From an uncultured Alphaproteobacteria bacterium (GTDB taxonomy: Bacteria; Pseudomonadota; Alphaproteobacteria; RF32; CAG-239), in contig CAMAJR010000009.1 in NCBI GenBank assembly GCA_945835885.1, positions 1 to 33,712 of the forward strand: 33,712 nt of DNA, given 5' to 3'. The position numbers and the translations under genes are program-made. The notes beneath the pieces were generated by a model. It was not told the DNA's origin. It ran no database searches and saw nothing but the letters and a program-made list of their open reading frames with translations. Below, one piece after another: positions 1 to 33,712 of the stretch (position 1 is the stretch's first letter; the number at the start of each line of letters is the position of its first letter).

Positions 1-3000
1 TGCTCTTGTCGTCTGTTGTCAAGCGCGTCAAATCACCCTCAACACCTTTGGCGCGCTGTTCTTCTATGTCAACATCGGCTGCTCTGTTTAACGTTTCTTG
101 ATACAAACCTTCATCCAAAGCCGTCAAGTTCTCGGCTACCGTCGTTCTGCGTTCCGCTACGCCGACACTTGGAACAGTCAGACCCGAAATGTAGTGCGTT
201 GAGCCGCCGGAAACCGTGCCGTTATTGTTCTTTGAACTTTGGTCTACTTCGCCGATAGAACGGTCTAACGCCATCAAGTTATCGGCTACCGTGTTACCTG
301 CCCCAAACGCTGAGGCCGTTCTTTGAACCAAGTTACCGTTATTGTCGCCAAGTGAACCCAACTTCGTGGTAATTTCACCGCTGATTGCACCGTCTACCGC
401 GTTAATGGCTGCAACTAAACTTCTGGCACCTGTGGCATTGCCTGTCAAGCTATTAAGGTTACCCTCAACACCTGTCGCACGAGTTGCTTCTGCAGTTAAA
501 GCAGCATCTACCGCGTTAATGGCTGCAACTAAGTTTCCAGCATTTTCAGCAACACCCTCTAAGTCTTGAAGGTCACCTTCAACGACTTTCGCACGGGCGA
601 TTTCAACGTCGATTGCCCCTTGCAAGCCGCTTTCTATACCTTTCGCACGAGTTACTTCTGCATCAATCGCATCATCCAATGCTTTCAAGTTTGTGCCGAC
701 CGTGTTGGCAATCTTAGCATATTTGCCATCTCCCGTCATTGTAATATTCGTTTGAATATCATCAATATCTTTTTCGGCATCAATCAACGCGCTATCCAAT
801 GCTTTCAGGTTGCTGGAAACGGTTGACGGAGTTGCCGCTGTCGGGGCATACGCCTTCAAGTGTGTGCCTTGCGGTAAATCAGACAATACACCGATGGTAT
901 CATTAACCGTCTTGGCATTCGTGCCTAAGAAGTTAATCGCTTCTTTAATATTTCTGTCATTCTGACCGCCGTCAGCCAAGATGTTGGTGTTAACATTACC
1001 GGTTGCCGTGAAGTCTGCGACTTCGGCATTTGCCTTAATATCACGATCAACGCTGGCTTTTGTTGCAACCTTTGTGCTGTTGGCGTTACCGCTTACGGTA
1101 TCAACTGTTGTCAAAGCGTTGTTATCGCTGAGCTTCAAGCTCGGTGTGGTAATGCCGTCACCTTTGATAAAGGTTGATTTTTTAGCTTCGCCGGTCTGAC
1201 CATTGTCAACAACAACACCATTGGCATTGCTAAATGTCTTGGCTCCCGTAATGGTTTCTGCACCGGCAATATGAACAACACTGCCGTCAACATTGCCAAT
1301 TCCTGTATTCAAGGTGTTCAAAGCAGCTTCAAGCGTTGTAACCGTATCTTTGTTCATCAAACCGTCTGTGCCGACTTTATAATAACCGTCTTTTGCCTTG
1401 CTATATACGGTCTTAGCCAAAGCACGCGTCGTTGCAAATGTGTTGCTTGCACCGCCCGGCGCATCAGCCGTGCCGAGGTCAATTGTGTCAGACGAAGTGC
1501 CGGTCATTGTAATAACTTCTCCACCCAACTTAATGCCGTTTGCAAAAGTCTTTATACCGGTAATTGTGTCGTTTGTGCTGTTGGTTACAACATCATTAAC
1601 ATATACGTCTTTTCCGTTAACATTGATAGCACCTTTGTTTGTTCCTGTGGCAATCAAAATATCAACCGCACCGCTCTCATCTTCTGTCAAAGCAACGTGG
1701 TTAACTTTAACGGCTTTAACCGCATCGGTAGCGGCCGAATTTAATTCGTTGATAGCACCGACCAAACTGCCTTTTTCGGTTGTGTTCAAAGCACTCATTG
1801 TGCCGATGTTGTTTTGGATGGTCTTTGTTCCTGTTCCTAAGTAGTTAACTGCCTTAGAAATGCTGTTGACAGCCGTTGTTTCCGCTCCAGCCAAAACGTT
1901 GGTGTCGTATGTGCCGGTCGCAGCAAAGTCTGCATCTTTGGCTTGTGCTTTAATATCACGAGCAACACTGGCTTTGGTGGCAACGATTGCACTGTTGGTG
2001 TTACCGCTTACGGTATCAACACCGGTTACTTCCGAACCGCTCAAGGTCAAACTCGGGGTTGTAATGGTGCCATTGTTTTGAATTGTCAAAGCAGAAGCAT
2101 TGATGCCTGCATTGGCTGTCAGCAAACCGGTCATTGTATCGCCAGCTTTATGAACCGCACTGCTGTCGGCATTCTTCAAAGCAACATTCAAATCATTCAA
2201 AGCCGTGCCGAGTGTAATCGGGGCAACGCTCGGAGCAATTTGACCGTCATTACCCGTGAACTTGAATGATGCATCTTTTGCGTTGTTATAAACCGTATCA
2301 GCCAAGGCCTTGGTCGTTACAACCGTGTTGACGTCGCCGTTGACTTCATCACCGTTCAACAAAGCAATCTTTTGTGTTGCAACATTATTCAATACCGGTG
2401 CACTGTCAGAAGTGCCGAGTTTAATACCGCTATTGAATCTGTCAACACCGGTAATGGTTTGACCACCGTCGGTTACCATCGCATTCTTAATCGCAACTTC
2501 TGCACCGCCGATGGTAATCTTGCCGCTGTTGTCACTTGTGACGGCAACTGCTATATTGTTACCGCTCAACGCAGTCGCATCATTAAATTTAATGCTTTGA
2601 ACCGCACTGCCTGCCGTGCCTTTGATTTCGGCAATTGCACCGGTCAAAGTTGTCGCGGTTGTGCCCATATTTGTATCACCAATCTTCGCGTTGATTGTTG
2701 CAATACCTGTCTTATTGGTAGAGGCCTGAACACCCAATTCGTTAAGAGCACCTTTAATCGTGGTTGCGTTTTCGTTGTTCTTAAGAATATTGGTGTCAGC
2801 CGTTCCTGTTGCCGTAAAGTCGGCATTTTGAGCTTGTGTTTTAATATTAGCAGCAACGCTGGCTTTGGTCGCAACGACTGTCTTGTCTGCGGCTGTTGTG
2901 CCGTCAGAATCAACACTTGTCAAGTCAGAACCGTTCAAAGTCAGAGTCGGGGTAACAACGCCGGCACTAGCCGTAATTGCGCTTGAAAATGTCTTAGCCC

Positions 3001-6000
3001 CCGTAATGGTTTCTGTACCGGCAATATGAACAACACTGTCATCAACACCCTTCAACTCGGCATTCAAACTATTCAACGCCGTACCGATTGTCGTATCGCC
3101 TGCCGCAACTTTGCCGCCGGCTGCGAGTGTAACATCGCCGTCTTTGGCTTGTGCTTTAATATCACGATCAACACTGGCTTTGGTGGCAACGATTTGGCTG
3201 TTGGCTTTTGTCGTATCGTTTGTTCCAACATAGTCAACCTTTGTTAAGAGGTATGACGGAGATTCGCCTGTGCCTGTGCCGAGTTTTAAACCGTTTGTAA
3301 ACGATTTGATGCCGCTGATAACTTGCGGTGCGGCAGATGTTCCGCCATCGGTCGTAACTACATTATGAACTGCGATTTCTGTCGGTGTTGCCGTGCTGTT
3401 TCCGTCCCAAACTTTAATTGTGCCGCTGGTATCGCCTTCGGCAATCTTAAGACTTACGGCGCCATCCGATTCGACTAAAGCCGTATCATTCAGTTTAACT
3501 GCACGAACTGCATCACCGGACTTGTTATAAGCGTCTTTCAAAACGTCAACGACTGTTTTGCCGGTTGTGCCTAAAGCAACATTCAAATCAGCTTTTGTTG
3601 CTGCACCGAGCATCGTGTTAACTGATTGTGCGTTAGTTCCTAACGTATTGATTGCACCGGCAATTGTGCCGTTGTAGCCATACAACAGGTTGTCGCTTGA
3701 TGTGCCCGTCGGTGTGAACATAGCCGTTTGTGCATTGTTATAAATTGTGCCGGCCATTGATTTTGTGGTTACAAGCGTATTGCTGTCGCCGTTGATATCA
3801 CCGCCGGATTTCTTCAATGCCAAGGACTCGTCTGTGGCTTTGGTTATGGTCAAATCACTCTCGCCCGTGCCGAATTTAATACCGGCGCCGGCAACTAATT
3901 TGCCGCTCATTGTATCGCCTGCTTTATGAACCGCACTGTCATCAACACTCTTTAACGCAGTATTCAAAGCGTTTAAGCCGCCGGCAACCGTCACCGGATT
4001 TGCCGTAACTTTACCGCCCGCGTCAAATGTAAAGTCAGCATCTTTTGCTTTAGCTTTAACATCACGCTCTACACTGGCTTTTGTGGCAACGATTTTGCTC
4101 TTTGCCACTTCGGAAGCTACTGTATCCGCATTTTCCAGAACGGCAGATGAACCGAGATGAATGCCGTTTGCAAAAGTCTTTATACCGGTAATTGTGTCGT
4201 CTGTGCTGTTGGTTACCACATCATTAACCGATACTGACACACCGTTAACCTTGAATGCACCTTTGACATCGCCTTCATCAAATTGTAGCGTCGGCGTGTT
4301 CTTGGTAATTGCCGTGCCTGCCGTACCGCCTGATTTAACCGCAATTGTTTGAACTGCGCTGTCTGCCAAAGCACCTTGTGCAGCCGTTGCAAACTCGGCA
4401 ACGTTATGTGTTACGATATCTCCGTAAGTATTAAGTTTATCGTTAATTTGGTCTGCTTGTGTGCCTAAAGTATTAACCGCTTTGGCAATTGTGCTTGCAT
4501 CAACAGACGCATATTTCAAAACATTGTCATCAGCCGTTCCGGTTGCCGTAAAGGTAGCATTTTGTGCTTGGTCTTTAATATTCTTTGCAACGCTGGCTTT
4601 GGTCGCAACAATCTGGTTATCCGTGTTTGAACTGACGCCGTCGGTATCCGCGCTGGTCAAAGTCCGAACATCATCACCCGTGCCGAGTTTCAAACCGGCT
4701 TTAAATGTCTTAACACCGGTAATATCTTCCGCACCGGCTTTGTGAACGACCAATCCGTCGTTGGTGCTGATGCTGTTTGCCAATGTTTTTAATTCTTTAC
4801 CGATTGTGCCGTTATCATAATTGGTCGAGCTTGCATAGTCGGCGCTTGCCGCATTTGCTTTAACATCTCTTTCAACGCTGGCTTGTGTTGCAACCATCTT
4901 GTTCTTTGCCTGAATATTCAAGTCTGTGCTGTCAATTGTCACAGCGCTTGTCAGTTCTTTACCGGCTAAGGTCAAACTCGGTGTTGAAACACCGGCGCTG
5001 GCCTTCAGGGTTGTTGTATTAACACCGCCGTTTGCGGCAATCGCATTTGCAAATGTGTTGTAGCCGCTGAAAATTTGCGGAGTTGTTTCCGTGCCACCGT
5101 CTGTCGTCACAACATTCTTAATTTTGATTTCGGTCGGAGTCGCAGATGCTGCGTTACCATCCCAAATTTTGAATGCACCGCTGGTGTCGCCTTCGGCAAT
5201 TCTGAGGTCTGTCGCGCCGTTGGTTTCGGTCAAAGCAACATTATTCACTTTTACCGTCTTAACCGAATCAATCGCTTTAGCGTTGACTTCGGCAATCGCA
5301 CCGGTCAAAGTCGTTGCGGTTGTGCCCATATTTCCTGTGCCGATGGTATCTTTAATGCCGTCGGTTTGCGTGCCTAAATAGTTAATCGCCTTTCCGATGG
5401 TGTTCACGCTGGCCGCGTCTGCATCACGCAAAACATTGGTGCCGACTTCACCGCTCGGTGTGAACGAAGCGGTCTGTGCATTGCTATAAACCGTATCAGC
5501 CAAGGCCTTGGTCGTCACAACCGTGTTAGCGTCACCATTAACTTCGTCACCGTTCAACAAGGCAATTTTTTGAGTTGCCGCACCGATCAAAGTCGGCGTT
5601 CCTGCGTCTGTGCCGAGTTTCAAACCGGCTGTAAATGTCTTAACACCGGTAATATCTTCCGCACCGGCTTTGTGAACGGCCAATCCGTCGTTGGTGCTGA
5701 TGTTTTCTGCCAATGTTTTTAATTCTTTACCGATTGTGCCGTCAGCATAATTGGTTGAACTTGCATAATTGGCACTTGCCGCATTTGCTTTAATATCACG
5801 GTCAACACTGGCTTTAGTGGCAACGACCTTGCTGTTGGTTATTGTTGTATCATTTGTGCCGTCGTAATCAACACTTGTCAATTCGTGGTTATCGGCAAAC
5901 TTCAAGCTGTCGGCCGTCAAACCGCTCGTAACAGCCAAACCGCCGTTTGCCGTCAATTTCTTTGTAAATGTTTTGGCACCGGTAATCGAATCGTCTGTGC

Positions 6001-9000
6001 TGTTGGTCACAACATCATTCAATGTAATTGTTTGATTACCGAGTGTTAATTTGCCTGAAGCATTACTTGAGAACGCAATATCAACATTGCCGTCTGTTTC
6101 TGTCAGCTTTGTTGTGCTACCGCCGACGGTAATGCTTTGAACAGCGCCTTCTGCCGTATCTTTGGTGGCTTGGAGAACTTGAACCAAAGACTTGTTTTCT
6201 GTGCCTAATGCCGTATTTAAATCTGCTTTTGTGGTGGCACCAATCATATCATCAATTACTTTGGTTTGGTTGCCTAAGCTGTTAATCGCACCGGCAATCG
6301 TGCCGCTACTCAAATAATTGTTGGCACCGGTCGCCGTAAAGTCGGCATTTTGCGCTTGTGTCTTAATATTAGAAGCAACACTGGCCTTGGTTGCCACAAC
6401 TTTTTGGTCGGCCAAAACCGTTCCTTCTTGGTCAATACTGGTCACTTCATTACCGGACAATGTCAATGTCGGAGTTGTAACGTTTGTTGCCGTCAAACCG
6501 GTTGTGGTGATACCGCCGTTTGCAGTCATGGCACCGCTGAACGTTTTAGCGCCGACAATCGTTTCATCGCCGGTTTTGTGAACAACATTCGAATCGTTGG
6601 TGCTGATGGCGCTTGCCAATGTTTGCAATTCTTTACCGATGGTATCGGTGCCGTATGTGCCGGTGGACAAGTAGCTACCGTTTGCCGAATTATCATAAAT
6701 GGTCTTGGCTACGGTCTTGGTGGTTGCCAAAGCATTTGACGAACCGCCGTTGCCGCTGCTCAAATCGATTGCCGTTGTGCCGGCATCGATAGATTCAGCT
6801 GTCGGATATGCCGTTGTTGAGCCGCCGATCTTAAAGCCGTTCGAGAACGATTTTACGCCGGTAATTGTTTCGGCCTTCGAGCCGGTTGTGTGAACAACAT
6901 CATTGCTCAAAGAGCTGTTTATGGCGTCTAATTCGGATTTAATTGTTGTTGTTGTCGAGCCCTTTGTGTATGCGGCATTTTGTGCATTATTATATAATGT
7001 CGATACCAAAGATTTTGTGGTTGCCAATGTGGTTGCCGAACCGCCGTTGCCGTTTGTGCCCAAAGATGTCTGGCTTGCACCGGTATCAATAAGGTTTACC
7101 GAATTGCCGTTAAGTGTAAAGTTACCGTTGTTACCTACGGTCAAACCGCCATTGAACGTATTAAGTTTGCTATACGTTTTAGCACCGCTGATTGCTTGAT
7201 CACCGTCGGTTGTTACAACATTGTGAACGGCAACATCAGTATTATTTACCTTAATTGTGCCGGAAGCAGTGCCTTCTTCAATTAAAATATTTACGGCATT
7301 ATCTTGCGATGCTAATGTGCTGCCGTTGACTTTAACCGTTGTTAATGCCGCATTTTTCACGTTATTAATTGCAGTAACAACATCCGGCGCGCTATCCGGT
7401 AAAGCGGCGGTATCACCGATTGCCGTATCCAAATCATTTATGGCACTCTCATTATCCAAGGCTTTTTTGCCTACTGCATCAAGAGCTGATTTAATTGTTG
7501 TTGAACCGCCATACAAACCGGTAGCATTGCTTGCCGGCGCATATTTTGAATTTTGTGCATATTCATCAACTGTTTTCGTCAAAGCACTAACGGTTGCCAA
7601 TGTATTTGCTTTATCAGCGCTTGTGTTCTTTGCAATAGCAGCATCTTGTGAAATATCGGTAACCAACAATCCGGTTGCACCGATTTTTAAACTGTTTGTC
7701 GTAATGCCGTTTGTAGCGGTTACGGCGCCGGAGAAAGTGTTGGCGCCGCTAAATGTATTGGCACCGGTTTGTGTGGCAACACCGTTCACAGCCACATCTT
7801 GTCCACCCACGGCGATTGTGCCGGCCGTTGCGCCGGTTGCAACTTCTATCGTAACGTTTTTACTTGTATCCGGTGTTAATGATGTTGTTGTCGAACCGAC
7901 TTTGAGTTTAACACCTTGAATAGCACTTCCTGCCGCTGTTTCCGCTGCTTTTAAGGCGCTACCGATGGTGCCGTTGGCATAAGTTGCGGAACTTGCGTAA
8001 TCACCGCTTGCCGCACTTGATTTAATCGCCGTGCCGACAGTTTTGGTAGAAGCCAAAGCTGATTCCGAACCGCCGCCGGCCGTGATTGCCGTGGTGCCGT
8101 TATCAGAACTCGTAATCGTTGTGCCTGTGCTACCGAATTTAACACCGCTGAATGTGTTGGTTCCGCTAAAGGTGTTGTTAGCGCTTAATTTTGAAACACC
8201 ATAGACCGTAACCGGCAAATCATTTACTTTAAATGTGCCTTCGTCTGTTCCCGTTGAAAAACTCAAAGCTGTTCCATTTGCGTTAGACAATGTCTTTGTG
8301 CTACTGCCGGCATTAACCGTAATCGATTGCAAAGCAGAGTTAGCTGTGCCTCTGACTTCATTGATTGCGCCTTTCAAGGTTTGATCGGTTGTTTGCAATA
8401 CTGCTGTGCCGATTGTGCCGTTGATTGTAGCAATACCCTGTTGATTGGTGTATGCTTGTTTGCCCAAAACATTGATAGCTGCACCAATTGTGCTGCTACC
8501 GGTCAGCACGCTGTCTGTTGCACTGCCGGTTGATGTAAATGTCGCCGATTGAGCTTTATCTGCAACAGTTGTTGCCAACGACTTTGTGGTCGCCAATGTT
8601 GACGTATCACCTTCCGTGGCCCCATATACCGTTGCACCTGAAGTGCCGGTTACCGCTTGAGAACCGCCTAATGTCAAACTGTTTGCAGTGACACCGTTTG
8701 TAAAGGCGGTTGCACGGCTGATGGTTTGCGTGCCGGTTCCCGTAGTTGTCACAACATCTTTAACCGCAACATTTGTGCCGTTGACAGAAATTGCACCTGC
8801 CTGATTGGAACTGCTGGCGATTGTTAAAGTAACCATATTACCGGCTTCTTTGGTTAAAGCAGCCGGTGTTGCACCGTTAACACCCAATTTTAAACCGGTC
8901 AAAGCATTTGTGGTCAGAGTATTTAAGTTTGTGTTTAATGTATTTAACGCGCCGCCGATGGTTGTTGATGTGTCACCTAATGTATATACCGCATCTTTGG

Positions 9001-9595
9001 CGTTATTATAAACTGTTTTAGCAACCGCGCTGGTTGTCGCAATTGCGTTGGCAGAACCGGCTGTTCCACCGGCCACTACTATAGCATCTGCAACAGAACT
9101 GGTTAACGCCGGACCGCTTTCACCGAGTGCGATACCGCCCTTAAATCTGTCCAATGCCTTAATGGTTTGATTACCTTCCGTTGTCAACACGTCCTTCAAT
9201 ATAATATCTTGACCGCCTATGGTTATCACCCCCGCAGAAGAACTTGTAACCGCCAAATTGGTAATACCATTTGAAGAACTGACACTATTACCATTGATTT
9301 GGAAACCGGTCAAAGCATTAATATTAACCGAGCCATTCGTTCGCACCAAAGAGCTACCATTAAGTTTGACATCTTTTATTACATCTCCTAAATCGACTGT
9401 TGTTCCCTCTGGCGCAACAACCGCCCCATTCATCTTAATGTTTTCTACAGCTGCCTCAGCATCCGATGCCGTTATAGCGGCAACAACCGGCGCACCGAGC
9501 GCGAACAACCCCACATTAATCAGCCAGCATTTCTTCAACACGCTTCGATATTGACGTGTTAATAGACCAATTGCGGTTTTAGTATATTTCATCAT
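1..9595 (-). CDS. Giant repetitive surface fibre protein with tail-fibre-like repeats (3' end outside window)
   Basis: A minus-strand frame is open from ATG at 9595 to the left edge, about 3198 codons with no stop found on reading; the ORF track omits it because it is incomplete. AAGGGA lies about 8 nt before the ATG. The N-terminus is a long signal peptide: about 25 basic residues (MMKYTKTAIGLLTRQYRS...), a hydrophobic core (INVGLFALGAPVVAA) and a cleavage-like SDAEA. The body repeats short modules: VVHKAGDTMTG or ETITGAKTF, then TTPSLTL, then VVATKASVDRDIKA or VTTKALADTVYNNA, then ADFTATG and TIGKALNxLG. HxAGxETITGxKTF resembles phage tail-fibre repeats (Phage_fiber_2 type). The last ~200 residues in the window change to helical, coiled-coil-like units such as EATRATGVEGNL. 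A very large exported adhesin or fibre is the likely role. The C-terminal anchor, which would show whether this is a trimeric autotransporter, is not visible. Confidence 0.88.
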   Translation of the reverse strand, partial: MMKYTKTAIGLLTRQYRSVLKKCWLINVGLFALGAPVVAAITASDAEAAVENIKMNGAVVAPEGTTVDLGDVIKDVKLNGSSLVRTNGSVNINALTGFQINGNSVSSSNGITNLAVTSSSAGVITIGGQDIILKDVLTTEGNQTIKALDRFKGGIALGESGPALTSSVADAIVVAGGTAGSANAIATTSAVAKTVYNNAKDAVYTLGDTSTTIGGALNTLNTNLNTLTTNALTGLKLGVNGATPAALTKEAGNMVTLTIASSSNQAGAISVNGTNVAVKDVVTTTGTGTQTISRATAFTNGVTANSLTLGGSQAVTGTSGATVYGATEGDTSTLATTKSLATTVADKAQSATFTSTGSATDSVLTGSSTIGAAINVLGKQAYTNQQGIATINGTIGTAVLQTTDQTLKGAINEVRGTANSALQSITVNAGSSTKTLSNANGTALSFSTGTDEGTFKVNDLPVTVYGVSKLSANNTFSGTNTFSGVKFGSTGTTITSSDNGTTAITAGGGSESALASTKTVGTAIKSSAASGDYASSATYANGTIGSALKAAETAAGSAIQGVKLKVGSTTTSLTPDTSKNVTIEVATGATAGTIAVGGQDVAVNGVATQTGANTFSGANTFSGAVTATNGITTNSLKIGATGLLVTDISQDAAIAKNTSADKANTLATVSALTKTVDEYAQNSKYAPASNATGLYGGSTTIKSALDAVGKKALDNESAINDLDTAIGDTAALPDSAPDVVTAINNVKNAALTTVKVNGSTLASQDNAVNILIEEGTASGTIKVNNTDVAVHNVVTTDGDQAISGAKTYSKLNTFNGGLTVGNNGNFTLNGNSVNLIDTGASQTSLGTNGNGGSATTLATTKSLVSTLYNNAQNAAYTKGSTTTTIKSELDAINSSLSNDVVHTTGSKAETITGVKSFSNGFKIGGSTTAYPTAESIDAGTTAIDLSSGNGGSSNALATTKTVAKTIYDNSANGSYLSTGTYGTDTIGKELQTLASAISTNDSNVVHKTGDETIVGAKTFSGAMTANGGITTTGLTATNVTTPTLTLSGNEVTSIDQEGTVLADQKVVATKASVASNIKTQAQNADFTATGANNYLSSGTIAGAINSLGNQTKVIDDMIGATTKADLNTALGTENKSLVQVLQATKDTAEGAVQSITVGGSTTKLTETDGNVDIAFSSNASGKLTLGNQTITLNDVVTNSTDDSITGAKTFTKKLTANGGLAVTSGLTADSLKFADNHELTSVDYDGTNDTTITNSKVVATKASVDRDIKANAASANYASSTNYADGTIGKELKTLAENISTNDGLAVHKAGAEDITGVKTFTAGLKLGTDAGTPTLIGAATQKIALLNGDEVNGDANTVVTTKALADTVYSNAQTASFTPSGEVGTNVLRDADAASVNTIGKAINYLGTQTDGIKDTIGTGNMGTTATTLTGAIAEVNAKAIDSVKTVKVNNVALTETNGATDLRIAEGDTSGAFKIWDGNAASATPTEIKIKNVVTTDGGTETTPQIFSGYNTFANAIAANGGVNTTTLKASAGVSTPSLTLAGKELTSAVTIDSTDLNIQAKNKMVATQASVERDVKANAASADYASSTNYDNGTIGKELKTLANSISTNDGLVVHKAGAEDITGVKTFKAGLKLGTGDDVRTLTSADTDGVSSNTDNQIVATKASVAKNIKDQAQNATFTATGTADDNVLKYASVDASTIAKAVNTLGTQADQINDKLNTYGDIVTHNVAEFATAAQGALADSAVQTIAVKSGGTAGTAITKNTPTLQFDEGDVKGAFKVNGVSVSVNDVVTNSTDDTITGIKTFANGIHLGSSAVLENADTVASEVAKSKIVATKASVERDVKAKAKDADFTFDAGGKVTANPVTVAGGLNALNTALKSVDDSAVHKAGDTMSGKLVAGAGIKFGTGESDLTITKATDESLALKKSGGDINGDSNTLVTTKSMAGTIYNNAQTAMFTPTGTSSDNLLYGYNGTIAGAINTLGTNAQSVNTMLGAATKADLNVALGTTGKTVVDVLKDAYNKSGDAVRAVKLNDTALVESDGAVSLKIAEGDTSGTIKVWDGNSTATPTEIAVHNVVTTDGGTSAAPQVISGIKSFTNGLKLGTGTGESPSYLLTKVDYVGTNDTTKANSQIVATKASVDRDIKAQAKDGDVTLAAGGKVAAGDTTIGTALNSLNAELKGVDDSVVHIAGTETITGAKTFSSAITASAGVVTPTLTLNGSDLTSVDSDGTTAADKTVVATKASVAANIKTQAQNADFTATGTADTNILKNNENATTIKGALNELGVQASTNKTGIATINAKIGDTNMGTTATTLTGAIAEIKGTAGSAVQSIKFNDATALSGNNIAVAVTSDNSGKITIGGAEVAIKNAMVTDGGQTITGVDRFNSGIKLGTSDSAPVLNNVATQKIALLNGDEVNGDVNTVVTTKALADTVYNNAKDASFKFTGNDGQIAPSVAPITLGTALNDLNVALKNADSSAVHKAGDTMTGLLTANAGINASALTIQNNGTITTPSLTLSGSEVTGVDTVSGNTNSAIVATKASVARDIKAQAKDADFAATGTYDTNVLAGAETTAVNSISKAVNYLGTGTKTIQNNIGTMSALNTTEKGSLVGAINELNSAATDAVKAVKVNHVALTEDESGAVDILIATGTNKGAINVNGKDVYVNDVVTNSTNDTITGIKTFANGIKLGGEVITMTGTSSDTIDLGTADAPGGASNTFATTRALAKTVYSKAKDGYYKVGTDGLMNKDTVTTLEAALNTLNTGIGNVDGSVVHIAGAETITGAKTFSNANGVVVDNGQTGEAKKSTFIKGDGITTPSLKLSDNNALTTVDTVSGNANSTKVATKASVDRDIKANAEVADFTATGNVNTNILADGGQNDRNIKEAINFLGTNAKTVNDTIGVLSDLPQGTHLKAYAPTAATPSTVSSNLKALDSALIDAEKDIDDIQTNITMTGDGKYAKIANTVGTNLKALDDAIDAEVTRAKGIESGLQGAIDVEIARAKVVEGDLQDLEGVAENAGNLVAAINAVDAALTAEATRATGVEGNLNSLTGNATGARSLVAAINAVDGAISGEITTKLGSLGDNNGNLVQRTASAFGAGNTVADNLMALDRSIGEVDQSSKNNNGTVSGGSTHYISGLTVPSVGVAERRTTVAENLTALDEGLYQETLNRAADVDIEEQRAKGVEGDLTRLTTDDKS
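4681..4860 (-). repeat. Near-identical internal repeat, copy A (giant fibre gene)
   Basis: This 180-nt stretch recurs at 5611-5790 with only scattered substitutions, at an offset of exactly 930 nt (310 codons), so the frame is kept. It encodes LKLGTGDD..., the VHKAGAEDITGVKTF knob, ISTNDGL, TIGKELKTLA and ANAASADYASS. The identity is clearly higher than between most modules of the protein, which suggests recent duplication or gene conversion. Confidence 0.85.
5611..5790 (-). repeat. Near-identical internal repeat, copy B (giant fibre gene)
   Basis: Second copy of the 180-nt unit at 4681-4860. Both copies carry the same sub-blocks in the same order (accggtaatatcttccgcac, then ccaatccgtcgttggtgctg, then ttctttaccgattgtgccg). 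A 930-nt in-frame offset could allow recombination to add or remove 310 residues of the fibre. Confidence 0.85.
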
Positions 9596-9631
9596 GGTAT
9601 GATTCCCTTCATAATAACCTGTTGATAACTT

Positions 9632-9666
9632 AAGGCACAAAACCTATAAATACTCCAAGGCACAAA
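9632..9666. promoter_or_regulatory. Direct repeat AAGGCACAAA x2 in the leader of the giant fibre gene
   Basis: AAGGCACAAA occurs at 9632-9641 and again at 9657-9666, 25 nt apart, inside the ~110-nt leader between the predicted promoter and the start of the giant gene. A repeat of 10 identical bases in a short leader suggests a binding site for a regulator or RNA-binding protein. No known operator is recognised. Confidence 0.35.
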
Positions 9667-9713
9667 TGTCTGTGGATAGATTCCGGGCAGACTCTTGCCT
9701 TCGTGTAGTCGGT

Positions 9714-9742
9714 AGTTTAAAGTAAAAATTATAGAAAGTCAA
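9714..9742 (-). promoter_or_regulatory. Sigma70-like promoter of the giant fibre gene
   Basis: On the minus strand TTGACT (9742-9737) and TAAACT (9719-9714) are separated by 17 nt, close to the sigma70 consensus. It faces the ATG at 9595, giving a leader of roughly 110 nt. No better promoter is seen between the upstream terminator at 10194 and the gene. Confidence 0.55.
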
Positions 9743-10193
9743 CATTCTCATTTCAAGAAAAATTAATTCGTTTTTTCAATATGTTATACTAAAAAATCCG
9801 GCGTTTTTCTTAAAAAAATATTAATATCATACAGTCTTTTTTGCACATTTTTTTGTATGAAATTTGGTTCTGAGGCGGAAAAATTACAAACTTTGCGTCC
9901 TCTTTAATAATATTATTTGTTTTTTTCAAGCATAATAGACAGAAATAAACACCAGACACGTTTTTATGTATAATTTTATGCATTTACATACCAATTTATC
10001 CAAAATTGTTAATAACTTTGAATGTATTGCTTTTTCCGCTGTGTTTATGTTCAAAAATAAATATTTATACACAAGTTTTTATCGAGTCTTAATTTTGGCA
10101 TTTTTGTAGAAGAATCGGATATATCGTAATGCACTCATTTATTGAATCGGTATAGCATAATGTGATAATGCCGTCGATTTCAAACGATGAAAT
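9743..10193. other. AT-rich non-coding gap with DnaA-box-like words
   Basis: About 450 bp of very AT-rich sequence with no convincing ORF on either strand, between the promoter of the giant gene and the terminator of the pilin-like gene. It contains one exact match to TTATNCACA (TTATACACA at 10065-10073) and one near-match (TTATCCAAA at 9996-10004). Two further near-matches lie just outside, in the leader (TGTTGATAA at 9620, TGTGGATAG at 9671). An imperfect repeat starting GAATCGG occurs at 10112 and 10144. The role is unknown; AT-richness alone makes chance matches likely. Confidence 0.3.
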
Positions 10194-10221
10194 TAAAAAG
10201 GGCGGATTATGCCACCGCCCT
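10194..10221 (-). terminator. Intrinsic terminator of the 1411-aa pilin-like gene
   Basis: Read on the minus strand, AGGGCGG and CCGCCCT form a 7-bp GC-rich stem around a 9-nt loop, followed by TTTTT. It lies 47 nt beyond the stop codon of the 1411-aa ORF, so the giant fibre gene further on should be a separate transcript. Confidence 0.8.
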
Positions 10222-10267
10222 CTTGTGTTGTGTTACAATAATGTTGCTGTTATATCAACAAGCATCT

Positions 10268-13200
10268 CTACCACAGTTCGTCGTATTTTAAAGCAGGGTC
10301 ATTCAACACCTTACGTTCGTCCGCGTGCGGTGCCGAATAATCTGTGTTCCAGTCATCTATCGTATATTGGATATTGCCGGCATTTTCAGTAGATCCATCG
10401 TCATCCCAATTAACCGTACCTGTTACTGAGTCATTATCTGTTTCTGAGACAACTTTGTTATCGATGAAGCAATAAGTGGTTGAATAACTGGTCAACGTAT
10501 TCTTCAACACCGGGAACAGATTCCAATAACCGTCGATTTCCGCATCGCCGTCATCATTATAGTCATCTTTTTTGGTGACGCCTAACACGTTCGCAACATT
10601 ACCGTATAACTCTACCGGATATATAAAGCCCGTCAGAACAGCCCAACCGTTAACATAGCCTGTATTCTCGTGTGTTGCTAATTCCTTAAATGCCGTTTTC
10701 AGCCATGTGCTCTTTTGAAACGAAATCGGACGTTGGTTCGGGTCGTTGGTAACCAAGAAATATGCGCCTTCATCCGTCTCACTCACACTCTGATTTTTTG
10801 CCAGTTTCGGTTCCGGTTTGCCGGAGGAGTTATATTTAGTGACATATTTATCGGCGACAACATCCGCCCTCAAAGCCAATCCCTTATTATCTTTGATGGC
10901 ATTTCTGTCTGCACCGGTGGACCGTGTGTTATAACCAAAGTGGTCAATATATAAGGTTTGGTCGCGCAAATCAACGTGCGAATTTTCGTGAAATACCGCT
11001 TCATCCGACTTTAACGTATCACGGTCAACACCGACACGCGCGACACCACCGATGAGGAACAATCTGTTTTCTTCATCACCGTCATCTTCCGGTCCTTTGC
11101 TATTTTGATAAAATTGCACAAGATCCGGTTCCCATTTACCGCCGTCATTTTCGGCACTTCCTCTGGTTGTTTGAAGTTGTGCCGGAACCGAACCTTTTTC
11201 TATCGAGCCCTGTTCCAAATCTCTGATTCTGCCGAATACCGGTTGATTTTCCAAAAATTCGGCCTTGCTGGTATAGTTAGTTTCCACAACACCGTCATCA
11301 CTTTGCACGTAAGCGCCGGGATTAGTAGCATCGACTTTCAGACCGAGCATCGCCGCCTGCGACACATCCAGACCAGCGCGATCGGCACCAGCCGGTTCCA
11401 AAGTTCCGACCGTTGCCATTTCAAAGCTGCCCGGAACAACCGTAATCGCTCTACCGTATCCCGGAGGACACGACGGTGCCGGAATAGACCCTAAATACGG
11501 CGATGCGTAAGGTGAAGTACCTTCACTTTCCGGTGTGCGATCTCCTTCATCACCGCTTAATTCTTTATAATCGGTTCCTTCACTATAGCTGTTGGTTGAG
11601 TAGTAAATTCTCTTGGTAATAAAGTCCGGCAAAATATCACTCAAACGCGCGCCAAAACGAGACGTCAGCTTAATATCCTTCATCACGGAAGTGTATGCCG
11701 GATTAACCATATATGTGTCGTATTTGTTGCTTACGCCACTTTGATAGTCGCTATCATTCAACGTATTGTTATACATAATACGCTCGCCTTTGATATTAAC
11801 ATTGTTTGCCACAAAACGTGACGCACGAACAGTGCCGGAAGAAGTATCGGCAGAAGCATTACCCTTTGGTTCTTCCCCACCAGTATAATCACTACGATTC
11901 GGCGCAATATCAATTAAGCCCTTTCGAATATATACCGTTCCTTGCGCCATGGTTCTTTTCCCGCCAGTTTTATTGTCCAATTCAAATGAATCAAATGAAT
12001 TATCGCTCCCACTCGTGTTTTCCCAACCTTTTGGGGCACCAACATACGCCTGACTACTGCCGTTTTCTAAGTCGATATACACAACACGTTTGGAATTATT
12101 GCCCGCCGTATCACTGTCTGACACAATGTTCACACCGGCATTGTATTGGTCGTCTATACCTTTATCCTCGCCTGAAGATTTTACCCCCATTGCCAAGAAC
12201 TTAACTGCTTTGTTTTCGTTGTTGCGAGATACTGCATCACTCGTAAACACTGTATCACCGTGGCCGGCTATTTTGAACTTACCGTTTGTATCGGTGTTAC
12301 TTGTTTTGTATGTTGTCGGGTCGTTATAATTACCACCGACCAAACCAGATTCTTCTGTATCATTACCGCGAATGGTGAAAACAGGATTTGCAGCGCTATC
12401 CGTTACTTGTAAGGTGGTGCCAATCATATCCACGTAACCGCCCTCTTCATACTTCACGCGGTACGGGCTATTTCCTCCCCCTTCTCCTGTTTCATCATCA
12501 GCCGATGTCGGACTGCCGATTGTGATTTCGTTCTTTTCTAAACGCTCACGCACGCCTTTTGTGCCGGTTGTCAGTTCAATCGAATGGCCTGTCGCCGCCT
12601 CACCATCAGTCCCCTGTGCAATTATCTTAACACCTGAATCGTTCATAATAAACTGCGTTTCATGCTTTGTCGGGTTTTCATTGGTATTCAAATCTTGGGC
12701 TGTCGAACCGAAGCGCATCGCAATCACATCATCATTGATTTCAACCTGCTTTAATGCCTTGGCGGGTGTCGTATTCCCCTCGCCGTCATCTGTTGCTTCC
12801 GCACCGTCGCGACTATGGATATGGACACCGTCTTCATCCACTTCCATCCATTTCAATCTGTCGTTGATGTTCGGTGAACCAACGGCAAGTTCCGCCACAC
12901 GGATTTTTTGCGTATCCAACTGCCCGGCTGCCAAAACACCGTTCACTGCCATATTGGAATCGACCACCACCGGGAACTGCGGCACCGCCGGTTGCCCAGT
13001 GTCATAACTTATTTTCGGAGCGTTTGATGCATCCTCAGTGGTATAGCCGTTATCGGTATCCGCACCCGAACCGTCGATTGTTTTATCGCCCGCTTTGGCA
13101 AGCAAGAGTTTGGTGCCGGTCGCTCCTCTGTCACCGACCCTAACCTCCTCCAAATCACTGTCCGACGCAATAATCAGCGGTGCATCTCCGCTGTCGCCTT

Positions 13201-14503
13201 TGCTGACAGGCATAATCTCAACTCGATTTCTACCCTCCGGCGCTTCCATTCCTTCCTGAACTTCTTCTTCGCTTTCGAGTTTTTCGGTCACAGCGGTAAT
13301 CAAATATTTGGTTGCTGTTCCCGTTGTTTCATCCTCATCAATTCCGCCGAGTTGAATTTTCGGACCGTGATAGGTCAGCTCATTTTCATCTGTGAACAAA
13401 CGCTTTCCGGCTGCTTCAAGCGAACCGGCAATATATGCGTTAATGCCATATTTACCTCTAGTGTCATCGGTTGCGTCGGCAATATACAAACCATAGCTTT
13501 CCAACCCCCTTTTCACGTCAGCATCGCCTTCTTCGCCTTCTGCGCCTTCACCGTTGCTTGTTTGATATTTTTCGTTAACATAAAGACTGTCACGGTCGCT
13601 GGCTTTTTCCCAACCTTTATCATTATCGGCATCAGAGCCGTCAGCACCGACAATCAACTGATTGATGTTACGAATACTGAAGTAACCGTCGGTTGTTTTA
13701 TCATCATAATCGTGACCTTTGTTTGCCAGTTCACCCATATAAATATCTGTGCGCATTGTGTTACGCCATTTTTCGATTTCACCGTTTTCTGCCGTGCGTT
13801 GCAGATATTTGGTCATGTCGCCACCCATACCTTCCGCACCGTTCACAACGTCTATTGATGATGTCACGATTGAATAATTGCCCGGTGTGCTGCCGGCAAT
13901 CGAACTCAATTCATCGCTGGTCAGATTCCAAGTGCCGCCGACGCCGCGTGCTTCACCTTCACGCACATAGCCGCCGTTTGAACCGATAAGCGAAGCAATT
14001 CGCACCGTACGCTCTTGTCCGATGGTTTCTTCTTCATCGCCGCCTCTTGCCGGAAACACCATAAATGCCGATAAATTATTGCCGGACCGCGCGACGGCAA
14101 ATGACGGTTGACCATAATTATATAAGTTGTCTTTGGCGCTGTAGCCGTAAGGAAGATACTTTTCAAGTTCATCCATTGCTTTAACCGTATCACTTCCGGC
14201 TTCATCGCTTCCCGGAACCGTTAATTCCAAATCATCCAATGAAACAATCGTCGGGTTATCACCCGCCGGTTCCGGAATTTTTTCCATCAACTCGGAATAA
14301 TTGGCCGCCAGCAAAGACTCGACACCATTCATATAAGTGCGAATAGCCGAGGCGGTATTGATGTCCTCAACTTCCATTGTGCGCTCCGCTGACTTTTTAT
14401 ACATTGTCGGCGTCACAACGGCTATCAAGCCGAGCATAGCCAAGGCCTCAATCATCAAGCCGCCTTGTTCTATTACGGATTTTTTGTTGTTAAACTTTTT
14501 CAT
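10268..14503 (-). CDS. Giant prepilin-like surface protein (1411 aa)
   Basis: AGGAG sits 7 nt before the ATG. Residues 1-15 form a short basic leader ending in GG. The next ~18 residues are hydrophobic (LMIEALAMLGLIAVVTP) with a Glu at position 19, which is +5 if cleavage is G14|G15; this is the arrangement of type IV prepilins and pseudopilins. The helix continues amphipathically (MYKKSAERTMEVEDINTASAI). After ~80 residues the protein becomes a very long, acidic, Gly/Asp/Thr-rich, beta-predicted body. It contains segments such as MAVNGVLAAGQLDTQKIRVAEL that resemble PilV-like pilus-tip or tail-fibre proteins. The few cysteines are near the C-terminus (SCPPGYG, TTYCFID). Ordinary pilins have 120-200 residues, so this is exceptionally long. 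It probably works as a membrane-inserted or pilus-tip adhesin. No pilus assembly ATPase or prepilin peptidase is in the window. Confidence 0.85.
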   Translation of the reverse strand: MKKFNNKKSVIEQGGLMIEALAMLGLIAVVTPTMYKKSAERTMEVEDINTASAIRTYMNGVESLLAANYSELMEKIPEPAGDNPTIVSLDDLELTVPGSDEAGSDTVKAMDELEKYLPYGYSAKDNLYNYGQPSFAVARSGNNLSAFMVFPARGGDEEETIGQERTVRIASLIGSNGGYVREGEARGVGGTWNLTSDELSSIAGSTPGNYSIVTSSIDVVNGAEGMGGDMTKYLQRTAENGEIEKWRNTMRTDIYMGELANKGHDYDDKTTDGYFSIRNINQLIVGADGSDADNDKGWEKASDRDSLYVNEKYQTSNGEGAEGEEGDADVKRGLESYGLYIADATDDTRGKYGINAYIAGSLEAAGKRLFTDENELTYHGPKIQLGGIDEDETTGTATKYLITAVTEKLESEEEVQEGMEAPEGRNRVEIMPVSKGDSGDAPLIIASDSDLEEVRVGDRGATGTKLLLAKAGDKTIDGSGADTDNGYTTEDASNAPKISYDTGQPAVPQFPVVVDSNMAVNGVLAAGQLDTQKIRVAELAVGSPNINDRLKWMEVDEDGVHIHSRDGAEATDDGEGNTTPAKALKQVEINDDVIAMRFGSTAQDLNTNENPTKHETQFIMNDSGVKIIAQGTDGEAATGHSIELTTGTKGVRERLEKNEITIGSPTSADDETGEGGGNSPYRVKYEEGGYVDMIGTTLQVTDSAANPVFTIRGNDTEESGLVGGNYNDPTTYKTSNTDTNGKFKIAGHGDTVFTSDAVSRNNENKAVKFLAMGVKSSGEDKGIDDQYNAGVNIVSDSDTAGNNSKRVVYIDLENGSSQAYVGAPKGWENTSGSDNSFDSFELDNKTGGKRTMAQGTVYIRKGLIDIAPNRSDYTGGEEPKGNASADTSSGTVRASRFVANNVNIKGERIMYNNTLNDSDYQSGVSNKYDTYMVNPAYTSVMKDIKLTSRFGARLSDILPDFITKRIYYSTNSYSEGTDYKELSGDEGDRTPESEGTSPYASPYLGSIPAPSCPPGYGRAITVVPGSFEMATVGTLEPAGADRAGLDVSQAAMLGLKVDATNPGAYVQSDDGVVETNYTSKAEFLENQPVFGRIRDLEQGSIEKGSVPAQLQTTRGSAENDGGKWEPDLVQFYQNSKGPEDDGDEENRLFLIGGVARVGVDRDTLKSDEAVFHENSHVDLRDQTLYIDHFGYNTRSTGADRNAIKDNKGLALRADVVADKYVTKYNSSGKPEPKLAKNQSVSETDEGAYFLVTNDPNQRPISFQKSTWLKTAFKELATHENTGYVNGWAVLTGFIYPVELYGNVANVLGVTKKDDYNDDGDAEIDGYWNLFPVLKNTLTSYSTTYCFIDNKVVSETDNDSVTGTVNWDDDGSTENAGNIQYTIDDWNTDYSAPHADERKVLNDPALKYDELW

Positions 14504-14550
14504 CGGCGTTCTCCTATTATATCATTCACTTACAATAATTTGTATATTGA

Positions 14551-15864
14551 TTAATCTTGCGGTTGATTAATCGGTTTATCTTTATGTTTATTTTGCCAGT
14601 CATTGTCTTTGGTCTTGCCTTCCGCAAACCCGACCATAAGATTATAACAATGGTATGCCGTATCAGTCGCCGGAATACGCTCATAAGCAAACATACACGG
14701 CGTTGAACTGCAATTTGCCTTAAATTCGTCTGTCTGCCAAAAAACAGAATTGTCAGGCAATTTTTCATATTCAATCACATAATCACTTTGAGTTTGGCGC
14801 TGATTTTCAAAAATCGGATTACCATATTCATCAAGCACCGCATTTCCGTCCTCATCTCGTTTTTGAACTCTTTCATAAGTTTTTATACCGACGGTCACAC
14901 CCGTTCGATCGCCTTTCGCACGTCTGGAATCCGCTTTTTGACGCACATTGCCGTGGCGCGCATTCATACCGTATAATTTACATTTCGGCTCACTTGAATT
15001 TCCGTCGCAAATTGTCCATCCGAAAACCGTATCGCTGTTAGAATCTTTTGCCAACATATTTACCAAAATCGGCAACGGAGAACGGTCTTTTTTAGAAAGC
15101 CATCTATCCGGAATTTGTGCAAAAGTCACTAAATAGCGCGTGCGTGAAGAAAGTCTTTTTTCGGTAGTGTGCGAACCATCATAGTCAGCATCTCGTTTCA
15201 TATCGCAACGCATAAAATTCTGCGCCGTTGCACGTTCGGCAACTTCATCCAAGCAATAAACAAAATGATTCACGCCCGTCGGAAAAACGGTGCGACCGCG
15301 TTGTGTGTCATATCCGTGCGGAACGTGTTTCATAAAGTGGTTATAGTTTTCAACCACATTATCTTCAAGATTATTACTGGTGTTCACAGTCCCCGGCGTT
15401 GTTGTCGATTCCGTTCCCGATTCGATTTCTGAGTCCGTCACAGGTTCAGAGGTCGGCGTGCCGTTACCGGCCGAACCCGCCGTAACCGGTCCCCAAAAAG
15501 TTTTCATTGTATCCGTGCCGACGGTAACGGTGCACGATTTTGCACATTTGTCTACGTTGTTCGCATAAAACATCGGATTAAAGCAGCTGACATTAACCGG
15601 ACCGCTTGCACTGGCACGCGTCACTTCATTGCCACACATACCGCAATTTTGAGATTCTTCTGCGGCATCCCAACATCCGGAATTGCGTTGATACATAATT
15701 TCGCATTCCATTGTTTTAAGCATAGCTTTATGCTCAATTTTAAAGCGATTGGACACGGTCGCCGCACGCACTTCGTTAAGTGCATGGTCTTTATCCGCAC
15801 GCGGCGATACATTATAAAAACTCAACGCTACCATAATCGTAGCCAATAATATCCATATATACAT
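14551..15864 (-). CDS. Membrane-anchored cysteine-rich protein, pilin-operon partner (437 aa)
   Basis: AAGGA lies 8 nt before the ATG. Residues 1-19 form one transmembrane helix (MYIWILLATIMVALSFYNV), followed by a charged helix (NEVRAATVSNRFKIEHKAM). This is the shape of a minor pilin or pseudopilin without a cleavable leader, although no prepilin peptidase site is visible. A cysteine cluster follows at about residues 53-110 (MECEI, SGCWDAA, NCGMCGN, NVSCF, DKCAKSC), suggesting disulphides in the periplasm. A Thr/Ser/Gly/Pro-rich linker comes at about 130-170, and further cysteines occur later. It lies 47 nt upstream of the 1411-aa prepilin-like gene on the same strand with no terminator between, so co-transcription is likely. 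I do not recognise a named family. A structural or anchoring partner of the giant pilin-like protein is inference. Confidence 0.75.
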   Translation of the reverse strand: MYIWILLATIMVALSFYNVSPRADKDHALNEVRAATVSNRFKIEHKAMLKTMECEIMYQRNSGCWDAAEESQNCGMCGNEVTRASASGPVNVSCFNPMFYANNVDKCAKSCTVTVGTDTMKTFWGPVTAGSAGNGTPTSEPVTDSEIESGTESTTTPGTVNTSNNLEDNVVENYNHFMKHVPHGYDTQRGRTVFPTGVNHFVYCLDEVAERATAQNFMRCDMKRDADYDGSHTTEKRLSSRTRYLVTFAQIPDRWLSKKDRSPLPILVNMLAKDSNSDTVFGWTICDGNSSEPKCKLYGMNARHGNVRQKADSRRAKGDRTGVTVGIKTYERVQKRDEDGNAVLDEYGNPIFENQRQTQSDYVIEYEKLPDNSVFWQTDEFKANCSSTPCMFAYERIPATDTAYHCYNLMVGFAEGKTKDNDWQNKHKDKPINQPQD

Positions 15865-15901
15865 CGATTTATCCTTAATCGAGGTTCACATTGTTTGTCT
15901 T

Positions 15902-15910
15902 AGTGTAACA
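15902..15910 (-). promoter_or_regulatory. Extended -10 promoter of the 437-aa/1411-aa unit
   Basis: On the minus strand TGTTACACT matches an extended -10 (TGn plus TACACT) about 40 nt upstream of the 437-aa start. The -35 region at the proper distance is poor, so this is a moderate prediction. Confidence 0.4.
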
Positions 15911-15974
15911 TAAATCAATTTAAAATACTACCCGAGTTTTGTGAACTTTTTGTTAAAAAAAACTCATAAAACGC

Positions 15975-16004
15975 AAAAAAAGGCGGTATCCTTCCCGCCT
16001 TTTT
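15975..16004 (-). terminator. Intrinsic terminator downstream of gapR
   Basis: AAAAAGGCGG and CCGCCTTTTT form a perfect 10-bp stem around the 8-nt loop TATCCTTC. It lies 24 nt after the gapR stop, with a T-tract on the minus strand. The symmetric A and T runs would let it act in both directions. Confidence 0.85.
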
Positions 16005-16027
16005 AAGATATGCAAATCGGCTTTAAT

Positions 16028-16291
16028 TTAGAAATCAAGCGCACGACGTAAAGTTGCCACCCAATTTTCCTGTTCATCACGGTCGGCCGCATTCATTTTG
16101 CGCAATTTCAGAACCGTGCGTAAGGCCTTAACGTCAAAACCGGCGCTTTTTGCCTCGGCATAAATATCGCGAATATCGCTTTGCAATTCTTTCTTTTCTT
16201 CTTCCAAGCGCTCTATCCGTTCAACAAGTGAGCGTAAGCGCGATGCATCAATTCCGCCGACTTCAACATTTACAATATTTTCATCTGCCAT
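16028..16291 (-). CDS. gapR: GapR-family nucleoid-associated protein (DUF2312)
   Basis: The true start is the internal MADENIV, residue 45 of the track ORF, because GAGGAG lies 8 nt before it; the upstream residues are leader sequence. The 87-aa product has a long alpha-helical coiled coil (ASRLRSLVERIERLEEEKKEL) followed by the family core DIRDIYAEAKSAGFDVKALR and the LRKM/E-W ending. The family is nearly universal in Alphaproteobacteria. In Caulobacter, GapR binds overtwisted AT-rich DNA ahead of replication and transcription machinery and supports topoisomerase action; that function is taken from the family. The gene is monocistronic, ends at a strong terminator and is divergent from pyk. 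Confidence 0.93.
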   Translation of the reverse strand: MADENIVNVEVGGIDASRLRSLVERIERLEEEKKELQSDIRDIYAEAKSAGFDVKALRTVLKLRKMNAADRDEQENWVATLRRALDF

Positions 16292-16325
16292 AGTTTTTCT
16301 CCTCAAAATAAAATTACTGTCCGTT

Positions 16326-16354
16326 TTTGTAGCAAACAATTTTGTTTTTGACAA
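16326..16354 (-). promoter_or_regulatory. Predicted gapR promoter
   Basis: On the minus strand TTGTCA and TACAAA are separated by 17 nt, about 35 nt upstream of the gapR start codon. The -35 overlaps a TTGACA word on the plus strand that may serve pyk, so the two divergent promoters may share sequence. Confidence 0.4.
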
Positions 16355-16446
16355 GTGATAATTTTTATTAAAGTTAAACTTGAAATTAATAACTTTTGAT
16401 TTATAACTGACAAAACAAAACAATTTTTTTTCGGAAAGGGAAAGTC

Positions 16447-17868
16447 ATGCCTATTGATACGCATACCAAAATTTTAGCCACAATCGGACCATCTACCGCA
16501 ACCAAGAAGATGATTGAAAAATTAGTCAAAGCCGGAGTCGATGCATTTCGTTTCAACTTTAGTCACGGCACACATGAAGAACACGCCGAGCGTTTGCAAA
16601 TTGTGCGTGATTTAAGCGAAAAATATAAGCGTCACCTGACCGTCATTGCCGATTTACAAGGTCCAAAACTGCGTGTCGGCACTTTTAAGACCGATAAAGT
16701 ATTACTCAAAAAAGGGCAAAAATTTACACTTGATATGCGTGATGTTGCCGGTGATGAAACGCGGGTTATGTTGCCGCATAAAGAAATTTTTGAAGCTCTT
16801 AAAATCGGCGATAAGCTCCTCTTAAACGACGGCAATATCGAGCTGGAAGTTATTTCTAACAAAAACTATGCGGCACAAACCGAGGTTAAAGTCGGCGGTT
16901 GGCTCTCTGCGCACAAAGGCGTGAACCTGCCAAACGTCAAACTGCCGATTAGCGCCATTACCGAAAAAGATAAAAAAGATTTGAAATTCGCGTTGGAACA
17001 AGGTGTTGACTGGGTGTGTCTGTCGTTTGTGCAAAGTATTGACGATGTGCGTATGGCACGCAAACTCATCGGCAAACGTGCGTGGATTATCTCCAAACTC
17101 GAAAAACCGAGCGCAATTGAAGAACTTGACGACATTATTAAAGAATCGGACGGAATTATGGTTGCGCGCGGCGATTTGGGCGTGGAATGCCCTATCCAAA
17201 CCGTGCCGGTGCTGCAAAAGCGTATTGTGAAAGCGTGTCGCAAATATGCTCGGCCGGTTATTGTGGCTACGCAAATGTTAGAGTCAATGATTGTGAATCC
17301 GACTCCGACCAGAGCGGAAGTTTCCGATGTGGCAACCGCGGTTTATGACGGCGCCGATGCGGTTATGCTCTCGGCCGAAACGGCAGCGGGAAGCTATCCG
17401 GCGGAAGCCGTCGAAATGATGCATCAAATCATCAAACAAGTAGAAGAAAACGACGGCTATTTTGCCCATTTGCAACAAGATTTAGACCTTTCTGACTGTG
17501 ATGACGTCGCCGATGCGATTACTTATGCGGCAGCCGAAATGTCACAAATTTTGCCGAATATTGCCGCTATTGTAACGTATACCAGCTCCGGTATCACGGC
17601 GCTGTCAATGGCGCGTGAACGTCCGACCGCACCGATTCTTTCTCTGACGGCTTCTCCGATTGTCGCACAGCGTTTAGGTATTGTATGGGGAGTTAAAGCA
17701 ACCGTTTGCGGTGAGTTCTTTAAAGACTTCAACCGAATCCGCGACAATGCACTGAATGCGGCCAAACAAAACAAAATAGGCAAAAAAGGCGACTATCTGA
17801 TTGTCACGGCCGGTTATCCGGTCGGACAAGCGGGAATGACAAACTTATTGCATACGTTGCAAATTTAG
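16447..17868 (+). CDS. pyk: Pyruvate kinase
   Basis: Pyruvate kinase converts phosphoenolpyruvate and ADP to pyruvate and ATP, the last step of glycolysis, in the cytoplasm. The 473-aa length is normal for the family. The N-terminal TKILATIGPST, RFNFSHG, ADLQGPKLRVG, the SKLEKPSAIEEL lysine motif around residue 220, MVARGDLGVE, and TQMLESMI with PTRAEVSDVATAVYDGADAVMLS are all present in order. The last ~120 residues form the C-terminal domain (ITYTSSG-like, ARERPTAPI, VTAGYPVG). GGAAAGGGAAAG provides the ribosome site. The gene is divergent from gapR and its 3' end faces a phosphoribosyltransferase only 5 nt away. Confidence 0.97.
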   Translation: MPIDTHTKILATIGPSTATKKMIEKLVKAGVDAFRFNFSHGTHEEHAERLQIVRDLSEKYKRHLTVIADLQGPKLRVGTFKTDKVLLKKGQKFTLDMRDVAGDETRVMLPHKEIFEALKIGDKLLLNDGNIELEVISNKNYAAQTEVKVGGWLSAHKGVNLPNVKLPISAITEKDKKDLKFALEQGVDWVCLSFVQSIDDVRMARKLIGKRAWIISKLEKPSAIEELDDIIKESDGIMVARGDLGVECPIQTVPVLQKRIVKACRKYARPVIVATQMLESMIVNPTPTRAEVSDVATAVYDGADAVMLSAETAAGSYPAEAVEMMHQIIKQVEENDGYFAHLQQDLDLSDCDDVADAITYAAAEMSQILPNIAAIVTYTSSGITALSMARERPTAPILSLTASPIVAQRLGIVWGVKATVCGEFFKDFNRIRDNALNAAKQNKIGKKGDYLIVTAGYPVGQAGMTNLLHTLQI

Positions 17869-17873
17869 AGCGT

Positions 17874-18308
17874 TTATGCTCTGTCTTCCGGTTCCCACGG
17901 AAAATTTATCCATAAGCCCTGCGGCTCGATAATCGGAGCAAAATCCGGCTTTATAATCGGATTCTTGTTCACTAACGTATAAATCCGAGCGTGCGGATAC
18001 TTTTGTCGCAAATAGCGCAAAGTTTCGCCGCTGTCGCATATATCATCGATAATATAGGTTGTTTCCGAATCAGGAATAATATCGGTTGTGGTATCAACAA
18101 TTTCCGAACGTTCCTGTGTGTCATCATAAGAAGAAAGGCGTATAAACAGGATATTTTTATAATTCAAATAGTGTGACACCAAAGCTGCCGGCATCAGCCC
18201 GCCGCGCGAAACCGCCGCGATTGTATATCCCTGCGGGGTTTGTTTTGTTATTTGTTGCGATATCAGACGGCAAGCCGCCTCTACTTGTTCGGAAGAAATA
18301 ATTTTCAT
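17874..18308 (-). CDS. Phosphoribosyltransferase, xanthine/guanine (Gpt-like)
   Basis: The 144-aa product starts at MKIISS; the GAGGGG ribosome site lies 6 nt upstream of it and within the track's TTG-initiated extension, which is therefore rejected. The PRPP-binding signature of type I phosphoribosyltransferases is clear at about residues 85-96 (YIIDDICDSGET). SRGGLMPAALVSHYL near residue 34 is the conserved early loop that binds pyrophosphate. It resembles the short xanthine phosphoribosyltransferase or Gpt proteins that salvage purine bases with PRPP; the exact base cannot be told from sequence. The gene converges on pyk with almost no spacer. Confidence 0.85.
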   Translation of the reverse strand: MKIISSEQVEAACRLISQQITKQTPQGYTIAAVSRGGLMPAALVSHYLNYKNILFIRLSSYDDTQERSEIVDTTTDIIPDSETTYIIDDICDSGETLRYLRQKYPHARIYTLVNKNPIIKPDFAPIIEPQGLWINFPWEPEDRA

Positions 18309-18383
18309 AACTGTCCCCTCGTGCAAAATTTTATTGCGGGCGTTATAACAAAAAACAAAAATATCGTCAATATATATTTATAA

Positions 18384-18412
18384 TTGACAAAAGAATTTTT
18401 ATGTGTTAAAAG
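18384..18412 (+). promoter_or_regulatory. Promoter of the 99-aa orphan gene
   Basis: A consensus TTGACA and TAAAAG are separated by 17 nt, with TG just before the -10 (extended -10). It lies about 52 nt before the start codon. Confidence 0.5.
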
Positions 18413-18464
18413 CGAATTACTTTATCAGTAATTATCATATTATTAACCCCTAACAAAAACACTT

Positions 18465-18764
18465 ATGAAAAAGATGTTATTCAAACAGTCCGTTACGACT
18501 AAAAACAATGTTTATGATGTAACCTTTAATGTCAATGAGCACAACGAGGTGACCGTCAATGTTGAGAACAGTGCCAATCAGATGATGTGTAAAGACTTAG
18601 GTTTGGTTGACCTTTCCGGTCGCAAGACACACGTTCCGAGAACTATTCGCTACGCTTTGCAATCAAGCCCAGCTACCAAGCAACAAGAGCTGATGATTGC
18701 AAGATTCAAGCAGATTTGCACAGCTCGTTTGGCCTGGAGTATCTGTTGCTTCGCCGTTTTATAG
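18465..18764 (+). CDS. Uncharacterised 99-aa protein
   Basis: I do not recognise this protein. It starts MKKMLFKQSV, has a probable beta-rich N-terminal half (VYDVTFNVNEHNEVTVNVEN), a basic middle and a short hydrophobic, cysteine-containing C-terminus (LAWSICCFAVL). There is no Shine-Dalgarno motif; the leader is A-rich (CTAACAAAAACACTT). A good promoter lies upstream and a strong terminator 25 nt downstream, so it is an independent single-gene transcript. The clean transcription signals support a real gene. Confidence 0.7.
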   Translation: MKKMLFKQSVTTKNNVYDVTFNVNEHNEVTVNVENSANQMMCKDLGLVDLSGRKTHVPRTIRYALQSSPATKQQELMIARFKQICTARLAWSICCFAVL

Positions 18765-18786
18765 GTTGTTGACGACAATTAAAAAA

Positions 18787-18824
18787 AAACACCACAATCC
18801 TGTTACGGATTATGGTGTTTTTTT
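18787..18824 (+). terminator. Intrinsic terminator after the 99-aa gene
   Basis: CACCACAATCC and GGATTATGGTG pair with one mismatch around the 6-nt loop TGTTAC, followed by seven T's. The A-run before the stem may give it activity on both strands. Confidence 0.85.
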
Positions 18825-18849
18825 GTTTTGAAACAACGATTACCTTCTT

Positions 18850-19029
18850 TTAAAGGAACATCGCCGTCCTTAAAATAATCTCTTTTCGGATGCGGGCATC
18901 ATAGTGTTTGTCGATTACTTCATCTGCCCTGTGCATATTGGCTGCAAAAATTGCAACGGCAGACAAAAAGAACACTCCGAACAAAATGTATTCTCCGTAT
19001 TTAAACAATCCGAAGACCAAAACGCTCAT
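18850..19029 (-). CDS. Small two-helix membrane ORF without a normal start (possible pseudogene)
   Basis: A minus-strand frame ending in TAA at 18850 is open back to a stop at 19153. It reads as a small membrane protein: KDSVINNVYLFCLLLASIAI as helix 1, GEYILFGVFFLSAVAIFAA as helix 2, then a charged tail (MHRADEVIDKHYDARIRK). The only canonical start in this frame is the ATG at 19029, after helix 1 and without a ribosome site. A TTG at 19135 would encode a basic start (SKK...) in the neighbouring frame; removing one base of the seven-A run (19124-19130) would join it to the membrane frame. It may be a frameshifted gene, a sequencing indel, or a shorter real gene. Confidence 0.45.
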   Translation of the reverse strand: MSVLVFGLFKYGEYILFGVFFLSAVAIFAANMHRADEVIDKHYDARIRKEIILRTAMFL

Positions 19030-19215
19030 CGAAGATGCATACCCGACTAATGCACCGATAGCAATCGACGCAAGCAGTAAGCAAAATAAATAGACGTTAT
19101 TGATAACTGAATCTTTTATACTCTTTTTTTGACAAAAATTAAGGAATATTTTTTATTTTACAAATCAAAATTCTTTGTTTAAGATGGCAACGATATTAAA
19201 TAACGAGAATGATTA

Positions 19216-20151
19216 ATGGCTTATCCTGAATATTATGACATACTCGGCGTTAAAACCGATGCTTCGCCGGACGAAATTAAAAAATCTTATATTCATCTGG
19301 TAAAAAAATATCATCCTGACACACATCAAGGTGATATAGAGTCTGAAAACAAGCTCAAACGCATCAATGAGGCCTATGATGTTCTGAAAGACCTTGCCAA
19401 ACGTGCCGAATATGACTACTTTGGTGTTAACGGACAAGAAGAAATACCGCCCGAAGAAGAACAGACGGCCGGATATCCGCAACCCTATACACCGCCCCAA
19501 ACATCGCACACATATTCCGCCTCCGTCAAGCCGTCAAAAATCCGTGTCGGATTGCGTTTTGTTATAGGAAAATTGTTTTGGCTCTCATTTTTGGCATTGT
19601 ATATTATTTTTTTGCACACGCATCGTGATACGAAAGACCCGAACAATGTGTTTAAGATGTTTTTAAACAGTTCACAAGCGATTGTCCAACAAACCAAACA
19701 ATTTGCGCAATCAGGAGGAGCATCTTTATTTAACTCACCGACTTTGAAACAGTTTATTATCAATACCCTGTTTAACGCCGTGCGCCAAAACAATATCCGT
19801 GCTGTTAGTTTTTGGCTCTCCGTTTTGCCGTCGCGTTCGGTATTTTTTTATGTTAATGCAACAGACAAACAAAATTACGGACGCACTCTTTTAATGGAAG
19901 CGCAAAGTCCTGAAATTATCGCCGTATTGTTAGATGCCGGTGCTATTGCCGACCGCGTCGACACTACGGGAGAAACAGCGTTGACATTAGCAATCAGACG
20001 CCACGATGCGACCGGCGTTGAATTGATGTTACAAGCCGACCCGAGCATTGCGGATTATGTATTACCTAACGGGATGACTCCGATGGATTTGGCACTCAAA
20101 AACAATGATACCATCATTATGACGCTTTTACAACAACGCCTCCGCCAATAA
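19216..20151 (+). CDS. J-domain, transmembrane and ankyrin-repeat fusion protein
   Basis: The 311-aa protein has three parts. Residues 1-70 are a J domain (YYDILGVKTDASPDEIKKSY, the HPD motif at 33-35, and NEAYDVLKDLAKRAEYD). A Pro-rich linker leads to a transmembrane helix at about 112-133 (VGLRFVIGKLFWLSFLALYI). From about 215 to 311 are ankyrin-like repeats (GRTLLMEAQSPEIIAVLLDAGA, GETALTLAIRRHD, GMTPMDLALKNND). J domains stimulate the ATPase of Hsp70 (DnaK), so this protein probably brings DnaK to the membrane. The zinc and substrate-binding domains of true DnaJ are absent. The ribosome site is weak (GAGA). A TTGACA at 19129 has only a poor -10. The 3' end meets lolA, 18 nt away. Confidence 0.88.
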   Translation: MAYPEYYDILGVKTDASPDEIKKSYIHLVKKYHPDTHQGDIESENKLKRINEAYDVLKDLAKRAEYDYFGVNGQEEIPPEEEQTAGYPQPYTPPQTSHTYSASVKPSKIRVGLRFVIGKLFWLSFLALYIIFLHTHRDTKDPNNVFKMFLNSSQAIVQQTKQFAQSGGASLFNSPTLKQFIINTLFNAVRQNNIRAVSFWLSVLPSRSVFFYVNATDKQNYGRTLLMEAQSPEIIAVLLDAGAIADRVDTTGETALTLAIRRHDATGVELMLQADPSIADYVLPNGMTPMDLALKNNDTIIMTLLQQRLRQ

Positions 20152-20169
20152 ACAGGCACAGATATATTA

Positions 20170-20781
20170 TTATTTACGTTGTGTTTTTGATTTGCTTTTG
20201 CCGGAATTTTTATCAAATTTGAACATTTCGTTGCCAATCGGCGTATCTTCTTCTATATCAAACAACGAAACCGTAATTTCGATATTTTGCGGATCAATCA
20301 CTTTCCATTGTTTGAGGCGAAACGGCTCTTGGTCAAAAATCAACGTAATCGGCTTAACGCTCGGTGTTTTCGGCGTTTCTACCGTAACAGCCACCTGCCC
20401 GCTGTCTTTGTAAAAATCAACGACTTTCAAATCTCCGCTGTCAAAACTGATTTTTTTGGTTAAAATCATCGTTGCCGGAATATCTTTGTAATCAATGTTG
20501 GTAATTTGATCAAGCTCTTTATCATTGTAGATGATATAGTCACCGTTACCAACAATCAAAAGCGGCTCCGGTGCGGTATATTCCATACGGATTTTGCTCG
20601 GTTTTGATATATATATTTTTCCTTCGGCCGTACCGCCATTGCTTGCCATTTGCACGAATCCGGCCTTTAGTGATGACAAGTTATTCAAATAATTTTCGAT
20701 TTTGGTTAAATCCGCTTTATCGGCGTTTGCTGCAGAGCAAAACAAAAATGTTACGGCTAATACTGACAAAAACTTTTTCAT
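20170..20781 (-). CDS. lolA: Outer-membrane lipoprotein carrier protein LolA
   Basis: LolA is the periplasmic chaperone that takes lipoproteins from the LolCDE exporter to the outer membrane. The 203-aa product has a signal peptide (MKKFLSVLAVTFLFCSAANA). The family pattern follows: an early helix (IENYLNNLSSLKAGFVQ), then GTAEGKIYISKPSKIRMEY, then PEPLLIVGNGDYIIYND, and a beta-rich second half with the LKQWKVIDPQ strand. AAAGGA lies 7 nt before the ATG. It is the last gene of a minus-strand run, 16 nt after the nitroreductase gene. Two predicted lipoproteins in the window could be its cargo. Confidence 0.9.
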   Translation of the reverse strand: MKKFLSVLAVTFLFCSAANADKADLTKIENYLNNLSSLKAGFVQMASNGGTAEGKIYISKPSKIRMEYTAPEPLLIVGNGDYIIYNDKELDQITNIDYKDIPATMILTKKISFDSGDLKVVDFYKDSGQVAVTVETPKTPSVKPITLIFDQEPFRLKQWKVIDPQNIEITVSLFDIEEDTPIGNEMFKFDKNSGKSKSKTQRK

Positions 20782-20797
20782 TTTACGTTCCTTTATT

Positions 20798-21334
20798 TTA
20801 CCATTTTTCCCAATGAACTTTTTGTGCCTGATAGCGGTCGGTTACCGTTGCGCTCGGCACGGCCGGCACCCCTATCGGAATAATCGCAACCGGTCTGATA
20901 TTTTCCGGTAAATCAAACATTTTACGCAATCCGTCGATTACCGAAGGCATCGGCGCCGCCCCGCAAAAACACGCGCCATACCCTAAATCGTGCGCTGCCA
21001 GCAATATGCCGAAAGCGGCTAAAGTGCCATCAATATCGGCGTAGCTCCATTTTTCCGTTTCTTTTTCACGATGAAACGAAACATCGGTATCGGCACAGAC
21101 CAAAACAACACAAGATGCCTCTTTGGCAAAAGCCGTCCACGGTTGAACACTCCGTAACGCCGCAATTTTTTCGGCATTCTCGATAATCATAAAGTGCCAC
21201 GGCTGATAGTTATGTGCCGACGGTGCATAAGAAGCTGCTTCCAAAATTTTTTCAATGTCAGAATGCGGTATTTTTTTTGTCGCATCAAAGCGACGCACCG
21301 AACGACGTGTTTTAAGTCCTTCTAAAATATCCAT
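20798..21334 (-). CDS. Nitroreductase-family flavoprotein
   Basis: The 178-aa protein has the family start (GLKTRRSVRRFD), with the Arg residues that contact FMN phosphate. EAASYAPSAHNYQPWHFMII follows, a hallmark of nitroreductases, and the later GACFCGAAP and VAIIPIGVPA segments also fit. Such enzymes use FMN and NAD(P)H to reduce quinones, nitro compounds or other substrates; the physiological substrate is unknown. GAGGAGAGG is the ribosome site. The gene sits 12 nt after the 199-aa gene and 16 nt before lolA, so the three are probably co-transcribed. Confidence 0.88.
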   Translation of the reverse strand: MDILEGLKTRRSVRRFDATKKIPHSDIEKILEAASYAPSAHNYQPWHFMIIENAEKIAALRSVQPWTAFAKEASCVVLVCADTDVSFHREKETEKWSYADIDGTLAAFGILLAAHDLGYGACFCGAAPMPSVIDGLRKMFDLPENIRPVAIIPIGVPAVPSATVTDRYQAQKVHWEKW

Positions 21335-21346
21335 ATTCCTCTCCTC

Positions 21347-21946
21347 TTAATTAATCGTTCGCCTGAGCGAATCAATATGCGGCAACGCATAGTTTTCAAT
21401 AATAAATGCCAATGATTTGGCAACCGTTTTATCGCATTCGTTGACGGCATCAAGAACATTCTGCCGATTTTGTGCCGTTGCTGCGGTTTTAGCGACGGAT
21501 TGATAAAGCAAGGCCATACGACTCAGAGAATCGACAACTTCTGCAATATATGCCGGAATTTTCAAATTTTCTTCCCCGCCGAAAAAGCCCTCGACAAAGC
21601 CGAGTTCGACTTGTTCAAACCGTTTTTGGCAGATGCTTTGTATGTCGTCATCTTCGCTCAGAGCCGAAAGTTTCAACCGATTTTCTTCAACTTCTTGAAA
21701 CATTTCATCCCATAATCCCATAAAAAACTTAAAAAATAAGTCCGCTTCATTTTTTGTTTCAAGACGCGGTTCTTTACCTTCCGGCCACAATGACGAAATC
21801 ACGTCAGTCGGGCGTAATTGAGTATTCGGGCTGCATATTGCACCGGCAAAACGCAATTTTATAACTTCAAGCGGTGCCGAGCACGCATAATGTTCCAAAA
21901 ATTTCTTAAATTTATCATCACCTATATATTTATTTTCGCTTTTCAT
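21347..21946 (-). CDS. Uncharacterised 199-aa soluble protein
   Basis: I do not recognise the family. The protein lacks a signal peptide or membrane segment and looks mostly helical and acidic, with FFKFFMGLWDEMFQEVEENR in the middle and QVELGFVEGFFGG near residue 120. These two segments loosely recall the UPF0149 (YecA/YgfB) pattern, but this is weak. It is the first gene of the run leading to the nitroreductase and lolA, and is divergent from the lipoprotein/argS operon about 40-60 nt away. Its ribosome site is weak. Confidence 0.75.
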   Translation of the reverse strand: MKSENKYIGDDKFKKFLEHYACSAPLEVIKLRFAGAICSPNTQLRPTDVISSLWPEGKEPRLETKNEADLFFKFFMGLWDEMFQEVEENRLKLSALSEDDDIQSICQKRFEQVELGFVEGFFGGEENLKIPAYIAEVVDSLSRMALLYQSVAKTAATAQNRQNVLDAVNECDKTVAKSLAFIIENYALPHIDSLRRTIN

Positions 21947-22003
21947 TTTAAAAATCTTCGTTTATAATGTTCCACTGACAGTAATTTAATGGAGTTTTTT
22001 AAA

Positions 22004-22450
22004 TTGTCCAGTCTAAAAATTTATATTACAAGTATGTTAATGTTTTTTTTATGCGGTTGCAGTTTGTTCAAGCCGTATATTGACCGACGACGGAATCCGG
22101 GAGTTTCCGATGTAACACGTTTGTATACGGGACCGTCAAAACCGCAGATGCCCGTCATTTGCTATAATCCGCTTTTGACCGATGAGGCCGAATTGCAAAA
22201 AATGGCCGATGAGGAATGTATTAAAAACGAAACGGGTGATCACGCCGTCTTTTCACAAACAACATATTTGACCGGAAAATTGTTGTTGCCAAACCACGCT
22301 TATTATTTTTGCGTCAGAGGCAATGAACAAATCCCGACGGACGTGCAGGAACAAGCAATTCGTAACACCGAGAATGAAATGAATAATCGAGCCAAAGAGG
22401 AAGAAGAAAAATTAGAGGAAGAGGACGATGAATTTACTATTAGAGAATAA
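22004..22450 (+). CDS. Small predicted lipoprotein, first gene of the argS operon
   Basis: The N-terminus is a lipoprotein signal (SSLKIYITSMLMFFLCGC) ending in a lipobox-like L-C-G-C. The mature part has paired cysteines (VICYN, EECIKN, YYFCVRG) and ends in a strongly acidic helical tail (KEEEEKLEEEDDE). I chose a TTG start at 22004 because GGAG lies 9 nt before it and the result is a normal-length signal peptide. The ATG at 21989 used in the track has no ribosome site and adds only five residues; it stays possible. The gene overlaps argS by 23 nt, so translation of the two is probably coupled. Function is unknown. Confidence 0.78.
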   Translation: MSSLKIYITSMLMFFLCGCSLFKPYIDRRRNPGVSDVTRLYTGPSKPQMPVICYNPLLTDEAELQKMADEECIKNETGDHAVFSQTTYLTGKLLLPNHAYYFCVRGNEQIPTDVQEQAIRNTENEMNNRAKEEEEKLEEEDDEFTIRE

Positions 22451-24176
22451 AATCAATCACACATTAAGCCAAATTTTCACGCAACTGGGCTTAGATGACA
22501 AATATGCGTTTGTAAAAGTTTCGGACAGACCGGACTTAAGCGATTTTCAATGCAACGGTGCCTTGGCTCTCGCCAAAGTCGCGCACAAAAATCCGCGCGA
22601 AATAGCCGCAATGATTGCCGCCGAATTGCAAAAATGTGATTTTTGCGAATCGGTATCGGTGGACGGACCGGGGTTCATCAATCTTAAGCTGAAAAATGAA
22701 GTTATTGCGCAAAATGCCGATAAAATGACTGATGACGAACGCTTAGGTTGCGGTATGGTTGAAAATCCGCATAAAGTTATTTTGGATTACGGCGGTCCGA
22801 ATGTGGCAAAAACTATGCACGTCGGGCATTTGCGCTCCGGTGTTATCGGCGAATCGGTCAGACGAATCGAAAAGTTTATCGGCAACGACGTTATCGGCGA
22901 TGTGCATTTGGGTGATTGGGGCACACCGATGGGACAGATTCTCTCGGAGATTATACATCAAGACGGCAATTTGGATAAGGTCACAAGCTATGATATTGCA
23001 CAAATTACCGATTTTTACAAAAAAGCCAATATTCGTTGCAAAGAAGACGAAGCGGCGCGCGAAAATGCGCGGATTATTACCGCAAAACTGCAAGACGGTA
23101 ATGAAGAATATCGCAAAGCTTGGCAATATTTACGCAGCGAATCGGTGAAAGCGGTAAAAGAAAATTATGCGCAACTTGATGTCAACTTCGATTTGTGGTG
23201 GGGCGAAAGCGATGCGCACCAAGCTTGTCAGGAAATCGTTAAAATTGCCCGTGAAAAAGGTATTTCCGAACGCGATAACGGCGCAGAAATTATTCGTTTG
23301 GAAGAAAGTAATAAACCGAAACCGCCGATTATTATGGTTAAATCCGACGGTGCTTTCGGATATCAGCTTACCGATATTGCCACGATTAAAATGCGAGTGG
23401 ACGACTTAAACGCGCAAGAAATCGTTTATTTTACAGACAGCCGGCAAACTCTGCATTTTGAACAAGTATTTGAGGCAACGCAAAAACTCGGTATTGCGCC
23501 TGATGTTGAGCTGCAACACATTGTGTTCGGCACAGTCAACGGTGCTGACGGCAAGCCGTTCAAAACCCGTGACGGCGGTGTGATGGACTTAAAAACACTG
23601 ATTGATATGTCTAAAGAAAAGGTGCGGCAATCGTTGCCTAAACCAAACGAAGTCGAAGGTTACGGTGAAGCGGAAATCGAAAAGCTGACACAGCAAATCG
23701 CCATTGCCGCCATAAAATTCCAAGACCTGAAAAACACAATTGCTTCCGGTTATGTGTTTGAACTTGATGATTTTGCCAAATTTGAAGGTAAAACCGGCCC
23801 GTATATTCAATATGCGATTGCCCGTATCAATTCGATGTTACGCAAAGCGCAGGCAAATGGTGCAACATACGCCGACATTGTTTTACAAGCGCCGGAAGAA
23901 CGTGCGTTGGCTCTTAAATTGGCACAGGTGCATAATGTCGTAATGCGGGCGCACACGGATAAAGAGCCGAGCATTATTGCCGAATATACGCATAATCTTG
24001 CGCAAACGTTCAGCACATTTTACAACGCTTGTCCGGTGATGAACGCCGAAACGCCGCAATTAGTCGGTTCGCGTCTAAAATTATCCAAACTGACGCGCGA
24101 TGTGCTTAAATTGATGCTGGACCTTTTAGGTATTGAGGCACCGGAAGTTATGCTGAAAGCCGAAAATAAAGAATAA
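22428..24176 (+). CDS. argS: Arginyl-tRNA synthetase
   Basis: ArgS charges tRNA-Arg with arginine using ATP, in the cytoplasm. The 582-aa length fits class I ArgRS. The N-terminal Add1-like domain includes the SDFQCNGALALAK segment. The class I HIGH motif appears as HVGH at about residue 130, followed by GDWGTPMG near 165. The KMSKS position is replaced by FKTRDGG near 378, as is usual in many ArgRS enzymes. The C-terminal helical anticodon domain ends with LLDLLGIEAPEVM, a typical ArgRS ending. Its ATG overlaps the preceding lipoprotein gene, and GAGGAAGAGG within that gene is its ribosome site. Confidence 0.97.
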   Translation: MNLLLENKINHTLSQIFTQLGLDDKYAFVKVSDRPDLSDFQCNGALALAKVAHKNPREIAAMIAAELQKCDFCESVSVDGPGFINLKLKNEVIAQNADKMTDDERLGCGMVENPHKVILDYGGPNVAKTMHVGHLRSGVIGESVRRIEKFIGNDVIGDVHLGDWGTPMGQILSEIIHQDGNLDKVTSYDIAQITDFYKKANIRCKEDEAARENARIITAKLQDGNEEYRKAWQYLRSESVKAVKENYAQLDVNFDLWWGESDAHQACQEIVKIAREKGISERDNGAEIIRLEESNKPKPPIIMVKSDGAFGYQLTDIATIKMRVDDLNAQEIVYFTDSRQTLHFEQVFEATQKLGIAPDVELQHIVFGTVNGADGKPFKTRDGGVMDLKTLIDMSKEKVRQSLPKPNEVEGYGEAEIEKLTQQIAIAAIKFQDLKNTIASGYVFELDDFAKFEGKTGPYIQYAIARINSMLRKAQANGATYADIVLQAPEERALALKLAQVHNVVMRAHTDKEPSIIAEYTHNLAQTFSTFYNACPVMNAETPQLVGSRLKLSKLTRDVLKLMLDLLGIEAPEVMLKAENKE

Positions 24177-24200
24177 ATCCAAAAGAAAAGGAGAATAAAA

Positions 24201-25532
24201 ATGGTGCAGATGACAATGAAAAATCCTGCCGCTAAAATATCGCCGAAACCGGCACACGATGAAAATTATTGGTTTATGGTGCTGCTGTATTTTGCTTCAT
24301 TTTTGGTCGGTTTAGGCATTATCGCAATGATTGCCGCAAATTGGCAACAAATTCCGAACAACATCAAACTGCTCGGCGCATTGGCGGCAATGGCGCTCAA
24401 TGCCGGCGTTTTGGGTTGGACGGTCAAAAATGATAAAAATGTTTTAAAGCAAGTTGTGGCTTGTGTGTTTGCATTTTTGATTATGGCGGTCATCGGGCTT
24501 ATCGGGCAAATTTATCATTTGTCGGCAAACATCGAAAACGCCCTGCTCTTATGGAGTTTGTGCAGTTGGCCGCTGTTGTTGGTCGCTCCGCGTTTGCTGT
24601 GGTTGTGGCTACCGCTTTTTTACGGCGGCGTGCGTTATTTTAGTGTCGGCTTTTTTGAAGATTTTTCTTTATTTTCTGCCGATTTTATATTTCGTAGACC
24701 GAAGTTTGAAGCACAAGACTGCGAATTTGTAACAAATATATTGCGCACATTAAGCTGTTTGGGGCTGTTTGTTGTGTATGAAATATGGCACTTAAAAGGT
24801 AATCCGCAAAACAAGACAATTAGTCGTCCGTTGTTTGTTTATAGCGGTTTAATGATGTATTTTCTGTTTATCGATATGGTCAGAATTGCTCGCGCCGTTG
24901 CCTTTTCGGTCAATGCCGACCCATCGCTGACGCCGCATTTGGCTCTTTCGCTTTTCGGCTCACACATTGCGCCGTGTTTGGTTATCGGTGCCGCTCTCTA
25001 TTTTTTGAACAAACATTATAAGCGCACCAGCTTTATGCCGATATTCTTGGGCGCAACTCTGATTGAATTTTTCTGGGTTTATATGATGGTGCGTGCCGGT
25101 ATGAACGACGCTTCATCATACAAAATGATGTTCAGTAATTTCTCTTACGAACTTGTTTCGCCGATTGTGTTTTTGTGGATTGTTATGCGCTACACAATTT
25201 TTCATAAAACCGCAGCGATATGGCGTCATTTGTCGTGTATAGCCATTATTATGTGGTTTTTTATCGTGTTTGGTGAAAATTTGCATTATGTTATTCCGTC
25301 TCTTGTTTTGTGCGCTTTGGCCGCGTGGTTGGCATACAGAGCAAACAGTCGGCGTTGGTTTAATGTCGCCGTAATAGCCGCCGTTTTGCGCATTTTGGTG
25401 TATTACTCCGATGTCAGTGATTTGATGCACGCCGGCCTTTATCTGATCGGTTCGGGGGTTGTGATTATTGCCGTTATTCTGTTGCTGATGAAATACGGTC
25501 ACTTGCTATGGGAGAAAAAAGATGAAAAATAA
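24201..25532 (+). CDS. DUF2157-family polytopic membrane protein
   Basis: The 443-aa protein starts after AGGAG with 8-nt spacing. After a short polar N-terminus it has the DUF2157 pattern (FLVGLGIIAMIAANWQQIP, then NNIKLLGALAAMALNAG), and the rest alternates hydrophobic helices, about 12 in all, ending with a basic tail. The family is known only as inner-membrane proteins of unknown function. It is commonly followed by a GDYXXLXY-domain protein, as here, where the next gene overlaps by 11 nt. It lies 24 nt after argS, so it is probably in the same operon. The length suggests a DUF4401-like second half may be fused, but I cannot confirm this. Confidence 0.85.
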   Translation: MVQMTMKNPAAKISPKPAHDENYWFMVLLYFASFLVGLGIIAMIAANWQQIPNNIKLLGALAAMALNAGVLGWTVKNDKNVLKQVVACVFAFLIMAVIGLIGQIYHLSANIENALLLWSLCSWPLLLVAPRLLWLWLPLFYGGVRYFSVGFFEDFSLFSADFIFRRPKFEAQDCEFVTNILRTLSCLGLFVVYEIWHLKGNPQNKTISRPLFVYSGLMMYFLFIDMVRIARAVAFSVNADPSLTPHLALSLFGSHIAPCLVIGAALYFLNKHYKRTSFMPIFLGATLIEFFWVYMMVRAGMNDASSYKMMFSNFSYELVSPIVFLWIVMRYTIFHKTAAIWRHLSCIAIIMWFFIVFGENLHYVIPSLVLCALAAWLAYRANSRRWFNVAVIAAVLRILVYYSDVSDLMHAGLYLIGSGVVIIAVILLLMKYGHLLWEKKDEK

Positions 25533-25920
25533 TTTTGTTTTGACTTTGCTTTTTTTGCCGGTATTGGTTTTAGGCGGGGCAATGGCTTATTATGACTACG
25601 CCACACATTTTTCGCGGGTGGAAGTCGTGGTCGAGGGCTATGACCCGAAAGACTTTTTCTCCGGCTATTTTATGGAATTGCAGCCGAATTGGGATAAAAC
25701 CGATTGCACTCAATTTACCGAACAAAAATGTCCGACAAAAGCGTTTTTGCCGCATTACAGATATTACATCAATCGCGAACAGTCAGACAAATTGACGGCG
25801 GCCGTCAATGCCGGTGTCGTCAAATTAGTGTTTTCGTATGCCGACGGTCGCACGCCGTATATCGTCGATTTGCTTGTAGATGGCAAATCGTATTTGGATT
25901 TTGTGACAGCAGAAAAATAA
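25522..25920 (+). CDS. GDYXXLXY-like membrane-anchored protein, DUF2157 partner
   Basis: The 132-aa protein has an N-terminal hydrophobic helix (FVLTLLFLPVLVLGGAMAYY) and then a small periplasmic domain. The segment GYDPKDFFSGYFMELQPNW aligns by position with the G-xDPRD-xx-GDYxxLxY signature of the GDYXXLXY family, but the core is degenerate (GYFMELQP in place of GDYxxLxY). It overlaps the DUF2157 gene by 11 nt and is followed by a terminator, so it is the last gene of the lipoprotein-argS-DUF2157 operon. Two cysteines (TDCTQF, QKCPTK) may form a disulphide. No function is known. Confidence 0.8.
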   Translation: MKNNFVLTLLFLPVLVLGGAMAYYDYATHFSRVEVVVEGYDPKDFFSGYFMELQPNWDKTDCTQFTEQKCPTKAFLPHYRYYINREQSDKLTAAVNAGVVKLVFSYADGRTPYIVDLLVDGKSYLDFVTAEK

Positions 25921-25970
25921 AATTTGCATTAAAAAAGGTCATAAACAGTCTATTCTTTTGTTTTTTACAG

Positions 25971-26003
25971 CGCGTCCGAATATTTTTCGGGCGTGTTTTT
26001 TTT
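25971..26003 (+). terminator. Intrinsic terminator of the argS operon
   Basis: CGCGTCCGA and TCGGGCGTG pair over 9 positions with two G-U wobbles around an 8-nt loop, followed by eight T's. It is placed 50 nt after the last gene of the operon. Confidence 0.75.
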
Positions 26004-26022
26004 AAGATTTTACACAAAAAAC

Positions 26023-26051
26023 TGGACAAATTATTTTGTGTATGCTAATCT
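26023..26051 (+). promoter_or_regulatory. Promoter of the Tyr/Pro/Arg-rich lipoprotein gene
   Basis: TGGACA and TAATCT are separated by 17 nt, with an extended -10 TG (TGC before TAATCT). It starts just after the preceding terminator and lies about 58 nt before the ATG. Confidence 0.55.
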
Positions 26052-26108
26052 TAATACATCTCTTGAGTTATTAGAAAATTATTGTTTTACTTTCAAAATC
26101 CATAGATT

Positions 26109-26411
26109 ATGAAAAAGATGGTTTTGATTTGCACGGTAATAACAGCGTTGTTACTGTGCAGTTGCGGTTCTGCCGAAATGTATGTTGCCACACCGGCACC
26201 GAGAGTCGGTCCCGTTGTTGTTGCTTCTACTCCGGTAACGTCTGCGGTTGGTGTTGTTACGCCCGTCGGCACGATTGTGTATTCAACGCCGCGCACATAC
26301 GTCACCTATCCTTACGGATATTATTCCTCGGGATATTACTATGTTGCGCCGACGTATCGCCGTCGTTTGCCGCCTCCGCCACCCCCGCGCAAGCGTCATC
26401 GCCGCTATTGA
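26109..26411 (+). CDS. Small lipoprotein with Tyr/Pro/Arg-rich tail
   Basis: The 100-aa product has a lipoprotein signal (MKKMVLICTVITALLLCSC) with the modified Cys at 19. The mature part is low-complexity: a Val/Pro/Thr-rich section, a tyrosine-rich section (YGYYSSGYYYVAPTY) and a final basic proline tract (RRRLPPPPPPRKRHRRY). It lacks recognisable domains. Basic and aromatic tails of this kind could bind peptidoglycan, LPS or nucleic acid, but that is inference. It has its own extended -10 promoter, no Shine-Dalgarno, and a shared terminator, so it is a single-gene unit convergent with the XRE-like gene. Confidence 0.75.
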   Translation: MKKMVLICTVITALLLCSCGSAEMYVATPAPRVGPVVVASTPVTSAVGVVTPVGTIVYSTPRTYVTYPYGYYSSGYYYVAPTYRRRLPPPPPPRKRHRRY

Positions 26412-26422
26412 GTTTATGTTTC

Positions 26423-26466
26423 AAAAAAGTGTCTTGAAAGCTTTGTCTTTCACGGCACTTTTTTTT
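26423..26466. terminator. Bidirectional terminator between lipoprotein and XRE gene
   Basis: AAGTGTCTTGAAAG pairs with CTTTCACGGCACTT (one mismatch and a G-U) around a 6-nt loop. It is flanked by six A's on the left and eight T's on the right, so both convergent genes can use it. Confidence 0.75.
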
Positions 26467-26475
26467 ATTCAGCAA

Positions 26476-26706
26476 TTATTCAAACAAAATACGCATTTTT
26501 TTGCCATAAAATTCGGTCAAACGGCGAAAAGCCGAATATTGAATAAACTTGCCGATTTCCATCCCCTCAATCACACGTTCCGGCAAATTTGTTTGGGTTG
26601 CAACGGTGCGTAAATACATTCCGCGTTCTTTGCGCAAGCGCCATAATCCCTCGCCTATCTCGCGTAATGTTTGTTTATCCATATAATAACAATCTTTAGT
26701 TGACAT
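26476..26706 (-). CDS. Small XRE-type helix-turn-helix protein
   Basis: The start is the internal MSTKDCYYMD, with AGGAG 6 nt upstream; the track's earlier start is rejected. The 76-aa product carries a Cro/CI-type helix-turn-helix: IGEGLWRLRKERGMYL, then TVATQTNLPERVIEGMEIGK, then LTEFYGKKM, the usual five-helix order. It is almost only a DNA-binding domain, so it probably dimerises as a repressor; its targets are not known. Directly upstream on the same strand is a folded RNA with its own promoter and terminator, so the gene may be expressed by read-through of that terminator. Confidence 0.85.
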   Translation of the reverse strand: MSTKDCYYMDKQTLREIGEGLWRLRKERGMYLRTVATQTNLPERVIEGMEIGKFIQYSAFRRLTEFYGKKMRILFE

Positions 26707-26735
26707 TTTGAACTCCTTTTTTGCTATAACCAAAC

Positions 26736-26764
26736 AAAAACCACCTCAAATCTCTTCAAGGTGG
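26736..26764 (-). terminator. Intrinsic terminator of the structured RNA
   Basis: Minus strand CCACCT and AGGTGG form a 6-bp stem around a 12-nt loop, followed by TTTTTG. It lies between the folded RNA and the ribosome site of the XRE gene. Confidence 0.75.
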
Positions 26765-26884
26765 GGAGTTCGAAACTGCAAACAATCAGTCCGGCGTATT
26801 CGGTATATTCCGCCGGCTCCCCATAGCAGAGGAGTTATTTTTGTTTGTGGAGTTTCGACACTCCGCCGACGACCTCTCGCCGAC
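26736..26884 (-). ncRNA. Candidate structured small RNA or attenuator leader upstream of the XRE gene
   Basis: About 149 nt bounded by a sigma70-like promoter and an intrinsic terminator, with no plausible ORF. On the minus strand, GGAGTGTCGAAACT near the 5' end pairs with AGTTTCGAACTCC near the 3' end through one bulge, and the helix continues inwards with CAAACAA/TTGTTTG. Within it are two hairpins: CTCC-TCTGCTAT-GGGGAG and CCGGCG-14 nt-CGCCGG, plus GGCGA-GAGG-TCGTC at the 5' end. The inner GGGGAG could alternatively pair with CTCCCC just before the terminator, which is switch-like. Length and rod-like fold recall 6S RNA, but I see no diagnostic signature. SRP RNA and tmRNA do not fit. Confidence 0.6.
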
Positions 26885-26890
26885 AAAGTT

Positions 26891-26918
26891 ATAATATAAG
26901 AAGCCGAAAAAATTGCAA
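26891..26918 (-). promoter_or_regulatory. Promoter of the structured RNA
   Basis: Minus strand TTGCAA and TATTAT are separated by 16 nt, with the predicted start near 26884. It lies directly after the nfo stop codon with no intervening terminator, so nfo transcripts may also run into the RNA. Confidence 0.6.
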
Positions 26919-26926
26919 GCACAATT

Positions 26927-27760
26927 TTATTTTTCTGCCGCCGTGCGCATCATTTTAATTTCTGCCGCATAACCCGACAAGTCGTTTGGTGTTTCTAAAA
27001 TCATCGGCAAATTCTTCACCGCCGAATGCCGCACGAATCTTTCTAATGCCGCCTGCCCGATTTCACCCTCACCTATTTTGGCGTGCCGGTCCTTGTTTGA
27101 GCCAAACGGCATCATACTGTCGTTGAGATGAACGGCTTTTAAATACGGCAACCCGATGATTTTATCAAACGCGGCAAACACGCCGTCGAGGTCGTTCACA
27201 ATATCATAACCGGCGGCAAAAACGTGACAGGTATCAAGGCACACCCCCATTTTTTGCTTGAGTTTCACACCGTCGATAATTGCCGCCAACTCCTCAAAAC
27301 TGCGCCCGACTTCCGAACCCTTGCCCGACATCGTTTCTAACAAAACGGTTGTCGTTTGTTCCGGTGTCAAAAGTTTATTCAGCAAATCAACAATCAATTC
27401 AATTCCCTCTTCGGCCCCCTGTCCGACGTGTGAACCGGGATGAAAATTGTAATAATTATTCGGCACAAACTCCATACGTTTTAAATCATCGGCAAAAACC
27501 ATCTCGGCAAACTCTCGTGTTTGCGGATTATCCGAACATATATTTAGCGTATAAGGTGCGTGCGCAATAATTTTCGCGAAAGAGTTTATTTTAGCAAAAT
27601 CATTAAATTTTTGCGCATCTGCCGCATCAATTTCTTTTGCCTTTCCGCCTTGGGGGTTGCGCGTAAAAAATTGAAACGTATCCGCACAGATGGAAGATGC
27701 TTCTTTGGCAATATGCATAAAACCTTTTGAGATAGAAAGATGACAACCGATGTGCAACAT
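26927..27760 (-). CDS. nfo: Endonuclease IV (AP endonuclease)
   Basis: Nfo cuts DNA 5' of abasic sites during base excision repair, using a trinuclear zinc centre. The true start is MLHIGCH, residue 60 of the track ORF, preceded by AAAGGA; this gives 277 aa, normal for the family. The zinc ligands and signatures are in order: GCHLSISKG, FFTRNPQ, AHAPYTLNICS, FHPGSHVG, LLETMSGKG, GVCLDTCHVFAAGYD, AVHLNDS and GSNKDRHAKIGEG, then ILETP near the end. The structured RNA and XRE gene lie downstream on the same strand. Upstream is a divergent 143-aa gene. Confidence 0.95.
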   Translation of the reverse strand: MLHIGCHLSISKGFMHIAKEASSICADTFQFFTRNPQGGKAKEIDAADAQKFNDFAKINSFAKIIAHAPYTLNICSDNPQTREFAEMVFADDLKRMEFVPNNYYNFHPGSHVGQGAEEGIELIVDLLNKLLTPEQTTTVLLETMSGKGSEVGRSFEELAAIIDGVKLKQKMGVCLDTCHVFAAGYDIVNDLDGVFAAFDKIIGLPYLKAVHLNDSMMPFGSNKDRHAKIGEGEIGQAALERFVRHSAVKNLPMILETPNDLSGYAAEIKMMRTAAEK

Positions 27761-27830
27761 AATATTTCCTTTCAATTTTGTTTGCTCTATTTTAGAATAA
27801 AATAAAATTTTCGCAAGTGCAAAAAAACTC

Positions 27831-27858
27831 TTGTATTTTTGACAAAAAACATTATACT
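27831..27858 (+). promoter_or_regulatory. Promoter of the 143-aa gene
   Basis: TTGTAT and TATACT are separated by 16 nt and lie 29-56 nt before the ATG. The resulting leader would be only about 22 nt, A/U-rich and without a Shine-Dalgarno motif. Confidence 0.5.
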
Positions 27859-27886
27859 GAGAGCCGAAATTCAAAATTTTTATTAT

Positions 27887-28318
27887 ATGAATGATGAACT
27901 TAAAGCGTTTGTATGGCAAGTCTGCCAGTATCTGCAACCCAATTTTCTGACAAAATTATCCGATGATGAATTAATCGCTTTGTTTCAGCAAGTTTTCAGC
28001 TTGAGAATGATTATGCGGTATGTTGATTCCGAGCCGGTTGAACGTCAGGTTGTCGAAAATTGCGTTGATAGTATGATTGCAGAAATTCGCCGACGTAACC
28101 TCAAAGTCCGCTCAATGCCGATAGAGGTTATTATCGACAACGACGGAACATTCGTTAAAGGTCAAGAAGAGTTGCGCTATGCGTTTGAAAAGCTTGATTT
28201 TGACGATATGATGGAGTTTATCGATTCCATCCTCAAGTATCCGCTTAACGACGCGCAACGTGCAGCCCTTATCAATTTGGCACGCGAAAAGGTTTATGCC
28301 GATACAGACGCAGATTAA
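27887..28318 (+). CDS. Uncharacterised 143-aa acidic protein
   Basis: I do not recognise this protein. I start it at MNDELKAFVW because the predicted promoter -10 (27853) lies inside the longer track ORF, so the upstream codons would not be transcribed. It is soluble, acidic and mainly helical, with a regular C-terminal helical part (FEKLDFDDMMEFIDSILKYP, DAQRAALINLAREK). It has no signal peptide or membrane segment. There is no ribosome site. A strong terminator follows 6 nt after the stop. The gene is divergent from nfo. Confidence 0.75.
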   Translation: MNDELKAFVWQVCQYLQPNFLTKLSDDELIALFQQVFSLRMIMRYVDSEPVERQVVENCVDSMIAEIRRRNLKVRSMPIEVIIDNDGTFVKGQEELRYAFEKLDFDDMMEFIDSILKYPLNDAQRAALINLAREKVYADTDAD

Positions 28319-28324
28319 GACAAT

Positions 28325-28353
28325 GCCCTCCGCTTTTTAGGAGGGCTTGTTTT
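28325..28353 (+). terminator. Intrinsic terminator after the 143-aa gene
   Basis: GCCCTCC and GGAGGGC form a perfect 7-bp stem around the 8-nt loop GCTTTTTA, followed by TTGTTTT. Confidence 0.85.
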
Positions 28354-28385
28354 ATTTATGAGGGCTTTTATTCAATTATCTTAAC

Positions 28386-28414
28386 TTGACAAAAATAATT
28401 TTTATTGCTACACT
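28386..28414 (+). promoter_or_regulatory. Promoter of the ACP-like gene
   Basis: Consensus TTGACA and TACACT are separated by 17 nt. A second, perfect TATAAT at 28430-28435 lacks a good -35 at the right distance and may be an alternative. The leader has no Shine-Dalgarno. Confidence 0.55.
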
Positions 28415-28460
28415 TACATTCTAATTACTTATAATATAGGTATAATTTAAATTTAATCGT

Positions 28461-28763
28461 ATGAATGGAAAAATAACATTAGATGACATTCGTAAAGTTC
28501 TTTGCGAAAATCTTGATTATGCTTTCTGCGATAAGAATAAGAATGTTAAAAAGCTCTCTGATGAAGAGCTCTTGAAAGTCAATATTGAGAAAGATTTGGT
28601 CTTAGACAGTTTAGACTTTATCGTTTTGACGATGACTTTAGAGCGCAACTGCAACGTTGTTATTCCTAATGATGCCTTTGATGCCTTTCAAAAAAAAGAC
28701 GGCACTATCGAAGCACTTCTTGAAGAATACAACCGTTTTTTAATAGCGTCGTTAAACTCTTAA
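28461..28763 (+). CDS. Orphan acyl-carrier-protein-like protein
   Basis: The 100-aa protein matches the ACP fold. A first helix (LDDIRKVLCENLDYAF) is followed by a long loop, then NIEKDLVLDSLDFIVLTMTLER. DSL with Ser50 is the expected 4'-phosphopantetheine attachment site. Next come NVVIPNDAFDAF and a last helix (TIEALLEEYNRFL), matching the ACP ending. The usual ACP has about 78 aa; here an insertion of ~10 residues after helix 1 lengthens it. No fatty-acid, polyketide or lipid A gene lies nearby, so it is probably a specialised carrier rather than the housekeeping AcpP. It has its own promoter, no Shine-Dalgarno, and a perfect terminator. Confidence 0.78.
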   Translation: MNGKITLDDIRKVLCENLDYAFCDKNKNVKKLSDEELLKVNIEKDLVLDSLDFIVLTMTLERNCNVVIPNDAFDAFQKKDGTIEALLEEYNRFLIASLNS

Positions 28764-28766
28764 CAT

Positions 28767-28797
28767 CAAAAACGGCATCTAACAGATGCCGTTTTTG
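28767..28797. terminator. Bidirectional terminator between ACP-like gene and rlmN
   Basis: CAAAAACGGCATCT and AGATGCCGTTTTTG are a perfect 14-bp inverted repeat around the loop AAC, with T-runs on both strands. It sits between two convergent genes. Confidence 0.9.
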
Positions 28798-28815
28798 CAT
28801 TTTCATCAGATAAAT

Positions 28816-29877
28816 CTACGATTCGTGTTTTGATTTCAACTGTCCGCAAGCGGCTAAAATATCTTGACCGCGCGCCACACGAATCGGTGCCGCGAATCCG
28901 GCTTTTTCCAGTTCTTGCGCAAAGACCCGCACACGATTATTGGAACTCGGTCGAAAAGCACATCCCGGCCACGGATTAAACGGAATCAGATTAAAGCTGG
29001 CACGCAAACCGTATGTTTTCATCAATGCAGTCAATTCATGGGCACATTCGAGAGAATCATTGATACCGTCAAGCATTAAATATTCAAACGTAATATAACG
29101 GCTACCATCGCCCTCTTGATATTCACGACAGGCCGCAAGCACATCTTCCAGCGGATAGCGATTGTTAATCGGCATAATTTGCGAGCGCAACACATTATTC
29201 GGAGCGTGCAAAGAAATCGCTAACCGCACGCCGGTTTCCTTAAGTGCACGCACAATATTCGGCGCAATACCGGATGTGGACATTGTTACACGCCGCCGAG
29301 ATATGGCAATTCCGTCCCCGTCAGTTAAGATATTAAGTGCTTTTATCGTATTTTCAAGATTATGTAACGGTTCCCCCATTCCCATAACCACAATATTGGA
29401 AAGGTAACGTGTTTCATTCGTCGGACTCGGCCATTCGCCGTAAGTATCGCGAGCCACCATAAATTGGCTGACAATTTCGCCGGCCGTTAAGTTACGCGTC
29501 AATTTTTGACTTCCGGTATGGCAAAAACGACAACCGACAGCGCAACCGACCTGCGTTGAAATACATACGGCACCGCGGTCAGTTTCCGGAATATATACCA
29601 TCTCAACCCGTTGTCCGTCCGCAAATTCCAACAGCCATTTGCGGGTTTTATCGCTTGAAAGCTGTTCGGTCACCACTTTGGGGCGTGTAATCGTAAAATT
29701 TTCGGCAAGTTTAGCGCGCAAAACCTTTGAAAGGTTGCTCATTTTTTCGAAATCGGTTTCGCCGAAATAATAAAGCCATTGCCATAATTGCTTTGCTCGA
29801 AAGGGCTTTTCACCGATTTCGGTCAAAGCCCTTTGCAATTCTTCTTTACTCAATCCGATAAGTTCTGTTTTAGCCAT
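28816..29877 (-). CDS. rlmN: Dual-specificity RNA methyltransferase RlmN
   Basis: RlmN is a radical-SAM enzyme that methylates C2 of A2503 in 23S rRNA and A37 in some tRNAs. The 353-aa length is normal. The radical-SAM cluster motif CAVGCRFC is at C112, C116 and C119. The methyl-carrying C-terminal cysteine is present (LAACGQL, Cys344). Other family features are KPFRAKQLWQW, VCISTQVGC, GMGEPLHN, RRRVTMSTSGI, RLAISLHAP and FNLIPFNPWPG. No strong ribosome site is seen; the gene starts 2 nt after the stop of the IalB-family gene, so translational coupling is likely. Confidence 0.96.
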   Translation of the reverse strand: MAKTELIGLSKEELQRALTEIGEKPFRAKQLWQWLYYFGETDFEKMSNLSKVLRAKLAENFTITRPKVVTEQLSSDKTRKWLLEFADGQRVEMVYIPETDRGAVCISTQVGCAVGCRFCHTGSQKLTRNLTAGEIVSQFMVARDTYGEWPSPTNETRYLSNIVVMGMGEPLHNLENTIKALNILTDGDGIAISRRRVTMSTSGIAPNIVRALKETGVRLAISLHAPNNVLRSQIMPINNRYPLEDVLAACREYQEGDGSRYITFEYLMLDGINDSLECAHELTALMKTYGLRASFNLIPFNPWPGCAFRPSSNNRVRVFAQELEKAGFAAPIRVARGQDILAACGQLKSKHES

Positions 29878-29879
29878 TG

Positions 29880-30386
29880 TTATTTCTTACACTTAGCGGA
29901 AATGGTCCGATACGCGTTGGAAAAACCTTTCAACGAATAAGTATCTTTGGTTTGTGTGCCTCGCGACGAACGGCCTTCGACAATCATTCGACTGCCGCGC
30001 TTCATTGCCGCTACGATTTTTTGATCTTCTGCACTGTTAATCATCCACCCCTTGTTGGCGTCAGTAAAAGTGTTATGAAATGCCTGATTCCCTATTTTAA
30101 CGGTGAACGGCGCTTTTTTCTGAAATTCATAACCGGCAACAAAACTTACTTCATCAAATGTTTTTTCACGCGGACGATGCGTCACGACTGCATAAATGTC
30201 ACCGCGTTTTTTATATTTACCTTCGTCCTTTTTCGGAGTTGAAGCTATGTAGCAAATCGTGTTACCGCCGTCATTATAGGTCCATGCGGTCCAATCACCG
30301 AATTCGCCCAAAAGTTGCGGCTGACCGGCAGCGTATGAAGCGGTTGTAAAAAATAAGCCGCAGATAACCAAAAAATATTTCAACAT
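29880..30386 (-). CDS. Invasion-associated locus B (IalB) family periplasmic protein
   Basis: The 168-aa product has a signal peptide (MLKYFLVICGLFFTTASYAA) and the IalB-family core: FGDWTAWTYNDGGNTICYI, RPREKTFDEVSFVAGY, VKIGNQAFHNTF, and MIVEGRSSRGTQTKDTYSLKGFSNAY, ending with the second Cys (AKCKK). In Bartonella, IalB is linked to entry into erythrocytes; in other alphaproteobacteria the family's function is unclear. AAAGGA is the ribosome site. It lies 2 nt upstream of rlmN and probably in one transcript, a combination without obvious functional logic. Confidence 0.85.
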   Translation of the reverse strand: MLKYFLVICGLFFTTASYAAGQPQLLGEFGDWTAWTYNDGGNTICYIASTPKKDEGKYKKRGDIYAVVTHRPREKTFDEVSFVAGYEFQKKAPFTVKIGNQAFHNTFTDANKGWMINSAEDQKIVAAMKRGSRMIVEGRSSRGTQTKDTYSLKGFSNAYRTISAKCKK

Positions 30387-30483
30387 TCTTTTTTCCTTTA
30401 AATCAAAATTTGCTTGGATTATATGAAAAATGTGTATATAAATTATTAATAATCTATAAAAATGGCAAGAGGAATTTTGCGCT

Positions 30484-31707
30484 ATGTTTATACCTGAATA
30501 TCTTGATATGTCAAAAATCGTGCAATCGGCAAAGATTGTGCGCCTGTTTGAGGCCGTGGAAGAGCACGGCGGGACAGTGCGTTTTGTCGGTGGTGCCGTG
30601 CGTGATACCCTCGCCGGTTTAAGCGGATTCGATTTGGACTTGGCTACCGACTTGAGTCCGGACGAATTGGTCGAAGCGTGTCAGGATAACGGACTGAAAA
30701 CCGTGCCAGTCGGTATTAAAACAGCAACCATCGGTGTTGTTATGGACGATAAAATTTTGGAAGTTGCCTCACTCAAACGCAGCAAAATTAAAAATAACGG
30801 ACGACGCATTATGGAATTTACGGACGATTGGAGTGCCGATGCCTCTCAACGTGACTTAACGATTAACGCGGTTTATGCCGATTTACACGGAAACGTATTT
30901 GATTATTACGACGGTATTACCGACCTGAAAAACGGTGTCGTGCGCTTTATCGGTAACTCGGAAGACCGTATTAACGAAGACCCTTTGCGAATTATGCGCT
31001 TTTTTCGTTTTTATGCGCGGTTTGGTAAAGCACCGATAGATGCCGAATCGCTTAATGCTTGTATAAAACTGAAAGATACGTTGCGCGGAGTGGCAATCGA
31101 GCGCGTGCGTGATGAATTGTTTAAGATATTAACAACGCCGAATGCCGCCGCTGCTATGAAATTGATTTATGATAATGATATTTTAGCGTATTTTTTACCA
31201 AAATCGCACCATTTAGGCGCTTTGGATCGTTTAAGCAAATTGGTGGAAGATATGCGTTTTGAAGGAAATTTTTTGCGCCGGCTGTTTGTGCTGTATCAGC
31301 CAAGTCCGGCACAAGCCGAAAATATGGCAAACACATTGCGTTTTACGAAAAAACAAAAAGAAATTTTCGGACGATGGACTAAAATTGATATTAAACCCGA
31401 ATTTTTAAATACACCGAAATCACGTTTGCAGCTTATCTATCGCTACGGCAAACAATTTTGCACGGATAAAGTGTTACTTGGTGCGGCGATTTACGGATAC
31501 GAAAATATCAATATCAGTGCAATTTTGCACCAAATTGAAAATGCGGTTATGCCGATTTTTCCCTTACGCGGACGCGATATTGTTAATGCCGGAATCAGCG
31601 GAGACCGTAAAATCGGCAAAATTATGGATAAGTTAGAGCAACAATGGATTGATTCCGACTTTAAGATGACCAGAGATGAATTGTTGGCTTCCGTGCAAAA
31701 TCAGTAA
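30484..31707 (+). CDS. cca: CCA-adding tRNA nucleotidyltransferase or poly(A) polymerase family protein
   Basis: This family adds CCA to tRNA 3' ends. The 407-aa product has the class II nucleotidyltransferase signature: RFVGGAVRD at residues 33-41 and the catalytic pair FDLDLAT with Asp50 and Asp52. Then come the neck motifs, FTDDWSADASQRDLTINAVY and DPLRIMRFFRFYARFG, a close match to alphaproteobacterial CCA enzymes. The C-terminal half is helical. A distinct poly(A) polymerase role cannot be excluded. AGAGGA lies 10 nt before the start. Its last 7 nt overlap the end of a gene on the opposite strand. Confidence 0.93.
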   Translation: MFIPEYLDMSKIVQSAKIVRLFEAVEEHGGTVRFVGGAVRDTLAGLSGFDLDLATDLSPDELVEACQDNGLKTVPVGIKTATIGVVMDDKILEVASLKRSKIKNNGRRIMEFTDDWSADASQRDLTINAVYADLHGNVFDYYDGITDLKNGVVRFIGNSEDRINEDPLRIMRFFRFYARFGKAPIDAESLNACIKLKDTLRGVAIERVRDELFKILTTPNAAAAMKLIYDNDILAYFLPKSHHLGALDRLSKLVEDMRFEGNFLRRLFVLYQPSPAQAENMANTLRFTKKQKEIFGRWTKIDIKPEFLNTPKSRLQLIYRYGKQFCTDKVLLGAAIYGYENINISAILHQIENAVMPIFPLRGRDIVNAGISGDRKIGKIMDKLEQQWIDSDFKMTRDELLASVQNQ

Positions 31708-32135
31708 TATAAACGAAGCGTATTTTTTGCGGCCTGGCAATTCTGTCCGCCGTTTATTTCAACACGTTTGGCACCGCCGTTAAAGTTGAGGTAATGGCAA
31801 AGTTCCCGATTAACACCGGAAAGCTCAACATAATATTCGGCAAGGGTCTCTGAACCGACATTCCATTCCAACCCTTTAAAGCCGCCAAAGTCCAAATCAG
31901 ATTTTTGAATACCTCTGTAATCACCGAAATATTTGGTCTGAATTTCTGCATTCAGGTCTTCTAAGCCCTGTTGGACTTGAACATTGGAAAGTGTGCGTTG
32001 CATTTTTTCAACACCGGCAACCGAAGATGATGTCATCGCCCCTTGAACCCCTAAAGAACCGAGAATATCAACAATTTGTGCCTTAGCTTCAACCGAAAAT
32101 GCCATACATATAATTGCAATTAAGTATTTTTTCAT
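31701..32135 (-). CDS. Small secreted protein, unknown function
   Basis: The 144-aa product has a clear signal peptide (MKKYLIAIICMAFSVEAKAQ) and a helical stretch (MQRTLSNVQVQQGLEDLNAEI), then a small domain with two cysteines (RELCHYLNF and GGQNCQAAK). The second half, with EVAL-like SETLAEYYVELSGVNRELC, loosely recalls C-terminal domains of some type IV pilins, but this is only a resemblance. AGAGG is the ribosome site, and it lies 10 nt after the ROK-family gene, so the two are probably co-transcribed. The stop codons of this gene and cca overlap tail to tail. Confidence 0.8.
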   Translation of the reverse strand: MKKYLIAIICMAFSVEAKAQIVDILGSLGVQGAMTSSSVAGVEKMQRTLSNVQVQQGLEDLNAEIQTKYFGDYRGIQKSDLDFGGFKGLEWNVGSETLAEYYVELSGVNRELCHYLNFNGGAKRVEINGGQNCQAAKNTLRLYY

Positions 32136-32145
32136 ATTGACCTCT

Positions 32146-32943
32146 TTATTTATGTTGGGTATACAACAATGCTGCCCCGATTATTCCGGCGTTTGTGCCG
32201 CATACGGCAGGTTTGACCGTTGCCGGATTGTGCGGTTGCAACCGTGCCAATGTTTCCGTAATTTTAGCATAATCCACAATTTGCGCCAAGCTGCCCGAAA
32301 GTGCGAAAACTTCGGTATCGAACAGCCCGTTCAGCAATTTTAAGCCGGAGAGCAGATTTTCTTCCCATTCATCATAGGCCTTGCGAGCATTTTCATCACC
32401 ACCGCGCGCCAGCTCATAAATCTTGAAGCAATCGGATTCGGAAACATCATATTTAACGCCGAGTCGTCTCAAATCGCGTCCCGAAAACGGAAAACTGACT
32501 TCGCCGGTTGCGCCGCATTTTCCGCGCAAAATATGGCCGTCTGCAATAATTCCACAACCGGTATCTGTGCCGAGTGTCAGCATAATTCCGTTGTTCACAC
32601 CGCGCAAATTACCGATTTTATATTCCGCCCACAAAGCCGCATTCGCATCATTTTCGACAACAACCGGCGCATTAAAAATCGCACCAAAATCAATCTGCTC
32701 ATATCCTGCCGGCAAATTATTCGGCTTGCCCTGAAGCTTGTTTTGAAACACGACTCCTGCGGTTGCCAACGCAAATCGGTCGTATTGGTATTGTTTCGCC
32801 GTTTGTTTGAAAATCTCCTCGATTTCCTGTGCAATTTGCGGTGTCGGCACGGATTGAACCGCTGACAAAATCTTGCCGTTTTCATCAACCACCGCGTGCG
32901 CGATTTTGCTGCCACCGACATCAAAAGAAAGTATCTTTGTCAT
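32146..32943 (-). CDS. ROK-family sugar kinase
   Basis: The start is the second ATG of a tandem pair (MTKILSFDVGGSKIA) because GAGGGG is best spaced for it; the track's upstream residues are rejected. The 265-aa product has the ATP-phosphate motif DVGGSKIA near the N-terminus, END at residues 97-99 with the catalytic Asp, and LTLGTDTGCGII for the second phosphate loop. The zinc motif typical of many ROK proteins (HxxxxxxxCxCGxxGC) is absent: after GKCGATGEVSFPF the sequence goes elsewhere. Glucose, N-acetylglucosamine or another hexose could be the substrate. It is probably the first gene of a pair with the 144-aa secreted protein. Confidence 0.88.
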   Translation of the reverse strand: MTKILSFDVGGSKIAHAVVDENGKILSAVQSVPTPQIAQEIEEIFKQTAKQYQYDRFALATAGVVFQNKLQGKPNNLPAGYEQIDFGAIFNAPVVVENDANAALWAEYKIGNLRGVNNGIMLTLGTDTGCGIIADGHILRGKCGATGEVSFPFSGRDLRRLGVKYDVSESDCFKIYELARGGDENARKAYDEWEENLLSGLKLLNGLFDTEVFALSGSLAQIVDYAKITETLARLQPHNPATVKPAVCGTNAGIIGAALLYTQHK

Positions 32944-32965
32944 CATTACCCCTCTTATTGCCTTT

Positions 32966-32994
32966 ATTAAACAAAGAAAACGGTCTGCCGTCAA
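32966..32994 (-). promoter_or_regulatory. ROK-gene promoter overlapping the upstream terminator
   Basis: Minus strand TTGACG (32994-32989) and TTTAAT (32971-32966) are separated by 17 nt. The -35 lies in the loop of the terminator of the 116-aa gene and the -10 just after its T-rich tract, so termination and initiation share the same 40 bp. Confidence 0.45.
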
Positions 32995-33011
32995 GACAAA
33001 CCGTTTTCTTT
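32973..33011 (-). terminator. Intrinsic terminator of the 116-aa gene
   Basis: AAAGAAAACGGT and ACCGTTTTCTTT form a perfect 12-bp stem around a 15-nt loop, 10 nt after the stop codon of the 116-aa gene. Confidence 0.8.
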
Positions 33012-33021
33012 ATACTCAGAT

Positions 33022-33372
33022 TTACACTTTATCGATTTCAATCACATCGTCAATGTAACACACCCTGAATTTCGAGATGGTGGCCCATTGTTTACTCAAA
33101 GGCACAACAACCGTAACACCATACTCAAAATCGTCCGGATAATCGCTGAAAACGCCGGTTGAGAGCGCTAAAAAGCCGATAATTTTTGCCGTTTCCTTAC
33201 TCTCAATGCGCCAACCGACCGCAACAACTCCTGTTCCAAATACGCAAGGCGTGCAAGTTACCTCTTGTTTGAAATACTGTCGTGCTGTTTGTTCAACATA
33301 CTCTTTTGCCAGCAGATTCCTATCAACCTGAATTTCTGTGCCGGCCATTGTCGTAAATGTAATCTTTTTCAT
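33022..33372 (-). CDS. Uncharacterised 116-aa protein
   Basis: I do not recognise this protein. I start it at MKKITFTTMA, six residues into the track ORF, by analogy with the other small orphans here; the leader has no ribosome site in either case. It has an N-terminal beta-like segment (AGTEIQVDRNL), a helix (KEYVEQTARQYFK) and a C-terminal beta-rich part (EYGVTVVVPLSKQ, FRVCYIDDVIEID). Three cysteines are present (TCTPCVF and RVCYI). A perfect 12-bp terminator follows and a weaker hairpin precedes it, so it appears to be a single-gene unit. Confidence 0.72.
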   Translation of the reverse strand: MKKITFTTMAGTEIQVDRNLLAKEYVEQTARQYFKQEVTCTPCVFGTGVVAVGWRIESKETAKIIGFLALSTGVFSDYPDDFEYGVTVVVPLSKQWATISKFRVCYIDDVIEIDKV

Positions 33373-33410
33373 ATATTTTGAGTTTTGCAATAAATAATAA
33401 TTCGTTCCAA

Positions 33411-33451
33411 AAGAGCTCGCATACCTTTCCTGTCAGAATACGGAAGCTCTT
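33411..33451 (-). terminator. Hairpin between the 57-aa ORF and the 116-aa gene
   Basis: Minus strand AAGAGCT and AGCTCTT form a 7-bp stem, extended inside by CGTAT/ATGCG, followed by TTTT. It starts in the stop codon region of the 57-aa ORF. It may be that gene's terminator or a leader element of the 116-aa gene. Confidence 0.4.
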
Positions 33452-33623
33452 ATAATGCGGTTTTTCTTTTTTTTGCGACTACTGTGTAAATTGTGCTATA
33501 AAAGACAATTCCCGTTGCGTTTATATCGACACGCTCTGTGTCCGCATATCTCATTATTGGTATTCGCCGCTGTTCAAAAAAAGCCCAAATTTCAAAGAAC
33601 GCTTTTCTAAAGGATATGTTCAT
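33450..33623 (-). CDS. Small 57-aa basic protein (below ORF-track cut-off)
   Basis: The minus-strand ORF starts ATG AAC ATA and ends TAA. It is shorter than the 60-aa cut-off of the track. AAGGAT lies 9 nt before the ATG, a normal ribosome site. The product MNISFRKAFFEIWAFFEQRR... is basic, with an aromatic amphipathic N-terminal helix and a C-terminal KKRK, and has no recognised domain. A TTGCTA-17-TATATG promoter could be drawn upstream, but the implied start point would cut into the ribosome site, so the true promoter is uncertain. The hairpin at its end supports a real gene. Confidence 0.5.
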   Translation of the reverse strand: MNISFRKAFFEIWAFFEQRRIPIMRYADTERVDINATGIVFYSTIYTVVAKKRKTAL

Positions 33624-33712
33624 AATAAAAAATCCTTCGTCATATACGTCAAATTTTTACAAATAGCAAGTTTTTTTGTGCTTTTTACGCCTGATATAAA
33701 TCGAGTATGAGT

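Follow-up and report, generated by a model that had tools for sequence, protein, structure and literature searches.

A stop-free frame at the end of a rumen alphaproteobacterial contig is probably the front part of a giant trimeric autotransporter adhesin of a kind paired in its genus with a Skp-like gene

What kind of protein begins in a reading frame of more than nine kilobases that runs off the end of a contig, and where does that protein end? The window analysed here, a stretch of 33,712 nucleotides, is the complete contig C9 of the genome of an uncultured alphaproteobacterium (1.51 Mb in 91 contigs, 96% complete), and such a frame fills its left end (Table 1). The original prediction took it to be a single minus-strand frame of at least 3198 residues with a good start behind AAGGGA. 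Exact translation agrees with this: a stop codon was looked for from the ATG to the contig end, and there is none in the 3198 codons. Stop triplets make up 5.0% of the triplets in this stretch, which predicts about 160 stops (probability of none, ~1e-71), and the five alternative frames hold 64 to 283 stops each. The gene is missing from lists of closed open reading frames because the contig end cuts it.

The gene preceding the adhesin ends in a terminator-like hairpin at 10216, and the window neighbours of the adhesin include pyruvate kinase, a DnaJ-ankyrin protein, LolA, ArgRS, RlmN, polyA polymerase and a ROK protein. In the DnaJ-ankyrin protein (19216-20151, plus strand) a DnaJ domain is joined to ankyrin repeats in one chain. 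Two further minus-strand genes were noted. One (10268-14503) encodes a 1411-residue protein without Pfam or NCBIfam match, whose homologues measure ~1145-1460 residues across the genus, with weak ones beyond; the orthologue in the sheep-rumen relative G005 has a type IV prepilin-like start, ERGGLMIEALAMLGLIAVVTP, although a prepilin as large as 1411 residues would be odd. The other (14551-15864), directly upstream of the prepilin-like gene, encodes a protein of 437 residues that has many cysteines and a single hydrophobic stretch at its N-terminus and matches no family.

A bacterial export signal had been proposed at the N-terminus of the frame, and we judged this by alignment with complete autotransporters together with inspection. 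A charged n-region, a hydrophobic h-region and an AEA-A site are recognizable by eye, and they belong to an extended leader, MMKYTKTAIGLLTRQYRSVLKKCWLINVGLFALGA, that is kept through the genus. In ten sequences G10, L11, L12, QYRSVL, K22, C23, I26, N27, G29 and FALG are invariant. Against the nearest orthologue, in G005, residues 1-45 of the leader are identical at 42 of 45 positions and the passenger that follows at 137 of 328. Of the 16 leader codons that differ, 13 do so synonymously, so selection acts on the leader at the level of the protein. Scanning 85,462 genomes with the leader alignment recovered 54 loci, all from uncultured proteobacteria and mostly from Alphaproteobacteria of the rumen or gut. 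The complete C-termini that follow the leader or lie next to it were scanned in 25 cases, and 18 of them are of the classical autotransporter type (PF03797) and six of the trimeric type (PF03895); the N-terminal export signal expected of a type Vc protein is thus present as a leader common to complete autotransporters. In the same genome it recurs on contigs C46, C54 and C36, the last of these carrying a classical autotransporter with PF03797 (locus L134, 3856-7908, minus strand) that also has Chlamydia PMP-type repeats.

The extended signal peptide region, ESPR, has been described for type V proteins and is common to different type V classes (PMC8151025). The leader of the window gene resembles it in being an N-terminal extension ahead of an ordinary signal that is spread over several type V classes, but differs in its conserved sequence (QYRSVLKKC) and in its alphaproteobacterial clade; searches of three leaders with PF13018, run up to E = 10, found no match. 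The most fitting name is ESPR-like leader, for a sequence that forms a kind by itself.

The C-terminal anchor was predicted to lie outside the window, with YadA among the candidates, and a YadA anchor did emerge on another contig, C30, whose connection to the window we infer. Three YadA anchors lie above the Pfam cut-off in this genome, on C30, C54 and C49. The frame on C30, which is 2094 residues long and cut by the contig edge, has one of them at its end (PF03895, 50.8 bits; cut-off 22.7), and this anchor also matches the YadA structure 2lme (5.8e-6). The tail on C49 is likewise open at its contig start, and the paralogue on C54, complete with 1710 residues, itself carries a YadA-type anchor. 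Trimeric-type heads are thus found on C9, C46 and C54 and tails on C30, C49 and C54, only C54 being complete. By elimination, the heads on C9 and C46 are to be matched with the tails on C30 and C49, and a shared repeat favours joining C9 to C30. This repeat of about 350 bases, located in the coiled-coil-like segment at the end of the window, recurs on C30 with 89% DNA identity and, at the protein level, 80% identity over 89 residues; when the initial 2.4 kb of C30 served as a DNA query against the whole genome, the sole match elsewhere was C9. Beyond the coiled-coil-like and beta-rich repeats seen both at the end of C9 and on C30, the latter closes with the anchor. As no exact overlap between contig ends was found and no contig spans the junction, a gap of unspecified length has to be placed between the two.

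The missing overlap would equally suit an arrangement in which the window gene is a type Vc adhesin ending on C49 or on a missing contig, while C30 belongs to the head on C46, and at 96% completeness a tail could indeed be missing from the genome. Against this, the 89% repeat is confined to C9 and C30, and C46 shares units (68%) with the small contig C83 instead, so that we regard this arrangement as unlikely. Very probably the C-terminus of the window gene lies on C30, in which case the two frames together would encode at least 5292 residues, plus the gap. Such a size is credible because the relative G001 (MAG Tb.RUG.243) holds a complete gene of the same layout, from leader to YadA anchor, as a single frame of 5203 residues. 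A YadA anchor, as expected of a type Vc protein, is therefore present outright in G001 and on C54, and in the window gene by way of the C9-C30 join. Synteny was searched in relatives as well, and the ABC-transporter genes downstream on C30 and the 1411-residue upstream gene never occurred together on one contig. Contig C28 of G005 was considered as an orthologue of the C30 tail and rejected, being an orthologue of C49 instead (80%, its partner 84%). More tentatively, C46, C83 and C49 may make up a second adhesin: the giant head on C46 (L036, 63-14402) has 4780 residues and runs off its contig, and with L010 on C83 and L038 on C49 it could exceed 6800 residues.

The passenger consists of units of ~104 residues, grouped into repeats of ~300 residues and aligning at roughly 21-64% identity, in which a short helix, VHKxGxETIxGxKTF, a beta stretch and VATKASVxRDIK alternate. 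Both modules predicted from the letters, HxAGxETITGxKTF and VVATKASVxRDIKA, recur in the frame, the second in the form VATKASVxRDIKA. A search for DNA tandem repeats returned one trivial array only; the protein repeats have therefore diverged at the DNA level.

Table 1. Features of the adhesin gene and its 5' flank in the window
Feature	Position	Strand	Basis or remark
N-terminal part of trimeric autotransporter adhesin gene, 3198 codons, no stop	2..9595	-	probably continues on contig C30
Promoter-like site TTGAAA-17-TATAAT, 11/12, ~130 bases 5' of start codon	9728..9756	-	consensus match only
Ribosome-binding-site-like AAGGGA, eight bases before ATG 9595	9604..9609	-	by position
Extended leader, residues 1-48, MMKYTKTAIGLLTRQYRSVLKKCWLINVGLFALGAPVVAAITASDAEA; core QYRSVLKKC conserved across clade	9452..9595	-	alignment; not Pfam ESPR
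Helix + VHTTGSKAETITG...KSF stem-neck unit, ~residue 901	6806..6940	-	repeat alignment
Stem-neck unit VHKTGDETIVGAKTF, residue 1005	6494..6628	-	Pfam + profile
Stem-neck unit VHKAGAEDITGVKTF, residue 1307	5588..5722	-	profile
Stem-neck unit VHKAGAEDITGVKTF, residue 1617	4658..4792	-	profile
Stem-neck unit, VHKAGDTMSGKL variant, residue 1889	3842..3976	-	sequence
Stem-neck unit VHIAGTETITGAKTF, residue 2189	2942..3076	-	profile
Stem-neck unit, VHKAGDTMTGLL variant, residue 2481	2066..2200	-	sequence
Stem-neck unit VHIAGAETITGAKTF, residue 2774	1187..1321	-	profile
Coiled-coil-like stalk segment, residues ~2930-3198	2..808	-	coiled coil by inspection; bases 19-366 recur on C30

These modules had been likened to phage tail fibres, a comparison that holds for one unit. 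The sole confident Pfam match in the frame is BppL_N (PF18338), found in four stretches and reaching 52.9 bits against a curated cut-off of 25.8; the Phage_fiber_2 family (PF03406), which had been suggested, is not among the Pfam matches of the frame at E up to 1. A profile of the helix and the VHK motif recovered the BPP/RBP structures of phage TP901-1 (E 1.8e-8 to 3.9e-8) and, apart from these, one weaker phage structural protein (5e7t/5e7f). In TP901-1, BppL is a homotrimer in which the helix forms a three-helix stem and the motif that follows an interlaced beta-prism neck (PMC3893620). The adhesin and the phage proteins (PF18338 region; PDB 2f0c, 3d8m and 3u6x) align in the same order, a helix and then VHKTGDETIAGKKTF; the stem-neck, however, occurs once in the phage protein and several times in tandem in the adhesin, in which no BppL head domain was recognized. 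An AlphaFold2 monomer of a 306-residue unit was discarded (mean pLDDT 45), so that the trimeric beta-prisms proposed for the adhesin rest on sequence similarity, which fits well with a homotrimeric adhesin. It also suggests a trimeric module shared between phages and bacterial adhesins, in whichever direction; the likeness may reflect transfer either way or the convergent origin of a short motif.

The clear similarity of this one unit to the TP901-1 receptor-binding protein is what would speak for the whole frame being a tail fibre, whether of a prophage, of a phage or domesticated, with a start that resembles a signal by chance. We consider this highly improbable: no phage gene was recognized elsewhere in the window, a tblastn search of 50,697 phage records with the 306-residue unit found nothing, and leader and YadA anchor occur together on homologues. 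A PHROGs search gave weak and uninformative matches only, and an NCBIfam search gave none.

The features assembled above instead point to the trimeric autotransporter adhesins typified by YadA, BadA, AtaA and SadA, with which the window gene, its C9 and C30 parts taken together, shares a leader, a long repetitive passenger, a coiled-coil-like stalk and a C-terminal YadA anchor. It differs from them in its repeated stem-neck units resembling a phage receptor-binding protein, in its great length if joined, and in lacking the canonical YadA head repeats (PF05658), which are absent from both C9 and C30 but present in a G005 paralogue. Such head repeats are not obligatory for every type Vc member. 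We hold with high confidence that the C9 frame encodes the N-terminal portion of a very large type Vc adhesin of a rumen alphaproteobacterium, made and exported along the lines set out below. What lies at the left end of the window would be the front of this sticky surface fibre of an uncultured rumen bacterium, amounting to ~60% of it or less, and a homotrimeric fibre on the cell surface is predicted. A tail-fibre-like repeat serving as a chromosomal surface fibre of this size was originally thought unusual; in the trimeric autotransporters, a secretion class already known, a large repetitive fibre is what one would expect, and the supposed anomaly disappears.

Neither the clade-specific character of the leader nor the gene described next can be recognized from the window by itself. 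Directly downstream of the adhesins on C30, C54 and C49, and of those on G001:C23 and G011:C2, there are genes of 176-224 codons that are homologous to one another. Across 26 genomes of the genus, all 29 YadA-anchored genes found have this partner immediately after them on the same strand (26 strong matches and three weak), with 17-158 bases between the adhesin stop and the partner start. Its layout is an N-terminal tail, a hydrophobic helix (28/28) and a Skp-like domain. The best Pfam OmpH match has an E of 1.8e-10; against the PF03938 cut-off of 32.4, the C54 partner scores 41.6 bits and that of G001 32.6, and the partners on C30, C49 and in G011 fall below. Skp and OmpH-like proteins were the sole, weak matches in a PDB profile search (0.025-0.043), and for a model with mean pLDDT 73 the ten best Foldseek matches, among them 1sg2 and 1u2m, were all Skp, OmpH-like or the type 9 translocon protein SkpA. 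The partner on C49 (L038, 2449-3159) has a SHOCT domain in its N-terminal tail, ahead of the membrane helix.

In this genus the pairing is specific to trimeric adhesins. The partner is found beside none of 19 classical autotransporters that have the same leader and a visible flank, whereas it is present at the three trimeric ones of that set. In other genera of the class, a Skp-like gene lies downstream of one of 15 anchors, a few of these loci being shortened by contig ends; such a gene (L197, 1625-2098) was seen 3' of the adhesin on G227:C12, from another alphaproteobacterial family. Distances among anchors and among partners are correlated (r 0.63 over 28 pairs, and 0.44 without three divergent pairs). 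When partners were re-dealt within genomes, mean r fell to 0.17 and 0.20, with the observed values at the top of the shuffles, and r 0.63 was never reached in 9999 such swaps.

This body of evidence, namely the 29/29 pairing across paralogous loci, the absence beside classical autotransporters, the partner-specific covariation within genomes and the presence elsewhere in the genome of a separate small secreted Skp-like gene, argues against two alternatives, that the partner serves the periplasm as a general chaperone and that it is an envelope gene hitch-hiking with adhesin genes. Experiments with Skp proper point both ways, for it increased YadA assembly in mitochondria, yet yeast two-hybrid assays gave no contact between YadA and Skp, and YadA biogenesis in Yersinia does not need skp (all reviewed in PMC8151025). 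A terminator-like hairpin, expected in 0.14 pairs from shuffles, also stands in the gap between adhesin and partner in 22 of 28 pairs (e.g. L009, 6285-6444), so that co-transcription is not assured. It suggests that the partner may be produced at a reduced level or have a promoter to itself. The general-chaperone or hitch-hiking explanation therefore keeps some standing, though we think it rather unlikely; the partner is probably a dedicated export chaperone.

Compared with Skp/OmpH (1sg2, 1u2m), the partner has the same fold and C-terminal motif; Skp, however, is soluble and general, whereas the partner carries a membrane helix behind its N-terminal tail and adjoins each trimeric adhesin. The linked helpers described for this class in a review are SadB and TpgA only (PMC8151025), and SadB, a lipoprotein that forms trimers in the inner membrane and helps the adhesin SadA, offers a functional precedent for a tethered helper (PMC3953254). 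Both SadB and the partner are inner-membrane, adhesin-linked and likely helpers in export and trimerization. In contrast to SadB, a lipoprotein with a MATH-like C-terminal domain encoded upstream of its adhesin, the partner combines a Skp/OmpH fold with a charged tail and the transmembrane helix that follows this tail, and its gene lies downstream, so that it lacks the marks of a SadB-type helper. We found no description in the open-access literature of a YadA-OmpH/Skp gene pair or of BppL_N in such adhesins; the class of large surface fibres itself is already known.

Type Vc proteins follow a route of Sec export, BAM-dependent insertion of a trimeric anchor barrel and export of the passenger through that barrel. 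Along this route, the adhesin chain would cross the inner membrane by Sec, with the extended leader delaying its release there. The tethered Skp-like partner, probably a trimer like Skp, could hold three unfolded passenger chains near the translocon, align them and aid their trimerization without misfolding. BAM would then insert the 12-stranded anchor barrel, four strands per chain, and the passenger would be threaded outward into a fibre some hundreds of nanometres long. In the rumen, this fibre may attach the bacterium to plant material, to ciliates or to other cells. Undefined alphaproteobacteria have been found enriched with ciliates (PMC6217230), and rumen attachment, for example to ciliates, is a guess.

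How trimeric autotransporter chains are kept unfolded and find their two partners in the periplasm is an unsettled question, and the evidence on a role of Skp in their assembly is mixed. With even weight for and against, we propose that this rumen and gut alphaproteobacterial clade has evolved a third dedicated export factor for trimeric autotransporters: a Skp-fold protein tethered in the inner membrane, private to each adhesin and coupled to the clade leader, that would capture and trimerize chains of more than 5000 residues at the translocon. The size of the adhesin and its phage-like units are of moderate interest, while the strict pairing of such adhesins with a membrane-anchored Skp relative could open new ground. 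This adhesin-specific pairing in the genus offers a direct way to test whether Skp-type chaperones have a specific part in the assembly of trimers.
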